Shown: positions 1 to 64,000 of the stretch, piece after piece
Numbering within the stretch: position 1 is the first letter of the stretch
Layout: each line of letters begins with the position of its first letter
Origin: a methanogenic archaeon ISO4-H5
GTDB lineage: Archaea > Thermoplasmatota > Thermoplasmata > Methanomassiliicoccales > Methanomethylophilaceae
DNA length: 64,000 bases
Reading direction: 5' to 3'
NCBI GenBank assembly: GCA_001560915.1
Contig: CP014214.1
Location: 744,001 to 808,000, forward strand
Notes under the pieces: model-generated
Database searches by the model: none
The model's input: only the letters and a program-made list of their open reading frames with translations
What the model was told of the DNA's origin: nothing
Made by a program: the position numbers and the translations under genes

Positions 1-560
1 ACACGTACTTCATCCTTGAACAGGAGCTTGACAGGCTCGACGAGTTCGAATCCGAACTTCTCGGGGAGACCGCCGACGTTGTGATGTGCTTTGACACCAT
101 GGGATTCTAGGATGTCAGGGTAGATGGTACCCTGTCCGAGGAACTTGACTCCCTCGATCTTCTTGGCTTCCTCCTCGAAGACGTTGATGAACTCCGCTCC
201 GATGATCTTCCTCTTCTGCTCAGGGTCGGAGACTCCTGCGAGCTTGTCGAGGAAACGGTCGGTGGCGTCAACGTAGACCAGGTTGGCCTTCATCTGGTTG
301 CGGAACACGTCGATGACCTGCTCGGCCTCTCCTTTGCGGAGCAGACCGTGGTTGACATGAACGCAGGTGAGATTCTTGCCGATGGCTTTGATGAGAAGGG
401 CGGCGACCACGGAGGAGTCGACTCCTCCCGACAGTGCAAGAAGGACTTTTCCGTCGCCGATCTGTTTCTGAAGGGCTTCTACCTGTTCCTTGATGAATGT
501 GTCTGCGAGCTCGGGGGTGGTGATGCGAACCATTGATTCGGGGCGAACGTTGCTGTCCAT
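1..560 (-). CDS. guaAB: GMP synthase, ATP pyrophosphatase subunit (partial)
   Basis: This is the amination half of a split archaeal GMP synthase. It adenylylates XMP and accepts ammonia from a separate glutaminase subunit in the last step of GMP synthesis. The start at 560 gives about 186 residues before the window edge removes the C-terminal part. The PP-loop SGGVDSS is at residues 44-50, followed by the family-typical [11 protein letters not shown] and [14 protein letters not shown] stretches. There is no N-terminal class I glutaminase domain, which fits the archaeal two-subunit form. A TATA-like CCTATAACA lies just upstream at about 571-580. Family identity is very safe; only the missing C-terminal dimerisation part cannot be checked. 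Confidence 0.93.
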
Positions 561-621
561 GGGGATACCTCGTGTTATAGGGACTTGATGCAGGTAATCC
601 TTTTTAGAACATTGGTTGGCG

Positions 622-1305
622 TCAGGAATGGTACGGGCATCTTTCCCCCAAGCACTGCCTGTTCTTGGGTGAATAACCGCAGTGTACCGGGGTCGATTCC
701 ATGTTCACGCCGAGTTTCCTCTTGCAGAATTCCACCGCTGCGAGAATCGCGGTATATGAATCACGCTTGCAACAGCGGGGGCCTCCGTATTTGGATATTT
801 CGGACAGTGCCAGAGAGGTCATTTCGTTCGAAAGCGACCAGGGTTCCCCGGCCAACGGAGTGGAGCCCGTGACGATGGATACGAACATCCCGGTGCTGAT
901 TCCCGCCCCGCAGGCTCCCCAGAATCCGCAGGCACCTCCCGGGACGCTGCTTCCGCGGGAGATCATCTCCTTCAGGGATGCTTCGAGATCTATGTTCCCT
1001 CCGGAGTTGCGGTATGCTGTTAGAAGGGATGCACCCACGAGCACATGGTGTTCGGGACCGTGCATGTGACAGAACTTCTGGGACATCAGTTTGTTGAGTA
1101 TTTCTATCGGATTGCGGGAAGCTTCCGAAAGACAGATCCTGACCACGGTGTCCATGCCTTTGGTGTGGCACCCGTCGCAGATGTAGTGGCCCTTTCCGCA
1201 GCGTGCGCGGCTCATGAAAGTCTTCCCGCAAATGGCACAGGTCATCTCAGTCTCGGAATCGAGATACACCAGCTCGGAACCGCAGATCAGGCATCCGTTC
1301 TCCAT
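622..1305 (-). CDS. DUF5714 family cysteine-rich protein
   Basis: I recognise this as the DUF5714 family of anaerobes and methanogens; its reaction is not known to me. The N-terminus has paired cysteines (CLICG, CAICG, then C-x6-C and C-x2-C spacings) resembling zinc ribbons. The middle holds CHMHGPEHH and a glycine/cysteine-rich [13 protein letters not shown] stretch, and the C-terminus has further cysteines, so a metal or Fe-S role is plausible. I chose ATG at 1305 because a TATA-like TATTTTTTA sits about 25 nt upstream, fitting a leaderless start; an in-frame ATG at 1362 would lie beyond that promoter and at the edge of the IS insertion. The IS sits about 43 bp upstream of this promoter. 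Confidence 0.7.
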
Positions 1306-1347
1306 GCATGCGAATCCCCTTTGTGCTAAAAAATACTGGCTCTCTGT

Positions 1348-1362
1348 AACGCCTGCGCGCAC
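1348..1362. repeat. Target-site duplication, left copy
   Basis: The 15-mer AACGCCTGCGCGCAC is found here and again, exactly, at 2746-2760. The two copies directly abut the inverted termini of the IS, so they are best read as the duplicated target. Joining them restores a continuous spacer between the DUF5714 gene promoter and the metG TATA box. Confidence 0.88.
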
Positions 1363-1394
1363 TGTTTTAGAAAGAGGATTTGTTTCCAGAAGAA
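1363..1394. repeat. IS terminal inverted repeat, left
   Basis: The outer 11 bases match the right end exactly, and 26 of 32 match overall. It abuts the target duplication at 1362. Confidence 0.85.
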
Positions 1395-1425
1395 GTGATT
1401 TAGTTGGAAATATAAAACAGAATCA

Positions 1426-1487
1426 TAGAAAGACCGTGTTTACGAACGAGCTGACGGAGTCGCGAGTGAGTAAACACGGTCTTTCTA
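1426..1487. repeat. 18-bp perfect palindrome inside the IS, left side
   Basis: The arms TAGAAAGACCGTGTTTAC (1426-1443) and GTAAACACGGTCTTTCTA (1470-1487) are perfectly complementary around a 26-nt loop. The loop contains GAGCTGACGGAGTCGCGAG, which resembles in inverted form the loop of the palindrome at 2644-2706. It lies downstream of the transposase and could act as a terminator, an insulator against outside transcription, or a transposase-bound structure. Confidence 0.8.
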
Positions 1488-1594
1488 CGCGCGCGCCTAC
1501 TCTTTCGAACTGTATCCGGCGAAAAATCTCCATAGCTCACGCTGACAGAAACCGATGCAGGGCTTCACTGTGCAATCAAAATCGCACACTGCAG

Positions 1595-2596
1595 CTATCT
1601 GTCTTCACAGAATACGGAAGAAGGAGTCTTCAGATCCAATGCCCAATGCGGGCGTGTTTCGTTGTAGAATTCGATATACTGGCTCATGAGTGCGTCATAT
1701 TCCTCCAGGGTTGCTTCTCCGGGAAGATTCGCCTCGCGGCGAATCGACCCGTGCCAGCGTTCCACCTTGCCTTGGGTCGTCGGTTTGCGTACGCCACCCA
1801 TAACATGACGGATACCTTTGGATTCGCACCACTCGTCGAATCTCGTATCCCCTCCGTTATTGGCAGCCCATTGGGTACCATGATCCGAAAGTATGGCTCT
1901 GGGTGTACCGTATTCCTCTATGCATTCTTCCAGTATCCTGAGAACGTTATCCGTCGTCGCATACACGTCGACGGTATGAGACAGCATCCTGCGTGACTTG
2001 TCGTCTATGACCGACAGGAACTCTACCTTTCTGCCTGTAGTTCTGTCTGTTCCCAGCTCCACGTAGTCGATCTGCCACATGTCGTTGGCATGTGGCATCT
2101 CGAAGGATTTGTAGACCTTCCCGATGCGCATCGTGACATTCTCGAATCCCGCTTCCCGGAGCACCGCATGTACTGTGGGATGGGATGCATTGACACCCGA
2201 GATCTTGCCGATCTTGGCGGCACCCAGTTTCATGTAGGCTTGCTTCGTTTCGATCACAGCGTCCCTGATTTCATCGCGTTTCGGAGTGTACTGTCCTTTT
2301 GCCGGCCCCGGGCGTTTCGGGGCCAGCATTTTCGTGTAGCCCTCGATCTTGGTGTATTTGGTGTAGGGCACTCCGAATCTGTGGTAATGCTTTGCCTTCA
2401 GGAAACGGTTGCGAAGGGAACGGATGTGCGTGTGGGAATATCCGAATTTCTTTCCGATATCCCTCAGCGAGGAGCGTTCCTTATCGGAACGCCCATTTTC
2501 AAAGCAGAACCTCTCCAAAACGAGGGCTCTTTTCCGCTCGGTCAAGGCTATCTTTTTTAACCTTTGTTTCTCATGATGACTTAGGGTTTTTTGCAT
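1595..2596 (-). CDS. IS481-family DDE transposase
   Basis: A 333-residue transposase that would cut and join the ends of the surrounding element. The N-terminal third is basic with helix-turn-helix character. The catalytic core shows the three acidic positions: D in WQIDYVELG, D in LSDHGTQW, and E in GKVERWHGSIRRE; YNETRPHWAL near the C-terminus is typical of the family. No frameshift or internal stop is visible, so it looks functional. It is the only gene in the window that ends in TAG (1595-1597). If UAG is decoded as pyrrolysine here, readthrough would add that residue plus nine more before TGA. That stop choice fits arrival from a lineage that uses UAG as an ordinary stop. Confidence 0.92.
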   Translation of the reverse strand: MQKTLSHHEKQRLKKIALTERKRALVLERFCFENGRSDKERSSLRDIGKKFGYSHTHIRSLRNRFLKAKHYHRFGVPYTKYTKIEGYTKMLAPKRPGPAKGQYTPKRDEIRDAVIETKQAYMKLGAAKIGKISGVNASHPTVHAVLREAGFENVTMRIGKVYKSFEMPHANDMWQIDYVELGTDRTTGRKVEFLSVIDDKSRRMLSHTVDVYATTDNVLRILEECIEEYGTPRAILSDHGTQWAANNGGDTRFDEWCESKGIRHVMGGVRKPTTQGKVERWHGSIRREANLPGEATLEEYDALMSQYIEFYNETRPHWALDLKTPSSVFCEDR

Positions 2597-2643
2597 GTTT
2601 CGACAACCTGGAAAAAACCCTAACTTTTGATAAGTCTTTGCAG

Positions 2644-2706
2644 GAGCGAACAGACACTCGTTCGTTCGCCGACTTCGTCAGCTCACTCACTCGTGTCTGT
2701 TCGCTC
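2644..2706. repeat. 14-bp perfect palindrome inside the IS, right side
   Basis: The arms GAGCGAACAGACAC (2644-2657) and GTGTCTGTTCGCTC (2693-2706) pair perfectly. The loop carries GACTTCGTCAGCTCACT, related to the loop of the left palindrome. It lies just upstream of the transposase start, between the gene and the right terminus. Confidence 0.75.
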
Positions 2707-2713
2707 AGATTCA

Positions 2714-2745
2714 TTCTGCTGTAAACTTATCTTGTTTCTAAAACA
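2714..2745. repeat. IS terminal inverted repeat, right
   Basis: Reverse complement matches the left terminus at 26 of 32 positions. It abuts the second target duplication. Confidence 0.85.
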
Positions 2746-2760
2746 AACGCCTGCGCGCAC
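2746..2760. repeat. Target-site duplication, right copy
   Basis: Exact second copy of the 15-mer at 1348-1362, directly outside the right inverted repeat. Confidence 0.88.
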
Positions 2761-2762
2761 GC

Positions 2763-2772
2763 ATATTATAAT
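2763..2772 (+). promoter_or_regulatory. TATA box of metG
   Basis: ATATTATAAT lies about 30-37 nt before the metG ATG and immediately outside the IS duplication, so metG keeps its own core promoter after the insertion. Everything upstream of the box is now IS sequence. Confidence 0.6.
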
Positions 2773-2799
2773 ATGGATGCAGACTGATACGGGGCCATC

Positions 2800-5091
2800 A
2801 TGTCAAAGATTCTGATTAACGTCGCCTGGCCCTACGCCAACGGCCCAATCCATCTCGGCCACGTGGCAGGTTCGCTCCTCCCTCCGGATATATTCCGCAG
2901 GTATCATGTCCTGCTCGGCAACGAGGTCTGGATGGTGGGCGGTTCGGACCAGCACGGTACCCCCATCACGGTTTCCGCAGATAAGGAGGGAGTATCCCCT
3001 GAGACCATCGCCGAGCGCTACCACCAGATCAACAAGGAGAGCATCGAGGGACTGGGCATAGAGTACACCCTTTACAACAAGACCCACTGCCCCGTGCATT
3101 TCGAGATCACCCAGCACATGTTCACCCGCCTGAAGGAGAACGGATATATCTATGAGGTCGAAGAGGACGAGTACTACTGTCCTAAATGTGCCAAGTTCCT
3201 TCCCGACAGGTATGTGGAGGGAATCTGTCCCAAATGCGGTGCCACCGACGTCCGTTCCGACCAGTGCGACTCCTGCGGAGCCACTTTCGTGCCCGGAGAC
3301 GTCCTTCAGCCCCACTGTACCCGCTGCGGAACCACTCCTGAGGTAAGGTCCTCCAAGCAGTTCGCATTGAAACTCTCCGCCTTCGAGAAACCTCTCATGG
3401 AGGAACTCGCTAAGAACACCCACTGGCGTTCCAACGTCAAGGCGTTCACCGAGAACTTCGTCAAAGGAGGACTCAAGGACAGATCCATCACCAGGGACAT
3501 GTCCTGGGGAGTCCCCATCCCTGTCGAGGGCGAGGAATGGAAATCCAAGGTCATCTACGTGTGGTTCGATGCGGTCATCGGTTATCTGTCTGCTACCGTC
3601 CAGCACGCCAGGGACATCGGACAGCCCGATTACTGGAAGACCTTCTGGCAGAATCCCGATTGTAAGCATTACTACTTCATCGGAAAGGACAACATTCCGT
3701 TCCACTCCATCATCTGGCCCGCCATGCTCATGGGCATGGAGGAGGGTTACAACCTTCCCTATGACATCCCCGCCAACGAGTACTTAATGTTCGGCGGTGC
3801 CAAGCTCTCCAAGAGCAGGAAGGGTGTCGCATCCGCGGCATCCGCCAACATACCCAGGGACATCAAACACGTGCTGGAGAAGTTCGATCCTGAGGAGATC
3901 AGGTACTATCTCTCGGTGGTCATGCCCGACCTTCACGACTCGGATTTCACCTGGGAGGACCTGGAGACTAAAGTCAACAACGAACTGGTCGCCGCCCTCG
4001 GTAACTTCTACCACAGGTGTCTCAGTTTCACCCACAAGAACTTCGGCGAGATCCCCGCCAATCCGGAACCCGATGCAAAGGTTACCGAGGCCATCGCCAA
4101 ATACCTCAAAGACTACAACACGCACATCTCTGTCTGCGACTTCAAGAAGGCTATCCAGGATGTTATGGCACTGGCCCACTTCAGCAACGAGTACTTCAAC
4201 TCCTGCATGCCCTGGAAGCTCGTCAAGGAAGACAGGGAGAAATGCGGAAGGGTGCTGTACGATAACCTCAGGCTCGTGAAGGCCCTGTGTATCATGGCAT
4301 GGCCTTTCATGCCCAAGTCCTCCGAGAGGATCTGGGGATTCATGGGTCTTCCCGGCACCATCGCCGAAGCAGGCATCGCCGCCGTGGAGTCCGCCCTGCC
4401 CGCAGGAACGAAACTGAACGAACCTGTCCCCGTGTACGGCAAGATCGACCTCAAGGTAATGTTCCCCGAACTCTACGGACAGCCCGAGGCCGATGTCAAG
4501 ATCAAGGAGAAGAAACAGGCCCCCGCCAAGCTCGAAGGTCCCTTCGCGGACTTCAGGATGCTCGACCTGAGGGTCGGACAGGTCATCAAGGTCGAAGACC
4601 ATCCAAACGCCGACAAGCTCTACAAGCTCACTGTAGACCTGGGCGAGGCCGAGCCCCGCACCATCTGCGCCGGACTGAAAGCATACTACACCCCCGAAGA
4701 GATGCTGAACAGGAAGGCGATAGTCGTCAGCAACCTGGCGCCCAGGCCCCTGAGGGGTGTCGATTCATGCGGAATGCTGCTGGCGGCCGACGACGAGACC
4801 CTGGGTGGTAACACCGTGGCATTGCTGAAACCCTCCAAGGACGTGCCTGTCGGAACCAAATTCAACTGCGGACTGGAGAATTCCTCGTCCGAGATCGATT
4901 ACAAGAAACACTTCGCGGCCGTCATCATGAAGGTGACCTCCGTGAAGGAAGGTATCGAGGGAGTCCCCGCGGACGCCCCCGCCTACATCGCTGCAGTCTA
5001 CGATGGGGAGAAAGCGATCACCCTGTCGGACGGCAACGGGACCGTGGCCACCGTCGAGAGGAAGATCACCGACGGTGCCGGAGTGAGATGA
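2800..5091 (+). CDS. metG: Methionyl-tRNA synthetase with C-terminal tRNA-binding domain
   Basis: Class I synthetase that charges tRNA-Met, 763 residues. The HIGH-type signature HLGH is at residues 18-21 and the KMSKS-type KLSKS at about 335-339. Between them, about 127-175, four CxxC pairs form the double zinc knuckle of archaeal and long bacterial MetRS. From about residue 582 a tRNA-binding OB domain (LDLRVGQVIKVEDHPNADKL) of about 180 residues is fused to the C-terminus. The same domain follows as a separate gene at 5096. The start at 2800 is the first ATG and begins directly at the Rossmann fold, with the TATA box about 30 nt upstream. Confidence 0.97.
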   Translation: MSKILINVAWPYANGPIHLGHVAGSLLPPDIFRRYHVLLGNEVWMVGGSDQHGTPITVSADKEGVSPETIAERYHQINKESIEGLGIEYTLYNKTHCPVHFEITQHMFTRLKENGYIYEVEEDEYYCPKCAKFLPDRYVEGICPKCGATDVRSDQCDSCGATFVPGDVLQPHCTRCGTTPEVRSSKQFALKLSAFEKPLMEELAKNTHWRSNVKAFTENFVKGGLKDRSITRDMSWGVPIPVEGEEWKSKVIYVWFDAVIGYLSATVQHARDIGQPDYWKTFWQNPDCKHYYFIGKDNIPFHSIIWPAMLMGMEEGYNLPYDIPANEYLMFGGAKLSKSRKGVASAASANIPRDIKHVLEKFDPEEIRYYLSVVMPDLHDSDFTWEDLETKVNNELVAALGNFYHRCLSFTHKNFGEIPANPEPDAKVTEAIAKYLKDYNTHISVCDFKKAIQDVMALAHFSNEYFNSCMPWKLVKEDREKCGRVLYDNLRLVKALCIMAWPFMPKSSERIWGFMGLPGTIAEAGIAAVESALPAGTKLNEPVPVYGKIDLKVMFPELYGQPEADVKIKEKKQAPAKLEGPFADFRMLDLRVGQVIKVEDHPNADKLYKLTVDLGEAEPRTICAGLKAYYTPEEMLNRKAIVVSNLAPRPLRGVDSCGMLLAADDETLGGNTVALLKPSKDVPVGTKFNCGLENSSSEIDYKKHFAAVIMKVTSVKEGIEGVPADAPAYIAAVYDGEKAITLSDGNGTVATVERKITDGAGVR

Positions 5092-5095
5092 TAAC

Positions 5096-5680
5096 ATGGA
5101 TAACGCACAGACAGAACCTTTCGACGATTTCAGGAGGATCGAGCTCCGTATCGGCACCGTGGTCGAAGTCAACGACCACCCCGAGGCCGAGAAGCTCTAC
5201 GTCCTGAAAGTGGACCTGGGCGAGGAGGAACCCCGCACCATAGTGACCAACATCAAGAGCTACTACCCCTACGACAAGATGATGGGAAGGAAGCTCCTGG
5301 TGGTATCCAACCTCAAATCCGCCAACTTCCGCGGAGTGAAGTCCTTTGGCATGCTGATGGCAGCCGAGGATCTGGAGATGGGAGGCAATTCCCTTCTTCT
5401 CTTGGATCCCTCCGTGGACGTGCCCAACGGCACCCTCATGAGCTGCGGAATGGAGACCAAGGGACTCAGGTGCGAGATGAAGCACCTCGAGAAGGTGACC
5501 ATCAAGGTCGCCAAGGTTGTCGACGGAAAGTTCATGGGAATGGACATCGAGCTTCCTGAGGGAGCACCCGAGCGTGTCGCCGCCGTCATCGACGGAGACA
5601 AAGCAGTGGTCCTCGGCGACGGCAAAGGATGCGTCATGACTGTGGACGGCGACATCAAGGACGGAGCCCCCGCATTATGA
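5096..5680 (+). CDS. Stand-alone tRNA-binding OB-domain protein (MetRS C-domain paralogue)
   Basis: A 194-residue protein that aligns over its whole length with the C-terminal domain of the preceding MetRS: LRIGTVVEVNDHPEAEKLY here, LRVGQVIKVEDHPNADKLY there, with shared SFGMLMAAED/SCGMLLAADD further on. Members of this fold (MetRS beta subunit, Arc1p, Trbp111) bind the outside corner of tRNA and improve charging. Here it would duplicate a domain the synthetase already has. The gene starts 4 nt after the metG stop and its own TGA overlaps the start of the PHP gene (ATGA), so the three are probably co-transcribed. A tandem duplication of the metG 3' end is the simplest origin. The binding partner is unknown. 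Confidence 0.88.
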   Translation: MDNAQTEPFDDFRRIELRIGTVVEVNDHPEAEKLYVLKVDLGEEEPRTIVTNIKSYYPYDKMMGRKLLVVSNLKSANFRGVKSFGMLMAAEDLEMGGNSLLLLDPSVDVPNGTLMSCGMETKGLRCEMKHLEKVTIKVAKVVDGKFMGMDIELPEGAPERVAAVIDGDKAVVLGDGKGCVMTVDGDIKDGAPAL

Positions 5681-6333
5681 TCGCCGATCTGCACGTCCAC
5701 ACCTGTTATTCGAATGACGGTAAGTCATAGCCGCAGCAGGTCATAGACCGCTGTATCGAAGACGGGATCGGATGTGTGGCAATCACTGATCACAACGAAT
5801 TCAAGGCCTTTGAGGACCTCAAGGACAACGGGAAAGTCATCGTGATCCCCGCCGAAGAGGTATCCTCGAAGGACGGACATATAGTAGCTCTGGGTATAGA
5901 CAGACAGATCACCCGCGGGATGTCGATCCAGGAGACCATCGACGCCATCCACGAGGCAGGCGGCTATGCTATCGCCGCACACCCTTACAGATGGTGGTCG
6001 GGACTCGGACCCAGAAACACCAAGAAATACGATTTTGACGGGACCGAGGCACTCAACGCAAGGTCCATCCCGAGTGCCAACATCAAGAGTCTGGCACTTG
6101 CGAAAAAACTTGGCAAACCCATGACCGCCGGAAGCGATGCGCACTCTCCCGAGAGGGTCGGTTGGGGATATGTCGAACTGCCCGACGGACTGACCACCTG
6201 GCAGGAGGTCGTGCAGGCGATCATGGAGGGGAAGGCAGTTCCCCACAGCAAATCCCGCGGATTCATCAGGACTCTCCGTTACGGTATTAAGTCCATTGGA
6301 CAGTGGATGTTCCGCGGGTTCCGCAAGATGTGA
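5677..6333 (+). CDS. PHP-domain phosphoesterase with in-frame amber (probable pyrrolysine) codon
   Basis: Starting at the ATG that overlaps the upstream TGA, the frame reads through one TAG (codon 18, 5728-5730) to a TGA at 6333, giving 218 residues. All PHP metal-site motifs are present: DLHVHTCYS at 4-12 before the TAG, and TDHN, the E/GH pair in IPAEEVSSKDGHIVALG, AAHPYR and AGSDAH after it. A start downstream of the TAG, for example at 5776, would lose the HxH motif that binds two of the metals, so the gene makes sense only with readthrough. Methanomassiliicoccales decode UAG as pyrrolysine, the likely reading here. Alternatives are a fresh nonsense mutation or a sequencing error. PHP proteins hydrolyse phosphoesters; this one's substrate is unknown. 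Confidence 0.85.
5728..5730 (+). other. In-frame UAG codon, candidate pyrrolysine site
   Basis: TAG between AAGTCA and CCGCAG, in the turn right after the HxH motif of the PHP domain. The reading frame continues without another stop for 200 codons. There is no obvious special hairpin after it, which is not required in archaea that decode UAG genome-wide. Confidence 0.75.
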
Positions 6334-6391
6334 TTTAAATAGGTAATTACTTTTGAAGTAGTATTTCGAAAGTAAATAAAACCTGTATTAG

Positions 6392-6645
6392 GATAGCACA
6401 TCCGCGCAGAATCTTCTTTATCTCAAGGGGCAGGGAATCGTAGATGGAAAACAGGTCTGGGACAGTGTGATTATGCCGGGCAGGAGACTCAATTATTCCA
6501 TCACGCAGGAGAACCACGAGAAGCTGCTGAAACTGCATGCTTTGACGGCATCATCGAGGACCTGCAGAACAACGGTACCAAGTACGGGGCGTTGCTCGCT
6601 GAGGTGCTGAAAAACGAAGCGAACCACTCGGAGATCCGCAGCTGA
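6392..6645 (+). pseudogene. Frameshifted gene remnant, unknown family
   Basis: Two protein-like stretches lie in different frames. The first (6392 to about 6540) reads LLYLKGQGIVDGKQVWDSV and continues to ENHEKLLKLH. The second (about 6535-6645) reads FDGIIEDLQNNGTKYGALLA and on to HSEIRS before TGA. They join through one frame change near 6538, and no start codon with a leader is visible, so I read this as a decayed gene. The 48 nt at 6568-6615 recur with about 39 matches at 11950-11997, on the other side of the ABC transporter locus. I do not recognise the protein family. Confidence 0.5.
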
Positions 6646-6702
6646 GCTCATCGGATCTAGGACTCTCACTTAAATTACTGACCAAAATCTACATCTAACA
6701 GT

Positions 6703-6711
6703 TTTTTAAAC
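6703..6711 (+). promoter_or_regulatory. TATA box of the ABC importer operon
   Basis: TTTTTTAAA centred about 30 nt before the ATG at 6737, predicting a very short or absent leader. Confidence 0.5.
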
Positions 6712-6736
6712 GTTGGCGTATTCATCCCACTAGAAA

Positions 6737-7504
6737 ATGAAAGTATCAGTGGACGGAGTCGAATTTAGATACAAGAGCGCATCAGTGTTGGAAGGGATTA
6801 CCCTCGAACTGGACGGTGCGGGTTTGACCTCTATCATCGGCCCCAACGGGGTGGGGAAAACAACATTTTTGCATTGCATCAACCGTCTGCTGACGCCGTC
6901 CTCCGGAACTATCTTGGTGGATGATGTCGATGTCAAAGAATACAAGACCCGTGATTTGGCTAAAGTCGTGGGTTATGTTCCGTATTCCGGGAGCAAAGGG
7001 TTCCCGCTCACGGTCCTTGATACCGTTGTGATGGGCCGTCATCCATATAGTACCATTCGTTCGACGAAGAAAGATGTGCAGGCTGCTTATGAAACCCTTG
7101 ACATGCTGGAGATCAGCGAATTTGCTCTGCGTCCGTTCTCCGATCTGTCAGCGGGTCAGAGGCAGAAGGTGATGCTGGCGCGCGGAATCGTCCAGGAACC
7201 TCGCATTCTGCTCCTGGATGAACCTACCGCCAATCTTGATATCAAACACCAAATGGAAGTGACGAAGATTCTCCTGGATCTTTCCCGTTCCAAGGATATG
7301 AACATCATCATGGTCAGTCACGACCTCAATATCGCCGCCAAATACTCTGACCGTGTGGTGATGATGCACCAGGGAAAGATATTCCGCGTCGGCACTCCGG
7401 CAGAAGTGATAACCTCGGAAAACCTGAGGACCGTGTATGATGTGGAAGCGGAGATAACCGAACACTGCGGCAGGCCGTACGTCCTTCTCAACGGCCCCCT
7501 GTGA
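6737..7504 (+). CDS. FecE/BtuD-type ABC importer ATPase
   Basis: A 255-residue ATPase that powers uptake of a metal chelate (corrinoid, haem or siderophore class) at the cytoplasmic face. Walker A GPNGVGKTT is at 35-43, the signature LSAGQRQK at about 137, Walker B LLLDEPTANLD near 157, and the switch His in MVSHDLN. Spacing and the AYD-like C-terminus are typical of the FecCDE family. It is the first gene of a co-directional set: ATPase, two permeases, binding protein and a CbiX-like chelatase. The gap to the permease is 9 nt. The chelatase neighbour suggests a cobalt tetrapyrrole or its precursor as substrate, but that is inference. Confidence 0.93.
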   Translation: MKVSVDGVEFRYKSASVLEGITLELDGAGLTSIIGPNGVGKTTFLHCINRLLTPSSGTILVDDVDVKEYKTRDLAKVVGYVPYSGSKGFPLTVLDTVVMGRHPYSTIRSTKKDVQAAYETLDMLEISEFALRPFSDLSAGQRQKVMLARGIVQEPRILLLDEPTANLDIKHQMEVTKILLDLSRSKDMNIIMVSHDLNIAAKYSDRVVMMHQGKIFRVGTPAEVITSENLRTVYDVEAEITEHCGRPYVLLNGPL

Positions 7505-7513
7505 GGTTGGTTT

Positions 7514-8584
7514 ATGGACAAGACGTTTGAGGAGAATTATCACGCGTTCGTGCTCAAGCGCCTGATATTCATTCTGATCTGTGTCCTGTTGGTGCTTGTT
7601 TTCGCCGCTGCATCCTGTCTCATTGATGGTAGGGATATCGAATTTCTCGAAGTCTACCGTGTAATCTGGAGGCATATCAACGGTGCCACCTACGAATTCG
7701 GCAGTACCGGGTACTGGGATGATTACATCGTATGGAACACCCGTATGCCCCGTACCGTCATGGCCATTCTCGCAGGGATGGCATTGGCTGCCTGCGGTGT
7801 GGCCATGCAGAGCATCATGGCCAATCCCCTGGCTGATGCGTACACGACCGGAATCTCATCCGGTGCCTGTTTTGGAGCAATTCTGGCAATCGCAATCGGT
7901 TTCTCCTTCACTTCCGCCGCCGGGGAGTATGCTATCGTCGGTAACGCTTTCCTGATGGCACTGGTTCCTGCGCTCATAGTCGTCGGTCTTTCCAGATTCA
8001 TGAACACCTCTCCCGCTACGCTGATCCTCATCGGAACTGCTGTATCGTATCTGTTCGGATCTCTGAATACCATTGTCCTGGTGAATGTCGACGAAGAGAC
8101 ACTTTCTACCGCATACCTTTGGCAGATTGGGTCTTTCGAGAACATGTCCTGGAATGAACTCACGGTACCTTTCGCGGTGACTGTTGCGGGTTCGCTGATT
8201 CTCTCGCTGATGTCGAGAAAACTCAATGTGATGATGACCGGAGAGGACGAAGCCAAGAGTATGGGTCTCGATGTGGAGAATTTCCGCACTTTCATACTGG
8301 TGATCATGTCGCTGATGGTGGCAGCCATCATCAGCTACACCGGGATAATTGGATTCGTGGGTCTGGTCGCGCCGCACATTGTCCGCATGGTCATCGGTTC
8401 CGATAACCGCTTCCTGATTCCCGCATCGATGGCATTCGGCGCTGTGCTATTGGTCGGTGCGGATCTTTTGGCACGTATCGTGGTGCACCCCTACGAGATG
8501 CCGGCCGGAATCATCCTGATGTTCATCGGAGGACCGATGTTCCTATATCTGATTATCAAGCGCAGAAGTTACGGGGGTCTGTGA
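7514..8584 (+). CDS. FecCD-family ABC permease, copy 1
   Basis: A 356-residue polytopic membrane protein, about ten hydrophobic segments, of the FecCD/BtuC family that forms the channel of type II ABC importers. The family block RMPRTVMAILAGMALAACGV, the substrate-path GISSGA motif and the coupling segment GFVGLVAPHIVRM are present. It starts 9 nt after the ATPase stop and ends one base before the next permease. Having two different FecCD permeases implies a heterodimeric channel, as in FecCD or FhuB-like systems, rather than a BtuC homodimer. Confidence 0.92.
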   Translation: MDKTFEENYHAFVLKRLIFILICVLLVLVFAAASCLIDGRDIEFLEVYRVIWRHINGATYEFGSTGYWDDYIVWNTRMPRTVMAILAGMALAACGVAMQSIMANPLADAYTTGISSGACFGAILAIAIGFSFTSAAGEYAIVGNAFLMALVPALIVVGLSRFMNTSPATLILIGTAVSYLFGSLNTIVLVNVDEETLSTAYLWQIGSFENMSWNELTVPFAVTVAGSLILSLMSRKLNVMMTGEDEAKSMGLDVENFRTFILVIMSLMVAAIISYTGIIGFVGLVAPHIVRMVIGSDNRFLIPASMAFGAVLLVGADLLARIVVHPYEMPAGIILMFIGGPMFLYLIIKRRSYGGL

Positions 8585-9640
8585 TTGGACTGGAAGGAGT
8601 TCGTCCCCATCTACCGTAAATTCATTTCCAGGAAGGCGGCTTTCTGTGTCCTGCTTCTTCTGGGTCTATGCGTATTGTTGATCATTGCCCCTGTTTTTGG
8701 ACAGTTCAAGATACCCGTGGGGGAGGTATATGATATCATCTTAACCCATCTTACCGGAGGAACGGTCGAAAGCTACGGAAAGGACCGTGCGGTGTGGGGA
8801 ATACGTCTTCCCAATGCCATCACTGCCGTTGTGGTAGGTTTCGCTCTCGGATCATGCGGTGCCGTTATGCAGAGCCTGTTGCGCAATCCCCTTGCAGATC
8901 CGTACACCATGGGAATCTCCTCGGGAGCTTCGCTGGGTGCGGCACTGTTCTTCGTGATGGGTATCAGTGTGCTTCCGTTCCTTAGCGGGGACTATGCGAT
9001 GATTGCCAACGCTTTCATCCTGTCGCTGATCCCCACAGGCATTGCCATCCTCATTTCATGTTTCCGTCGGATGAGTACTACCGCAATAATTCTGGCTGGA
9101 ATCGCCGTGATGTACACGTTCGGAGCCATCACCTCCACCATAATGCTGATCGCAAACCCTACCCAGCTGAGTCAGGTCTATATGTGGAATCTCGGCAACA
9201 TCGGTACTGGTTCGTGGGGGAGGATAGGGTTAATCGTTGTGTTGGTAGCCGTATGCACCTCTGTTCTCATGGTCATGAGCCGTAAGATCGACATCCTGAC
9301 CGGAAGCGATGACATGGCCAAGACCGTAGGGATGAATCCGATGGTCTGCCGCATGTCCCTGATGGTTCTGATTTCCCTCATGGTAGCTGTCATCGTCAGT
9401 TTTACTGGTACTATCGGTTTCATCGGATTGGTGGGGCCTCATCTAGCCCGTATTTTCGTAGGCAGTTCATCCCGCCATCTCATTCCAGCATCGGGATTCA
9501 CAGGAGCCATGCTACTTCTTACTTCGCAGTGTATCGCTATTAATCTCGGTTCCTTGCCCATAGGAGTAATAACTTCGCTCATAGGCTGTCCAGTTTTCCT
9601 GGCCCTCCTCATCAAACAGCGCAATTCCGAATGGAACTGA
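8585..9640 (+). CDS. FecCD-family ABC permease, copy 2
   Basis: Second permease, 351 residues, same family as the preceding gene: RLPNAITAVVVGFALGSCGA, GISSGASLG and GFIGLVGPHLARI occupy equivalent positions. The proposed start is TTG at 8585, directly after the previous TGA (8582-8584); this is the only start that keeps the first transmembrane helix, since the next in-frame ATGs lie inside the membrane domain. The upstream GGGGGTCTG supplies a plausible ribosome site. It presumably pairs with the copy 1 permease. Confidence 0.9.
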   Translation: MDWKEFVPIYRKFISRKAAFCVLLLLGLCVLLIIAPVFGQFKIPVGEVYDIILTHLTGGTVESYGKDRAVWGIRLPNAITAVVVGFALGSCGAVMQSLLRNPLADPYTMGISSGASLGAALFFVMGISVLPFLSGDYAMIANAFILSLIPTGIAILISCFRRMSTTAIILAGIAVMYTFGAITSTIMLIANPTQLSQVYMWNLGNIGTGSWGRIGLIVVLVAVCTSVLMVMSRKIDILTGSDDMAKTVGMNPMVCRMSLMVLISLMVAVIVSFTGTIGFIGLVGPHLARIFVGSSSRHLIPASGFTGAMLLLTSQCIAINLGSLPIGVITSLIGCPVFLALLIKQRNSEWN

Positions 9641-9671
9641 GAATATACGTGATGAATCCAATTTTGATAGG

Positions 9672-9682
9672 ATTTAAATAAA
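9672..9682 (+). promoter_or_regulatory. TATA box of the dockerin-bearing binding protein gene
   Basis: ATTTAAATAAA about 40 nt before the ATG at 9718. It gives the binding protein its own promoter, which would allow more binding protein than permease. Confidence 0.55.
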
Positions 9683-9717
9683 AACCAATAATCTTGGATG
9701 TATAAGCCAATGGTAAC

Positions 9718-11028
9718 ATGAACGTAAAACTGATCGCAATTGTAGCCGTTATTGCCGTTGTGGCGGCCGGAGGTACCGGTGTGTACTTCCTTACTAAAGA
9801 CAACGGAGAGAAACCTATCGCAGTGTCGGATCTTGCCGACTGCCGTCTTCTTGTTTATGGAAACGCGAACAACGACGACGTGATCAACAACGATGATGTC
9901 AGGCTCATCGAGAAGCTTATTGCTGACAAGAGCGAGGACTGGAGCACCAAGTATCCTTTCGCTGATGCCAACAATGATATGAAACTCGATTCCGCCGACG
10001 TCGACATGGCTAAGAAGATCCTTAACCGCGACAGCATGGAAATCAATGTCGCCTACAAGGACGGAGATGCCTTCAAGGCTGACAAGGTGAATTACCCCAT
10101 CAAACACGCCATCGTCGTCGGTGACAACCCCGCTATCGCAATAAAGACCGTGGGTGCCCTCGACAAGATTGTCGGTATTGCAGTCACTGAGCTTACCACC
10201 GACCCCATCTACTCCGATCTCACTGATGAGAGTAAGATCACCCGCGTGGGCAACAAATCCACTGCTGCCACCATTTCTCTTATTTCCAACGTCCACGAGA
10301 AGTACAACGACGCAGTCGTTCTGACCTCGTCTTCATCCAGGTATCTCACCAACGAAAGCGACATCGAGGCAGCAGGTGTTCCCGTCGTCAGGTTCAACGT
10401 CGACGGAGGAACCTCTGGTCTGGAATCTATCCAGGGAATCCTCACTGTCGGATATCTCCTGGGGTGTGAGGAGAAATCCCAGAAGTTTGCCAACTTCTGT
10501 GACGAAATCCTCAAGAACGTTGCCGATAAGGTCAGTGCAAACGTGAAGACAAAGGAGACCTGCATTGCTACCAACAGGACTAAGAACGTTTCCGGTCTTT
10601 CCTCCGAGTACTACCCCATCGTCAACCTTGCCGGAGGCAACAATGTCATTACTAAGGACACTACCCAGACCTCTTTCAACGGCGCCAGTGACGATTGGCT
10701 TCTTGCTTATGAGTTCAAGCACATCGTTCACTCCACATCTCTCGGATACGTGACCACGCTCGATGAGAAGTCTGAATACGATACCTATGCTGCTAACTTC
10801 AAAGATTTGCAGCAGTACAAAGACAAGCACTTCGTGCTCGTCAATGCCAACCTGCCTGCTGCTATCAGGGTTGCATACATTGCATCCTACTTCTATCCTG
10901 ATCTCTTTGATGCAGATTATGGAGACAAGATGCTGAAGACCTTCTTCGATGACTACCTCAGCAACATGAAGTCTTACAAGATTGCAGACGGTACCTTCAT
11001 GGTGAAGTACACTGACGTGTACGCCTGA
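9718..11028 (+). CDS. FecB/BtuF-type substrate-binding protein with inserted dockerin-like module
   Basis: A 436-residue exported protein. Residues 4-25 form a signal or membrane anchor with no lipobox cysteine. Residues about 47-102 hold two EF-hand-like calcium loops, GNANNDDVINNDD (48-60) and FADANNDMKLDSADV (81-95), each followed by a short helix: the duplicated pattern of a type I dockerin. The rest is a periplasmic-binding-protein-like domain (ALDKIVGIAVTEL, IVNLAGGNNVI, a long linker helix) of the FecB/BtuF type. Dockerins dock onto cohesins, so this binding protein may attach to a surface scaffold rather than only to its permease. I saw no clear cohesin in the window. Gene order ties it to the upstream importer. 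Confidence 0.85.
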   Translation: MNVKLIAIVAVIAVVAAGGTGVYFLTKDNGEKPIAVSDLADCRLLVYGNANNDDVINNDDVRLIEKLIADKSEDWSTKYPFADANNDMKLDSADVDMAKKILNRDSMEINVAYKDGDAFKADKVNYPIKHAIVVGDNPAIAIKTVGALDKIVGIAVTELTTDPIYSDLTDESKITRVGNKSTAATISLISNVHEKYNDAVVLTSSSSRYLTNESDIEAAGVPVVRFNVDGGTSGLESIQGILTVGYLLGCEEKSQKFANFCDEILKNVADKVSANVKTKETCIATNRTKNVSGLSSEYYPIVNLAGGNNVITKDTTQTSFNGASDDWLLAYEFKHIVHSTSLGYVTTLDEKSEYDTYAANFKDLQQYKDKHFVLVNANLPAAIRVAYIASYFYPDLFDADYGDKMLKTFFDDYLSNMKSYKIADGTFMVKYTDVYA

Positions 11029-11078
11029 AACTCTTTGGCCTCTCCGGAGGCCTTACCTTTTCACCTTCGGATGATAAC

Positions 11079-11861
11079 ATGAAAGAAGCTGTTTTCGTTA
11101 TGGCCTATGGTTCCGACAGATTCGGCAGTTACGGGAGTGCTGGTAAGATTCATGCAGAGCGCATCGAGAAGATTACCGGCATCAAGACCTACTACGGTTT
11201 CGCATCCCAGCAGGAACCCCGCTGGGAGGACACTATGAAACAGATGATCCAGGACGGTGTCGATACCGTTTATGCGATACCGTTCTTCATATCTGCCGAC
11301 AGATACGCTTCGACATTCGTTGCCCGTTTCCTCGGATTCGATAAGGAACAGAGGAAAGGTATCTGCAGCAAGTGGGGTAATGTCAACATTATCGAAACCG
11401 GGGGATTCACGGATCATCCTGGAATGGACAAGGTAATGACAGAGATTGCTGAACATTACAAGGCCGTTCCCGGCAAGACAGGCATAGTCCTTATCAGTCA
11501 CGGTGCACGTGATTGTGCAGGTACGCCTCTGGCCGAGAGCGCTGCCGATTATCTCCGCAAAAGGGGTTTCATGGTAATCTGCGGATATAACGAGCATCAG
11601 CACCCTGATGATATCGAATCGGTTGAACAGGCCACAGGAACGGAAGGAATCGAGAATATCCTGGTTATTCCATTCTTCGTTTCGCCCAGTTCGCATACCT
11701 GCGAGGACATCGTTGAGACTCTGAAGCTGGATTCGGACAGGAAGAGGATGTACCCGTTCAACGGAAAGATGTATCCTTTGACCTATACCTACGAGGTGGG
11801 AATGAGTCCCAGCGTGGCGGAGATTCTTGCGGAAAGAGTAATCGAAGCAAAAGGACATTAA
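11079..11861 (+). CDS. CbiX-like two-domain sirohydrochlorin chelatase
   Basis: A 260-residue protein with two chelatase-fold halves. The second half carries the usual LISHGAR histidine motif and a NEHQHPDD stretch; the first has MAYGS where a His is often found. Thus it resembles long CbiX enzymes that insert cobalt (or nickel/iron) into sirohydrochlorin for cobalamin or F430-type cofactors. It starts 50 nt after the importer's binding protein and is probably co-transcribed, which links the ABC system to corrinoid or cobalt metabolism. A repeat-flanked hairpin follows its stop. Metal specificity cannot be read from sequence. Confidence 0.8.
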   Translation: MKEAVFVMAYGSDRFGSYGSAGKIHAERIEKITGIKTYYGFASQQEPRWEDTMKQMIQDGVDTVYAIPFFISADRYASTFVARFLGFDKEQRKGICSKWGNVNIIETGGFTDHPGMDKVMTEIAEHYKAVPGKTGIVLISHGARDCAGTPLAESAADYLRKRGFMVICGYNEHQHPDDIESVEQATGTEGIENILVIPFFVSPSSHTCEDIVETLKLDSDRKRMYPFNGKMYPLTYTYEVGMSPSVAEILAERVIEAKGH

Positions 11862-11866
11862 GCACA

Positions 11867-11912
11867 CTACACCCTGTGGCAGAGTTTGGAAAAGCTGAAC
11901 CACGGGGTGTAG
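11867..11912. terminator. Inverted repeat after the chelatase gene
   Basis: CTACACCCTGTGG (11867-11879) and CCACGGGGTGTAG (11900-11912) pair over 12 of 13 bases around a 20-nt loop, 6 nt after the stop codon. There is no long T-run, so a terminator or an mRNA 3'-end stabiliser are both possible. Confidence 0.45.
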
Positions 11913-11949
11913 CAAACTATTTCGGTTTGGAAATCTGAGAGAACTATAG

Positions 11950-11997
11950 AACAACTGGAGCAAGTACGGGGCTATGCTTGCTGAGGTGTTGAAAACC
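11950..11997 (+). repeat. Decayed copy of the 6568-6615 fragment
   Basis: This 48-nt block matches 6568-6615 at about 39 positions and would encode NNWSKYGAMLAEVLKT versus NNGTKYGALLAEVLKN. The codon before it is TAG where the other copy has CAG. No intact gene surrounds it. Together the two blocks flank the ABC/chelatase locus in the same orientation. Confidence 0.55.
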
Positions 11998-12099
11998 TGT
12001 TTTTTGTCACACGTGATACGTAAGTGACCCCATGCACACGCGATTTTTGAGTATCTGATGAGACGTTTTCCGACCTTCATAACCCTGCTATGACTACAC

Positions 12100-12360
12100 T
12101 ACCTCATGGAACGTTCCCCACCGGTCTGCGAGATTAGTGACACACGCTTTCTGCACGGGCGTTCCGTCCCGGATCCGCACCGTCTTACATTCTGCGTCAA
12201 AGAATCAGGATCAGGGCCCCTGGGGTGGGCGCACGGGAACGATGCCATCCGTTCTGATGTAAGTCCTGCTGGGTCATCTCACGTTCGGCACCGTCCTGGT
12301 CTTTGAGATCCCGGACACGCCGGACGGCTGGCCAGGCATTGATCGAGGGCCGTCCGGCAA
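12100..12360 (+). ncRNA. Possible structured RNA related to the following tandem units
   Basis: This GC-rich, gene-free stretch contains CTTACAT/ATGTAAG (12184-12190 with 12257-12263), CGTTCC/GGAACG pairing, and a 3' part where CCTGG (12295-12299), GCCGGACGGC (12319-12328), CCAGG (12332-12336) and GCCGTCCGGC (12349-12358) interleave as a pseudoknot followed by a T-rich tail. The last stem resembles the GGCGGACGG/CCGTCCGCC stem of the three downstream units, with paired base changes. No good TATA box was found. It may be a longer relative of those RNAs; boundaries are guesses. Confidence 0.35.
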
Positions 12361-12400
12361 CTTCTTTCCATACCCGATGTCGCAGGACCTTCCGTGGACA

Positions 12401-12410
12401 GGTTTTTATT
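12401..12410 (+). promoter_or_regulatory. TATA box of tandem RNA unit 1
   Basis: GGTTTTTATT preceded by GTGGACA; GTGGACA or CGCGGACA precedes the box in all three units. It lies about 27 nt before the conserved GTCCCC. Confidence 0.5.
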
Positions 12411-12429
12411 CAGACACAGGAGTTACTAA

Positions 12430-12545
12430 TCCGTCCCCTTTGACTGCAATCTCGGGGACAAACAGAAAGTAGGGATTGCAGACACCTTTTCTTCCGAAGG
12501 CGGACGGTGAAAACGGTGTCATTTATCTGCCGTCCGCCCACTTTT
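12430..12545 (+). ncRNA. Tandem double-pseudoknot RNA, unit 1
   Basis: Conserved complementary segments occur in interleaved order. GTCCCC (12433-12438) pairs with GGGGAC (12454-12459), while TGCAATC (12445-12451) pairs with GATTGCA (12474-12480). Next, GACACC (12481-12486) pairs with GGTGTC (12515-12520), while GGCGGACGG (12499-12507) pairs with CCGTCCGCC (12530-12538). Both sets have the a-b-a'-b' order of H-type pseudoknots. A TATA box lies at the right distance upstream and a TTTT run ends the unit. No ORF is conserved between units. I do not recognise a known RNA family. Confidence 0.65.
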
Positions 12546-12570
12546 ACATTATCATAATCTTTCGCGGACA

Positions 12571-12580
12571 GATATTTAAG
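12571..12580 (+). promoter_or_regulatory. TATA box of tandem RNA unit 2
   Basis: GATATTTAAG preceded by the shared TTTCGCGGACA, about 27 nt before the GTCCCC of unit 2. Confidence 0.55.
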
Positions 12581-12599
12581 CTGACACAGGAGTTACTAA

Positions 12600-12713
12600 T
12601 CCGTCCCCTTCAACTGCAATCTCGGGGACATCGTTGTTGGGGATTGCAGGCACCGTTTTTCACCTTCGGCGGACGGTAAAACGGTGTCATTTATCTGCCG
12701 TCCGCCAACTTTT
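12600..12713 (+). ncRNA. Tandem double-pseudoknot RNA, unit 2
   Basis: Same architecture as unit 1: GTCCCC 12603-12608 with GGGGAC 12624-12629; TGCAATC 12615-12621 with GATTGCA 12642-12648; GGCACC 12649-12654 with GGTGTC 12683-12688; GGCGGACGG 12668-12676 with CCGTCCGCC 12698-12706; T-run 12710-12713. The GACACC of unit 1 is GGCACC here, which keeps pairing through a G-U wobble. Linkers between the pairing segments differ from unit 1 while the stems are unchanged, as expected for a structured RNA. Confidence 0.65.
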
Positions 12714-12738
12714 ACCAGATTATGATCTTTCGCGGACA

Positions 12739-12748
12739 GGTTTTTATG
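12739..12748 (+). promoter_or_regulatory. TATA box of tandem RNA unit 3
   Basis: GGTTTTTATG with the shared TTTCGCGGACA before it, about 27 nt upstream of the unit 3 GTCCCC. Confidence 0.5.
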
Positions 12749-12766
12749 CGAACAGGGGGACACTAT

Positions 12767-12880
12767 TCCGTCCCCTATTCTGCAATCTCGGGGACTTAGT
12801 GTTAAGGGATTGCAGGCACCCTTTCGGCCTCATAGGCGGACGGCGAAAACGGTGTCATATGTTACCGTCCGCCCACTTTT
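12767..12880 (+). ncRNA. Tandem double-pseudoknot RNA, unit 3
   Basis: Third copy: GTCCCC 12770-12775 with GGGGAC 12790-12795; TGCAATC 12781-12787 with GATTGCA 12808-12814; GGCACC 12815-12820 with GGTGTC 12851-12856; GGCGGACGG 12835-12843 with CCGTCCGCC 12865-12873; T-run 12877-12880. It is the most diverged copy outside the stems. The sequence before the RNA (ACAGGGGGACACTATT) also differs from units 1 and 2, which share ACACAGGAGTTACTAAT. Confidence 0.65.
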
Positions 12881-12911
12881 ATCAATCAATTGGGGCGGTG
12901 TTTCCACTTCA

Positions 12912-12990
12912 AACATTTTACGGATAGCGTATGTTTTAACCATACAACATTTTACGGATAGCGTATGTTTTGACCATAAAACATTTTAAG
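12912..12990. repeat. 34-bp iteron-like repeats before the DUF4143 gene
   Basis: Two full copies (12912-12945 and 12946-12979) and one partial copy (12980-12990) of a 34-bp unit starting AACATTTTACGGATAGCGTA. Each full unit has an internal dyad AAACAT...ATGTTT. The partial copy supplies ACATTTTAAGG, a TATA-like element about 25 nt before the ATG at 13011. A protein bound to these sites would overlap the promoter, so they may be operators. Confidence 0.7.
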
Positions 12991-13010
12991 GTAAGTACCC
13001 ATATCATTTC

Positions 13011-14351
13011 ATGGAGATGCGGAGAAAGATCTATGCCAGGCTCCTTGAGTGGAAGGAGCAGAAGCAGGGCAGCACGGCATTGCTGATCGAGGGAGCACGT
13101 CGTGTTGGCAAGAGTTTCATTGTCGAAGAGTTCGGCAGGAATGAATATGACTCCTATCTGCTGATTAATCTCGGAAAGGTAGGTAAATCGGTAAAGGATC
13201 TTTTCGACGATCTTACGGATGTCCCCCTTCTTCTCCAGAAGCTATCCAGTATGATGAGGGTGAAACTCTATGAACGCAGATCCCTGATAATATTCGACGA
13301 GGTTCAGAAATTTCCTCGCGCGAGGGAATCGATAAAGTTCCTTGTCGAGGACGGAAGATATGATTATATCGAGACAGGATCGCTCATATCAATTCATGAG
13401 AATGTCAAGGACATCATAATCCCTTCTGAAGAAGAACAGGTCCATATGTATCCGATGGATTTTGAGGAGTTCTGTTGGGCGTTGGGCGATGAAACTACGA
13501 TTCCACTGATAAGGGAACATTTCGATTCGAAGAAACCCCTGGGGACAGAACTTCATAAATCGGTCCTCAATCAATTCAGGAAGTACATGCTCGTAGGCGG
13601 AATGCCCATGGCCGTGGATACCTATGTACGGACATCGGATTTCGGAAAAGTCGAGGAGATCAAGAGGCTGATTCTTGACTTATACCGTGAGGATATCTCT
13701 AAGAAATCCAAGAGAAACAAGCTGAAGACGATGAAGTTGTTCGAATCGATTCCTTCAGAATTGTCAAAACACGATAAGAGGGTAGAACTCTCGCACATCG
13801 ATCGTAATGGTCGTATGGCTAATTTCGATGAACCACTCTATTGGCTTGAGGATTCCATGATCGCCAATACCTGTTACAATACCACAGTGCCGAATGTGGG
13901 GTTGAATCTCAATACCGATCTAGCTTCAGTTAAGGCATACCTAGGTGACACAGGACTCCTCGTCAGCCTGACTGTCAACGAGAATGAATCGATTGAGCAC
14001 GAGGTCTACAATTCGTTGCTGAACGATAAGCTCCACATAAACGAGGGAATGTTCATGGAGAACATCGTGGCCCAGATGCTGAGAGCGAACGGGCACAGAC
14101 TCTTCTTCCATTCATTCTACAAGGACGAGGATAAGAAGAACCGGTATGAGGTGGATTTTCTTGTGAGAGACGGGAAGAAGATCGACCCCATCGAAGTGAA
14201 ATCCAGCGGTTACACCAACCATTCTTCTTTGGATTACCTTATGAAGACATACTCAAAGACTCTCGGACAACCGTACATCCTCTACACTAAGGATTTGAAG
14301 AAAGACGGCAACGTCCTCTTTCTTCCTTTATATATGGCAATATGTTTGTGA
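13011..14351 (+). CDS. AAA ATPase with DUF4143 domain
   Basis: A 446-residue protein of the common archaeal/bacterial AAA_14-DUF4143 family. Walker A is GARRVGKS at about 28-35, Walker B-like LIIFDEVQK near 93, then sensor-like DYIETGSLIS. The C-terminal DUF4143 part contains DTGLL, GMFMENIV and the nuclease-like EVDFLV...PIEVKSS core of a PD-(D/E)xK fold. The biochemical role of the family is not settled; members are often scattered near mobile or defence genes. The start at 13011 would be leaderless; the in-frame ATG at 13017 is an alternative. The upstream iterons and RNA array are its nearest neighbours, and TfoX-N follows by 15 nt. Confidence 0.88.
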   Translation: MEMRRKIYARLLEWKEQKQGSTALLIEGARRVGKSFIVEEFGRNEYDSYLLINLGKVGKSVKDLFDDLTDVPLLLQKLSSMMRVKLYERRSLIIFDEVQKFPRARESIKFLVEDGRYDYIETGSLISIHENVKDIIIPSEEEQVHMYPMDFEEFCWALGDETTIPLIREHFDSKKPLGTELHKSVLNQFRKYMLVGGMPMAVDTYVRTSDFGKVEEIKRLILDLYREDISKKSKRNKLKTMKLFESIPSELSKHDKRVELSHIDRNGRMANFDEPLYWLEDSMIANTCYNTTVPNVGLNLNTDLASVKAYLGDTGLLVSLTVNENESIEHEVYNSLLNDKLHINEGMFMENIVAQMLRANGHRLFFHSFYKDEDKKNRYEVDFLVRDGKKIDPIEVKSSGYTNHSSLDYLMKTYSKTLGQPYILYTKDLKKDGNVLFLPLYMAICL

Positions 14352-14366
14352 GATGTGGGAGGCAAC

Positions 14367-14663
14367 ATGGCATCCACCAAAGAAAAGCTACAGCAGGTCA
14401 CTGCTATCCTGCCCGAAATCACTCACCGCAAGATGATGGGAGAATATCTCTTGTATCAGGACGATGTACTTTTCGGCGGCATCTATGACGACCGTCTACT
14501 TCTGAAGATTACCAAGGCATCCGCATTAATGCTTGTCGGATATCCATCCGCATTCCCGTATGAAGGCGGCGGTGAGATGATCCTATTTACCGAACCCTTC
14601 GATACGGAATTGCTCCGCAAGACTGTCGATGCGATCTGTACCGAACTGAGCAGTCACGTCTGA
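14367..14663 (+). CDS. TfoX N-terminal domain protein
   Basis: A 98-residue protein matching the TfoX/Sxy N-terminal domain: RKMMGEYLLYQDDVLFGGI, then DDRLLLKIT. The C-terminal TfoX domain is absent, as is usual for stand-alone archaeal and bacterial members, whose function is unknown. I prefer ATG 14367, which has GGGAGG 4 nt upstream, over GTG 14355. It follows the ATPase gene by 15 nt and may be in the same transcript. Confidence 0.8.
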   Translation: MASTKEKLQQVTAILPEITHRKMMGEYLLYQDDVLFGGIYDDRLLLKITKASALMLVGYPSAFPYEGGGEMILFTEPFDTELLRKTVDAICTELSSHV

Positions 14664-14805
14664 TGCGGTTGTTTTTCAAGGGCTTTTCGAGCAAGCCTCT
14701 GTGATGAGGAAAAAAAGTGTTTCTGGCTCATATGAACGGATGTGCAGGTGCCTTTTCGGAACAATAACCTTATCCTTGTGTGTCGATATGGAATCAGGTG
14801 AACTC

Positions 14806-14949
14806 ATGGGACTCAGAGATTATCTGAAGAAACACGAAGTCAAAGAAGACAAAGATGCCGTCATCAGGGAAAACGAGGAAGAAGGTACCACCATTGACAT
14901 CGGCAACGCGTTCAAGGCTCTGAAGAACCTCAAGAAGCGTAAATCCTGA
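14806..14949 (+). CDS. Small charged protein, unknown
   Basis: A 47-residue highly charged protein with no hydrophobic segment. It begins MGLRDYLKKHEVKEDKD and ends in a basic FKALKNLKKRKS tail. The frame is open further upstream, but GGTGA sits just before ATG 14806 and the sequence before it is not protein-like. No family recognised. Confidence 0.5.
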   Translation: MGLRDYLKKHEVKEDKDAVIRENEEEGTTIDIGNAFKALKNLKKRKS

Positions 14950-14996
14950 AGCATTCGGTCTCCAGGCCAGTCCTGGGGGTCAGCGCAGCAAATCCA

Positions 14997-15040
14997 CCCT
15001 GTCCCCCCGGGATAGAAGGGTAATATACAATTATAATACG
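14997..15040. promoter_or_regulatory. CsoR gene promoter with G/C-tract operator-like element
   Basis: CCCTGTCCCCCCGGGATAGAAGGG (14997-15020, here split by eye into C-tract and G-tract halves) lies directly before a TATA-like TTATAATA (15031-15038). CsoR-family sites typically combine a G-tract with a quasi-dyad, so autoregulation is plausible. This is pattern resemblance only. Confidence 0.35.
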
Positions 15041-15088
15041 ATTGGCAATATCGATAGACTCATATTGTTCGTAATAAATCCGTGTTCT

Positions 15089-15361
15089 ATGAAACAATGC
15101 ATGGATTCGGAAAATCTTCACAGGCGTCTCAAGAAGATCTCGGGGCAGATTGCTGCACTCGACCGTATGATTGATGAGGATATTCCCTGCGAAGAGATTC
15201 TTATCCAGATAAATGCCGTCAAGAAGGCCATCCACAAGGTCGGTCAGATCGTTCTCGTGGGGCATGTCAACCACTGTGTGAAGGATGGCATCGAATGCGG
15301 AGATTCAGAAAAGACGCTGGATGCTTTCGCAAAGGTCCTCGATCAGTATTCCAAAATCTGA
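15089..15361 (+). CDS. CsoR/FrmR-family metal- or thiol-sensing repressor
   Basis: A 90-residue all-helical DNA-binding sensor (DUF156). LHRRLKKISGQIAALDRMI is the family's first helix. The ligand positions appear as C in DEDIPCEEI and H/C in GHVNHC, the arrangement used for Cu(I) or for disulfide/persulfide sensing. The family represses efflux or detoxification genes and releases DNA on ligand binding. No copper ATPase or formaldehyde gene is adjacent, so the target is unknown and may be remote or its own promoter. ATG 15089 is preferred over upstream in-frame starts because a TATA box lies about 55 nt before it. Confidence 0.85.
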   Translation: MKQCMDSENLHRRLKKISGQIAALDRMIDEDIPCEEILIQINAVKKAIHKVGQIVLVGHVNHCVKDGIECGDSEKTLDAFAKVLDQYSKI

Positions 15362-15419
15362 ATCAGGTATTGTTTCATTCATTTTCTCCAGGGCGGTAAT
15401 CTCTGAGCGATGAGAAGTA

Positions 15420-15525
15420 ATTGGGCCGGCGGTAAACGGATCGACAAAACCCACCGGCCCGTGAACATCCGCCGAAATGTCACTCTCAGAACTGCACTAG
15501 ATTCCCGGCGAATCTTCTGAGTACC
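15420..15525 (+). ncRNA. Structured non-coding segment between csoR and the CPBP gene
   Basis: GGGCCGG (15423-15429) pairs with CCGGCCC (15454-15460), and CGGAT (15437-15441) pairs with ATCCG (15467-15471) in interleaved order, a pseudoknot. It is followed by a nested hairpin CTCAGAA/TTCTGAG (15485-15491 with 15515-15521) containing GATTC/GAATC. No ORF is visible. It could be the 3' UTR and terminator of csoR or an independent RNA. The rest of the 315-bp gap holds the palindrome at 15549 and an AT-rich promoter before the CPBP gene. Confidence 0.4.
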
Positions 15526-15548
15526 CTATCCTCATGGCAGTATTTAAT

Positions 15549-15564
15549 TTTAGGTATTCCTAAA
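15549..15564. promoter_or_regulatory. DtxR/IdeR-like palindrome next to a TATA-like sequence
   Basis: TTTAGGTATTCCTAAA is a perfect dyad (TTTAGG/CCTAAA) directly after TATTTAAT (15541-15548). Its half-site resembles the TTAGG...CCTAA boxes bound by DtxR-family iron or manganese repressors. A site just downstream of a TATA box is a typical repressor position. The controlled transcript is unclear: the CPBP gene starts 114 nt later and seems to have its own AT-rich promoter. Confidence 0.4.
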
Positions 15565-15677
15565 TAACCTTTGACGAACAAACCGAGTCGGTTCAGATGC
15601 AATCTCTGTATTCTTCCGCTCGTGCTAGGTGCAGATTAGTGTCAATCAATAAATTCCATTAACACCTGTTACAGAGC

Positions 15678-16583
15678 ATGAGCCGGTTCGACCTCAGGGA
15701 TCCCAACAATAAACTGTACGTTCTCTGTACTTTCATCGGTGTCGCCATAATTTTGGCCGCGACCGCAGTATCGGTGATCTATTTCATAGAGGAAGCGCCG
15801 TCTCAGTTCCATACTCTGTATGAGGGCTCAGAACCTCCTGGAGCCGGGATGCCTATCGCCTGCGGAATAATCTATTTCGTGTGTCTGGCACTTCTCATAA
15901 AGGACATCCGCAAACGCTTGAACGGATGCCCCTCGGAAGAGAAGGATGCACGTTTCATGAGAGCGCCGCTGAGCAAGGCAGGCATCCTTTTCGCCGTCAC
16001 CTGTTTCACAACTTTGACGGTGATTGCAATATCCCACGTCATTGGCGAGGAGATCACACAGAGCTTCCTCGATGAGTACAGCACCTATGCCATGATGGCG
16101 ATGATGATATGTGCCGGACCTGAGGAGGAGATACTTACCAGAGCAATCTGCATAGGTCTGCCCGTATTCATCGTATGTGCGATCAAGGGTAGGGGAAGGT
16201 TCAAGGATGTCCTGGGCGGTTTCGGCATGAGCAAGGTCGCCTTTGTCTTCCTTGTGATCTCCGCGGTGATATTCGGGCTTCTCCATCTTGAAGGCTGGAG
16301 CATAATGAAGTTCCCGGACACTTTCATCAGCGGTATGCTGTTCGGCTACGTCTATATCCAATACGGTCTGCACGCAACCATCGTCATGCATTCGGCCTTC
16401 GACATGCTGGCCACTTTCGACATGATCTGCGAAGGAACCGGCACGGTCCCGATAATAATCATGGCCGCAGCCGGTGCAATCCTGCTGGTAAGATCGCTGC
16501 TGAAGATCAGGGAGTATCTTCCCGAGAATCTCCTGCACGAGCGCTTCGAAGGATCAGTTCTGGAGCAGTGGGAGAGGGAGTGA
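15678..16583 (+). CDS. CPBP-family intramembrane metalloprotease
   Basis: A 301-residue polytopic membrane protein (about eight segments). The Abi/CPBP signature motifs are in order: EEEILTR near 148, FGLLH near 195, and HATIVMHSAFD near 230. They supply the glutamates and histidines of the in-membrane metal site. Eukaryotic Rce1 cleaves prenylated CaaX proteins; prokaryotic members act in peptide maturation or bacteriocin immunity, with most substrates unknown. ATG 15678 follows an AT-rich CAATAAATT at about 25 nt, suggesting a leaderless mRNA. Confidence 0.85.
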   Translation: MSRFDLRDPNNKLYVLCTFIGVAIILAATAVSVIYFIEEAPSQFHTLYEGSEPPGAGMPIACGIIYFVCLALLIKDIRKRLNGCPSEEKDARFMRAPLSKAGILFAVTCFTTLTVIAISHVIGEEITQSFLDEYSTYAMMAMMICAGPEEEILTRAICIGLPVFIVCAIKGRGRFKDVLGGFGMSKVAFVFLVISAVIFGLLHLEGWSIMKFPDTFISGMLFGYVYIQYGLHATIVMHSAFDMLATFDMICEGTGTVPIIIMAAAGAILLVRSLLKIREYLPENLLHERFEGSVLEQWERE

Positions 16584-16590
16584 TTCCCTC

Positions 16591-17196
16591 TCATTCATCG
16601 GGACTGAAACTGCCCTTCTCCCTGGCTCTGCTGAGCTTGGCATCCACGGTGCAGTACATGCCCCTCGCGCCTTCTGAGTCGCAGCAATACTCCACCGAGT
16701 TCTCCCTGCTGATTCCAATCCTGCCGGCTTCCTTGGCGACGTCTATGTTGGCACCGAGGAAGAGGAAGTCCCAGCCGTTCTCTTTCTGACGGTCGATGAG
16801 GTTCTTCACGTTGGCATAGGTGTACTCTTGGCTGGAGTTCTCGCAGCCGTCGGTGATGATTACAACAAGGGTCGTCTTCACTTTCTCATCATCATTCTCC
16901 TGTCTGCGGCGGATGCGGTCGACGGTGATTCCCACTGCATCGAGAAGGGCGGTGCAACCGCCTACACAGTACTGTTTCCTGGTCATCTTGTTAACTTCAC
17001 CTATGTCCACCCTGTCATGGACAGTTTCGAGTTCGGTGCTGAACAATATGGTGGAGACTATGGTCCTGCCCTTTTCCTTCTTCTGTTTGGAGATTACGGA
17101 GTTGAATCCCCCGATGGTGTCCGATTCCAGGCCGGACATGGATCCGCTCCTGTCGATGATAAAGACAAGTTCGGTGATATCGTGATTTGTTTCCAT
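16591..17196 (-). CDS. von Willebrand factor A domain protein (TerY-like)
   Basis: A 201-residue single-domain vWA protein without a signal peptide. A complete MIDAS metal site is visible: DRSGSMSG near 13-20, the Thr in GGCTALLDA, and the Asp in ITDGCENS. TerY-type cytoplasmic vWA proteins mediate protein-protein contacts, often in stress or phosphorylation modules, but no such partner is adjacent. Start at 17196 has GGTGAT upstream; the longer in-frame extension to 17385 is not protein-like. It converges on the CPBP gene with only 7 bp between stops. Confidence 0.87.
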   Translation of the reverse strand: METNHDITELVFIIDRSGSMSGLESDTIGGFNSVISKQKKEKGRTIVSTILFSTELETVHDRVDIGEVNKMTRKQYCVGGCTALLDAVGITVDRIRRRQENDDEKVKTTLVVIITDGCENSSQEYTYANVKNLIDRQKENGWDFLFLGANIDVAKEAGRIGISRENSVEYCCDSEGARGMYCTVDAKLSRAREKGSFSPDE

Positions 17197-17415
17197 GGAT
17201 ATCACCAGCAGAAGTGAGGATATCAATCTACAGAAGTTAGTGATGTTAGTAACGCAGTTGAGGCCGATTCTGAAGCGGTACGTCTTTCCGCCGAGTCGGT
17301 AATGCCTCACATGCGAAAGATAGAGCTCTTTGAATTCCGAAGCGTGGGTTAGCCTTACAAATTCTCTACTGCCGGAGAACAACAATCAGAAGAACTTGTG
17401 AATAGAGAAGTTGCA

Positions 17416-17435
17416 CCTGCCGGTTGTCCGGCAGG
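17416..17435. terminator. Strong GC hairpin
   Basis: CCTGCCGG-TTGT-CCGGCAGG is a perfect 8-bp hairpin located 36 nt after the stop of the small minus-strand gene at 17471-17566. It is probably that gene's terminator, although a poly-U run is not evident. Confidence 0.4.
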
Positions 17436-17470
17436 GGTCGGGTTTGCGATCACGGATGTTGGTTCGCGAC

Positions 17471-17566
17471 TCAGTGTTTCTTCGTCTGCTTACCGGTCTC
17501 GGTCGCATTCTGATGGGCGGCTTTGGCCAAAGAGGCAGCATGGCGTTCTTTCGCATGCTTTCCCAT
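17471..17566 (-). CDS. Candidate 31-residue basic peptide, leaderless
   Basis: The frame MGKHAKERHAASLAKAAHQN... ends in KQTKKH and a TGA: a basic, alanine/histidine-rich peptide. A TATATAT element at 17588-17596 lies about 25 nt upstream of this ATG, which predicts transcription starting at or very near the start codon. The in-frame ATG at 17590 would lie inside the TATA box. The remaining bases of the 475-bp gap (17197-17671) show nothing else. No family recognised. Confidence 0.4.
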   Translation of the reverse strand: MGKHAKERHAASLAKAAHQNATETGKQTKKH

Positions 17567-17671
17567 GTTTGTAGAGATGGCGTTCCTCATATATACGGTC
17601 TTCTTAACAGATGTTGTTTTCTGTAAAACTCACGGGCTCACCATTATATCTGCATATGCAGGTAACCAACC

Positions 17672-18601
17672 ATGAACGATACGGCGAAGGTTGCCCTGAC
17701 CATTGTGGGGACGATGGTACTGCTCATCGTCGATATGCTCCTGCTTATATACACAGATATGTCAATAAGTCTGTTCTGGGTCATCATTGTAATCGCCATC
17801 GTTCTGCCGCTATTCCCGTTGGTTTTCGTCAGAGGTTCGTCCGCTGAGCTTAACCTGCTATCGATGAAGGTGAAGGCACCTTTTGTGAATCTCGATATCG
17901 CCTATTCCGATATCCAGAGCCTGGAGCTGAGGACAAAGTTCAGCCCGGGTGTGAGGATCTGGGGGTACGGACTCATCCACAAGGGTTCGGGTCATTTCGA
18001 CAACAGGGAGTTCGGAACATACACCTTCTCCGGAGACACCAGAATTCCCGCGTTCATCGTTGTCAAGTATGCAGGGAACAATGTTCTTGTCTTCAATACC
18101 GTGGACGAGGAGCGCACCCGTGCAATCTACGAGTCGCTGAAGAATTCCTCGGGCAAGTCGGGATCGGAGGTTTACGAGGGTCCTGCACTGCCGAAGTCGC
18201 ACCGCAGCGTATACGTCGGGATAGCCGCCGTAGGAATCATCGCGGTGGTGGCCATAGTGATCTTCGCAGTATTCGGTATGGGGCACGTCACTGCCACCCT
18301 GGAGAACGATCATCTCCATGTGGATGCCGTGATGGTGAACGAGAACATCGCCTATACCGACATCACTGATGTCGAGCTGTGTGAGAATATGGATTACGGT
18401 TCACGTGTCGCCGGTTTAGGTGGTAGTGATTACCTCAGTGGCAAGTTCAAGAATTCTGAATTCGGAACCTATCGGTTGGCCGTGCATAAGAATGTCTCCG
18501 AATGTATTTTGGTAAAGTATTCCGGCGGGGTGCTGGTGTTCAACCTCGGAAGCAATGCGGAGACAGAAACGTTCCTTGCAGACCTGTCGGCCCGTTGTTG
18601 A
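17672..18601 (+). CDS. Membrane protein with duplicated PH-like domain
   Basis: A 309-residue protein built as two similar halves. Each has hydrophobic helices (about residues 8-55, and 182-205) followed by a bacterial-PH-like beta domain. The duplication shows in NREFGTYTFSGDTRIPAFIVV...LVFN and NSEFGTYRLAVHKNVSECILV...LVFN. The beta domains probably sit on one membrane face. Bacterial PH-domain membrane proteins (DUF304/PH_10 class) have few known functions. No operon partner is evident; the homocysteine genes start 156 nt later with their own promoter. Confidence 0.6.
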   Translation: MNDTAKVALTIVGTMVLLIVDMLLLIYTDMSISLFWVIIVIAIVLPLFPLVFVRGSSAELNLLSMKVKAPFVNLDIAYSDIQSLELRTKFSPGVRIWGYGLIHKGSGHFDNREFGTYTFSGDTRIPAFIVVKYAGNNVLVFNTVDEERTRAIYESLKNSSGKSGSEVYEGPALPKSHRSVYVGIAAVGIIAVVAIVIFAVFGMGHVTATLENDHLHVDAVMVNENIAYTDITDVELCENMDYGSRVAGLGGSDYLSGKFKNSEFGTYRLAVHKNVSECILVKYSGGVLVFNLGSNAETETFLADLSARC

Positions 18602-18709
18602 ATCCCAACAATCCATGCCGGCGGGGAATATCCGTTGGCTGCATCAGATGCAATAAATTATTCATATTTGAATATAAAATGTATTAAAATATTAATTTTC
18701 AAATGTGGG

Positions 18710-18719
18710 TTTATATACT
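18710..18719 (+). promoter_or_regulatory. TATA box of the homocysteine operon
   Basis: TTTATATACT in an AT-rich stretch, about 40-48 nt before the ATG at 18758. Confidence 0.6.
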
Positions 18720-18757
18720 ATTCCGTCTTCGTTTCATTATTAGTTCCTGTTAAATGG

Positions 18758-19930
18758 ATGTCCACTTGGGATGGTACGTTGTCTAAGTCCTACGAAGAGA
18801 TCAATGAGAAAATAAGGTCCAAGAAAGCCGTCGTTTACACCGCCGAAGAGATCATGGAAGTGGTGGAGAAGAAAGGCATCGAAAGGGCAGCTGAAGAGGT
18901 CGATGTAGTCACTACCGGAACCTTCGGGGCTATGTGCTCCTCCGGTGCGTTCCTCAACTTCGGTCACGCCACTCCGCCGATCAGGATGACTGATATCCGC
19001 CTCAACGATGTTCCTGTTGACGGCGGTCTCGCAGCCGTAGACACCTACGTAGGTGCGACCTCTCTGACGGAAAAGCCTGCCGGGGGATACGGCGGAGCAC
19101 ACGTCATAGAGGACCTCGTCGCTGGAAAATCCGTACATCTCCATGCATGGGGCCCTGGTACTGACTGTTACGTCAGGAAGGACATAGACACCAACATCAC
19201 CCTGGAAGACATCAACGAAGCCTATCTTTACAATCCAAGGAACTGTTACCAGAATTACGGCATAGCGACCAACAGCTCCGGAAGGACGCTCTATACCTAC
19301 ATGGGAAAGCTCCTTCCCCGGATGAAGAACGCCACCTTCAGTTCCGCCGGACAGCTGTCCCCGCTTCTCAACGACCCCCATCTGGAAACCATCGGCATGG
19401 GAACCCATATCTTCCTCGCGGGAGGAGAGGGTTATGTCACCTGGCAGGGTACACAGTTCAAGACCAACGTCGAAGAGGTCAACGGCGTCCCCATCGGAGG
19501 GGCCAGGACCCTGGCGCTGGTCGGAGATATGAAGCAGATGAATGCCAAATACCTCCGCGGACTGGACATCACCGGATACGGGATCTCCCTTGCTATCGGT
19601 GTCGGAATACCCATTCCCATCCTCAACAAGGATATCCTGAAGAGGTGCTGCATCTCCGATGACCAGATTTACGCCCAGCTCACGGATTACAGCCTGCCTG
19701 CAGGAAGGAAGGAAATGGCCCGCTATACATACGCTGAACTCAGGTCTGGGTCTATAGAATACGAAGGAAAGAAAATCAGGACCTCGTCCCTCTCGTCATA
19801 CCACGGTGCGAGAGCGGTGGCAGGTGAGCTCAAGTCATGGATCGAGAACGGAGAGTTCCAGCTGAACAGACCCGTTATGCAGTTCCCTAAGACAGCCAAG
19901 CTAAAAAGCCTGGTAGAGGATTGGATGTGA
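18758..19930 (+). CDS. L-aspartate semialdehyde sulfurtransferase (DUF39 homocysteine biosynthesis protein)
   Basis: A 390-residue DUF39 protein of the MA1821 type, which with its NIL-ferredoxin partner converts aspartate semialdehyde to homocysteine in methanogens. Recognisable blocks are TTGTFGAMCSSGAFLNFGH with its reactive-cysteine region, HLHAWGPGTDCYVRK, and GVGIPIPILNKDILKRC. Its stop overlaps the start of the ferredoxin gene (ATG at 19930), and that gene in turn overlaps the UPF0280 gene. This gives the complete three-gene set known from methanogens. ATG 18758 is chosen because the sequence upstream is AT-rich promoter DNA with a TATA box; the open frame back to 18635 is not protein-like. 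Confidence 0.92.
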   Translation: MSTWDGTLSKSYEEINEKIRSKKAVVYTAEEIMEVVEKKGIERAAEEVDVVTTGTFGAMCSSGAFLNFGHATPPIRMTDIRLNDVPVDGGLAAVDTYVGATSLTEKPAGGYGGAHVIEDLVAGKSVHLHAWGPGTDCYVRKDIDTNITLEDINEAYLYNPRNCYQNYGIATNSSGRTLYTYMGKLLPRMKNATFSSAGQLSPLLNDPHLETIGMGTHIFLAGGEGYVTWQGTQFKTNVEEVNGVPIGGARTLALVGDMKQMNAKYLRGLDITGYGISLAIGVGIPIPILNKDILKRCCISDDQIYAQLTDYSLPAGRKEMARYTYAELRSGSIEYEGKKIRTSSLSSYHGARAVAGELKSWIENGEFQLNRPVMQFPKTAKLKSLVEDWM

Positions 19931-20337
19931 TGCAGATGGAGAAGAAATTCAAGATCACCTACAATGAGTCCAATGTGCAGGGTTCTGTCGCATACATCCT
20001 CGTGAAGGAATTCGACCTCACCCCCAATGTACTCAAGGCCAACATCTCCGGCGACGGCAGCGGAATCATGATCCTGAGCGTCATCGGGGATGAGACTACA
20101 ATCGACAAGGCGATGGAACGCATCAAGGAATGCGGATACTCGGTATGTTCGGTCATGGACCACATACACAAGGACGAGGAGAAATGCTGGTCCTGCGGTG
20201 CATGTGTATCGGTATGTCCTACCAAATCCATCGTTGTGGACGAGGATTACAGGGTCGTAGTGAACTACAGTTCCTGCATCGCCTGCGGTTCATGTATCGA
20301 CGCCTGTTCGGTTAAGGCGCTCAGATTAGTGATATGA
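19930..20337 (+). CDS. NIL-domain di-[4Fe-4S] ferredoxin of homocysteine biosynthesis
   Basis: A 135-residue partner of the DUF39 protein (MA1822 type). Residues about 1-72 form a NIL ligand-binding domain (FKITYNESNVQGSVAYILVK), followed by two ferredoxin cluster motifs: CWSCGACVSVCP and CIACGSCIDAC. It is thought to deliver electrons for reductive sulfur transfer. ATG 19930 overlaps the upstream TGA and is preferred to the TTG at 19921. Its own stop overlaps the next ATG (20334), so the three products are probably made together. Confidence 0.92.
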   Translation: MQMEKKFKITYNESNVQGSVAYILVKEFDLTPNVLKANISGDGSGIMILSVIGDETTIDKAMERIKECGYSVCSVMDHIHKDEEKCWSCGACVSVCPTKSIVVDEDYRVVVNYSSCIACGSCIDACSVKALRLVI

Positions 20338-21026
20338 GAACCTTTTTCAGAGTGAAAGAGACCTGTGCCACGATAATCTGCGACGAGAATCTCATCCGTG
20401 TTGCACAGGAAGCGATCTTTGAAGCAAGAGCAATCATCGAGAGGAAGATAGCGGACGATTCATTTTTCGGAGTAACCTACGAACCTCTGCCCCCGGAGAG
20501 TTCGGACCATCCGCTGATTCGGAGGATGTGCGAAGCATCCGTCTTGGCAGGAGTCGGGCCGATGGCGGGTGTGGCAGGCGCAGTGGCTGAATTCGCAGTC
20601 GGGAAACTGGTGGAGGCGGGTGCGAAGGAGGCGGTCGTGGAGAACGGCGGTGACATCGCTCTGTATTCTCCCAAAGGGCGTCCCGTGGGCATTTTTGCCG
20701 ATCATCCTGTATTCCGGGACCTGGCATTCGATGTCGCTTCGGATAGCGTGCTGGGTATATGCTCTTCATCCAGAAAGATCGGTCCGTCCGTATCCCTGGG
20801 AGAGAGCAATATCTCCACCGTCGTATCGGACAATGTGGTCCTGGCTGATTGCTGCGCCACCGCACTCGGAAACATGGTCAAGGGGGAAGAGAATCTAGCC
20901 GAGAGCTGTGAGAAGATAGGCAGTATCGAGGGTGTCAGAGGATGTATGGCCTGCTGCGGCGGCAAGATCGCTGTGTACGGGGATCTTCCCGAAATGATAA
21001 AAGCCGACATCAGCAGAGTTCTCTAA
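20334..21026 (+). CDS. UPF0280 family protein, homocysteine pathway
   Basis: A 230-residue ApbE-related UPF0280 protein (COG2122, MA1715 type), with GVGPMAGVAGAVAEFAVGKL, VENGGDIAL and VADCCATALGN-like motifs typical of the family. In methanogens it is genetically linked to the DUF39/NIL-ferredoxin route, possibly in flavin or sulfide handling. It overlaps the ferredoxin gene by 4 bp and ends the operon (TAA), 23 bp before the convergent TPR-like gene. Confidence 0.9.
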   Translation: MRTFFRVKETCATIICDENLIRVAQEAIFEARAIIERKIADDSFFGVTYEPLPPESSDHPLIRRMCEASVLAGVGPMAGVAGAVAEFAVGKLVEAGAKEAVVENGGDIALYSPKGRPVGIFADHPVFRDLAFDVASDSVLGICSSSRKIGPSVSLGESNISTVVSDNVVLADCCATALGNMVKGEENLAESCEKIGSIEGVRGCMACCGGKIAVYGDLPEMIKADISRVL

Positions 21027-21048
21027 GGCTTGGAAAACGATGACCGTT

Positions 21049-21441
21049 TCATCCGATACGCGAACGGATGTACTCTATCTGGGCCTGGGTGTCAGGCATG
21101 CCGAGCTCCAGCTCGATCATGGCCATCTGACCGTAGTTGATAGCTGCGTTCAGGTCCCCCTGGTTGTATTTGAGGCGGAAGAGGTTGAACAATACCTGTC
21201 CGCGGATGCTCCTGCAGCGGGGGTCGTTGCTGTAGCCGAGAGCTTCCAGGAGGTAACGTTCGCCTCCGACGTAGTCCTTCACATTCAGGAACGCATAGAC
21301 GCAGTAGAGACACAGCGCAGCCTTGTCCTGGATGATGTTCCCGATGTCGGCGCAGGCCTCGGCATAAAGACGTTCGACCTCTGCCAAATCCCTTCTGGCA
21401 GAAGCTGCTTTAATTGCCTCCATAGCTGTCTTCGCGTCCAT
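21049..21441 (-). CDS. Small TPR-like helical protein
   Basis: A 130-residue helical protein with alternating A/L/Y spacing of tetratricopeptide-type helix pairs (RDLAEVERLYAEACADIG, then GQVLFNLFRLKYNQGDLNAA). No catalytic motif. It lies 50 nt downstream of dapB in the same direction and may be co-transcribed, but no functional link is evident. Confidence 0.65.
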   Translation of the reverse strand: MDAKTAMEAIKAASARRDLAEVERLYAEACADIGNIIQDKAALCLYCVYAFLNVKDYVGGERYLLEALGYSNDPRCRSIRGQVLFNLFRLKYNQGDLNAAINYGQMAMIELELGMPDTQAQIEYIRSRIG

Positions 21442-21491
21442 CGGTTACACCTAGTGATAAAAGGTGGGGCCGGAGCCCCTTGAAAATGATT

Positions 21492-22292
21492 TCAGGAGAG
21501 AACGTCGGCCATCTCGTAGACGACGCCCTTCTTCTGCTTGCAGACCCACTGTGCTGCGAGCACTGCTCCGCCGACGAAGATCTCCCTGGAGTGTGCCTGG
21601 TGGCGGATCTCGATGCGCTCGGAGTTGCCGATGAACATGACGGTGTGGTCTCCGACGATGTCTCCACCCCTTACTGCGTGGATTCCGATCTCCTTGCCCC
21701 TGGGACATACTCCTTCGCGTCCGTAGACGAACTCCTTGCCGCCCATTTCCTTGCTGATGATCTCGGCGACGGTCATGGCGGTTCCGCTGGGAGCGTCCTT
21801 CTTCTGGTTGTGGTGGGCCTCGATGATCTCGACGTCATAATCGTTGCCGAGGAGACCTGCAGCTTCCCTGCAGAGCTTCATGAAGGTTCCCACTCCGATG
21901 GAGTAGTTGGAGCTGATGACCGCTGCAACGTTGTTCTTGACGACCTCGTTGGTGATCATGGTCTTGTCCTCTGCGGTAAGGCCGGTGGTTCCGATGATGA
22001 GGTTGACTCCGCACTTAGCCGCGATAGGGGCGTTGACGACGGTTGCCTTGGCGATGGTGAAGTCGATGTAAACGTCAGCCTTGGATTCCTTCAGGATCTT
22101 CTCGAGGTCCTTGGAGTCGGAGACAGGGACTCCGATCTTGCCGATACCTGCGACTTCTCCGATGTCCTCTCCGATCTTAACGAGGTCGAAGGCCGCTGCA
22201 ACGGTGATTCCTTCAGTGGATATGATGCGCTTGACGAGCATAGAACCCATCCTTCCGCATGCTCCGACCAGAGCTGCTCTGATTTCTGCCAT
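21492..22292 (-). CDS. dapB: 4-hydroxy-tetrahydrodipicolinate reductase
   Basis: NAD(P)H-dependent reductase of the diaminopimelate/lysine pathway, 266 residues, the usual length. The Rossmann GACGRMG is at 10-16, the substrate-side EAHHNQKKDAPSGTA block and the HAVRGGDIVGDH segment follow. It draws on aspartate semialdehyde, the same branch point used by the homocysteine operon next door. A strong TATA box (22320-22327) gives it an independent promoter inside the end of the folC-like gene. Confidence 0.95.
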   Translation of the reverse strand: MAEIRAALVGACGRMGSMLVKRIISTEGITVAAAFDLVKIGEDIGEVAGIGKIGVPVSDSKDLEKILKESKADVYIDFTIAKATVVNAPIAAKCGVNLIIGTTGLTAEDKTMITNEVVKNNVAAVISSNYSIGVGTFMKLCREAAGLLGNDYDVEIIEAHHNQKKDAPSGTAMTVAEIISKEMGGKEFVYGREGVCPRGKEIGIHAVRGGDIVGDHTVMFIGNSERIEIRHQAHSREIFVGGAVLAAQWVCKQKKGVVYEMADVLS

Positions 22293-22319
22293 AATTATCG
22301 GTATGCGATTAGAGAGAGC

Positions 22320-22327
22320 CTATATAA
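22320..22327 (-). promoter_or_regulatory. TATA box of dapB
   Basis: On the minus strand TTATATAG sits about 30 nt before the dapB ATG, predicting a leader of only a few nucleotides. It lies just upstream of the gene, in the gap after the folC-like stop. Confidence 0.6.
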
Positions 22328-22334
22328 GGGGTTG

Positions 22335-23621
22335 TCAACGGAACAGGCGCTCCGCATCGGAAATCAGCGAGGTGGTGCCCAGAATCACCACGGGTCCGTC
22401 CCTTCCTGTCAGGGCGAGGGCATTCTCCAGATCCGGGCTGGGGATGTATGGGATACCCCTTTCCTCCAGGGCTGCGGCCTGAGCATCGGTGAAGACGTAA
22501 TGGGGGTTGGAGGAACGGGTGAGGATGAGTCTCTCCGCACGGGGCGACACCGCCTCCGCGACACCCGCGTAGTCCTTGTCGTCGGGGATGCCGATGATGA
22601 TGTCCGCCTTCCGTATGCTGAGGGTGTCCATGACCTCCAGGACCTGTCCGCAGCTGGAGCGGTTGATGCATGCGTCGAGGATGGTGAGGGGCTCCCTGCG
22701 CAGAATCTCCATGCGTCCGGGCCATACGATACCCGCCAGGGCCTTGCGTATCTCGTCGTCCGTGAGTTCGGGACGGATCGTGAGGGCGGCCGCCGTGGCC
22801 ATGGCGGCGTTCTCCGCCATGTGTCTGCCGAGCAGGGGTACGGTCAGTCCGGGAATGCGGTGATCCCCTATCCTCGCGGTGAATTCCGTGCCGTTACTGG
22901 TGAGACGGACCGATTCCGCGCAGAAGTCCTCTCCGTATACCTTCAGAGGGATGCCGAGGGCCTCCGAACGATTCCTAATCGCTTCCATGGCCTCGGGGCT
23001 CTGCCGGGCGGAGAAGGCGCATTCAGTGTCCTCCGTGATGACAAAACTCTTGTCCTCCGCTATGTCCTTCAATGTAGGGCCGAGCTCTCTGGTGTGCTCC
23101 AGGAATATGCTGTTGATGAGGGCGTATCTGTGGGGAACGCGGGCGACGTCGTCGTACTTGGCCCCTTTGCCGCATTCGAGAACGTTGAACCCTGTCCTTT
23201 TCTCGGAGAAATAGGTGAGCGCCGCGGCGGCCTGTATTCCCATGGGGCTGATGTATTTCCCTGCGGGGAGGGAATCGGATATCTCCTTGATACGGGGTTC
23301 CAGCCCCGATACGATGCGGACCAGGTCCCCGTCGGGAATGGGCTCCCCGCCGACCCTTATGCGTTCGTTGAAACGGGTGATGTGGGGGCTGGTGAGCATC
23401 CCCACGGACGTCGTTGCGGAGAGGATCGAGGAGAGCATCATGCACAGTGAACCCTTCCCCTTGCTGCCGGTGACTACCGCGCAGGGTGTGCCGGAGAACG
23501 ATGAAAGCACATGTGCCAGCAGTGACGGATCGCGGACCATTTCGATACCGCTGTCCTTCTGCAGCCTCTCGGCCGCGAGATAGTATTCGTAGATGAGGTC
23601 CTCCGCGCCTTCCCTGTCCAT
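22335..23621 (-). CDS. Folylpolyglutamate synthase-like Mur ligase
   Basis: A 428-residue ligase of the FolC/Mur family that adds amino acids, typically glutamate, to an ATP-activated carboxylate. The P-loop reads GSKGKGSL; SPHITRFNERIRV is the FolC substrate loop; LLGRHMAENAAMA and WPGRMEIL mark the central and C-terminal domains. In methanogens the acceptor may be a folate or pterin-like C1 carrier; the sequence does not decide. Start 23621 has GGAG 10 nt upstream and a TATA box (TATAAAA) near 23691-23697; the open frame further upstream includes that promoter. Confidence 0.85.
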   Translation of the reverse strand: MDREGAEDLIYEYYLAAERLQKDSGIEMVRDPSLLAHVLSSFSGTPCAVVTGSKGKGSLCMMLSSILSATTSVGMLTSPHITRFNERIRVGGEPIPDGDLVRIVSGLEPRIKEISDSLPAGKYISPMGIQAAAALTYFSEKRTGFNVLECGKGAKYDDVARVPHRYALINSIFLEHTRELGPTLKDIAEDKSFVITEDTECAFSARQSPEAMEAIRNRSEALGIPLKVYGEDFCAESVRLTSNGTEFTARIGDHRIPGLTVPLLGRHMAENAAMATAAALTIRPELTDDEIRKALAGIVWPGRMEILRREPLTILDACINRSSCGQVLEVMDTLSIRKADIIIGIPDDKDYAGVAEAVSPRAERLILTRSSNPHYVFTDAQAAALEERGIPYIPSPDLENALALTGRDGPVVILGTTSLISDAERLFR

Positions 23622-23714
23622 GCCGGTATCTCCGACCCCTTGAATCGCAAGGGAACGAAATAATCCTTTGCGAAGTAGCCAGGACACGGTTTTATACTAT
23701 CCCATAGATTCTTT

Positions 23715-23736
23715 TTACCAGATATAGGCCTGGTAA
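23715..23736. promoter_or_regulatory. Palindrome spanning the TATA box of the LRR surface gene
   Basis: TTACCAG (23715-23721) and CTGGTAA (23730-23736) flank GATATAGG, which sits about 30 nt before the ATG at 23758 and is a fair TATA box. A dyad centred on the TATA element would let a bound repressor exclude TBP. Confidence 0.4.
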
Positions 23737-23757
23737 GGCCGTTCATGAGGCATCGAC

Positions 23758-24975
23758 ATGAAATGCAAATCGACTGGAATAATGGGGGCGGTATCGCTGG
23801 TCATCGTTGTCGCAGCGGTCCTGGCCCTCGCCATCGTTCCGGCCGCCGACGATTCCGAAGCTTACACCACCACCATCTACGACAACTGGTGCGACTACGA
23901 GATCATCGGCCCCGGAGCGGTCGAACTGAAGAAGGTGGGCGGGGCCCTCACGGAACTCAGCATCCCCGAGAAGGTTAGTGACGGAACAGAAGAATACACG
24001 GTCACCCGCATCGCCGCGGAGGCCTGTCAGGACAACGGCCTGATACACAAGGTCACGGTCCCCTCCACCGTCACGGCGATCGGGGACAGCGCGTTCAAGA
24101 ACTGCAACCGTCTCAACACGGTCGTCCTCCCCGACAGCATCGAGTCCATCGGAAACCAGGCGTTCTACAACTGCAAGTACCTCTACAATCTGAACCTGAA
24201 CCTCGCCTGCCTCATCAGCATCGGCGACCAGGCGTTCTACGAGTGCAAGTCGATCAAGACCCTCACCCTTCCCGCTGGACTCGTCTCACTGGGAATCAAC
24301 GTCTTCGACGACTGTAAGAAGCTCACAGACATCGATGCCTCCGCATGCACGAACTTCACCAACGTCATCGCCGAGGAGAAGCGCATCGGACTGATGAACA
24401 CCGCAGGCACAGCGTTGTATGCAATGTGGTCCGCCGGACCTAAGGAAATCACAATTCCCTCCACTATCACCGAATATCGTTGCAGCATGGCGGGTGTCGA
24501 TTATCAGAAGATTACCTTCACAGGCCATGGTGGGGCAGTTAGCCTTGGATTCGACAGCGGGATCATGAGCATGGCCTCCGCAGAGGACGGGAAGGAATAC
24601 ACCGTCGTCCTCAAGCGCACCACCGACCTCCCAGGACCCGTCAAGTCCACCGCCGGTGCCTACGACGTCTTCCTCTTCCAGCCCACCGTTGGCGGGGAAG
24701 TGAAGGCCGGAACCTACCAGATTGCCCTGGAATCCAGCAACAAGTACTACACGCCCTACCTGATAAGCGCCTCCGGTGAGAGGACAGTTCTCGATTACGC
24801 CTACGACGGCCAGTATTACAGGTTCACTCTGGACGGGGAGAGCTACGTCTCCCTGATGGCCGAGAACTCCTCGCTGATCCCCAACGCGCAGGAGATCGGT
24901 ATCGCGCTCATCATCATCGGAACAATCCTGGCGGTCTTCGTCGCACTCATCAACCACAGGAGGTACGGAGCATGA
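23758..24975 (+). CDS. BspA-type leucine-rich-repeat surface protein
   Basis: A 405-residue exported protein: signal sequence 8-34 ending near AADDSEA, several LRR_5/BspA-like repeats at about 65-195 (for example STVTAIGDSAFKNCNRLNTV, then SIESIGNQAFYNCKYL), a beta-rich region, and a C-terminal membrane anchor (about 378-398) followed by NHRRYGA. BspA-like proteins are surface adhesins common in gut microbes and in host-associated Methanomassiliicoccales. The stop overlaps the next ATG by 4 bp, so the membrane protein that follows is a likely partner. Confidence 0.85.
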   Translation: MKCKSTGIMGAVSLVIVVAAVLALAIVPAADDSEAYTTTIYDNWCDYEIIGPGAVELKKVGGALTELSIPEKVSDGTEEYTVTRIAAEACQDNGLIHKVTVPSTVTAIGDSAFKNCNRLNTVVLPDSIESIGNQAFYNCKYLYNLNLNLACLISIGDQAFYECKSIKTLTLPAGLVSLGINVFDDCKKLTDIDASACTNFTNVIAEEKRIGLMNTAGTALYAMWSAGPKEITIPSTITEYRCSMAGVDYQKITFTGHGGAVSLGFDSGIMSMASAEDGKEYTVVLKRTTDLPGPVKSTAGAYDVFLFQPTVGGEVKAGTYQIALESSNKYYTPYLISASGERTVLDYAYDGQYYRFTLDGESYVSLMAENSSLIPNAQEIGIALIIIGTILAVFVALINHRRYGA

Positions 24976-26489
24976 AGGAAGTCGAGACCGAGGCGTTCTC
25001 GCAGAACGTCAAGACTAGGTACCGCAGCGATATCATCATGAGCGCCCCCGTGACCCTGCTGGTGCTCATCCTCCCGCTGATTGTGGCCGGGGTGTTCGTG
25101 CTCTCCGTCAGGCTCGGACAGCTGACCAGGCTGGAAGATTTCAAGAGCGCGTGGCTGCTCCTACTGCTCACCCTGCAGCTGTACGTCATGGCCATCGTCA
25201 TGTTCATCATGTACAGCAGGCTGCACAAGCATGCCAAGCGCGACAGGGAATGGAGGGGTGCCCTTCTGACCTTCGCCAAGGAGCAGCATGTGGACACCTC
25301 CAGGCTCGAGGATCTCCACAAGCACATCAGCTTCAGGGAGACCTTCGCCCTCTCCGCCCTCATCGTCCTGCTGATGGCGGTGATGTTCGTCTGGGACTAC
25401 TTCGCGTTCATCCGTTTCATCCCCGAGGGATACGTCAACGACGTGGAGGTCTATATCTTCAAGGACAGCAACATCCCCATCCTCAGGGACCTCACTCACA
25501 ACATGGTGTCGCTGATCCTCACCCTGCTGATCTTCATCTTCATCTTCTACAGGGTGCTCACCTTCCCGTACAAGCACGAGCAGAACCAGTGCGAGTACAC
25601 CGCCGAGTTCTCCATGAAGCTGAAGAAGGTCGGCATCGACGTGCCCGCCATGATCAGCTTCGTGAAGCACAGGAACATCCTGGTCCACCTGATCCTGATG
25701 TTCCTGACCTTCGGAATCTATGTCCTGTGGCTTTCGAGGAGGATCCTCAAGTCCATGAATGACCACCTCATCAACCAGTGGACCTACGAGGAGGGCCTGA
25801 TGCCGGTCATCGAATCCGGCGGAAGGGAGCCCTTTAAGAACCCCGAGGGACTCAGGATCAACAGGCAGTCTAAGACCATGCCCAAGTCCGTGGCCCGTGA
25901 GTTCACCCGTTACTTCGTCCGCAGGAACAGCAAGAGGCCCAAGATCCTCATCGTGGCCGAGCTCTTCCTCCTGGTGATGTGTGCCAACTACATCCTCAAG
26001 ATCGTCGCGCTCGTCTGCGAGATCTGCAACGACTTCGACAGGTATGCGTATATAACGTTCGGCAACATCCTGAACGCCCCCATCAGCATCTGGATGACCC
26101 TGGTGATGGTCGGCATCTACATGCTGCTGATCTACCTGTGTATCAGCGCCCTGCTGGGAATCGCATCTAGGAGGCCGTCCTCCTGGCGCAAGGTCGCCCG
26201 GAGCTGTATCACCTTCGTCATCCCGCTGTGGATTTCGGAGTTGTTCATCCCTGCCACCGGTATCAGCAACCTGTTCAGCTTCAACGTCTACCTCTCGACG
26301 GCGATCCTGTACAACGTGCTGCTGATCATGCTCGTGTCCTACAAGATCAAGAGGTTCTACACCCCTGTCGGGATGGCAGTCCCCGGAATGCTGACCTGGG
26401 TGAGGTTCATCTTCTTCGGAAATCTCGAATCGGCTTCCGACGAGATCGACGATAAGCAGTTCCTCGAGGCTATAGAAGAGAATGAGTGA
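24972..26489 (+). CDS. Multi-pass membrane protein with DUF4234-like segment
   Basis: A 505-residue protein with roughly eight to ten hydrophobic helices in two groups (about 20-180 and 225-490). The segment VHLILMFLTFGIYVLWLSRR resembles DUF4234 proteins. Between the groups is a charged cytoplasmic stretch. No catalytic motif is visible. Translational overlap with the LRR surface protein suggests a shared role at the envelope, but function is unknown. Confidence 0.65.
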   Translation: MKEVETEAFSQNVKTRYRSDIIMSAPVTLLVLILPLIVAGVFVLSVRLGQLTRLEDFKSAWLLLLLTLQLYVMAIVMFIMYSRLHKHAKRDREWRGALLTFAKEQHVDTSRLEDLHKHISFRETFALSALIVLLMAVMFVWDYFAFIRFIPEGYVNDVEVYIFKDSNIPILRDLTHNMVSLILTLLIFIFIFYRVLTFPYKHEQNQCEYTAEFSMKLKKVGIDVPAMISFVKHRNILVHLILMFLTFGIYVLWLSRRILKSMNDHLINQWTYEEGLMPVIESGGREPFKNPEGLRINRQSKTMPKSVAREFTRYFVRRNSKRPKILIVAELFLLVMCANYILKIVALVCEICNDFDRYAYITFGNILNAPISIWMTLVMVGIYMLLIYLCISALLGIASRRPSSWRKVARSCITFVIPLWISELFIPATGISNLFSFNVYLSTAILYNVLLIMLVSYKIKRFYTPVGMAVPGMLTWVRFIFFGNLESASDEIDDKQFLEAIEENE

Positions 26490-26514
26490 GGGCGGAACAC
26501 CGCCCCGAAAATCA

Positions 26515-26542
26515 TCCCCGGAGGTTCACAGCCCTCCGGGGA
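26515..26542 (+). terminator. Hairpin after the LRR/membrane protein operon
   Basis: TCCCCGGAGG and CCTCCGGGGA pair perfectly around an 8-nt loop 25 nt after the stop. No strong T-run follows. Confidence 0.5.
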
Positions 26543-26551
26543 GTCTTACAG

Positions 26552-26592
26552 CCTTAGATGAAATCAATTTTAGCACTAGGTTTCATCTAAGG
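26552..26592. repeat. 12-bp perfect inverted repeat in a convergent gap
   Basis: CCTTAGATGAAA (26552-26563) and TTTCATCTAAGG (26581-26592) flank a 17-nt AT-rich loop. It lies between the + strand operon and the end of the sirtuin gene on the minus strand, so it could be a bidirectional terminator or a protein site. Confidence 0.55.
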
Positions 26593-26615
26593 TTAAACCC
26601 ACGGAGTGAGTCACA

Positions 26616-27596
26616 TCACATCTTTTTCAAACAGGAGATAGTCGATCCAAGGTCTCCGTCGATGCAGATCGATCTATCGGAGATCTTCTTCGGACAATAT
26701 GTTTCGCCATAGTTCAGACAGGCGTACATGGAATTCGGTTCTTTCCATGTCCTGTACCAGAACGGGTATTTCACGATCACCGGTGTGTTGGATCCCACTC
26801 CCATCTCCAGATACAATATGTTCTGGCCTTCATGCCTTCTGAGGTAATCGGAATACCTGGCCGAGGCAATTCTCCATCCGTCATCTTCGACAAAGGAGTC
26901 ATCCGATCTCAGGTTGAGCGTCATAGGTATACCGTCGTCAGGGCACATCGGTATGAGTTCCGGATCGATGCTCATGGATACCCCGTCCGCGGGAATTCTG
27001 TAGAGTCCAGTTTCGTCCTTCACGAAACCTTGCGATTCCAGCATTTTGGAGATGAGTTTCTCGTTGTCGTACGTACGGCGATTGTTACGGTTGGTACTTT
27101 GAAAAAGACCATAGTCGCCCTGTGTGTAGAAGAGCCTCTGCTTATCAAATCCCGCTCTTTGGAATTGGTGGTCCACATTGGTGGTGATTACGAAGTAGTC
27201 CTTTCCTTCCAGTATCGACAGCAAATCCCTGTAGACCGATTTAGGAGGGTCGATGTAGCGGTTGAAGTAGATATGTCTGCTCCACCAGGCCCACATGATC
27301 TCAGGAGACGGGAATGGATAGAATCCTCCTGAATACATATCGGTGATACCGTATCTGTCGTGGAAGTCGGAGAAGATTGACTTGAACCTATCTCCGGAGT
27401 AAGTCAATCCTGCCGAGGTGCTCAAGCCCGCTCCTGCCCCGATCACTATCGCATCGGCTCTGTCCATGGCTTCCTTCAGCGATTGGACCGAACCGGTCCC
27501 TCTGGTGAGCTTCCTATCGAGGAAACCGATGCATTTCATCCCTTCTGAAATGGTTTCCCTGTAACCGTCTGGGATATCAGGACAATAGCTTTTCAT
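26616..27596 (-). CDS. Macrodomain-linked class M sirtuin (SirTM), protein ADP-ribosyltransferase
   Basis: A 326-residue Sir2-fold protein. The NAD site is clear: GAGAGLSTSAGLTYSG, then TTNVDHQFQ. Where deacetylase sirtuins have the catalytic His, this has Gln in YTQGDYGLFQ. The Asn/Gln pair at these positions is the hallmark of SirTM enzymes, which transfer ADP-ribose to proteins instead of deacetylating. The gene overlaps the macrodomain gene by 20 bp. In characterised bacterial systems the target is a lipoylated GcvH-like carrier encoded in the operon; none is present here, so the target is unknown. A longer start at 27626 would overlap more. Confidence 0.87.
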   Translation of the reverse strand: MKSYCPDIPDGYRETISEGMKCIGFLDRKLTRGTGSVQSLKEAMDRADAIVIGAGAGLSTSAGLTYSGDRFKSIFSDFHDRYGITDMYSGGFYPFPSPEIMWAWWSRHIYFNRYIDPPKSVYRDLLSILEGKDYFVITTNVDHQFQRAGFDKQRLFYTQGDYGLFQSTNRNNRRTYDNEKLISKMLESQGFVKDETGLYRIPADGVSMSIDPELIPMCPDDGIPMTLNLRSDDSFVEDDGWRIASARYSDYLRRHEGQNILYLEMGVGSNTPVIVKYPFWYRTWKEPNSMYACLNYGETYCPKKISDRSICIDGDLGSTISCLKKM

Positions 27597-28395
27597 AGAG
27601 CTCCCTATCCTTATCAAGGAAGACATTGAAGATTACCTTCTCCATGGAATCATCATGCATCAGCCATCTGGATACAGTATCAATCGCTATCTCCGCTGCG
27701 TTTCTGTTGGGGAAGCGGAACACCCCTGTGGAGATGCAGCAGAATGCCACGCTCCTTATCCCGTTCGTCTTACACATGTCGAGGACATTGGTATAGCATT
27801 GTGCCAGCAACCGTTCATGCTCCTCTGTGAGTCTGTCATAGACGATCGGCCCGACCACATGTATTACATGTTTGCAGGGGAGGTTGTACGCCCCGGTAAG
27901 CATGGGGACCGAGGTGGGCTGCTCGTATTCCATACCGCAGACTTTTCTCGTTTCGGTCATCTTCTGATGGCACTCTAACCTCAGCTGCATTCCAGCATAT
28001 GTATGGATGCAGTTGTCGATGCATGCATGACATGGCTGGAAACAGCCCAGCATCTGGGAATTGGCCGCGTTTACTATTGCATCGCAGTCAAGCGTCGTTA
28101 TGTCCCCCTGCCACAACGAGATCCTGTCTGCAGAAGATATACAGCTTCCGAGCGACCTGTCGACAGTATCAATCTCCTGTGCGTGGGTTACGCCCCTCTC
28201 CGAATTTCTCTCACGGAGATAATCGTCCTGAAGTTTTAGAAGATCGGGCGGAATCGGAGAGGGTCTTCTGACGTTCATATACGAACGCAGAAGCATCCTC
28301 TCCTCCTCGACGGTGCTGGGAGCCCCGGCAAAGGTCATCGGGGCACCTATTCTGATTTTATCCAGGAGAGGTTTGAGATATTGTTCGGAACTCAT
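27577..28395 (-). CDS. Zinc-containing macrodomain ADP-ribosyl hydrolase
   Basis: A 272-residue protein. After a helical N-terminal part (about 1-85), the macrodomain begins at ISLWQGDITTLDCDAIVNAANSQMLGCFQP... The cysteine/histidine cluster CHACIDNCIH and the later AYNLPCKHVIHVVGP and ISTGVFRFPN are typical of the Zn-Macro family linked to SirTM. These enzymes remove the ADP-ribose placed by the partner sirtuin, making the mark reversible. It overlaps HxlR upstream (ATGA) and SirTM downstream, so the three are translated as one unit. Confidence 0.92.
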   Translation of the reverse strand: MSSEQYLKPLLDKIRIGAPMTFAGAPSTVEEERMLLRSYMNVRRPSPIPPDLLKLQDDYLRERNSERGVTHAQEIDTVDRSLGSCISSADRISLWQGDITTLDCDAIVNAANSQMLGCFQPCHACIDNCIHTYAGMQLRLECHQKMTETRKVCGMEYEQPTSVPMLTGAYNLPCKHVIHVVGPIVYDRLTEEHERLLAQCYTNVLDMCKTNGIRSVAFCCISTGVFRFPNRNAAEIAIDTVSRWLMHDDSMEKVIFNVFLDKDRELYEKLLS

Positions 28396-28715
28396 GATTC
28401 AGATTCCATTCTTTTGTACATTTCGCCCCATTCTTTCAGGGAATCCAATACCGGACCCAATGACTTGCCGGGTTCGGTCAGCGAGTATTCCACTTTGGGT
28501 GGGACTTCCGCGTAAACCTTCCTTTCCAGCAAGCCGTCCGATTCCATCTCGCGGAGCTTCTGGGTCAGTACCTTCTGCGATACTCCGTCTATGCTGTGGT
28601 GGATCTCGTTGAATCTCTTCGTTCCGGGAAGGAGTTCCCTGATGATGAGCACTTTCCATTTGTCTCCGATCATCATCAGGGTGGTTTCCACGGGACAGGG
28701 AGGGAGTTCTTTCAT
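28392..28715 (-). CDS. HxlR-family winged-helix regulator
   Basis: A 107-residue MarR-like dimeric regulator: CPVETTLMMIGDKWKVLIIREL opens the winged helix and KRFNEIHHSIDGVSQKVLTQ is the recognition region. Cys7 sits where redox- or aldehyde-sensing HxlR proteins keep their reactive cysteine. Its stop overlaps the macrodomain start, so it probably regulates this ADP-ribosylation operon, most simply in response to oxidative or electrophile stress. A candidate operator lies at 29615-29629. Confidence 0.9.
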   Translation of the reverse strand: MKELPPCPVETTLMMIGDKWKVLIIRELLPGTKRFNEIHHSIDGVSQKVLTQKLREMESDGLLERKVYAEVPPKVEYSLTEPGKSLGPVLDSLKEWGEMYKRMESES

Positions 28716-28746
28716 GTTATCCCCATGTCCTTTCCCGATTATATCT

Positions 28747-29538
28747 TCACTGGGGGAAGAAGAAACCCGCGGTCATGTCGAGATAGTTCGCTCCGGAATA
28801 TCCGGGGTACTTCGCGTTGACCTTCGCCTTGAAATCCGTGGCATCCTTTGATTCGGATGCGATTGCCTTCAGACAGTTCAGGTAATCGATCTTGGTCTCC
28901 ACATCCTTCCTGGTCTCGGGGACGTAGTGGGATGAGAGGAAAACCTCGATTCCCCTGTCGAGGTATCCGCGGAGGTTGGCGATGATCGCATCCGCGTGAC
29001 CTGCACCGGCGACGATGGAGTGGCAGTCGTGTCCGATCATGTGCACATAGACGGCCTTCATCGAGGGGATGACTACCTCGTACGCATCGCCGTTGGGAAT
29101 GATCTCGAAATCGATTCCCGCAAGGGTTATCTTCCCGGCACCGAGGGATTCGCCGCTGTTGACGATACCGGAGTCGAAAGCCTCTCCGAAGATTCCGGAG
29201 AAGTTCTTCACTAGTCCCGCACCCTCTCCGTCCGTGTTGTACTTCACGGCTGAAGGGGTGAGGTAGTTCTTCACATCGGGAAGGAAGGAGGAACCGGCTG
29301 CATGGTAGGAAACGAGTTTTCCCACGATCTCTATCTTCTCGTCCTTGAGATACTGGGTCATCTCCTTGATGCTGTTGTGGAATGCGGGGAGCTCGATAAC
29401 GATACCCTTTCCCTGCCTGTCGACGATGATGACCTGGTCCTGGATAGCGTCGTTGGTATTGTAGACGCGGATGCTGGTCTCTCCGTCGGTAATGATGTTC
29501 ATGATTCCGTCGCTGAGTTTCTGTGTCTTTGTGTTCAT
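28747..29538 (-). CDS. Degenerate MBL-fold-like protein, first gene of the ADP-ribosylation operon
   Basis: A 263-residue soluble protein. Its layout (IRVYNTNDAIQDQVIIVDRQGKG, SYHAAGSSFLPD, HMIGHDCHSIVAGAGHADA, a Y-x-Y-rich end) resembles metallo-beta-lactamase-fold hydrolases. The canonical HxHxDH motif is missing, so metal use is doubtful. It lies 31 nt upstream of hxlR on the same strand with a TATA box and candidate operator in front, so it appears to lead the operon. Proteins of this sort sit near HxlR genes in other anaerobes, but I cannot name a reaction. Confidence 0.55.
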   Translation of the reverse strand: MNTKTQKLSDGIMNIITDGETSIRVYNTNDAIQDQVIIVDRQGKGIVIELPAFHNSIKEMTQYLKDEKIEIVGKLVSYHAAGSSFLPDVKNYLTPSAVKYNTDGEGAGLVKNFSGIFGEAFDSGIVNSGESLGAGKITLAGIDFEIIPNGDAYEVVIPSMKAVYVHMIGHDCHSIVAGAGHADAIIANLRGYLDRGIEVFLSSHYVPETRKDVETKIDYLNCLKAIASESKDATDFKAKVNAKYPGYSGANYLDMTAGFFFPQ

Positions 29539-29569
29539 GGTTTCTCACCGAATGTACAATCCTTTCCGA

Positions 29570-29578
29570 GTATAAGTA
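29570..29578 (-). promoter_or_regulatory. TATA box of the SirTM operon
   Basis: On the minus strand ACTTATACT sits about 32-40 nt before the ATG at 29538. Confidence 0.5.
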
Positions 29579-29614
29579 TCAAAAAGAAACCAATAGGAAA
29601 TAAAGTAACTGTGA

Positions 29615-29629
29615 GGTAACATGGTTACC
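29615..29629. promoter_or_regulatory. Candidate HxlR operator
   Basis: GGTAAC-ATG-GTTACC is a perfect 6+6 dyad about 40 bp upstream of the operon's TATA box. Further GTAAC half-sites occur on both sides (29604-29608 and 29635-29639), about two helical turns apart overall. HxlR-type regulators bind such short dyads. The rest of the 380-bp gap to 29919 shows no gene; a TATA-like TTAATATATT at about 29870-29879 serves the next gene. Confidence 0.4.
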
Positions 29630-29919
29630 GGCGGGTAACGAAAGAGGATTTTGGATTCGGACGTATCCCGTTTCAAATTCATCATTCGCAATCACCTCAG
29701 ATCGGATAAACGGAAATGCGTAGCGACCTCTAGCCTAGTTTTATGAGCCTGCAATCTCCATAGAGTATCGCAGAAACGACGGGAATCCTCAAGGAAGTGA
29801 AAAACCATGAGGAATAGAACAACCGCCGAAGGTGCGATATATTGTTACAAAAATGAAAGTTTTATTTCCTTAATATATTGAGAAAAGAATACCACATAAC
29901 CATTACAAGGAAAGGTATC

Positions 29920-30876
29920 ATGGCGAAATACGAAGCTCTCGGTAACGCAATAGAATCCGCAGTCCGGAAAGCCTGCGAAGGCAAGGAAGTGGGAATCGCT
30001 TTCTCCGGTGGAATGGATTCGGGATTGGTTGCTGCACTAGCCAAGAAATATGCCAGATCGGTCACCTGCTATACCTGCGGAACGGACGATTCGTTCGACG
30101 TTGCCGCCGGGAAGGAGCTGGCCGAGAAACTGGAACTGCCATGGGTTCACTGCAGAATCAGTGAGGAAAGCATAGAGGACGACATTCGTGAATTGATCCA
30201 GGCCACCAAGGTCAGCGATCCGTTCACGATTAGTTACGAACTCCAACTCTTCACGGTCTGCAGGAAAGCACATGAGCCAGTGATTCTTACCGGTCAGGGT
30301 TCTGACGAGTATTTCGGAGGATGTGCAAGGTCCGTCGACGAAGACGACCAAGAGTATCGGGCCGTGATGGATTGGGGTGTCGAGAGGCTCATGAAGGTCT
30401 CGGTCCCCTGCGAGCTCGCCATTGCTTCGAATTATCGCAAGAAACTGTTCTATCCCTATCTTGACGGAGAGGTCATCAGGCAGGTGGGACTCATAGACCC
30501 AGACGAAATCAGACCGCGTTCGTTGGAGAACCGGAAGATGGTCCTCAAGACCGTTGCTTCCGATCTCGGTTTCCCGGTTCTCGCCCACCGTACCAAGAAA
30601 GCATCCCAATACGGATCGGCCACCACAGATCTCATCCGTGACGCCGCACGGGCGAAGGGCATCCGTTACAACCAGTTCATCGCAGGAATATACGAGAGTT
30701 TGGGACTCAGGGATGCGAATCTCCTTCGCGATGCCGCAGTGGACGTCAGGATGGATCCCATTCTGCTCTATGATGCCGAACAGGTCCTCGGTAAATTGGG
30801 AATGACCCATTCGGAAGCAGTTGCAGAATTCTACAGGAAACTTGCGAAGGAAGGAAACCTCGATTTCCTCAGATGA
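29920..30876 (+). CDS. Asparagine synthase-like PP-loop protein without glutaminase domain
   Basis: A 318-residue ATP-pyrophosphatase of the asparagine synthase C-domain family. The PP-loop SGGMDSG is at 29-35 and the second signature is ILTGQGSDEYFGG. The N-terminal Ntn glutaminase domain is absent, so it would use free ammonia or another amine, or amidate something other than aspartate. Similar short proteins exist in several archaea with unproven substrates. ATG 29920 follows GGAAAGG by 4 nt, preferred to the in-frame ATG at 29878, which overlaps the TATA-like sequence. Confidence 0.82.
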   Translation: MAKYEALGNAIESAVRKACEGKEVGIAFSGGMDSGLVAALAKKYARSVTCYTCGTDDSFDVAAGKELAEKLELPWVHCRISEESIEDDIRELIQATKVSDPFTISYELQLFTVCRKAHEPVILTGQGSDEYFGGCARSVDEDDQEYRAVMDWGVERLMKVSVPCELAIASNYRKKLFYPYLDGEVIRQVGLIDPDEIRPRSLENRKMVLKTVASDLGFPVLAHRTKKASQYGSATTDLIRDAARAKGIRYNQFIAGIYESLGLRDANLLRDAAVDVRMDPILLYDAEQVLGKLGMTHSEAVAEFYRKLAKEGNLDFLR

Positions 30877-30896
30877 GCCAGATATCTGTTTTGTAC

Positions 30897-31856
30897 TTAC
30901 ATCCGGTCTTCCGCAGGGGCTTCCGGATCCTCTTCAGTGTGCATCCGGGAATAGAATCCGGCAAGTATCGCACCGGAGATGTTATGCCAAACGCTGAACA
31001 CCGCTCCGGGGACCGTAGCAAGAGCGAGGCTCGGGAAAGAGGATGCTGCCAACGAAGTGGCGAGTCCGGAGTTCTGCATGCCCACCTCTATCGAGAGAGT
31101 CCTGCATCTGACCGGATCCATCTTTACAGCCTTCGCCACAGCGTATCCGGCCGCATATCCGATTAGGTTGTGCAGAATCACCACTGCGAATATCGTCAGC
31201 CCGCAGGTCTTCAGCGAGTTCACCGAATGAGATACGACGCACATGACGATGAGGGTGATAGCGGCGAGCGAGACTATAGGCAATGCATCGGAAACTCTGG
31301 ATGTCTGTTCCGGCAGCAGGTATGAGATCACGAATCCCAATACCAGGGGGATCACGACCACTTCGGCCATGGATATGAACATGGATGCGGTGTTGACATC
31401 GACGGTCTCGCGCAGCAGCTGGAAGACGATGAGCGGCGTCACAATTGGGGCGAGGAGTGTGTTCACTGCAGTCATTCCCACGGAGAGGGGTACATCGCCC
31501 TTCGAGAAGTATGTGATCACGTTGCTCGAGGTCCCTCCGGGGCAGGCGCCGACCAGGATGACTCCCGCTATAAGTCCTGTCTCAAGCCCGAATACTTTGC
31601 ACAGAGCATAGGCCGCAATCGGCATGATAGTGAATTGTGCCAGACATCCGATTATCACGTGTTTCGGGCGTGTGAAAACCACTTTGAAATCGGCAGGTCT
31701 GATGGTGAGTCCCATACCGAACATCACGATCATCAGCAGATAGTTGATCCAACCCGTCCGTATCCACAGGCCGGAATCGGGGACGAGGAATGCCAGTGCA
31801 GCGGCCACAAGAACTATCGCCGCCATGAAGCGTCCTACGGTGCCCGATATATCCAT
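30897..31856 (-). CDS. Bile acid:sodium symporter-family (BASS) transporter
   Basis: A 319-residue membrane protein with about nine to ten helices. Family blocks FGMGLTIRPADF, ACPGGTSSNVITYFSKGD and SIEVGMQNSGLATSLA mark the BASS fold and its sodium sites. Prokaryotic members carry bile acids, pantothenate, pyruvate or other organic anions; the substrate cannot be inferred. It converges with the Asn synthase-like gene, ends in TAA, and has its own promoter side facing metY. Confidence 0.9.
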   Translation of the reverse strand: MDISGTVGRFMAAIVLVAAALAFLVPDSGLWIRTGWINYLLMIVMFGMGLTIRPADFKVVFTRPKHVIIGCLAQFTIMPIAAYALCKVFGLETGLIAGVILVGACPGGTSSNVITYFSKGDVPLSVGMTAVNTLLAPIVTPLIVFQLLRETVDVNTASMFISMAEVVVIPLVLGFVISYLLPEQTSRVSDALPIVSLAAITLIVMCVVSHSVNSLKTCGLTIFAVVILHNLIGYAAGYAVAKAVKMDPVRCRTLSIEVGMQNSGLATSLAASSFPSLALATVPGAVFSVWHNISGAILAGFYSRMHTEEDPEAPAEDRM

Positions 31857-31967
31857 GAGGGTCGATTGGCCCCCTTGTTATTACACTTTCGCGAATGCGC
31901 ACGTGTTTATAGGGAATTCCGCATCCTGTGCGCATAGTGCAGGAATACCTGCGAAGGAGCTACAAGC

Positions 31968-33314
31968 ATGGCCAACGACAAGGAATTCACAGTGGAAGAC
32001 AAGTACAACATCCCCAAGGGTCCCCTCAACCCCAACGGACTGAGGTTCGACACCCTCCAGATTCACAAGGGACAGGAGGAGCCCGACCCCGTAACCGATT
32101 CCAGGGCGGTGCCGATCTATCTCACAACCTCTTACGTCTTCAAGGATTCCCAGCAGGCCGCCGACAGGTTCGCCCTCAAAGAGCCCGGAAACATCTACGG
32201 AAGGCTGAACAACACCACTCAGGCAATCTTCGAGGACAGGATCGCCGCACTGGAGGGCGGTTCCGCCGCACTTGCCGTCGCCTCCGGTGCCGCTGCCGTT
32301 GCATACGCGGTCAACGCTCTCGCTCTTTCCGGCGACGATATCGTATCCGCCAACAACATCTACGGAGGTACCTACAACCTCTTCGAGCACACTTTCAGGG
32401 TGAACAACGGCATCAACACCATCTGGGTCGACCCTTCGGATCCCGCCAACTTCGAGAAGGCCATCACCCCCAAGACCAAAGTCATCTTCTGCGAGACCTT
32501 CGGCAACCCCAACTCCGATGTCACCGACATCGACGCCATCGCCGAAATCGCCCACAGGCACAAGATTGCCCTGGTGGTCGACAACACCTTCGCATCCCCT
32601 TACATCTTCAGGCCCCTGGAGCACGGTGCTGATGTGGTCGTGGAGTCTGCGACCAAGTTCATCTCCGGACACGGAACCGTTCTCGGAGGAGTCATCGTCG
32701 AGTCCGGCAAGACTCCCTGGATGGATTACAAGAAATACACCAACCTTTCCGAACCCGACCCTTCCTACCACGGATTCGTCTTTGCCAAGTCCCTGCCCGA
32801 TACCGCACTGGTCTCCTGGATCAGGTGCATCACCTTACGCGACATCGGAGCATGCATCTCCCCTGTCAACGCATTCGCACTGCTGGTCTCCCTCGAGACC
32901 CTCTCCCTGCGTATCGACAAGCAGGTCGACAACGCGCTCAAGATCGTCGACTATCTGAAAAAGAACCCCAAGGTCAAGTCGGTGAGCCATCCCTCTCTGC
33001 CCGACAGCCCCACCCACGCACTCTATCAGAAGTACTTCCCCAACGGAGCGGGATGCATCTTCACCTTCGACGTGAACGGCACCAAGGAACAGACCCAGAA
33101 GCTCACCGAGTCCCTCAAGATATTCAGTCTGCTCGCCAACGTGGCCGATGAGAAGTCCCTCATCATCCATCCCGCCAGCACCACCCACTCCCAGCTGACG
33201 GAGGAGGAGCTCGCTTCCGTGCACATCAGCCCTCAGACCGTCAGAATCTCTGTCGGTGCCGAGAACATCCGCGATCTCATCGCCGATCTCGAGCAGGCTT
33301 TCGCCCAGATCTGA
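31968..33314 (+). CDS. metY: O-acetylhomoserine sulfhydrylase
   Basis: A 448-residue PLP enzyme of the Cys/Met metabolism family that makes homocysteine from O-acetylhomoserine and sulfide. The PLP lysine is in SATKFISGHGT, the phosphate-binding SGAAAVAYA and the FGNPNSDV/DNTFASPY segments are all present, and the length fits OAH sulfhydrylases rather than shorter cystathionine synthases. The organism also has the DUF39 route to homocysteine (18758-21026), so this may act in assimilation or salvage. A terminator hairpin with T-run follows directly. Confidence 0.93.
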   Translation: MANDKEFTVEDKYNIPKGPLNPNGLRFDTLQIHKGQEEPDPVTDSRAVPIYLTTSYVFKDSQQAADRFALKEPGNIYGRLNNTTQAIFEDRIAALEGGSAALAVASGAAAVAYAVNALALSGDDIVSANNIYGGTYNLFEHTFRVNNGINTIWVDPSDPANFEKAITPKTKVIFCETFGNPNSDVTDIDAIAEIAHRHKIALVVDNTFASPYIFRPLEHGADVVVESATKFISGHGTVLGGVIVESGKTPWMDYKKYTNLSEPDPSYHGFVFAKSLPDTALVSWIRCITLRDIGACISPVNAFALLVSLETLSLRIDKQVDNALKIVDYLKKNPKVKSVSHPSLPDSPTHALYQKYFPNGAGCIFTFDVNGTKEQTQKLTESLKIFSLLANVADEKSLIIHPASTTHSQLTEEELASVHISPQTVRISVGAENIRDLIADLEQAFAQI

Positions 33315-33325
33315 ACAAACCAATT

Positions 33326-33350
33326 CCCGCACCGTCACGGTGCGGGTTTT
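33326..33350 (+). terminator. Intrinsic-type terminator after metY
   Basis: CCCGCACCG-TCA-CGGTGCGGG followed by TTTT. The hairpin's centre includes the stop codon of the convergent MFS gene, so the two genes share it. Confidence 0.75.
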
Positions 33351-34513
33351 CTATCTCTTTTCAGTGCCGCCGGTATGACTGCGGCTATGGCGACCAGCGC
33401 CGCCAGGAGGAGTATGGATCCTCCTGCATTTCCGATCATCCCGATTCCCACGTCGTCAATCACGTATCCTCCAATCATCGTTCCCACGGCGATTCCGATG
33501 TTGAAGACCGCTGAGAACATGGCGGTAGCCATGGTGGAACCGTCCTCAGGGGAATTCCCGATGTTCACAGACTGCAAAGCACTGGTGAACGAGGTCATAC
33601 TGAAACCGATGATGAAACTGAGCACGTACACGGCGATTTCATATTCGCACAGGAATCCGATGAGGTAGAGGCTGATGAATGCCAAGATGCAGGGCGTGAC
33701 GGTGTAATAATAACGATATCTGTCGTAGAACCTGGCGAAACATCCTCCCGCAGCAATCCCTGCCACACCGTACAGGATCATGGCCAAACTGACTGCGGAA
33801 TCGGATATCCCAGCAACCTGTTTGAGGAACGGTTCCAGGTAGCTGTAGAACTCGTAGAATCCCATCATGAACACGAACAGCAGCAGATATACGCCAAGCA
33901 GGATGCGGTTGGTGAAGATCTCGGGGAAGCGGGAGATGGTGAAAGTACCGGGATTATCGACCTTCGGGAATATGGTCAGAAGCAGTGCCATGAGCACAAA
34001 AGCCAATAGTGCCAGCACTATGAAGGTCATCCTCCATCCGACGGCCAATCCGATGGCACGTCCGATGGGCATACCGAGGATGAGGGCAACCGCCGTACCG
34101 ACCGATACGGAACCGATGGCGATGCTGCGATGCTCCTCAGATACCACCTTCACTGCGATAGCGACCACGGACGACCAGAAGATGGCATGGGAAACCGCCA
34201 CGCCCATGCGTGAGGCGAAGAGCAATGTGTAACTGTCGGACAGTCCGGTCATCACATGGAACACCGCGAAGAGGAAGACCGCTATCAGAAGCAGCCGTCT
34301 GTATTCGAGGTTTTTGAGCAAAGTCATCAGAGGTATCGCAAGAATGGCAACCAGCCAAGCGTACACGGAGATGATCAGACCGATATCTGATTCGGAGACG
34401 TTCAGATCGGAGCAGATACTGGTCATAAGGCCTGTAGGGGTGAACTCGGACATGTTGAAAATGAAGACTCCCGCCACGAGGCAGGACAGGTTCACGAGTT
34501 CCCTCTTTTGCAT
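33335..34513 (-). CDS. MFS exporter (SotB/AraJ-like)
   Basis: A 392-residue, 12-helix major facilitator protein. The short cytoplasmic loop after helix 2 (KNLEYRRLL) and the SRMGVAVSHAIFWSSVVAIA helix resemble sugar- or drug-efflux MFS proteins. No regulator is next to it. Its last codons lie in the shared terminator hairpin. Substrate unknown. Confidence 0.88.
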   Translation of the reverse strand: MQKRELVNLSCLVAGVFIFNMSEFTPTGLMTSICSDLNVSESDIGLIISVYAWLVAILAIPLMTLLKNLEYRRLLLIAVFLFAVFHVMTGLSDSYTLLFASRMGVAVSHAIFWSSVVAIAVKVVSEEHRSIAIGSVSVGTAVALILGMPIGRAIGLAVGWRMTFIVLALLAFVLMALLLTIFPKVDNPGTFTISRFPEIFTNRILLGVYLLLFVFMMGFYEFYSYLEPFLKQVAGISDSAVSLAMILYGVAGIAAGGCFARFYDRYRYYYTVTPCILAFISLYLIGFLCEYEIAVYVLSFIIGFSMTSFTSALQSVNIGNSPEDGSTMATAMFSAVFNIGIAVGTMIGGYVIDDVGIGMIGNAGGSILLLAALVAIAAVIPAALKRDRKPAP

Positions 34514-34564
34514 TCGTCGAATAATGTGTTCGGGAGTATATATCGATGAGTCTGTTTCTATTTG

Positions 34565-34574
34565 GTTTATAAAT
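34565..34574 (+). promoter_or_regulatory. TATA box of tbp
   Basis: GTTTATAAAT about 32-41 nt before the tbp ATG: a near-consensus archaeal TATA element controlling the gene for the protein that binds it. Confidence 0.6.
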
Positions 34575-34605
34575 CTTTAAATAGTGCATATCTATCGCTA
34601 GGTGC

Positions 34606-35154
34606 ATGACCACCATTGACATACAGAACATCGTAGCTTCCAGTTCCCTGGGAACCGAACTGGATCTCGCCAAGATTCTCGATTCTTTCGAGACTGCTCA
34701 GTATGATCCCAAGCAGTTCCCCGGTCTGATCTACAGGATCTCCGAACCCAAGACCGCTACCCTTCTGTTCAAGAGCGGAAAGCTCGTATGTACCGGTGGA
34801 AAGTCCCGTGAGGACGTCGAGAGGGCCGTCTCCAAGGTCGTAGAGGACCTCAAGGGAATCGGAATCGACATCCCCATCAAGCCCAAGATCGACATTCAGA
34901 ACATGGTCGCATCTTCCGACCTCGGTTACGAGCTCAACCTCAACACCGTCGCCATCACCCTCGGTCTCGAGAGGGTCGAGTACGAGCCCGAGCAGTTCCC
35001 CGGTCTTGTGTTCAGGCTCGATGACCCCAAGGTCGTCATCCTCTTGTTCGGATCCGGAAAGCTCGTCTGTGCAGGCGCCAAGGTCAAGGACGACGCCATC
35101 CGTGCCGTCGACAATGTCGCCAGCGAGCTCCGCAAGAACGGCCTGATGCCATAA
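34606..35154 (+). CDS. tbp: TATA-box-binding protein
   Basis: Archaeal general transcription factor that bends promoter DNA and recruits TFB; 182 residues, the usual length. Two direct repeats form the saddle: IDIQNIVASSSLGTELDL...QFPGLIYR at 4-50 and IDIQNMVASSDLGYELNL...QFPGLVFR at 95-141, each followed by LFxSGKLVC(T/A)G. No acidic tail. A clear TATA box precedes it. Confidence 0.98.
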   Translation: MTTIDIQNIVASSSLGTELDLAKILDSFETAQYDPKQFPGLIYRISEPKTATLLFKSGKLVCTGGKSREDVERAVSKVVEDLKGIGIDIPIKPKIDIQNMVASSDLGYELNLNTVAITLGLERVEYEPEQFPGLVFRLDDPKVVILLFGSGKLVCAGAKVKDDAIRAVDNVASELRKNGLMP

Positions 35155-35197
35155 AACAGTAACAAAACGGGGGCTCAACCCCCACATCCATTTTTCC

Positions 35198-35824
35198 ATG
35201 GCGCTTTTCGCCGATTATTTCACAGTTTCCGGAATCTCCGAATCAGAGTCCCGTGTCAAAGGTTCCAGGTTCATCGGTATCGCCATGCCCTGCGAGAAGG
35301 ATACGGACATCCAATCGAATCTCTCCGAAGTCTCCCGCAGATATCCCAATGCGACCCATTACTGCTATGCCGCGGTCTACGGCGGTACCAACCGCACCGA
35401 GAAGAGCAGTGACAACGGAGAACCCTCTGGCACCGCAGCGAAACCGATACTTTCCGTGATTAAAGGCAGGGAGCTCACAGACACCATGATTGTAGTGGTC
35501 CGGTACTTCGGCGGGACCCTTCTCGGAACCGGGGGACTCGTGCACGCCTACACCCAGTCCGCAAGTGATTCAATCGAATGTGCCAGCATAGTGAAAAAGA
35601 GTGCTTGTGCCATCTTCAGGATCACCCTTTCGTATGCCGATCTGAATACGTTCAACGCCAAGTGCCGCGTAATGTGTGCCATCCCTCCCGAAATCATATA
35701 CGAAGAGGCCGTAACCGTCACCGCAGCCGTACCTGTCGGCATGGCTGAAGAATTCTCGCAGCTCTTGGCCGATTCGACTGAGCGCAGGGCCCATATGGAA
35801 CGTATCGGTGACGGTTATCGCTGA
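35198..35824 (+). CDS. IMPACT/YigZ family protein (UPF0029)
   Basis: A 208-residue protein of the YigZ/IMPACT family. KGSRFIGIAMPC, ATHYCYAAVYG, DNGEPSGTAAKPI, VVRYFGGTLLGTGGL are in the standard order, followed by a small C-terminal ferredoxin-like domain. Eukaryotic IMPACT modulates translation control through GCN1; the archaeal role is unknown. It starts 43 nt after tbp and may share its transcript. Confidence 0.9.
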   Translation: MALFADYFTVSGISESESRVKGSRFIGIAMPCEKDTDIQSNLSEVSRRYPNATHYCYAAVYGGTNRTEKSSDNGEPSGTAAKPILSVIKGRELTDTMIVVVRYFGGTLLGTGGLVHAYTQSASDSIECASIVKKSACAIFRITLSYADLNTFNAKCRVMCAIPPEIIYEEAVTVTAAVPVGMAEEFSQLLADSTERRAHMERIGDGYR

Positions 35825-35888
35825 TACGACCGTTCCCGCCTGCGCACACCTATTATATGTAGGGTGCATTCCCGCACCCATTGATATC

Positions 35889-37256
35889 ATGAGCGAATTC
35901 ATCTGCCCCTTGGATTACAGGTACGGCCGTAAGGAGATGAAGGCAATCTTCTCCGAGGAGAGCCGCATCAGGAAACAGATGCTCGTAGAAGCAGCCCTCG
36001 CCAGGGCCCACGCCGAACTGGGAGAGATTTCCAAAGAGGATGCCGCCGAGATTACCCGCGTCGCCGAGTCCGATCTTGTCAAAGTTGAGAGGATTAAGGA
36101 GATCGAGAAGTTCACCAACCACGACCTCATGGCCATGGTCAAGGCCATGACCGAGCAGTGCCAGGGAACCGCCGGCAAGTACGTTCACCTCGGTGCCACT
36201 TCCAACGACATCGTCGACACTGCCACCGCTCTCCAGATCAAGGAGGCCCTCGAGCTCGTCGCCGAGGACGTCGACACCTTCCTTTACACTCTCGCCAAAC
36301 TCGCCAAACAGGAGAGGGACACCCTGGAGATCGGCAGGACCCACGCACAGTTCGCCATCCCCATCACCTACGGATTCAAGATCGCCGGTTACATCGCCGA
36401 GATGCTCAGGTACAGAGAGAGGCTCGACGAGATCATGCCCAGGGCCTGCGCCGGAAAGATGGCGGGAGCCGTCGGTACCGGTGCCGCACTCGGCAAGACC
36501 TTCTTCCAGATCCAGAGGCTTGTCATGTCCGACCTCGGACTCACTTACGAACCTGCTGCCACCCAGGTCGTCGGCAGGGACAGGTATACCGAGCTGGTGT
36601 GCCTCATGGCAACCCTCGGAACCTCCCTCGAGAGGTACGCCACCGAGGTCAGGAACCTCCAGAGGTCCGAGATCGGCGAGGTCTCCGAGTACTTCGACGA
36701 GAAGCACCAGGTCGGCAGCTCCACCATGGCCCAGAAGAGGAATCCCATCAACTCCGAGAACGTCTGCGGTCTCGCCAGGGTCCTTAGGGGAATGGTCATG
36801 CCCACCTTCGAGAGCCAGGTGCTCTGGCACGAGAGGGACCTTTCCAACTCGTCCGCCGAGAGGTTCACCCTGCCTCACGTGTTCTCGCTCATCGATTACA
36901 TGCTGTACAAGATGAACAAGGTCTTCGAGGGTCTCGACATCCACAGGGACAAGATGCTCAGGAACATCGAGATGGCCCACGGACTCATCATGGCAGAGCC
37001 TGTCATGATGGCCTTTGTCGGCAAGGGTGTCGGAAGGCAGGACGCACACGAGATCGTCCGCGAGGCATCCATGGTCGCCGAGAACGAGGAGAGGCAGTTG
37101 CTGGACACCCTCTGGGAGAGGGAGGACGTGAGGAAGGTCTTCACCAAGGAGGAACTTGCTTCCGTTATGGATCCAGCTTCCTACACCGGCGGCTCCAAGG
37201 AGATCGTGGACAAGATGGTCTCCGCTGTGGAATCCGCCCTCGACAAGAAGGTCTGA
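35889..37256 (+). CDS. purB: Adenylosuccinate lyase
   Basis: A 455-residue fumarase-superfamily enzyme acting twice in purine synthesis (SAICAR and adenylosuccinate cleavage). The catalytic signature GSSTMAQKRNP is near 275, with GRTHAQFAIP carrying the general-acid His and KYVHLGATSNDIVDT earlier. ATG 35889 is chosen because the sequence aligns from LDYRYG onward and a TATATG element lies about 33 nt upstream; the open frame back to 35808 overlaps the previous gene. Confidence 0.95.
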   Translation: MSEFICPLDYRYGRKEMKAIFSEESRIRKQMLVEAALARAHAELGEISKEDAAEITRVAESDLVKVERIKEIEKFTNHDLMAMVKAMTEQCQGTAGKYVHLGATSNDIVDTATALQIKEALELVAEDVDTFLYTLAKLAKQERDTLEIGRTHAQFAIPITYGFKIAGYIAEMLRYRERLDEIMPRACAGKMAGAVGTGAALGKTFFQIQRLVMSDLGLTYEPAATQVVGRDRYTELVCLMATLGTSLERYATEVRNLQRSEIGEVSEYFDEKHQVGSSTMAQKRNPINSENVCGLARVLRGMVMPTFESQVLWHERDLSNSSAERFTLPHVFSLIDYMLYKMNKVFEGLDIHRDKMLRNIEMAHGLIMAEPVMMAFVGKGVGRQDAHEIVREASMVAENEERQLLDTLWEREDVRKVFTKEELASVMDPASYTGGSKEIVDKMVSAVESALDKKV

Positions 37257-37257
37257 G

Positions 37258-37455
37258 ATGAAGCGCAAATCGCCGCAGCGCACCAGGAGGATCCACGCCG
37301 GGCTGTTCATCGGCGGTCTGGTGGGATTCTTCCTGGGACTTGCGGCCTACTACATGGCCAACAACCTGTTCTTCATACCGCTGTTCATCGTAATCGGTGC
37401 GCTCATGGCAGGTGTCACTACTGCCTTTACCACTACCGACTACGATATGGACTGA
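37258..37455 (+). CDS. Small two-helix membrane protein
   Basis: A 65-residue protein starting one base after the purB stop. A basic N-terminus (MKRKSPQRTRR) is followed by two hydrophobic segments at about 14-33 and 38-56 and an acidic tail ending DYDMD. The basic end is probably cytoplasmic. The close spacing suggests translation with purB, but no family is recognised. The 160 bp after it contain an AT-rich promoter (TTTTTTATTAAAG near 37573) for the giant gene. Confidence 0.7.
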   Translation: MKRKSPQRTRRIHAGLFIGGLVGFFLGLAAYYMANNLFFIPLFIVIGALMAGVTTAFTTTDYDMD

Positions 37456-37615
37456 ATCCGTTTATCTGGGTCATTGCCTCCCCGTTCCCGAGGAAGGGGA
37501 TCGGGAGAGGCTGATCCGTCAGTTTTCCATTTGTCTACATATCGTCTACTTTTTGTAGTAGCACCGATATTCTTTTTTATTAAAGGGCGCGAACAGTCGC
37601 GCGAGAGGGAACGGA

Positions 37616-40600
37616 ATGAAGGTGAAGTATCTTGTCGTGGTCGCGGTACTTGTCCTTTCCGCCCTCATTGTGACATTCCCCGCAGGGTCGGAGGTAGTCG
37701 CCGGCGAACCAGCCCGTTACACGGATCTCGACGAGCAGACCCGCGTCCTCATCGGTTCTTCGTACTGCGACTATATGCCTCTGACCGAAGGCGGGACCGA
37801 TTCGTCCGAGATGGTGAAGGTCAGCAGCGATGCCTCGGGGAACAACTATATCGGATATTACAGCGGCAGCCTGTACCTGGTGCTCGATGCGCCCGCATGG
37901 GCGGACGGGCAGGAATCCGCCCTCCCCGCTTTCTCCCTCGTATTCCGGGAGAATACCTACGAGATCCGGGCCGCCAATCTCGGGGCAGACAGCTCCGTCA
38001 CCGTGATCAAACTGGGCAGCAGCAATTCGGGACTGATTGTCGAGCCGATTGCTGGAGGTGTGTACGTGGGCTCTTCCTCGGCACCCATCATCTCCAAGAG
38101 CTATTGCACTCTGACTAGCAATGATTGGCTGGTCTATGATGCGACCCTGCAGAAATATGTGGGTTCCGCCAACATCAAGGGGCACGTCGTCGAGGTCAGT
38201 CAGCCGGCTAAACTGGAAATGGAAAACGGTATCTTCGGCACGGATTTCACAGGCGGTGCGGTCACCGTCTCCCAGACCGAGGGCGATGTGACGTACACGA
38301 TGGAGATGCAGCCGCTGAACGGTGGTAGCCCCTCCTCCAACACGAGCTATTCTCTATCCTTCGTGAACATAACCGGTTATCCCCTGCAGATAGGTCACTC
38401 GGAGACCACCGGAAGGTATTCGATGCGCATCCATTACACGGACACCACCGGAGGGGACTTCTCGGTTCAGTACGATTCCGTCCAGGACTATCAGCAGAAT
38501 CTCTATTTCAACGCAACCGAGCCGGGCGAGGTGTTCCTGGGAAGCAGTGGCACCCCGACTGCCGCTCTGAGCATCACCAATTCCGCGGATACCCCGACTC
38601 TGGTGTACAGAAGTGGTGAAGACACCTATTACAGGTACAGCGGGGCCGCAGGTTACGACAGGGACATAACCGTGCTTCTCACCCAGGGTAAGAATGCACC
38701 GGAACTCTTGGAAGGCGACATCACACTCGCCAGCGGGAACAGCATACGGGTAAAGGAGACCGTCATCGGAGCTGTCATCGGTTCCGTCGACTTGTCCGTG
38801 CAGGGGGGAGAAGTGCACCTGACTGTTGCAACCTCGGACACTTTCGCCTTGGACGGCAGGCAGTATGTTGCGAGCGGCGACGGTAATCAGGTGTATGTCC
38901 CGTATAACTATGCCGAAGCTTCAGCGGATCTCCACGGAATAGAACTCGACGCTGGCCAGAAAATCATCCTGGGCAACGGGGCGATGGCATTCTACGAGGC
39001 TAACGGAAATACGGGCACCATCGAGAGGGCGATCCGCAACGATTCCTCCACCACGAGCGCCGCCAATACCGTTGAAGTGTACAACAGCACTACCGATCCG
39101 TTTACAGTCAGTACCGGAGATGTGAACGTATTCCTGACGTCATATGTTTCCCAGGATTCTGCCCTTGCTTCCCCTGTTAGGTGTTCCGTCACCAAGGCCC
39201 CGTTGACCGCAACCGTGGACAATGACACGGGAGAGTTCACCGTCACCAATGATGGAACGATAGGCGGGGTTATCGTAAAGGAGGCAGGGGAACGGCTTGT
39301 AGTTTCGGGAATCACCTACACTGCGATAACCACGTCGGTGTTCACCGGATCGGATCCCAATTATGTTCTGGAATCCGGACAGGTGAGCATAGATTCCAAC
39401 GATCCCACTTCCATCACGATCCGCCGTCCCAACAATTCCACCCTCACCGTCATCGGGGCCAGCCAGGTGACCATCGGCGAGACGTCCACGTTCCTCTTCC
39501 CTGCAGGCAGTATAAGCATCGGAGCTGTTACTTATGAGGCCGTCGCGGAATCTCAGTTCACTTTAGACAGCAATGACACGTTGCGTATGGCCTACGGAAG
39601 GGTCACACTACTCCAGAACAGTTCCGTCAGGCTGCCGGGGACCAGTTACGACATGATATTCCTCGCATCCCCGGATTCGGGAGGAGAAATCCAGTACTCT
39701 ATCGACCCGACACGCAAGGTCAGCATCCATTCGGGAGTTTTCTCGTTCTCCCTTTCATCAGGAGGTAATTCCCCCACCATCTCCCTGGTGGGTGCAGGCA
39801 GCGGGTTCTCCTACAACGGTTCCACCTACACCTATGCGAACACTCAGGCCGATCTTAACGTGAATTCCGGTTCCGTGAGGTTCACCGGTGACAATCAAAG
39901 CGTGTCTTTCGACGGAAGCATCATGACCTATCAGAACTCGAACACACGCAGCTACAACTCTGTCGGGGGTGCGGCCACCATCACGCTGAACGAGGGGGCC
40001 TCCGCTGTTCCTGTGCTGACTGCCGGAACAATCCAAACAGAACACCTTCTGATTGTGAACAACATCACACTGGATACCTATCCGGGGGCAACGGTCAACT
40101 ATGACGGTACCGTCACCTTAGGTCCTTCTAAGGCGATAACCGCCTCTGCCACGTTCAATCCGCCCCAGGGGGATCCTGTAACCCATTCTTACACATACAC
40201 CAACGCCTCCGATTCTGAAGATCTGGTGCTCTTGTTCACAATGGATTCGGACATCATCGCCACCCTGGTATCCGGTTCGGTGCGCATCTCTACCGGTACC
40301 CCGATCACCGTGGCCGGACATGAATACACCGCAGCGACCAGCAATGCGGTGGTCTCCATCGATAACGGAGCCATGGTCCTCCAGTCGGGAATCGTAAGTG
40401 CCGTCCGCCACGTATGGAACGGAGTTCTCATCGAAGCGGTTAATTCGACCTCATTCAGGATCGACAGTAGCCTGAACAGGATCACATTCAATGCCGATGC
40501 GCAGCTGAAGTTCGACGGAGCGGATGCGATTTACGGATTCGGCAGCAGCAACAGGCTCCTGGTGACCTCGGACGGGCACGTCCTCCTCACTGATGGCAAT

Positions 40601-43600
40601 ACCATGATCCCCGCGGGAGGAAGCATTTGCTTCGGTACCGAGAACAAGTACTATGTCGTGGAGAACATCGATGATGAGTATGTCACCGTCTTCTCGGCTT
40701 TCACCGTGACCGGAATCGGCGACGGCAAGAGCGTCAGAATCACCAGCGGTTCCTCGGGAGTCACAGTGACCAGGAACGGAGGTAACAACGACGTGAGTGT
40801 CAGCATCTATCCGAGCGACGGTTCCGTGTACATAAGCCAGAACACAGGATACGTGATGATAGCGGACTTCGTCATGACCGATATGACCTTCAAGAACGGC
40901 GATACCACCGTCGCGGGAACCGGAACGCTCAGAGTGGAATCGAGGGACAGCGGCATCACCGCTGCCTATTCTTCAGGTACGTTCGCTGTCAACGGCACCC
41001 TGCTCTTCGACACAACATCCGTGAGCGGAGAGTTCTCAGTCGCCCCGGATGAGGCCCTCTATGACTTCACGGTGGCGGTCTCGAAATCCGTCACGGTCAC
41101 GCCCGACGGAGAGGATCCGACGGAGTATGCCAACGCATCCTCCACGGATCCTTTGATTATCGAGTACAACTCCAAGACCTTCACCATCTACCCCTCCAGC
41201 GGAGAGTACTATGTGAAGGCCAGCACCGCCGTCACTGTGGGGGGCATCTCCAAAGTCAAGCTCCTGTCCGAGGAATCCACCGACAGCATGGTCGTGGGCG
41301 TCGGTTCCCACAACTACATCATCCTATCCAACGGCCAGCGGGCAGAATTCACTTCGATGCAGGGAACCTCTACGTTCACATACACCGCTGCCGCCGACGG
41401 CACCAGGTTCGACATCACGGGAACCACCGGAAACTGGAATGCCCTCCTCACACAGGGTGCGGCTTCCTTCGGATCGAACGGCGACCGCGATACGCTCACC
41501 CTCACCGATTACACCCGCAACCTCACCTACACCAGCGAGTCCGGTGCCGTCATCACCACCCACGTGGTCTCATCCGCCCTGTATGGACAGCTGGTATCCG
41601 GAACCGCCACCATCCCCGTGGACGGAGGAACATCCCTCATCGTGGCGGACATCGAATTCCTGGCGGCGGGCGAAGCCGCCACCCTGACCGTAAGCAGCGG
41701 CATCCCGGTCCTTGTGAACGGAGGCGTGGATCTGAATGAAGGGGACACCATGCTCGTCGGAGACGTCAGTATCACCAATGTCGGTGACGACAATCCCGAT
41801 GTCTACCCGGGCGTCGAGGTCCACTACGATAAAACCGAAGGTACCAGGACCGTTGTGTTCGACAGCGGGGGCATCACCGTCTCCACTCACGTAACCGCCG
41901 GTTATTCTTTCACCTCGACCGCCAACTGCCAGGTCTCCGTTGCCGACGACGGAAGGTTCTCCGCATCCGAAGGCCAGTTCACGCTCAACGACGGCGAGAC
42001 CCTCGTCATCGGCAGCATCACCGTCACATCCTCCGGCACCAGCGTCCTGTCCGTCGACGGCGATGCGTTCACCGTCAGCAGCGGTTCCCTTACGTTCTCC
42101 GCCCCAGCCTCGTTCACCGTGGGTGGCGTGGAGATCAGCGGAGCGGTCTCCGTCGCCATTTCCGGCAGCACCACCGTGTCCGCTCCGGCCAACGGAACCA
42201 TCGGGTTCTCCTCCACCACCCTTTACAGTTACACCAACGCCTCCGGTACCGATCCGCTCGTAGTGACCTCCAATCCCGAGGGCGGTGCCTTCACACCCCA
42301 GAGCGGAAGCTACTACGTGTATTACGGGAGCCCCGCGACCGTCAACGGCGTCACCGTCTCCGTCGGAGGGCAGGACGGGGACCACATCACCGTGGATGCG
42401 GGCAGCAATACCGTCACCCTGGCCAACGGACAGACTGTCACCTTCTTGAACGACACATCCGTTTCATACACCGCTGCCTCCGACGGAACCTCCTTCACCG
42501 TCAACGCCCTGAACGACCTGCCCATGATCTCCGGCTCGGTCACGCTGTCGGAGGGACAGCAGGTAATCATCGGAAGCACCGCCTACACCGCGGGATCGGA
42601 TCAGACCGTGATCTCCTCGGTCGGCGGCACAGGGGTCCTGACAAGCGGTTCCGTCTCATTCCCTGCCGGAAGCAGCCTTACCGTCGGATCAGCAGCGTAC
42701 ACCGCTGTAAACACCGCCGCGACCGTCTCCGTCAGCAACGGCACCGCCACGCTAGAATCCGGAACCGTGACCCTCGTTGGAGGGGCCTCCGTGGACCTCG
42801 GCGACGTCACCGTCCTCAACAACGGGACCGTTCCGTTTGATGTCCCCGCCCGCGGAGAAATCACCCTGCCCCAGGGCGCGAAGATCAGGGCCACCCTGGG
42901 CAGTACCAGCAACGATTTCACTGCCGTCTCCCAGACCGAGGTAAGGGTCGAATCCGACGGCACTATAAGCATCATCAGCACCGACAGCCTGTCCCTCGCG
43001 CAGGGAGAGTCCGTGACCATCGGCAACATCGTCATCACTGCGGACACGGCCTCGGAGATCTCCGTCAGCGACGAGGCCTTCACGCTCGTCTCGGGAACAG
43101 TTTCCCTCAGCACCGTATCTGCAGGATCCACCTCCGTCAGGATCAGCGGCATAGTGATCCTCGGCGCCTCCTCCGCATCCGTGGGCACCTCCACCTACGT
43201 CGTCGGTCCTGCCGGAGGAACCCTCAACATCAACAGCGAAACCTATCAGAACGCTTCACAGACCCAGACCATCAAATTCACTTACGAGTCCGGGGCTTTC
43301 GTCCTCAGTGAGGGTTCGTACCTCACCGGCGTTTCGGGCGATGAGTCCGTGACCGTTAACGGGTTCGCGATCAAGTCAGGTTCGGACACCGAGAGACTCG
43401 AGCTGACCGTCGGAACCGATACCGTAGGGACCAACGGCACCGTACCCGTCAGGATAGTGAAGAATAACGTGACATGGACCTACGGTTCCCCCACCAACGC
43501 CGTGTTCACCTTCGGCACCAATGCGGTCCTGACCTCCGGTTCGGTCGCCGTTCCCGACGGCATACCTCTGATGATCGGGGATGCCGAGTACTATGCTGAT

Positions 43601-46600
43601 GGCGATGACACGGTGCTGTCTGCCGAAAGCGGAAAGGCCGTCCTGGTCTCCGGGTCCGTCATCGTGCCCGACAATGCATCCGTGACGGTGCTTGGAACAG
43701 AGTTCACCGCCTTCAACGGTTCCGGAGCCATCTCTCTGGTGATCTCTTCGAGCGGAAACTACGCGGAGATCTACCAGGACAGTCTCAGTATCGTTTCCGC
43801 CGACTCCCTCACCGTATCCCTAAGCCAGCCCGGCAGCCTGCTGAAGGTCGGGGACAGCACCTACGCGTACAGCGACAGTGCCTTCTCCCTCGGTATCGCC
43901 GGCACCGATGTTACGATGCTCAACACCGAACCCTGGGTCACCTTCAACGGAGCGATCATCATCGGCGGCGTGACCTACCAGTCCGACGGCGAGGCATCCA
44001 TCTGCTATAACGGTACCCTCTGCGAGCTCGGATCCGGAATAATCTCGTTCGCCGGCACCTCCGCCAGCCCCGTCTCCCTGAGGATTATGACCTATTCCGT
44101 CAGTACCGAATCTGCGGTGAAAATCGGTCTCGAAGAGGTCCAGTCAGAGTCAGTCATCACTCTTCACAGCGGTTCCGTGACCGCCGATTCCGATATTCCC
44201 CTCACAGTGAGCGGCACCGCCTTCAATGTAGGCAGCGGGGTCACCGTAACTTCCTCGCAGAACTTCACCATCCCGGATCAGAGGAGCATCTCTTTCACCG
44301 TCTCGGCAACGGAAATCACGATCACCGGCAACGGTCCGGAAGACCTCACCTACACGCATGCAGACAGCCTGCTGGCTATACCGTCGGGCAGTGCGGCACA
44401 TCTGAATATCAGCTCGACGGCCACCATTTCCTTCAGCATCACAGCCGTAAGCGACGCCACCGTGGCCGTGGGTACCGATGTACAGGAGCTCAGGAGCGGA
44501 AACATCCAGCTGCCCAGGGGGCAGTCCGTGAGGATCGGTTCCGGACTGTATTCGATGGAAGAGGAATCCGTCCTGGGTATCGAATCCGGCACCGCCGTCC
44601 TCCTCGAAGGAGCGGTCAGCGTCCAGGAGTCCGCGGCCCTGAAGGTGGGCGGAACGCTCTTCACCGCCGGCAGCGACGGTGCATCGATCACTTACTCGGA
44701 CCAGCCCGTTCCACGCATAAGGGCAGGAAGCGTCACCGCATCGGGTACATTCGAGATATCCTCCGAAGTGGTGTCATATTTCTTTGACGGCAGCGGCACC
44801 TACACGGTGGCCGTCAACCCCACGGACAAGTCCGTCAATCTCACCACCTCCGGCGACGGAACCGCCGGCACGACGATCAAGATCACATCCGGCCAGGAGT
44901 TCATGGTGCTCCAGGAGGTCTCCTCCGCCACGCTCAACATCAAAGACGTCTCCGCCACCAGTGCCACCCCGCCGACCGCGAAGCTCCTGGCGGGTTCGGC
45001 GGTCCTCGGCGAGAAAGCATCCGTCACCGTACCCGCCCACGGTGGGAGTGCCGATACGTACATCCTGTTCTACGGCGGAACCCCCGGCGAGGTCCGCGTG
45101 GAGCACCAATCCCTCAACTCCCCCATAGTCACACTCAAATCGGGATCGATTAGCCTCGACGACGGGGTCGACCCCACCTACACCAACACAGGCACCGGCG
45201 AGGCAGCCTTCGTCGCCCTGGGATCCAACGAGCTCTCGCTCAAGTCGGGAGCCATCACCGTACCCGAGGGTTCCACCGTGTGGGTGGGCGAGAAGAGCAT
45301 CACCAACACGAGCGGCAGCGTCTCGGTGGATTCCTCCGGCAACATAACACTCGGAGCCCAGTCGCACGCTCTCATTAGGGACGAGTTCGGCGGCGAGTAC
45401 TACCTCGACAACAACGGATCCGAGCCCATGACCCAGAACGTGGACCAATACGTCGAGAGCCATGCCTTCACGGGATTCAACGAGAGGAGGGAGGTCTGCA
45501 TCTCCTCCGTTCAGGAGATGTACCGCACCGGACAGTCCCAGAAGGTCCGTGCCCTCATCGATTTCACCGTCGAGAAGCTGAGGTCCGCAGTCTACGACAG
45601 CAGTATCAGCTACGAGGAGAACATCCGCATGCTCGACCACATGGTCATGGGCCTGGAGGAGCAGATCCGCAGCATGTTTGACCCCGAGCAGGCCTTCCAG
45701 GACTACAAGGAATCCATCATCGAAGAGTTAGAGGCGCTCCACGTGGGAGAGACCTCCCTGTCGGAGCAGCGCATCATCGACAACGCCATCAGCAGCATCA
45801 GCAGCATGTCGTACAGCGAGCAGACCTACGATGATGACATGGCCGCCATCACCGAGGCTCTGGCCGTCGTGGAGAAGAACCTCTCCGGGTACCGTTCATC
45901 TGGCTCCGCCGCGTTCGTCGTGCTCCGCGAGATCCTGAAGGATTACGTCAAAACTGAGCCGGTGGACGGCTTCGAGGCCATCACCTCGCTCAAGCAGCAG
46001 TACACCTCCGCCCTGGAGGATATCCAGTACCTCAACAACCTCAGCTCGGATGCCAACCTGCAGCGCCTGAACGACCTGAGGGACGCCTTCGACGGTGCTG
46101 TTTACAGCATCCACAGTACCGAGTACCAGAAGGTTAAGAACACCGTCCTGGCCGAGATGAACGCCCTCTACCAGTCCTACCCCTCGCCCACCGCCGGGGA
46201 GCTCATTGATTCCGCCATCGCCAAGGTGAACCTCAGGGCCTACGATGCCCAGAGGGTGTATACCGACAACGTGAACATCCTCAGCAACCTGCTCGCCAAC
46301 CTCAAGACCAACCTCAGTTCCACCCTTCTCGGTAATATAGAGACATTCAACGCCTACTGCGATGCATTCCTGGAGAGGTATACCGAGGCTTTTGCCGCCT
46401 ACACAGAGGCGAGGGAGACGGCGGAACCCGCTCAGCAGGCGACCATTGACGAGATTCTCGGATGGATCCAAGAGGCGAAGGACAAGGTTGACCCCACCGT
46501 AGAGGGACACATCACCTACGACACGACCAAGTCCCTCAATGACAACATCAACGCCGTCTTCGCCATCGCCAAGAACTTGGAGGACGACATCAATAACCAC

Positions 46601-48529
46601 ATCAACACCCAGATCTCCAACGAGCTCGACAGGGTGTACAACGCGGCACGCGCCCACCTCAACCTCAACGACCGCGAGGGAGTCCCCACCAAGCTCAGGG
46701 ACTACATCGCAACCACCAGGATCGCCCTGGAAACCGAGTACAACAGCGGAGACACCGCGATGGCCAAGGGACTCGCCATCAACGGCATCATGGAGACCTA
46801 CAACACCGAGATGGCGGTGCTCATCGAGCAGGCCGAGTTCTACCTCAACGTCGATGTGGGAGTCAAGTACCTGCAGGACCGCTACGCCACCTCGTACGCC
46901 GCCGTGGTCAGCCTCATGAACACGGACATCGCCCTGCTCAGGGCACTCGAGTATGACACCTCCAAGGAGATGTCCCAGAACCTCTCCGAACTGCAGGAGA
47001 GGATCAACAACTACAGTGTAGCGCTCGCTACCCTCAGGAAGAACACCACCCAGGGCGACTTCGAGAACTACAGGGAGTTCAGGGCCTGGACGGTCACCGA
47101 GTACCTCAGCGACACCTCCACCCAGGCCGAGAAAGACCTGGCGAACCAGTATGCGGCCTCCATCCGTGCCGTGGTCTTCAACGGAAAGTCCATCGAATCC
47201 AACAGGTACGCCGTCGACAGGCTGTTCAGCGAGTTCGAGGGCAAGTACCTCGCCCTCATGGCTGACCAGCGCAAGGGAGACTTCGATGCCCTCAGGAACA
47301 CCCTGAAATCTAACATAGATGCGGCCCTCATCGAAGGTGACGGGGATTCCGTCAGGGCCGCCGCCGAGAGGGGAAAGAGTTGGATTGGGGAGTTCGTCTT
47401 CGACAGGTCCGCCGATTACGACACCAACTCGGCCAACATCACACTCATCAGGGACGCGACCCTCCTGGCCATCGAGTACGAGAGGAGCACCGACGCCGCT
47501 GTCAAGGCGGCCAAGGTGGCGCAGGCCAACAGCGACATCCTGGACCTCCCCGGTCTCATCGCAGCCATCAATGTCCAGTCCGCCGTCGACGACTCGCAGA
47601 AGATCAGGACCATCCTCGAGAACGCCCGTGCCGCGGTGTCCGGCATCTCCTACGACTTCTCCCAGAGCCCCAGAGACAACCTCGCATCCGCGGAGGCGGT
47701 CATGGCCCGGTTCTCCCAGGACCTCTACGAGCAGAGGCTCATGGAGAACAGCACCACCGTGGGCGGCATCCGCGCCGACGGAAAGACCATCGACGGAAAG
47801 ACCGCCGAATACCCCAAGGACTCCGACGAGATCTGGGGAATCGTCGCCAACGCCACCGGCATCGGCGACGACGCATCCGCCACCATCTCCCGCGTGACCC
47901 CCACCCTCGACCCGGCCGCGGGCACTACCTTCCCCGCCTCCGGATCGGTGGCCAACGTGCTCTCCAACGGAAAGGTCCTGGGAGCGTTTGACGTCACCCT
48001 GTACAACGGCGGAGAGCGCGTCACCTCGTTCAGCGGCATGTACTGCATCAAGATCCTCCTGCCCGAGGACATGAGGGGATTCGACAGCGTGCAGGTCGCC
48101 TACGTCGACGAGTTCGGTGACGTCCAGATTTACGATGCGAGGGTCGAGGGCAACTACCTGGTGTTCGAGACCGCCCACTTCTCCACCTTCAACGTGTACG
48201 GCAACATCATACTCCACACCCACTACGACATCTACCTGTACGTTGTGCTGATCGTACTGGCGGTGCTCCTCCTGGTCCTCCTGATCCGCGTGGTCCGCTA
48301 CGACGCTAACGGCGGACAGGGAAGCACCCCCGCTACCGTCTTCTTCTGCGACGGAAAGGGCAGCCTCCCGGAGAACGGGTTCACCAGGGAGGGATACACC
48401 TTCGGCGGATGGTCGAGGAAGGCGGACGGCAGCGACCCAATTTCAGCCGACGCGGAGCTCTCCGCCCTCGGTAAGATTCATTTCCTGAAGCTCTATGCAG
48501 TATGGAACAAGGAGGAGGTGCAGCAGTGA
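37616..48529 (+). CDS. Giant adhesin-like surface protein (3637 residues)
   Basis: An exported single-pass giant. Signal sequence at 5-25. Residues about 30-2600 are beta-solenoid-like: degenerate units with the pattern SGSVT-(v/l)PxGxS(l/v)xVGxxxYTA...vsvsnGtatLxSGt, rich in Ser, Thr, Gly, Val. About 2600-3380 switches to an alpha-helical stalk with at least seven repeats marked by I-x-YD-x-S...xxN followed by a long helix (markers near 2658, 2732, 2872, 2965, 3111, 3259, 3344). Then a small beta domain, a transmembrane helix at about 3537-3558, and a final InlB/Flg_new-type repeat (YDANGGQGS...REGYTFGGWS...LYAVW). It overlaps the next gene (GTGA), which in turn overlaps mscS. Likely host or particle adhesion; ligand unknown. 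Confidence 0.9.
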   Translation: MKVKYLVVVAVLVLSALIVTFPAGSEVVAGEPARYTDLDEQTRVLIGSSYCDYMPLTEGGTDSSEMVKVSSDASGNNYIGYYSGSLYLVLDAPAWADGQESALPAFSLVFRENTYEIRAANLGADSSVTVIKLGSSNSGLIVEPIAGGVYVGSSSAPIISKSYCTLTSNDWLVYDATLQKYVGSANIKGHVVEVSQPAKLEMENGIFGTDFTGGAVTVSQTEGDVTYTMEMQPLNGGSPSSNTSYSLSFVNITGYPLQIGHSETTGRYSMRIHYTDTTGGDFSVQYDSVQDYQQNLYFNATEPGEVFLGSSGTPTAALSITNSADTPTLVYRSGEDTYYRYSGAAGYDRDITVLLTQGKNAPELLEGDITLASGNSIRVKETVIGAVIGSVDLSVQGGEVHLTVATSDTFALDGRQYVASGDGNQVYVPYNYAEASADLHGIELDAGQKIILGNGAMAFYEANGNTGTIERAIRNDSSTTSAANTVEVYNSTTDPFTVSTGDVNVFLTSYVSQDSALASPVRCSVTKAPLTATVDNDTGEFTVTNDGTIGGVIVKEAGERLVVSGITYTAITTSVFTGSDPNYVLESGQVSIDSNDPTSITIRRPNNSTLTVIGASQVTIGETSTFLFPAGSISIGAVTYEAVAESQFTLDSNDTLRMAYGRVTLLQNSSVRLPGTSYDMIFLASPDSGGEIQYSIDPTRKVSIHSGVFSFSLSSGGNSPTISLVGAGSGFSYNGSTYTYANTQADLNVNSGSVRFTGDNQSVSFDGSIMTYQNSNTRSYNSVGGAATITLNEGASAVPVLTAGTIQTEHLLIVNNITLDTYPGATVNYDGTVTLGPSKAITASATFNPPQGDPVTHSYTYTNASDSEDLVLLFTMDSDIIATLVSGSVRISTGTPITVAGHEYTAATSNAVVSIDNGAMVLQSGIVSAVRHVWNGVLIEAVNSTSFRIDSSLNRITFNADAQLKFDGADAIYGFGSSNRLLVTSDGHVLLTDGNTMIPAGGSICFGTENKYYVVENIDDEYVTVFSAFTVTGIGDGKSVRITSGSSGVTVTRNGGNNDVSVSIYPSDGSVYISQNTGYVMIADFVMTDMTFKNGDTTVAGTGTLRVESRDSGITAAYSSGTFAVNGTLLFDTTSVSGEFSVAPDEALYDFTVAVSKSVTVTPDGEDPTEYANASSTDPLIIEYNSKTFTIYPSSGEYYVKASTAVTVGGISKVKLLSEESTDSMVVGVGSHNYIILSNGQRAEFTSMQGTSTFTYTAAADGTRFDITGTTGNWNALLTQGAASFGSNGDRDTLTLTDYTRNLTYTSESGAVITTHVVSSALYGQLVSGTATIPVDGGTSLIVADIEFLAAGEAATLTVSSGIPVLVNGGVDLNEGDTMLVGDVSITNVGDDNPDVYPGVEVHYDKTEGTRTVVFDSGGITVSTHVTAGYSFTSTANCQVSVADDGRFSASEGQFTLNDGETLVIGSITVTSSGTSVLSVDGDAFTVSSGSLTFSAPASFTVGGVEISGAVSVAISGSTTVSAPANGTIGFSSTTLYSYTNASGTDPLVVTSNPEGGAFTPQSGSYYVYYGSPATVNGVTVSVGGQDGDHITVDAGSNTVTLANGQTVTFLNDTSVSYTAASDGTSFTVNALNDLPMISGSVTLSEGQQVIIGSTAYTAGSDQTVISSVGGTGVLTSGSVSFPAGSSLTVGSAAYTAVNTAATVSVSNGTATLESGTVTLVGGASVDLGDVTVLNNGTVPFDVPARGEITLPQGAKIRATLGSTSNDFTAVSQTEVRVESDGTISIISTDSLSLAQGESVTIGNIVITADTASEISVSDEAFTLVSGTVSLSTVSAGSTSVRISGIVILGASSASVGTSTYVVGPAGGTLNINSETYQNASQTQTIKFTYESGAFVLSEGSYLTGVSGDESVTVNGFAIKSGSDTERLELTVGTDTVGTNGTVPVRIVKNNVTWTYGSPTNAVFTFGTNAVLTSGSVAVPDGIPLMIGDAEYYADGDDTVLSAESGKAVLVSGSVIVPDNASVTVLGTEFTAFNGSGAISLVISSSGNYAEIYQDSLSIVSADSLTVSLSQPGSLLKVGDSTYAYSDSAFSLGIAGTDVTMLNTEPWVTFNGAIIIGGVTYQSDGEASICYNGTLCELGSGIISFAGTSASPVSLRIMTYSVSTESAVKIGLEEVQSESVITLHSGSVTADSDIPLTVSGTAFNVGSGVTVTSSQNFTIPDQRSISFTVSATEITITGNGPEDLTYTHADSLLAIPSGSAAHLNISSTATISFSITAVSDATVAVGTDVQELRSGNIQLPRGQSVRIGSGLYSMEEESVLGIESGTAVLLEGAVSVQESAALKVGGTLFTAGSDGASITYSDQPVPRIRAGSVTASGTFEISSEVVSYFFDGSGTYTVAVNPTDKSVNLTTSGDGTAGTTIKITSGQEFMVLQEVSSATLNIKDVSATSATPPTAKLLAGSAVLGEKASVTVPAHGGSADTYILFYGGTPGEVRVEHQSLNSPIVTLKSGSISLDDGVDPTYTNTGTGEAAFVALGSNELSLKSGAITVPEGSTVWVGEKSITNTSGSVSVDSSGNITLGAQSHALIRDEFGGEYYLDNNGSEPMTQNVDQYVESHAFTGFNERREVCISSVQEMYRTGQSQKVRALIDFTVEKLRSAVYDSSISYEENIRMLDHMVMGLEEQIRSMFDPEQAFQDYKESIIEELEALHVGETSLSEQRIIDNAISSISSMSYSEQTYDDDMAAITEALAVVEKNLSGYRSSGSAAFVVLREILKDYVKTEPVDGFEAITSLKQQYTSALEDIQYLNNLSSDANLQRLNDLRDAFDGAVYSIHSTEYQKVKNTVLAEMNALYQSYPSPTAGELIDSAIAKVNLRAYDAQRVYTDNVNILSNLLANLKTNLSSTLLGNIETFNAYCDAFLERYTEAFAAYTEARETAEPAQQATIDEILGWIQEAKDKVDPTVEGHITYDTTKSLNDNINAVFAIAKNLEDDINNHINTQISNELDRVYNAARAHLNLNDREGVPTKLRDYIATTRIALETEYNSGDTAMAKGLAINGIMETYNTEMAVLIEQAEFYLNVDVGVKYLQDRYATSYAAVVSLMNTDIALLRALEYDTSKEMSQNLSELQERINNYSVALATLRKNTTQGDFENYREFRAWTVTEYLSDTSTQAEKDLANQYAASIRAVVFNGKSIESNRYAVDRLFSEFEGKYLALMADQRKGDFDALRNTLKSNIDAALIEGDGDSVRAAAERGKSWIGEFVFDRSADYDTNSANITLIRDATLLAIEYERSTDAAVKAAKVAQANSDILDLPGLIAAINVQSAVDDSQKIRTILENARAAVSGISYDFSQSPRDNLASAEAVMARFSQDLYEQRLMENSTTVGGIRADGKTIDGKTAEYPKDSDEIWGIVANATGIGDDASATISRVTPTLDPAAGTTFPASGSVANVLSNGKVLGAFDVTLYNGGERVTSFSGMYCIKILLPEDMRGFDSVQVAYVDEFGDVQIYDARVEGNYLVFETAHFSTFNVYGNIILHTHYDIYLYVVLIVLAVLLLVLLIRVVRYDANGGQGSTPATVFFCDGKGSLPENGFTREGYTFGGWSRKADGSDPISADAELSALGKIHFLKLYAVWNKEEVQQ

Positions 48530-49458
48530 TAAAGGACACCAACGAGATCCATTACACCAACGACGACCCCCTCCCAGTCATGAGGTACACCAACGAGGAC
48601 ATCCCCTACAACGAGTGGGAGGTCTACCGCGGCAACCCCTCCGCCGCCGAGTTCGGCGACGACAGTCCTCCCCGGAGGATGGACGACCCCGCCAGCACCC
48701 GCTTCTCCAGCGACTACGACATCCAGAAGATCGCATCCACCTTCGTGGTGGTGTCGCTTGTGGCCATGGCAGTCGTCCTCGACGACTCTCCCTTCGGTTC
48801 GTTCTTCGATCCCATCATGGGTTCCATCGCCGAGGCCTTCGGCGTCTCCGGCATCGACCCCGGGTACTCGATCTACTGTGATGTGGAGCTGATACCCACC
48901 GACTCGGACATCTCGTACTACGTGACGTTCGACACTGTGCCAGAGGGCAAATTGCTGCTCAAGGTGACGCAGGGCAAGGACGTGATCCAGGAACTGCCGC
49001 TGGAGAGTTCGCTGTCGGGAACGATAGTGAATCTGCTGCCCGGCACGACCTATGTCGTCTCCGTACTGGTGGACGGCAAGACCGTCGGGTCGGCACAGAC
49101 CTCCACCCTCGGAACCTACGACGGAACCCCCATCGTGAAGCTCCTGAGCTACAAGAACAATAACAAAATCAGCAGGAATGCCGACAACGACGGAGGATAC
49201 CTCAACTTCCAGATCGCGGTCATCGACAGGAACAACGTATGTTCCTCGTTCGAGGCCGAGATCACCGTCGAGACGGCAGCCGCCAGCCCGCAGACATCGT
49301 CCATGACGTTCACCGGAGCGCCCACCGACATGCAGGCCATCCTCCTGCCCGACTCCTGGTTCCCCGATAACATGACGGAGCCCATACAGGCCTCCCTCGT
49401 GATCACCTGGGACGAAGGCGGGCAGAGCAAGGAACTCAGCGAAACCATTTCCATATGA
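48526..49458 (+). CDS. Membrane-anchored partner of the giant surface protein
   Basis: A 310-residue protein with a charged cytoplasmic N-terminus (about 1-60, proline- and acid-rich), one transmembrane helix at about 68-88, and an extracellular beta-rich region resembling fibronectin-III-like strands (PEGKLLLKVTQGK, LLPGTTYVVSVLVDGK). I place the start at GTG 48526, overlapping the upstream TGA, because GGAGGAGG lies 8-10 nt before it; ATG 48502 would sit before that ribosome site. Overlap with both neighbours implies coupled translation. No known family recognised. Confidence 0.75.
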   Translation: MIKDTNEIHYTNDDPLPVMRYTNEDIPYNEWEVYRGNPSAAEFGDDSPPRRMDDPASTRFSSDYDIQKIASTFVVVSLVAMAVVLDDSPFGSFFDPIMGSIAEAFGVSGIDPGYSIYCDVELIPTDSDISYYVTFDTVPEGKLLLKVTQGKDVIQELPLESSLSGTIVNLLPGTTYVVSVLVDGKTVGSAQTSTLGTYDGTPIVKLLSYKNNNKISRNADNDGGYLNFQIAVIDRNNVCSSFEAEITVETAAASPQTSSMTFTGAPTDMQAILLPDSWFPDNMTEPIQASLVITWDEGGQSKELSETISI

Positions 49459-50504
49459 AAAAGGTGTCAAAAATGACAAGAGCATTGACCAAACAAGACT
49501 TCATGGGCCCCAAGGGCATCATAATCATCGCTCTGGCGGTGTTCACGGTGCTCACCTGGGTCTTCAGCGATCAGATATACGGAGCGGATTCCGTATTCTA
49601 TCAGAACAACTTCGGCAACTCCGCCCTCAATACGGCCGTCAGCTACATACCCGCGATCATCAAGACCGTCGTGATAATGTTCTGCGCATGGCTGATCAAC
49701 TTCGTGGTGCAGATCGTCCTCGAGTACTTCGCCAAGGGAAGCAAAGAGGTCATCACCGCCATGAAGCTCATCAAGAGCCTGGTGAAGTACCTGATCTTCA
49801 TAGTCGCCATCCTTCTGTGCCTCAGCGCCTGGGGAGTCAACACCGCGACCCTCATAGCATCGGCCGGTATCCTCTCTCTGATCATCGGTCTCGGAGCCCA
49901 GAGCCTGATCGCAGACATCATCGCCGGTCTGTTTATGGTGTTCGAGAACGACTTCGAGGTCGGCGACATCGTCGTCATCGACGGATGGAGGGGAACCGTC
50001 ACTGAGATCGGTATGAGGACCACCAAGCTGGTCGACTACCGCGGCAACATCAAGATCGTCAACAACTCGAAGATATCCACCGTCATCAACCAGTCCAAGA
50101 AGACCTCCGTCGCCCTCTGTTACATCGGAGTGGAGTACGGAGATGACCTCTCCCGCATCGAACTGGTCATCAGGGACAACATCGACAGGGTCAAGGCGCA
50201 CATCCCCCAGATCATCAACGGACCCTTCTACAAGGGTGTGGACAGCCTCGGCGAGTCCAGCGTGAACCTCTTGTTCATGGCCGACTGTAAGGAGGAGGAC
50301 CTCTTCATCGTCCAGAGGGCCATGAACCGCGAGTGGAAGATAGTCTTCGACGAGAACCACATCAACATTCCCTTCCCGCAGGTCACCGTCAGCCAGTACG
50401 AGGCCCACCAGGAGACCATGGACAGGGCTACCGTCCGCGAGGCACGCCAGTTCGCCGACACCCAGAGCGAGCTCTCCAAGGGAATGGAGGTCGACCAGGA
50501 GTAA
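49455..50504 (+). CDS. MscS-family mechanosensitive channel
   Basis: A 349-residue small-conductance mechanosensitive channel: two N-terminal helices, then the pore helix region ILSLIIGLGAQSLIADIIAGL with the GLGAQS signature near 145, the beta domain FEVGDIVVIDGWRGTVTEIGMRT and a mixed alpha/beta C-terminal vestibule. It overlaps the upstream gene by 4 bp. Coupling a tension-gated channel to a giant surface protein operon is unusual. Confidence 0.92.
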   Translation: MKKVSKMTRALTKQDFMGPKGIIIIALAVFTVLTWVFSDQIYGADSVFYQNNFGNSALNTAVSYIPAIIKTVVIMFCAWLINFVVQIVLEYFAKGSKEVITAMKLIKSLVKYLIFIVAILLCLSAWGVNTATLIASAGILSLIIGLGAQSLIADIIAGLFMVFENDFEVGDIVVIDGWRGTVTEIGMRTTKLVDYRGNIKIVNNSKISTVINQSKKTSVALCYIGVEYGDDLSRIELVIRDNIDRVKAHIPQIINGPFYKGVDSLGESSVNLLFMADCKEEDLFIVQRAMNREWKIVFDENHINIPFPQVTVSQYEAHQETMDRATVREARQFADTQSELSKGMEVDQE

Positions 50505-50527
50505 ACGCTTTAAGGCACCTTTTTTAG

Positions 50528-50549
50528 GGGGGCGGGGATACCCGCCCCC
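50528..50549 (+). terminator. GC hairpin ending the surface-protein operon
   Basis: GGGGGCGGG-GATA-CCCGCCCCC, perfect, 23 nt after the mscS stop. No T-run follows, although TTTTT precedes it. Confidence 0.6.
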
Positions 50550-50586
50550 GCATACCCATTAACTGCATTCCAGTCCCGTTTTAAAA

Positions 50587-50718
50587 AGCAAGGTCGAACT
50601 CGCTGTAGCATATATCACCGAGGATAACTACTCGTTCGAGGAGGCCATCCGTATGGTGAGGCCTTCTACCAAAGAACGCGAGCGTATCGTCGGCATGGTC
50701 CGTGAAAGGCTCCACTGA
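50587..50718 (+). pseudogene. Short gene remnant
   Basis: An open frame without any ATG, GTG or TTG start near its beginning reads SKVELAVAYITEDNYSFEEA and continues to MVRERLH before TGA. It is amphipathic and protein-like, so it may be the tail of a lost gene. The rest of the 285-bp gap (50505-50789) contains only the hairpin above. Confidence 0.35.
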
Positions 50719-50789
50719 CGAAAGATTCCCGATGAGCCAGAGGGATAATAATCGAAAAAAAAGATCGGCGGGGGAGACCCCCGCTTGAA

Positions 50790-51200
50790 TCAGATTTTCT
50801 TTCCTGCGTTGGGTCCGGGAGTGGTGTCGAAGGCGCAGGAGACCTTGATCTTCAGGAGTCCCTTGGCGGGATACTTGTCGGACTTGGCGCGGGCCATGTC
50901 TCTGGCTCCCTCGTAGTCCTTTCCAGAGGTCTCGTAGACGCATTTGCCCTTGAGCTGGACGCATTCGGGTCCCTCGGCGGCCTGTGCGTACACCGCCGCC
51001 ACAGGGTTTTCTTTGATGTTGGCGAGGGTCTTGTTCAGGAAGTTGTCGACCACCCAGATCTCGTCGTCGTTGGCTACCCAGAGGAATCCGATGGGGACCA
51101 CGTTGGGGACGCCGGACTTGCTGGCGGTGGCCAGGGAGAAGATCCTGTGGGACTTGCTGTGCTGATCGAACAGCGCTTTGGCGGATTCAGATATTGCCAT
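50790..51200 (-). CDS. Pyridoxamine 5'-phosphate oxidase-like flavin-binding protein
   Basis: A 136-residue split-barrel protein of the PPOX class: IFSLATASKSGVPNVVPIGF, DEIWVVDNFLNKTLANIKENP. Stand-alone short members usually bind FMN or F420 and act as oxidoreductases of unknown substrate; a role as PdxH is unlikely at this length. Terminates 85 bp after the remnant; faces ppa on the same strand about 105 bp upstream. Confidence 0.82.
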   Translation of the reverse strand: MAISESAKALFDQHSKSHRIFSLATASKSGVPNVVPIGFLWVANDDEIWVVDNFLNKTLANIKENPVAAVYAQAAEGPECVQLKGKCVYETSGKDYEGARDMARAKSDKYPAKGLLKIKVSCAFDTTPGPNAGKKI

Positions 51201-51273
51201 GCGGAACGAATCCGACTCGGAGAATATAATGGATTCCCGATACAGGCTCTTCGAACGTTGACAAAAAAGGAGT

Positions 51274-51294
51274 CCGCAGGGCGGGGCCCTGCGG
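51274..51294 (-). terminator. Terminator of ppa
   Basis: CCGCAGGGC-GGG-GCCCTGCGG, followed on the minus strand by TTTTTT (51263-51268), 12 nt after the ppa stop. Confidence 0.75.
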
Positions 51295-51305
51295 GGTGAA
51301 CGGGT

Positions 51306-51833
51306 TTACTGCTTCTTCTTGTAGGCTTCGATGCAGGCCTTGACGGTCGCCTTGGCTGCCTCGGGTCCCTCGATGGCTCCGACCTCGGTCTTCTTGCCCT
51401 CGAGCGCCTTGTAAACGGAGAAGAAGTGCTGAATCTCTTTTCCGATGTGCTCGGGAAGCTGTGCGATGTCGGTGATGCCCTTGTAGACGGGGTCCTTGGG
51501 GAGGACGCAGAGGATCTTGTCGTCCTGGTCTCCGGAGTCGACCATCCTCATGACTCCGATGGGTCTGCACTTGGCGAGGGCACCGGGGATGATGGGCTCG
51601 CTGCTGATGACGAGAACGTCGAGGGGGTCGCCGTCGAGGGCGATGGTCCTGGGGATGAGTCCGTAGTTCCAGGGGTATGCGGTGGAGGTGGAGAGGATCC
51701 TGTCGACTGCGATGAGTCCGGTCTCCTCGTCGATCTCGTATTTCATCTTGCTTCCTTTGGTGATCTCGATGAATGCGACGAACTCCTCGGGGGAGATCCT
51801 CGCATCGGACATGGTATCAACGATGTTGGACAT
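51306..51833 (-). CDS. ppa: Inorganic pyrophosphatase, family I
   Basis: Soluble Mg-dependent pyrophosphatase, 175 residues. The signature DGDPLDVLV and upstream KMKYEIDEETG, YPWNYGLIP are all in place, with DSGDQDDKILCV supplying further metal ligands. A TATA-like TTTTATAAC lies at about 51855-51863 on the minus strand. Single-gene unit with a good terminator. Confidence 0.96.
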   Translation of the reverse strand: MSNIVDTMSDARISPEEFVAFIEITKGSKMKYEIDEETGLIAVDRILSTSTAYPWNYGLIPRTIALDGDPLDVLVISSEPIIPGALAKCRPIGVMRMVDSGDQDDKILCVLPKDPVYKGITDIAQLPEHIGKEIQHFFSVYKALEGKKTEVGAIEGPEAAKATVKACIEAYKKKQ

Positions 51834-52092
51834 GCTGTCTGGGATTACCTCTCGTTATAAAACCCTATCAGACCTGTCGAAACGTCACCAATGAAAAAGG
51901 GCTTCGGAAAATACTCTCAGAGGGCTGTTCGAGGGGGCCCCAATTGTATTTTAACGGCCCTTTGTGGTGGATGATTCATATAACCTACGTTGCAATGGCC
52001 AGCAAAAGCTATTTTGAAAATATTCGCAAAAGACTTTTAATACAGTTCTATCAGATTTACTTTCACTCAAATTGAGTAGGGGTTGAAAATAA

Positions 52093-53217
52093 TTGTCTGA
52101 TTCGAACGCCGAAGTCGTCAGTATGCCGAGCATTGACGACTACGTAAAGGCGAACCACAAGAAGAAATTCAAGTTCGGTATCGTCGCCGCATTGCTTTGT
52201 GCAATCTATTGGGGAGTATGGTACGTTCCCGGATACGCTGTCTGGGAGATGCCCGATTTCCTTCCCCAGGTGATGATTAACATGGAGAACGCCGGATTCG
52301 GCGGAGATGCCAACTACACCATGGCATGTATCCTGCTCTGTCTGGTCAACGCCATCATCGATACGCTCATCCTGTTCATCTGGAACGGAGCGCTCGGCAA
52401 GCTCGGCGAACTCAAGAGGACTTTCGTTGAGTTCAAGGCCGCAAACATCTACTTCGTATACGCCGGTATCTGCGGAGCCGGAGCGGTTTTCGGAACCTAC
52501 GTTGCAGCGCAGTTCCTTAACCCTGGATTTGCAGCCGTCGCCGGTGTTCTGTACGCACTCGTCGGAACCATCATGTCCGTTCTTTACCTCCACCAGAAGG
52601 TCACCAAGAGGGGATATATCGCCGTCATCATCATGATCATCGGAGCATTCGTTCTCTTCGCCGGAACCATCTTCGGAGGAGCAGAGTCCGCCAACATGAC
52701 CCTCGGAGTCATCGGAGGAGCCATGTGTGCTATCTGCTGGGGACTTGAGGGTACTTTCGCCGGAAAGGCTCTCGACTACTGCGAGCCTGACTGCGGTATC
52801 CAGCTCAGGTTCTTCTGGGAAATGGTCCTTTGGATCATCGTCTGTGTCGTCATCGCATGCTGTGGTGTCCCGATCTTCTCCACCATCGGAAGCATCTTCG
52901 CAGACCCGCACATCCTGCTCGTCGTCATCCTGCTGGGATTCTCCTTTGCCTGGTGCTACGTTACCTGGTACAAGTCCTTCCCCTTCATCGGTGTCGCACG
53001 TGGACAGGCTATCGGATCCCTGTACGCAGCCTGTTCCATCATCTTCATGGTCCTGTTCTTCGGTGTCGACAACGCCATCGGAGGATCCGACATGGCCCAC
53101 GTCCTGCCTACCATCGGAGGACTTATCATCTGTCTGTTCGGAAGCTACCTTATCGCTACCGAGGACGCAGAGGGTCTTGTCTCTCTGAAGGACGACTCCG
53201 TCATGGGAGGTGAGTGA
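52093..53217 (+). CDS. DMT-superfamily (EamA-like) transporter
   Basis: A 374-residue protein with ten predicted helices in two EamA-like halves; GAVFGTYVAAQFLNPGFAAV and the mirror region SFAWCYVTWYKSFPFIG mark the repeat. A charged N-terminus of about 25 residues precedes helix 1. The start is TTG 52093 with GGGG upstream at 52079-52082; ATG 52123 is the alternative. Transcription probably starts from CTTTTAATAC at about 52031-52040. Related DMT proteins lie near methylamine or methanol methyltransferase genes in Methanomassiliicoccales, so a methylated-amine substrate is a thought, without direct evidence here. Two small genes follow and look co-transcribed. Confidence 0.85.
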   Translation: MSDSNAEVVSMPSIDDYVKANHKKKFKFGIVAALLCAIYWGVWYVPGYAVWEMPDFLPQVMINMENAGFGGDANYTMACILLCLVNAIIDTLILFIWNGALGKLGELKRTFVEFKAANIYFVYAGICGAGAVFGTYVAAQFLNPGFAAVAGVLYALVGTIMSVLYLHQKVTKRGYIAVIIMIIGAFVLFAGTIFGGAESANMTLGVIGGAMCAICWGLEGTFAGKALDYCEPDCGIQLRFFWEMVLWIIVCVVIACCGVPIFSTIGSIFADPHILLVVILLGFSFAWCYVTWYKSFPFIGVARGQAIGSLYAACSIIFMVLFFGVDNAIGGSDMAHVLPTIGGLIICLFGSYLIATEDAEGLVSLKDDSVMGGE

Positions 53218-53219
53218 AA

Positions 53220-53543
53220 ATGATAGTTGGTGCACCGCTGAAGTTCAGAATCCTGGAACTCGTTCAGAAGCAGCCCATGTGGAACTACGAGATCGTCGAC
53301 ATCCTCAAGGATGAGTACCATCTCAACTCTTCCATTGGACGCGACAACATCAATTACGACTGCATCGAGACCGTCTCTGCTGGTTTCTGCAAGGAGATCG
53401 ACTGGGCCATCGACACCGATGGTTCCAAGTTCGATTCCAAGCACCCCGGAAGGCTTCTCACCAAGTATGAGATTACTTCTTACGGAAGTGCCACCCTCGA
53501 CGAGCTCAAGGCAAAAGTCAGGAACTATACTCCTGATGAGTGA
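53220..53543 (+). CDS. Small soluble protein in the DMT transporter operon
   Basis: A 107-residue protein, start ATG 53220 (GGAGGTGA 7 nt upstream; GTG 53214 overlaps the previous stop). The N-terminal half, LKFRILELVQKQPMWNYEIV, looks like a PadR-type winged helix, followed by DCIETVSAGFCKEIDWAID and a C-terminal strand-helix. It may be a regulator or a cytoplasmic partner of the transporter. Family not recognised with certainty. Confidence 0.6.
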   Translation: MIVGAPLKFRILELVQKQPMWNYEIVDILKDEYHLNSSIGRDNINYDCIETVSAGFCKEIDWAIDTDGSKFDSKHPGRLLTKYEITSYGSATLDELKAKVRNYTPDE

Positions 53544-53553
53544 GGTGTGAAAA

Positions 53554-53694
53554 ATGAGTGTTAACTGGGACGCTTACTCCGCCTTCTTCAACGACGGTAT
53601 CATTCCGGCATCCGATATCGTGAGCACCGTGTTCATCGTCGCGGTCGCTTTCGTCGGATTGTATATCGCAAGGTGGATGTACAGCCAGTTGTGA
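53554..53694 (+). CDS. 46-residue single-helix membrane protein
   Basis: MSVNWDAYSAFFNDG then a hydrophobic helix (about residues 22-40, DIVSTVFIVAVAFVGLYIAR) and a WMYSQL tail. GAGGTG lies 7 nt before the ATG. It starts 10 nt after the preceding stop, so it belongs to the transporter operon. It may be an accessory subunit of the DMT protein; small helices of this kind stabilise some transporters. Confidence 0.65.
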   Translation: MSVNWDAYSAFFNDGIIPASDIVSTVFIVAVAFVGLYIARWMYSQL

Positions 53695-53709
53695 TCAACC
53701 GAGAGGGGG

Positions 53710-53726
53710 CCGGGGTCTGACCCCGG
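53710..53726 (+). terminator. Hairpin after the DMT operon
   Basis: CCGGGGT-CTG-ACCCCGG, 15 nt after the stop. A second hairpin CCACCG/CGGTGG (53739-53762) follows. Confidence 0.55.
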
Positions 53727-53786
53727 TCAACCCCTCAACCACCGTGTCTCCGGGACCGGTGGTAAAAAACCAATTACTTCCTTTTT

Positions 53787-53930
53787 GGACTCCTTTCAAT
53801 AACAGGTCTGTATGGGCTCCAGCCCGTCGGGCCGGTATCCGAATACCCCGAGACCCAGAGAGTCCGTTCTAAGGCCCTTTGCGGTGCCCGGAAACATCTC
53901 TGCGGATTCCGCCGCGGGCCCGTTTCCGAG
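53787..53930 (+). ncRNA. Candidate structured RNA in convergent gap
   Basis: The 5' part folds as a junction: GGACTC (53787-53792) with GAGTCC (53860-53865), GGTCT (53805-53809) with AGACC (53851-53855), and two hairpins inside, GGGC-TCCA-GCCC and GGTAT-CCGA-ATACC. The 3' part is interleaved: GGCCC (53873-53877) with GGGCC (53916-53920), CGGAAAC (53889-53895) with GTTTCCG (53922-53928), and an inner GCGG-ATT-CCGC. No ORF is present. A GTAAAAAA element at 53762-53769 lies about 22 nt before the first stem and could be its TATA box. The minus strand is also possible. Confidence 0.5.
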
Positions 53931-53943
53931 TAATTTACGGTAA

Positions 53944-53970
53944 AAGAAAAAAGGAACCCCCGTGAGGGGG
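53944..53970 (-). terminator. Terminator of the NitT/TauT-type ABC operon
   Basis: On the minus strand CCCCC-TCAC-GGGGG is followed by TTCCTTTTTTCTTTT, 10 nt after the ATPase stop: hairpin plus U-run. Confidence 0.75.
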
Positions 53971-53980
53971 TAAAGATAGT

Positions 53981-54847
53981 TTACTCGTCCATCACGTTCT
54001 GCATCTCAAGGTAGTCGAGAATCTGCTTCCTGAGCTGCGTGAATTCGGGGCTCGCACGGTCCCTGGGCCTGGCCCACGGGACGTCGATGACCTTGTAGAT
54101 GGTGGAGGGCCTCTTGGTGAGGATGACGACCCTGTCCGAGAGGTACAGCGCCTCATCTACGGAGTGGGTGATGAAGATGATGGTCCTCTCGCTGTGGGTG
54201 ATGATCTTCGTCAGCTGTTCCTGCATGATGTTCCTTGTTTGAGCATCAAGGGCGCCGAAGGGTTCATCCATCAGGGTTACGGCGGGATGCATTACCAGCG
54301 CACGGGCGATACCGACACGCTGCTTCATTCCTCCCGAGAGCTCATGGATCCTCGAATCAGCGAACTTCTCCAGTCCGACCGCTTTGATGTATTTCAGAGC
54401 CCTTTCCTCGCGCTCTTTCTTGGGAACGCCGGCAATCTCCATACCGAACTCGACATTCTGTTTCACAGTCCTCCAGGGGAAGAGAGCGAAATCCTGGAAT
54501 ACCATACCGCGGTCGGAACCGGGTGCGATGCATTCGGTATCTCCGATGGTAATCTTTCCGGCGGTGGGCTGAAGGAGTCCCGCGATACATCTCAGGATGG
54601 TGGTCTTACCGCATCCCGAGGGTCCGACTATGGAGACCAGCTCTCCCTTCTTCACATTGAGGGTGAAATCCTCTACGGCGACGGTCTCCTTCTCGTCAGT
54701 CCTGTAGACTACATTGAGGCCGTCGATCTTCATGAGGGTCCCGCCTTCGGGGATGTCCTTGTAAAGGAGATCTGTACGATCCGCTCTGACACGGTCCCTG
54801 GAACTGGCTTTCGGTCCGTTTGTTATAATCTTTCCGTTCTCAGACAT
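53981..54847 (-). CDS. NitT/TauT-family ABC importer ATPase
   Basis: A 288-residue ATPase with a 38-residue charged N-terminal extension. Walker A GPSGCGKTT, Q-loop VFQDFALFPW, signature ELSGGMKQR, Walker B LMDEPFGALD and switch THSVDEALYL match SsuB/TauB/NrtD. It energises uptake of small anionic or sulfonate/thiamine-precursor-like substrates. Its ATG overlaps the permease stop (ATGA) and it is the last gene of the operon. Confidence 0.93.
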   Translation of the reverse strand: MSENGKIITNGPKASSRDRVRADRTDLLYKDIPEGGTLMKIDGLNVVYRTDEKETVAVEDFTLNVKKGELVSIVGPSGCGKTTILRCIAGLLQPTAGKITIGDTECIAPGSDRGMVFQDFALFPWRTVKQNVEFGMEIAGVPKKEREERALKYIKAVGLEKFADSRIHELSGGMKQRVGIARALVMHPAVTLMDEPFGALDAQTRNIMQEQLTKIITHSERTIIFITHSVDEALYLSDRVVILTKRPSTIYKVIDVPWARPRDRASPEFTQLRKQILDYLEMQNVMDE

Positions 54848-55653
54848 CAGATATCAATCCCCATTCTCTTGGTAACGAGCCTGTGGACATACTCCGCAAG
54901 ACCGGTGGTCACGAGTCCCAGGACGGCGATGACGATGATTGCTGCGTATGCTCCGGGCCAGAATCCGACGGTGGCCTGCTCCGCCAGGAAGAATCCGATT
55001 CCTCCGAGAGGGGTGGCGTACAGCTCTGCCGCGACGATACACATCCATCCGATACCGAGACCGATCTTGACTCCGTTCATCAGATAGGGGATGGTAGAGG
55101 GGACCAGGACCTTGACGAAGATCTGAAGGTCGCTCGCACCGAGGGTCTTGGCCGCGTCGACAAGGTTCTTGTCGATCTTGCTCACACCGAAGATGATGTT
55201 GGTCAGCAGGGGGAATACGATTCCCACGAAGACGACCAGCATGGGTCCGAGCTTGTAACCGACGGAAATCATGAATATGGGTGCCCATGCGATAGGTGCG
55301 ATGGGCCTGAGGACCTCGATGATGGGGTTGGCGAAAGCACGTACGGTCTCGAACCTTCCGAGAATCAGTCCCAGAGGGGTCGCGACGAGAAGTGCCAGGC
55401 CGAATCCCTTGAGGAACGTGCTCATACTGGATTTGACATAGGTCCCGAGGGAGATGCCGGTCATGTTGTCGCCATGCTGGATAATCTCCTTGAGGGCGAT
55501 GAACGTGTCGGCGGGATTGGGTACGGTCGGCGAGTTGGCGATGATCGATATGACCCACCACGCCTCGACGAACATGACCAGCGACACAGCAATTATCAGG
55601 ATCTGCCTCAGCAGACGGTGATACTTGTTGTGTCTGTCGTACTTGAAGTCCAT
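54847..55653 (-). CDS. NitT/TauT-family ABC permease
   Basis: A 268-residue, six-helix permease of the SsuC/TauC type. The coupling helix region AKTLGASDLQIFVKVLVPSTIPYLMNGVKIGLGIGW is the family EAA motif. It begins 9 nt after the binding-protein stop and overlaps the ATPase gene. Confidence 0.93.
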   Translation of the reverse strand: MDFKYDRHNKYHRLLRQILIIAVSLVMFVEAWWVISIIANSPTVPNPADTFIALKEIIQHGDNMTGISLGTYVKSSMSTFLKGFGLALLVATPLGLILGRFETVRAFANPIIEVLRPIAPIAWAPIFMISVGYKLGPMLVVFVGIVFPLLTNIIFGVSKIDKNLVDAAKTLGASDLQIFVKVLVPSTIPYLMNGVKIGLGIGWMCIVAAELYATPLGGIGFFLAEQATVGFWPGAYAAIIVIAVLGLVTTGLAEYVHRLVTKRMGIDI

Positions 55654-55662
55654 CTTATCACA

Positions 55663-56835
55663 TCAGTAGGTTACGAGCATTCCGTTGATGGCCGTGGAGG
55701 TTGCGGGAGGTGCACCCATCAGTCCGAACTGTGCCTCTCCGTTCTGAAGGGCGGTGGCGACTCCGGGACCATTAGTGGCTGCGGAGACAGTGACGATGAG
55801 TCCGTATTCATCGAAGAATCCCTGTGCGACGGCGGCATGGAGCGCAATCTGGTGGATATCTCCTGCGATACAGGCGACCTTGATGGAGGACTTGGGTCCG
55901 CTGTAGCTGTAGCTGGTATCGTTGTGGATATCGATGGCGCTCATCATGTAGGAGTCGTCCACGAACCTGGAAGCGAACTGGTAGGCGTTGGCGAAGCCGA
56001 GGTCCTGCACGGTGTGCTTGAGTGCGGGGAGATCCTGTGAGAGCTCGGCGATGTCCTTGCGGAGCTGGGAGAGGTCGTCGGAGACGTCATCGTAAAGGTA
56101 GGTGATGTGGTCGAGAGAATCGTTGATGACCGCATCATCGGTGATTCCGGTTTTATCCTTTCCGAGTGCGACGAGGGCGTCGTGGTTGGCGGGATTGAGG
56201 ACCCACTCCACACCCTTGATGTAGGCTGCCAGGAACCTGTTGGTCTGGTCGGCATGGGTCTGCATGTAGGAGCTGTATCCTGCGATGATACAGCAGGTGT
56301 GGCCGGAGAAGAAGTCGTTGGTGAGGCCGAGGCTGACGTAATCGTTGCTGGTATCGTCGACGATGGCGGAAAACTGAGGCTCCCAGACGATACCTCCGTT
56401 GATGTTGGGGTCTGCCGCGGCTGCGGTCTTATTGGCGATGTTCAGTACATAATAGACATGGGAAGAATCGGTCGCCATTCCAGACTGGTATAGCGTGAAT
56501 GTCAGACCCATCTTCTCCACCATGCTTTGGAGCTGGATGTGCTGGATGGTCGCGGCTCCCGGAGTTCCGAAAATCAGTCCGCCCCATGCAGCCTGCTTGC
56601 CTGTAACGTCATATGTGGTGGGGTCATAGAAAGCAGAGACTCCCCCCTTATCGGAAAGTACTGTGCTGTTGATGTAGATTCCCGATCCTTCGGAGTTGAC
56701 CCTCGCGATGACGTTATAAGTGGAACCGCTCGAGTCGGTGTCTTTGTGTATGTTGTGGTCATAAACTATGACCGCACCCATAGATGCGATAATCACTGCA
56801 ATGATTATCACGGTCGATAACAATTTCTTATCCAT
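55663..56835 (-). CDS. NitT/TauT-family substrate-binding protein, apparently circularly permuted
   Basis: A 390-residue exported protein with an uncleaved-looking signal/anchor at 5-25. Segments appear in unusual order. Right after the anchor comes what is normally the middle and end of an NMT1/SsuA-like protein (NVIARVNSEGSGIYI, GKQAAWGGLIFGTPGAAT, NINGGIVWEPQFSAIV, a helical C-terminal region). Only at residues about 315-390 does the segment that normally opens the mature protein appear (SSIKVACIAGDIHQIALHAA, GFFDEYGL, then GVATALQNGEAQFGLMGAPP) before the stop. Joining the last residue to the first restores a normal order. A TATA-like CATAAATATAAA lies near 56886-56897. Substrate unknown. 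Confidence 0.85.
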   Translation of the reverse strand: MDKKLLSTVIIIAVIIASMGAVIVYDHNIHKDTDSSGSTYNVIARVNSEGSGIYINSTVLSDKGGVSAFYDPTTYDVTGKQAAWGGLIFGTPGAATIQHIQLQSMVEKMGLTFTLYQSGMATDSSHVYYVLNIANKTAAAADPNINGGIVWEPQFSAIVDDTSNDYVSLGLTNDFFSGHTCCIIAGYSSYMQTHADQTNRFLAAYIKGVEWVLNPANHDALVALGKDKTGITDDAVINDSLDHITYLYDDVSDDLSQLRKDIAELSQDLPALKHTVQDLGFANAYQFASRFVDDSYMMSAIDIHNDTSYSYSGPKSSIKVACIAGDIHQIALHAAVAQGFFDEYGLIVTVSAATNGPGVATALQNGEAQFGLMGAPPATSTAINGMLVTY

Positions 56836-56879
56836 CTTGGATTCCCTCGTTTTTAGATGAGTCCTAATTCATATTGACC

Positions 56880-57180
56880 ACATTTATATTTATGGATAAT
56901 TTTTTTACAAATAGGATAATTATATAGCAGTTAAATATAAAACGGAACTTTTGATACAAAAAGGATAAAGAATTGATATTAACATCAAAAAGTACTAGAA
57001 ACCTTCCGATGAGTTCCACTAGAAAGGTATATGCATTTTCGAGGGTAGTAGACTCTGTTCGATGCCCCATATCAAGCTGATAGATTGGATTTATCAAGTC
57101 TGTCTTAACAACTAGCCAGTTTTTTAACTCTTAATGCAATACATGAGACGTATTATCTCTGGAGATAATCGGATATAGGT
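56880..57180. other. AT-rich divergent intergenic region
   Basis: About 300 bp, very AT-rich between 56880 and 57000, holding the minus-strand promoter of the ABC importer and, at 57118-57128 (GTTTTTTAACT), a likely TATA box for the ABC exporter. No convincing ORF. ACTAGAAA occurs twice (near 56992 and 57017). Confidence 0.5.
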
Positions 57181-58932
57181 TTGGTGAGTGCAGTGATAGC
57201 TAGGATTCTCGGTAGGCGCGGAATTTGTCTTATCGCCGCCGCCGTGATGCTTATCCTGCTGCAGGTCTGGATGGACCTGAAGATCCCCGAGTACATGGGG
57301 GATATCACCGACCAGATCATCCTCAACCATACCGATGTCGTCATGCAGAAGGGTACCGAGATGCTCATTCTCGCCTTTGCGAGTCTGATTGTCTCGTTTA
57401 TCGCCGGCTTCGTCCTGGCGAACCTTTCCGCTCTGGCGGGACGCAATATGCGCCTGATGGAGTTCGATGCTGTTCAGTCTCTCTCCGTGGACGATATCAA
57501 CCGTTTCACCGCCGCCAGTCTCATCACCCGTTCCACGAACGATGTAACCCAGGTGCAGAACTTCATCGCCAGGGGACTCCAGGCTGTGATAAAGGCCCCC
57601 ATCATTGCGGTATGGGGACTTCTTAAAATCTCCAGTTCTTCCATTGAATGGACCCTGGTGACCGCTGCCGGTATGGCGGTGTTGCTCTTCATGATGATGG
57701 GTACCCTGCACTTCGCCGGAATCAGGTACCGCAGGGTCCAGTGGTTCACAGATGTCGTCAACCGCAACACCCGCGAGAATCTCGACGGGATCAGGGTCAT
57801 AAGGGCCTACAACGCCGAGGCCCACCAGGAGGAGAGGTTCGACGGTTCCAGTAAGGATCTCCTGAACAACAACATCTCCGCTATCAAGATCATGGCGCCC
57901 AGCTATCCGCTCGCCCAGGCCATGACCAACTTCGTCACGGTGGGAATATACTGGATCGGTGCAGGCATCATCATGGGGATCGCAGGTCAGGAGGCTAGGT
58001 TCCTGAAGTATTCCGACATGATTGTATTCACGTCTTACGCGACCATGGTCCTCACATCGGTCCTGCTGATGTTTGGGGTCATGCGCATGCTGCCCCGCGC
58101 CAGGGTTAGCTACGCCCGTATCAGAGAGGTCATCGAGACCGTACCCTCCATCTCCGACGGTACGGTCACCGAGGGCAGGGAGAAGGGAACCGTGGAGTTC
58201 AGGGACGTATCCTTCAGCTACCCGGGCAGCGGCCGCAAGGTCCTCGAGGATATCTCTTTCCGTGTTGAGAGCGGCAGCACCGTGGCCATCATCGGGTCCA
58301 CGGGATCGGGTAAGACGACCTTAGTAGACCTGATGCTCAGATTCCATGACCCAGACACCGGTTCTGTTTTGGTGGACGGGGTCGATGTTAAGGATTTCGT
58401 CCAGGAATCACTCCACAACCGCATAGGGTACGTTCCCCAGAACGCCATCATCTTCTCGGGTACCGTGGAGATGAACGTGAATTACGGATATGGTTCGGAG
58501 GACCGCACAACCGAAAACGTCCGCCGTGCACTCGCCATAGCCCAGGCCGAGGACTTCGTCGCAGCCCTGCCCGAGAAGGAGCAATCCCACATATCCCAGA
58601 AGGGTAAGAACATCTCCGGCGGACAGAAGCAGAGGATCGCCATCGCGAGGGCGGTCTGCAGGGAACCTGAGATCTATCTGCTCGACGATTCCTTCTCAGC
58701 TTTGGACTACAAGACCGACAAAGCACTGAGGGAAGCGCTGCGCAGGGAGACTCAGGGAAGCACCGTGATAATCGTTGCACAGAGGATAGGCACTATCCGC
58801 GATGCTGATGAGATCCTGGTCCTCGACGAAGGCAGGATTGTGGGCAGAGGCAGACACCGTGAGCTGATGCAGACCTGTCAGATCTATCGTGACATCGCAC
58901 GTTCTCAGCTCACAGAGGAGGAATTGCTATGA
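57181..58932 (+). CDS. ABC exporter half, degenerate ATP site (heterodimer subunit 1)
   Basis: A 583-residue type IV exporter half: six helices (about 10-310) then an ATPase domain. Walker A GSTGSGKTT and the signature NISGGQKQR are normal. The residue after the Walker B Asp is Asp instead of Glu (LLDDSFSALD) and the switch His is Gln (IVAQRIGT). These substitutions mark the inactive-site partner of heterodimeric exporters such as TM287/288 or BmrCD. Start TTG 57181 or GTG 57184; no ATG is near. It overlaps the second half by 4 bp. Substrate unknown: lipids, drugs or peptides. Confidence 0.92.
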   Translation: MVSAVIARILGRRGICLIAAAVMLILLQVWMDLKIPEYMGDITDQIILNHTDVVMQKGTEMLILAFASLIVSFIAGFVLANLSALAGRNMRLMEFDAVQSLSVDDINRFTAASLITRSTNDVTQVQNFIARGLQAVIKAPIIAVWGLLKISSSSIEWTLVTAAGMAVLLFMMMGTLHFAGIRYRRVQWFTDVVNRNTRENLDGIRVIRAYNAEAHQEERFDGSSKDLLNNNISAIKIMAPSYPLAQAMTNFVTVGIYWIGAGIIMGIAGQEARFLKYSDMIVFTSYATMVLTSVLLMFGVMRMLPRARVSYARIREVIETVPSISDGTVTEGREKGTVEFRDVSFSYPGSGRKVLEDISFRVESGSTVAIIGSTGSGKTTLVDLMLRFHDPDTGSVLVDGVDVKDFVQESLHNRIGYVPQNAIIFSGTVEMNVNYGYGSEDRTTENVRRALAIAQAEDFVAALPEKEQSHISQKGKNISGGQKQRIAIARAVCREPEIYLLDDSFSALDYKTDKALREALRRETQGSTVIIVAQRIGTIRDADEILVLDEGRIVGRGRHRELMQTCQIYRDIARSQLTEEELL

Positions 58933-60770
58933 CCTCCGCACCCAAGGGAGGCAAACTCAGTCCCGGTGGGGACCACGGTCCCCAGCTGAGCGGAAGCTAC
59001 TGGTCCAAAGGGGTTTCCCCGCACAATATATGGCCTCCCGTGAAGAGACTGTTCGGCTACATCGGGAAGTACCGGTGGGCCATCTTTATCGGTGTTCTCT
59101 GTACCATGATAGGTTCGCTCCTGTCCACCATCGGACCCCAATACATCAAGGAGATCTCCGACCTCATCTACGACGGCATCGTGGCCGATTCGATCAATAC
59201 AGATTCTGTGCTGCGTCTATCCATCATTGCGATTGCGATATACCTGGTCGGGATGGCATTCAACACCGTCGAACATTACCTGATACCTGCGACCTCGGAG
59301 CGTGTGGCAAACCTCTTCCGTATCGATCTGGCACATAAGATAAACAAGCTCCCCCTGAACTATTACGATAACAGCAGCACCGGGGACGTAATGAGCAGAA
59401 TCACCAACGATGCCGATACGGTCGGACACCAGTGTGGGTTGTCTTTCAGCTTCCTGTTCTCTGCTCTCACCACCCTCATCGGATGCCTCATTATGATGGT
59501 ATGGACCTGCCCCCTCCTGGCGGTGATAACAGTTATCCCGCCAATCGTGGGATTCGCCATCACCAGGATCGTCCTACGCCGGACTCAGAATTACTTCAGG
59601 GCGCAGTCCCGTTATCTCGGGGCCATCAACGGCCAGGTGGAGGAGAACTATTACGGCCATGCCATCGTGAGGGCATACGGCAACAGGGATGCCGCCCGCA
59701 GGGAGTTCAGCCATACGAACGATGAGCTCTACCGCGTTGCATACAAGTCCCGTTTCATCACCAGTACGATCCCTCAGACCATGGCCTTCATCGGCAATCT
59801 GGGATATGTGCTCGTATGTATCATCGGTTCCATGCTGGTGCTCCGCGGCGAGATCACCTACGGTGTGATCATCGCATTCATCCTCTACGTCAGGATGTTC
59901 AGCCACCCGCTCATGATGCTCGCCGATGCTTTCGCGGGCATGCAGTCTCTGGCAGCTTCCACCGAGCGTCTCTTCGAACTGCTCGATGCGCCCGAGATGG
60001 ATGACGAGACCCAAAAGAAACTGGATTTGGACGAAATCAAAGGAAAGGTGGAGTTCAGTGATGTCTGCTTCAGCTACATCGAGGGAACCGAGGTCATCCA
60101 CGATTTCTCCTTCACGGTGGAACCCGGGGAGAAGGTGGCTATCGTAGGTCCCACCGGTGCCGGAAAGACCACCCTGGTGAACCTCCTGATGAGGTTCTAC
60201 GAGGTAGACAGCGGAGACATCCTTATTGACGGCGTTTCCGTGAAGGAGCTCCGGAGGGATCAGGTACACTCACTTTTCTCGATGGTACTTCAGGATGCCT
60301 GGGTCTTTGAAGGCAGCATCCGTGACAATCTCAAATTCAACAATCCCGATCTCACCGATGAGAGGATGGAGGAGGCCTGCCGCGCAGTGGGCATCCACGA
60401 TTTCATCAGCACCCTTCCCGATGGTTATGACACTGTCATCAGCGAGAGATCCGGGCTGTCCGCGGGACAGAAGCAGCAGGTCTCCATCGCCCGCGCCATG
60501 CTCCACAGCGCACCTATGATCATCTTCGACGAGGCTACGAGTTCGGTGGACACCCGCACCGAGAAGCACATACAATCCGCTGTCGAGAGCATGACCGTGG
60601 GAAAGACCTCCTTCCTCATCGCCCACCGTCTGAGCACCATCCGCGACTGTGACAAGATCATCGTCATGAAGGGTGGAAAACTGGTGGAGACCGGTACCCA
60701 TGAGGCACTTCTGGCCAAAGGCGGCTACTATTCGGAGCTGTACAACAGTCAGTTCGAGAACTGCGAATGA
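58929..60770 (+). CDS. ABC exporter half, canonical ATP site (heterodimer subunit 2)
   Basis: A 613-residue exporter half with an extra N-terminal segment of about 40 residues, glycine/proline-rich, before helix 1. Walker A GPTGAGKTT, Walker B IIFDEATSSVD with the catalytic Glu, and switch LIAHRLST are complete; the signature LSAGQKQQ has Ala for Gly at its second position. Together with subunit 1 this gives one competent and one degenerate nucleotide site. ATGA overlap with the upstream gene. Confidence 0.93.
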   Translation: MTSAPKGGKLSPGGDHGPQLSGSYWSKGVSPHNIWPPVKRLFGYIGKYRWAIFIGVLCTMIGSLLSTIGPQYIKEISDLIYDGIVADSINTDSVLRLSIIAIAIYLVGMAFNTVEHYLIPATSERVANLFRIDLAHKINKLPLNYYDNSSTGDVMSRITNDADTVGHQCGLSFSFLFSALTTLIGCLIMMVWTCPLLAVITVIPPIVGFAITRIVLRRTQNYFRAQSRYLGAINGQVEENYYGHAIVRAYGNRDAARREFSHTNDELYRVAYKSRFITSTIPQTMAFIGNLGYVLVCIIGSMLVLRGEITYGVIIAFILYVRMFSHPLMMLADAFAGMQSLAASTERLFELLDAPEMDDETQKKLDLDEIKGKVEFSDVCFSYIEGTEVIHDFSFTVEPGEKVAIVGPTGAGKTTLVNLLMRFYEVDSGDILIDGVSVKELRRDQVHSLFSMVLQDAWVFEGSIRDNLKFNNPDLTDERMEEACRAVGIHDFISTLPDGYDTVISERSGLSAGQKQQVSIARAMLHSAPMIIFDEATSSVDTRTEKHIQSAVESMTVGKTSFLIAHRLSTIRDCDKIIVMKGGKLVETGTHEALLAKGGYYSELYNSQFENCE

Positions 60771-60823
60771 GAATCAGGACAGAATCATCCATCTGTACCG
60801 ATTTTCTTCTTTTTTAAGAGAAG

Positions 60824-60883
60824 TATTATAAACAATGGACAGTTAGGGGATTTTGAAGTGGGCCATCCTTCAGAATGATGGCC
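60824..60883 (+). promoter_or_regulatory. Promoter and leader hairpin of the coiled-coil gene
   Basis: TATTATAAAC (60824-60833) is a good TATA box. Shortly after the expected start, GGCCATC (60861-60867) and GATGGCC (60877-60883) form a hairpin followed by AAAAA in the leader, 28 nt before the ATG. Confidence 0.5.
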
Positions 60884-60910
60884 AAAAACGAACAAATGAG
60901 TTGAACTTTT

Positions 60911-61912
60911 ATGGTTAGCACCGAAGAAATTACCCAGGCAGAATCTCAGGAAGAGAACGTCGCAGTCGAGCAGATCGAAGAGCAGCAGCCCGTCGAGCAG
61001 GTTGAGGAGACCGAAGAGGTCGCCGAGCCTACCGAAGAGGAGAAAGCACAGCTCGAGGATCTCGAGGCTCAGCGCACCGTTCTGAACAGCGACGCAGAGA
61101 AGCACAAGCAGCGCAGGGACGAGCTTAACGCTCAGACCAAAGAGTGGAAGGCCAAGAGGGATGCACTCAACGTCCAGGTCCGCGAGCTTGTCGACGAGGC
61201 TGGAAAAGCCAGAGAGACCCGTAACCAGTACAACCAGAAGGTTAGGGATGCCAAGGTAGTCAGGGACGAGTGGAACGCCAAAGTCTCTGAGATCCGTGCT
61301 AAGATCAACGAGCTCAGGCCCGAGAAGAAAGAGGACTCCAACGAGATGTCCCTCGGTCAGATGAAGAAAGACCTCGAGAGGATGGAGTACCAGCAGCAGA
61401 CCACCACCATGTCTTCCGACAAAGAGAAGGCACTGGTCAAGGCCATCTCCGATCTCGCAAAGCAGATCAGGGAGAGGGAGAAGGTAGAAGAGGGCGATGA
61501 GGCAATCAAGGACCTGGTCGCACAGCTCCGCGAAGCAAAGGCAAAGGCAGAGGAGGCCCACAGGGCAGTCGGCGAGGCCGCAGAGCAGGCACAGGTCGCT
61601 CACGACAACATGCTGACCCTCTACCAGAAGGCTGACGCCATCAGGAAGGAGGCAGACGCTGCACAGGCCAAGTTCGTCGAGTGCAAGCAGGCTGCAGACG
61701 AGGAGCACAGGCTCCACATCGAGCAGATCAAGTCTGTCCACGAGATCAGCAAATCCGCAGACGGCATCAAGAACAAGAAGACCGCCGCCAAGAAGAAGCG
61801 CGCAGACGCACAGTCCAAGCAGGAAGCTAAGGAGATTTTCGACAAGTTCAAGGCTGGAGAGAAACTCAGCACCGAGGACCTCATGCTTCTGCAGAAGTCC
61901 GGATACCTCTGA
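60911..61912 (+). CDS. Long coiled-coil protein (COG1340-like)
   Basis: A 333-residue, highly charged, almost fully helical protein. After an acidic N-terminus (about 1-45, Glu/Gln/Val-rich) come heptad-patterned coiled coils at about 45-150 and 165-300, e.g. EKHKQRRDELNAQTKEWKAK, and a lysine-rich C-terminus. This is the archaeal COG1340 type, of unknown function. It follows the exporter by 140 bp with its own TATA box, and a clear terminator follows. Confidence 0.8.
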   Translation: MVSTEEITQAESQEENVAVEQIEEQQPVEQVEETEEVAEPTEEEKAQLEDLEAQRTVLNSDAEKHKQRRDELNAQTKEWKAKRDALNVQVRELVDEAGKARETRNQYNQKVRDAKVVRDEWNAKVSEIRAKINELRPEKKEDSNEMSLGQMKKDLERMEYQQQTTTMSSDKEKALVKAISDLAKQIREREKVEEGDEAIKDLVAQLREAKAKAEEAHRAVGEAAEQAQVAHDNMLTLYQKADAIRKEADAAQAKFVECKQAADEEHRLHIEQIKSVHEISKSADGIKNKKTAAKKKRADAQSKQEAKEIFDKFKAGEKLSTEDLMLLQKSGYL

Positions 61913-61934
61913 TCCGTTCGGAAACAAATCCATT

Positions 61935-61954
61935 ACCCTCCCTTCGGGGAGGGT
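61935..61954 (+). terminator. Terminator of the coiled-coil gene
   Basis: ACCCTCC...GGAGGGT hairpin with CTTCGG-like loop 22 nt after the stop, followed by CTTTTATC. Confidence 0.65.
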
Positions 61955-62412
61955 CCAACTTTTATCATCCATTCATCTGCCATGGCGCATTTTTTCATTG
62001 TGCCAGACATTCATTTTCGAGTCATTTTACCAAATGCGGTTAAGGCATCTGTCTGCCCGTTTCCGATCCCCCGTGGAAGCCGGAAATCCGCATTAGCCAG
62101 AGAAATAATTCGTACGAATTACAATCGGATGACAACTCTACAGCGAACATGTTCTGCGGATTTCGCAGTATATAAACCGATGTGTCAAACTATTAATACC
62201 CCCGAGATTAATCATGTCACCGTAGGGAACAATCAGTTCGTTGAGTGCATCCCATCCCTTCTGACCTACTGGTCTGTTCCCTCAATTTTTGCACTCTTAC
62301 AAGCAGGACGGTACGTTTTGCGACCAGTATTTTGTTTCGGGCATCCGTGTTTCCGAATCCTGGGCCCATTCTATAACTTTAATAATGGACACGCGCATAC
62401 GTGAGCGATTAA
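61955..62412. other. Long intergenic region before srp54
   Basis: About 460 bp. A frame open from 61982 to 62404 has an unusual, cysteine/proline-rich composition and no ribosome site, so I do not call it. Near the end, TATAACTTTAATAATGG (62371-62387) is a plausible TATA region about 30-40 nt before the srp54 ATG. I looked for tRNA-like or SRP RNA features and saw none. Confidence 0.4.
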
Positions 62413-63786
62413 ATGGTCCTAGACGGATTGGGAAAATCCCTTAGAGGCGTTCTTGACCGCATCAACAGTTCCGCGGCCATCGACGAAGCCCTCATCAAAG
62501 ACGTGTGCAAAGAGCTGCAGCGTGCACTTCTCCAGGCCGATGTGAACGTTCAGCTCGTTCTCAAACTCACCAACAACGTGAAGACGAGATCCCTCAGCGA
62601 GAAGCCTGCCGCCGGCAAGTCCGCCAAGCAGCATGTCACCCGTATCATCTACGAGGAACTTGTGAATCTCCTGAAGAACGGCGAACCCCTCGCCCTCAAG
62701 CCCCAGACCATCATGCTCGTAGGTTTATACGGTCAGGGTAAGACCACTTCCGCAGGAAAGCTCGCCAATTACTTCATCAAGAAAGGATTCAGCGTCGGAC
62801 TCATCGGAGCCGACGTCTACAGGCCTGCGGCTCTCGATCAGCTCAAGCAGCTCGGTGCCAAGGTCGGTGCCGAGGTCTACGGCGAACCCGGACAGAAGGA
62901 TGCCGTCAAGATCGTGAAGGACGGACTGGAGAAGTTTGCCGACAAGAAGATCAGGATCATCGATACCTCCGGACGTCACGCACTGGAGGACGACCTCATC
63001 GAAGAGATCATCGGAATCTCCAAGGTAGCACACGCCGAGGAGAGGATCCTAGTCCTCGATTCCCAGGTCGGTCAGCAGGCAGGACCTCAGGCTGACGCAT
63101 TCAACAAAGCCGTTGATGTCACCGGTGTCATTCTCACCAAGATGGACGGTACCGCAAAGGGAGGAGGCGCACTCTCAGCTGTCGCCACCACCAACGCAAG
63201 AATCGTTTTCCTCGGAGTCGGAGAGCACATCCGCGACCTCGAGGCCTTCGATGCTGACAGATTCATCTCCCGTCTCCTCGGAATGGGTGACCTCGCCAGT
63301 CTCGTCGAGATCGCCAGAGAGGAGATGGCCGATGAGGAAGAGGATATGGAGGCCATCGCCAGGAACATGATGACCGGCCGTTTCACCCTTAACGACATGT
63401 ACGCTCAGATGAAAGCGGTCAAGAAGATGGGTGCCCTGAAGAAACTGGTCGGACTCCTGCCCGGAATGAACAAGATGGAGGACAAAATCGATCTCGACGC
63501 CTCCCAGGCCAGGCTCGACCAGTACAAGGTCATCATGGACTCCATGACCATGCAGGAGAAGGACGAACCCAATCTCATCAAGGGTAAGCGCATCGAGAGG
63601 ATCGCCCGCGGAGCCGGTGTTTCCACTTCCGATGTCAAGGAACTCCTCAAGCAGTACAACAACAGCAAGAAGATGATGGGTGCCGTCGGAAAGGACAGGA
63701 AGATGCGCAAGAAGATGCAGAAGCAGTTCGGCGCGATGGATCCCGAAGCCCTCAAAGAGTTCGAGAACAGCGGTGGAAGCGAATGA
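62413..63786 (+). CDS. srp54: Signal recognition particle protein SRP54
   Basis: GTPase that binds signal sequences and SRP RNA and docks ribosomes to FtsY; 457 residues. N-domain helices 1-90, G-domain motifs GLYGQGKTT, DTSGRH, TKMDGTAKGGG, then a methionine-rich M domain from about 320 (KKMGALKKLVGLLPGMNKM and GSGAGVSTSDV-like RIARGAGVSTSDV). Near-leaderless start. Its TGA overlaps the trmY ATG. Confidence 0.97.
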   Translation: MVLDGLGKSLRGVLDRINSSAAIDEALIKDVCKELQRALLQADVNVQLVLKLTNNVKTRSLSEKPAAGKSAKQHVTRIIYEELVNLLKNGEPLALKPQTIMLVGLYGQGKTTSAGKLANYFIKKGFSVGLIGADVYRPAALDQLKQLGAKVGAEVYGEPGQKDAVKIVKDGLEKFADKKIRIIDTSGRHALEDDLIEEIIGISKVAHAEERILVLDSQVGQQAGPQADAFNKAVDVTGVILTKMDGTAKGGGALSAVATTNARIVFLGVGEHIRDLEAFDADRFISRLLGMGDLASLVEIAREEMADEEEDMEAIARNMMTGRFTLNDMYAQMKAVKKMGALKKLVGLLPGMNKMEDKIDLDASQARLDQYKVIMDSMTMQEKDEPNLIKGKRIERIARGAGVSTSDVKELLKQYNNSKKMMGAVGKDRKMRKKMQKQFGAMDPEALKEFENSGGSE

Positions 63787-64000
63787 GGTACTTCGTCATC
63801 ACCGGACACAAGGCGGCCACCGACGGCTCGTTCAAACTGGACGATCTGGCGGGAGGTGCCGGCAGGATGGACATCCTGGTCAGGTGTGTGAATTCCGCCT
63901 TCGTCATGAGTCACAACCTCCGCAAGGATGCCGAGATCTATCTGGTGCTGGAAGGCGGAGAGGATGCCCCCAAGACCGTGAGGTTCGAGGGAGCCACCGT
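63783..64000 (+). CDS. trmY: tRNA pseudouridine-54 N1-methyltransferase TrmY (partial)
   Basis: The first 72 residues of a SPOUT methyltransferase that makes N1-methylpseudouridine at position 54 of archaeal tRNA. Visible blocks are MRYFVITGHKAATDGSFKLD, GGAGRMDILVRCVNSAF and YLVLEGG..PKTVRFEGA, which follow the family. It overlaps srp54 by 4 bp. The SAM-binding knot lies beyond the window. Confidence 0.9.
   Translation, partial: MRYFVITGHKAATDGSFKLDDLAGGAGRMDILVRCVNSAFVMSHNLRKDAEIYLVLEGGEDAPKTVRFEGAT

What the first reader, a model, noticed from the sequence alone, without database searches (positions are those of the whole stretch)
5677..6333. PHP phosphoesterase readable only through an in-frame UAG
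Seen: the frame from ATG 5677 holds the HxH motif, then TAG at 5728-5730, then every other PHP motif in the same frame up to TGA. The ATG overlaps the preceding stop in the usual operon style. Known: Methanomassiliicoccales and some other methanogens insert pyrrolysine at UAG. Inferred: residue 18 is pyrrolysine in a non-methyltransferase enzyme, close to the metal site. It may be tolerated, or functional as a bulky or electrophilic side chain near the active-site mouth.
Basis: partly seen in the sequence, partly recalled or inferred. Interest (0 to 1): 0.9.

Follow-up and report, generated by a model that had tools for sequence, protein, structure and literature searches.

The report
PHP enzyme with recurrent pyrrolysine codon
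A metal-dependent phosphoesterase gene in a gut methanogen can only be read full-length if one internal "stop" codon is translated as pyrrolysine, and the same codon has turned into this stop independently in a second group of gut archaea, which makes it a good place to ask whether pyrrolysine does a job outside methylamine enzymes.

Summary
Frame 5677-6333 encodes a complete PHP phosphoesterase (218 residues) interrupted only by TAG at codon 18 (5728-5730). It is not an error, a pseudogene or a restart: all nine PHP metal ligands are present, three of them upstream of the TAG; orthologues align across it; dN/dS is about 0.08 on both sides; and the ATGA overlap with the upstream gene is kept in 87 of 87 orthologues. 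The genome carries pylT, S, B, C, D and almost no true TAG stops.

New here: among 93 family orthologues (135 of 147 genomes order-wide), five carry an in-frame TAG, all at codon 18: three in this genus, two in termite-gut Methanoplasma. One origin is rejected (delta lnL 73.7, p-AU 0.001), so TAG arose there at least twice (2-4 changes). All five genomes have pylS and tRNA-Pyl(CUA). In two control genes, five TAGs sit at five different sites. Residue 18 is the N-cap of helix alpha1, four residues after Mn ligand Asp14; relatives mostly have Thr/Ser.

Best reading: UAG18 is decoded as Pyl and full-length enzyme is made. Whether the recurrence reflects selection or a permissive site is open. Non-methyltransferase Pyl genes are already known in this order (46 amber genes reported for ISO4-H5, probably this organism).

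The parts
5677..6333 (+). PHP-family phosphoesterase, 218 residues when TAG is read as a residue, ends with TGA
   Evidence: Pfam PHP and PHP_C in one frame; 93 family orthologues
5728..5730 (+). in-frame TAG, codon 18, inferred pyrrolysine; N-cap of helix alpha1
   Evidence: TAG at the same codon in G021, G023, G034 and G047 and at no other codon inside any orthologue
5677..5680 (+). ATGA overlap of the upstream stop and the PHP start (translational coupling inferred)
   Evidence: the same ATGA in 87 of 87 orthologues
5716..5718 (+). codon 14, Asp, equivalent of RNase AM Asp20 (Mn-gamma ligand), upstream of the TAG
   Evidence: alignment to 7ug9, ligands from PMC9410882
5692..5700 (+). HxH motif (H6, H8), metal ligands upstream of the TAG
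5096..5680 (+). upstream operon gene, tRNA-binding domain protein (PF01588)
2800..5091 (+). methionyl-tRNA synthetase (metG) at the head of the operon
   Evidence: in G034 (L209) metG overlaps the PHP start directly

Best explanation
The gene makes a full-length trinuclear-metal PHP phosphoesterase in which UAG18 is translated as pyrrolysine by tRNA-Pyl(CUA)/PylS, with no dedicated mRNA signal. Shown: the open frame, the conserved ligands, purifying selection on both sides of the TAG, the pyl machinery, near-absence of UAG as a true stop, and repeated gain of TAG at exactly this codon. Inferred: that Pyl is the inserted residue and that the enzyme is active. Residue 18 caps the first helix, in the beta1-alpha1 segment that carries the Mn ligand Asp14, and replaces an ancestral Thr/Ser. 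The site was hit at least twice either because an extended lysine-like side chain there is tolerated or because it is of some benefit; which of the two is not decided.
For: pyl genes: (PylS 274.7 bits against cut-off 178; PylB 398 against 348; PylC 343.6 against 248; PylD 216.6 against 150; pylT read by eye), plus mtmB x2, mtbB and mttB with their usual TAGs. In 264 kb of this genome 10 of 206 called genes end in TAG; 4 of those are the methylamine methyltransferases and one an LRR gene read through, leaving about 5, of which 3 are copies of one IS transposase. TAG-carrying orthologue pairs are under strong constraint up- and downstream of the TAG: L005/L006 dN/dS 0.083 overall (0.029 in codons 1-17), L058/L062 0.078 (0.068). 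Five of 93 orthologues carry TAG, all at codon 18; one clade rejected, delta lnL 73.7, p-AU 0.0009. All five genomes have pylS and a tRNA-Pyl. Model pLDDT 94.6; helix 19-29 begins just after residue 18; nearest solved structure RNase AM PHP domain.
Against: No peptide or activity data. With only two certain origins, the coincidence at one codon has a chance probability of about 1-2%, and the test was made after seeing the data. 26 of the 88 orthologues analysed come from genomes without a PylS hit over cut-off and none of these has TAG, but 5 of 62 against 0 of 26 is not significant by itself. dS is near saturation for several pairs, so the dN/dS values are rough.
Confidence: 0.9

Rival explanations
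1. Pyl at residue 18 is selected: its long amide/pyrroline side chain near the metal-site mouth changes substrate binding, stability or regulation of the enzyme, so TAG was gained repeatedly and kept. (A sub-question of the best explanation: why this codon.)
For: At least two independent gains at one codon of 218. The site is not especially variable (entropy rank 94 of 218) and only 3 of 62 PylS+ orthologues have a codon one step from TAG there; chance of coincidence about 1-2% for two gains and 0.01-0.04% for three. Kept between L058 and L062 at dS about 1.2. TAGs in PGI (3) and mmp8 (2) relatives are all at different sites. Residue 18 lies four residues after ligand D14.
Against: Close relatives with Thr18 do without it, and if the three g1 cases share one origin the change was also lost. 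No biochemical evidence; no distance to the metals measured.
Confidence: 0.3
2. Position 18 is merely a permissive spot: in lineages where UAG is efficiently read as Pyl, TAG drifts in where a lysine-like residue is tolerated, as proposed for tRNA-His guanylyltransferase. (Sub-question of the best explanation.)
For: Scattered TAGs in other housekeeping genes of this genome (PMC5011839 reports 46 genes). Position 18 also accepts Lys, Asp, Ala, Pro, Gln and Arg in relatives. Borrel et al. (PMC4153887) argue that TAG in such genomes is a stable, tolerated mutation.
Against: 111 sites have an entropy of at least 1 bit and average about 13 one-step codons each against 3 at codon 18, yet none of the others carries TAG in any orthologue.
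Confidence: 0.45
3. UAG18 is a regulatory switch: an early codon whose reading depends on charged tRNA-Pyl, so PHP is made only when pyrrolysine (methylamine metabolism) is available.
For: The TAG lies early, so termination is cheap; the gene is coupled to the metG operon by ATGA, and the same codon recurs.
Against: Near-loss of TAG stops suggests constitutive, efficient UAG reading (PMC4153887). A regulatory stop could sit at many early codons, not only 18. No shared downstream RNA structure.
Confidence: 0.12
4. Sequencing error, pseudogene, or a shorter protein restarted downstream (for example GTG 5776).
For: A 185-residue ORF from GTG 5776 exists.
Against: TAG at the same codon in five separately assembled genomes. 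dN/dS about 0.08, and codons 1-17 are constrained too. A restart product lacks H6, H8 and D14, invariant in 65 sequences.
Confidence: 0.03

Closest known systems
Non-methyltransferase Pyl-encoding genes of Methanomassiliicoccales (16 in Ca. M. alvus, PMC4153887; 46 in-frame amber genes reported for ISO4-H5, PMC5011839)
   Same: in-frame TAG in an ordinary conserved gene, complete pyl operon, rare TAG stops, no required mRNA element
   Different: the M. [quoted passage not shown] here TAG recurs at the same codon in two genera. No PHP gene is in the M. alvus table, and whether this gene is among the unnamed 17 hypothetical genes of ISO4-H5 could not be checked
tRNA-His guanylyltransferase with Pyl in Methanosarcina (Heinemann 2009, cited in PMC4153887; not read here)
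   Same: Pyl in a nucleic-acid enzyme, proposed to have arisen by neutral evolution
   Different: different enzyme; repeated same-site gain is not something I know to be reported for it
Methylamine methyltransferases MtmB, MtbB, MttB
   Same: UAG read as Pyl; present in this genome with TAG at residues 202/203, 355 and 343 of the frames read
   Different: Pyl there is a family-wide catalytic residue (established knowledge); the PHP gene is unrelated and most orthologues have Thr/Ser
RNase AM / YciV PHP domain (7ug9) and CV1693 (2yb1)
   Same: PHP barrel, all Mn ligands and the phosphate-binding Arg conserved
   Different: lacks the RNase AM insertion domain; scores far below the RNase RNM equivalog cut-off (56.6 against 375); Thr24 there in place of Pyl

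Membership tests
Pyrrolysine-containing protein | in-frame TAG with conserved, selected coding sequence on both sides | tested here: met
Pyrrolysine-containing protein | genome encodes pylT, pylS, pylB, pylC and pylD | tested here: met
Pyrrolysine-containing protein | Pyl found at the position by mass spectrometry | not testable with these tools
   no proteomic data available
Pyrrolysine-containing protein | PYLIS-like hairpin downstream (not a required feature; reported as neither general nor necessary, PMC9499178) | tested here: not met
   TAG sequences mean z -0.84 against 0.05 (sd 0.8) for others; consensus fold has an unfavourable covariation term
Methylamine:corrinoid methyltransferase | homology to MtmB, MtbB or MttB | tested here: not met
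   Pfam and NCBIfam hits are PHP-type only
PHP superfamily phosphoesterase | HxH, Asp, His, Glu, His, His, DxH metal ligands | tested here: met
   invariant in A1, mapped to RNase AM ligands
PHP superfamily phosphoesterase | PHP barrel fold | tested here: met
   AlphaFold pLDDT 94.6; Foldseek top hit 7ug9 E 4e-13, probability 1.00
PHP superfamily phosphoesterase | metal-dependent phosphoesterase activity | not testable with these tools
   needs purified protein
RNase AM (RNase RNM equivalog NF047791) | score above the curated cut-off of 375 bits | tested here: not met
   56.6 bits
CehA/McbA family metallohydrolase (NF038032 domain) | score above the curated cut-off of 80 bits | tested here: met
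   81.4 bits, barely over, a broad domain model

The most novel reading that the evidence does not exclude
Pyrrolysine at residue 18 of this PHP enzyme is adaptive: a non-methyltransferase enzyme in which Pyl has been gained in parallel at a helix-capping position beside the metal site because the side chain is useful, which would be a second functional use of the 22nd amino acid.
Probability: 0.25. Interest if true: 0.88.

Novelty: new member of a known kind. Interest (0 to 1): 0.55.

Why it matters
Pyl outside methylamine methyltransferases is usually treated as tolerated noise. A gene in which independent lineages put Pyl at the same residue, next to a metal ligand, is a rare natural test of whether the 22nd amino acid can be selected for elsewhere. 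It is small, likely soluble, and has Thr18 sister enzymes as controls. In practice, gene callers that treat TAG as a stop will truncate or miss this gene in at least five genomes.

Tried and rejected
Single origin or transfer of a TAG allele: rejected on the PHP tree; the neighbouring gene of G034 does not group with the g1 genomes either. Monophyly of the three g1 cases is borderline (p-AU 0.051) and the upstream-gene tree places them close together, so I count two sure origins, not four. PYLIS-like element: no conserved fold. ARAGORN does not report pylT in the window genome or in G021 and G023; it was found by reading the sequence and by pattern. A local screen of TAG-bearing frames against syntenic relatives gave mostly antisense or shadow frames; only the PHP gene stood out cleanly in the window. 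A fuzzy pylT search timed out. No paper in the library mentions both a PHP domain and pyrrolysine. Supplementary tables listing the 46 ISO4-H5 amber genes could not be read.

Full report
What is in the sequence. The frame from ATG 5677 reads 17 codons, TAG (5728-5730), 200 codons and TGA. The start overlaps the stop of the upstream gene as ATGA; all 87 orthologues whose start could be checked have the same ATGA, so the start is fixed and the 17 codons before the TAG belong to the gene. Upstream lie a tRNA-binding domain protein and methionyl-tRNA synthetase. In G034 metG itself overlaps the PHP start. The window lies in a closed 1,937,883-base genome. Its size matches methanogenic archaeon ISO4-H5 (1,937,882 bp, PMC5011839), which I take as the likely identity (inference).

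The protein. Pfam finds PHP and PHP_C in the one frame. AlphaFold on 65 sequences gives pLDDT 94.6, and the best solved match is the RNase AM PHP domain. Using the RNase AM ligands (PMC9410882) and the alignment to 7ug9, H6, H8, D14, H39, E61, H68, H102, R105, D154 and H156 correspond to His13, His15, Asp20, His45, Glu72, His83, His198, Arg201, Asp255 and His257 (the first stretch read directly from the alignment, the others by motif). All but R105 are invariant in the alignment, and R105 is at least 90% conserved. Residue 18 corresponds to RNase AM Thr24. It sits directly before helix 19-29, four residues after D14, whose RNase AM equivalent is essential (D20A disrupts activity). It is therefore a helix N-cap in the beta1-alpha1 segment that carries a metal ligand. 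I had no coordinates, so closeness to the metals is a statement about sequence and secondary structure, not a measured distance. The gene is not an RNase AM equivalog (56.6 bits against a cut-off of 375); the substrate is unknown, and a nucleotide or RNA 5'-phosphate substrate is my best guess.

Decoding machinery. pylS, pylB, pylC and pylD exceed their cut-offs and lie in one operon with pylT, whose sequence has the CUA anticodon. Two mtmB genes, mtbB and mttB show the expected in-frame TAGs. In 264 kb sampled, about five of 200 genes truly end in TAG, three of them copies of one IS transposase, close to the 1.6% reported for M. alvus (PMC4153887). UAG is thus mostly a sense codon in this cell. 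For ISO4-H5, 46 genes with in-frame amber codons were reported (PMC5011839), so a Pyl codon in a non-methyltransferase gene is not new in itself.

The recurrent site. Of 102 genomes of the family, 101 gave a PHP match; 93 sequences could be read at the orthologous gene. Five carry an internal TAG, every time at codon 18: the window genome, G021 and G023 in the same genus, and G034 and G047 in genus g8. Named records with the same sequences identify these as RUG10898 (G021), SRR873597_bin.155 (G023), Ca. Methanoplasma porotermitis (G034) and a Methanoplasma sp. from Pq454 (G047) (matched by sequence and contig length). None of the further orthologues of the order has an internal stop. Elsewhere codon 18 is Thr (57), Ser (13), Asp (5), Lys (5) and a few others. 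All five TAG genomes have pylS over cut-off and a tRNA-Pyl.

How many origins. On an 88-sequence tree built without column 18, TAG needs four changes, at least two by well-supported branches. Forcing the five into one clade costs 73.7 log-likelihood units (p-AU 0.0009); forcing the three same-genus cases together is borderline (p-AU 0.051). The upstream gene places those three close together and G034 far away. Two independent origins are therefore solid; three or four are possible. The chance that independent gains fall on one codon, weighting each site by codons one step from TAG or by variable sites, is about 1-2% for two gains and 0.01-0.04% for three. Codon 18 is not a mutational favourite: only 3 of 62 PylS-positive orthologues have a one-step codon there, and its entropy ranks 94th of 218. 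As a small control, in-frame TAGs in phosphoglucose isomerase homologues (three genomes) and methanogenesis marker 8 (two genomes) sit at five different places, and marker 4 has none.

Selection. L005/L006 and L058/L062, pairs that both carry TAG, have dN/dS of 0.083 and 0.078, with codons 1-17 at 0.029 and 0.068. The TAG has survived dS of about 1.2 in the Methanoplasma pair; a neutrally evolving codon would be expected to have changed (rough estimate, about 4% chance of no change). This excludes a pseudogene and argues that both halves act as one protein. A restart at GTG 5776 would lack H6, H8 and D14.

Interpretation. I conclude with high confidence that UAG18 is read as Pyl and that full-length enzyme is made; this remains a sequence-based inference until a peptide is seen. 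Why this codon? A tolerated spot, a selected residue and a regulatory early codon remain open, in that order of probability. No conserved RNA element was found downstream, in line with the view that Pyl insertion is competition with release factor (PMC9499178). The finding is a new member of a known kind, with an unusual feature, parallel gain at one residue, that makes the question of function directly testable.

Noticed in passing
G000:C1:565085-565993 (outside window; L198): A bifunctional phosphoglucose/phosphomannose isomerase-like gene of this genome has an in-frame TAG at residue 162; homologues in G043 and G061 have TAGs at other positions.
   Followed up: partly
G000:C1:1273589-1274344 (L203) and G056:C40:32568-33326 (L204): Methanogenesis marker 8 genes with in-frame TAG at two different positions.
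   Followed up: partly
L194:8561-9973 (G000:C1:868561-869973): A BspA-like leucine-rich repeat gene reads through an in-frame TAG at residue 151.
   Followed up: no
window 1595-2596 (-): IS transposase that ends in TAG; identically scoring copies lie in L189. The three copies make up most of the true TAG stops seen in 264 kb, suggesting a recently arrived element.
   Followed up: no
L177:11676-11746 (-): pylT is not reported by ARAGORN in this genome, G021 or G023, although it is present and identical in G000 and G021; automatic annotation may miss it.
   Followed up: partly
L019 (G069): This PHP orthologue has no TAA/TGA at the usual end: its frame runs on to in-frame TAGs at codons 239 and 272 before the next TGA, so it may end in a TAG or carry a C-terminal extension.
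   Followed up: no
window 6334-6640 (+): Short stretch after the PHP gene, before the ABC transporter genes, that looks like decayed coding sequence (for example AEVLKNEANHSEIRS before a stop).
   Followed up: no
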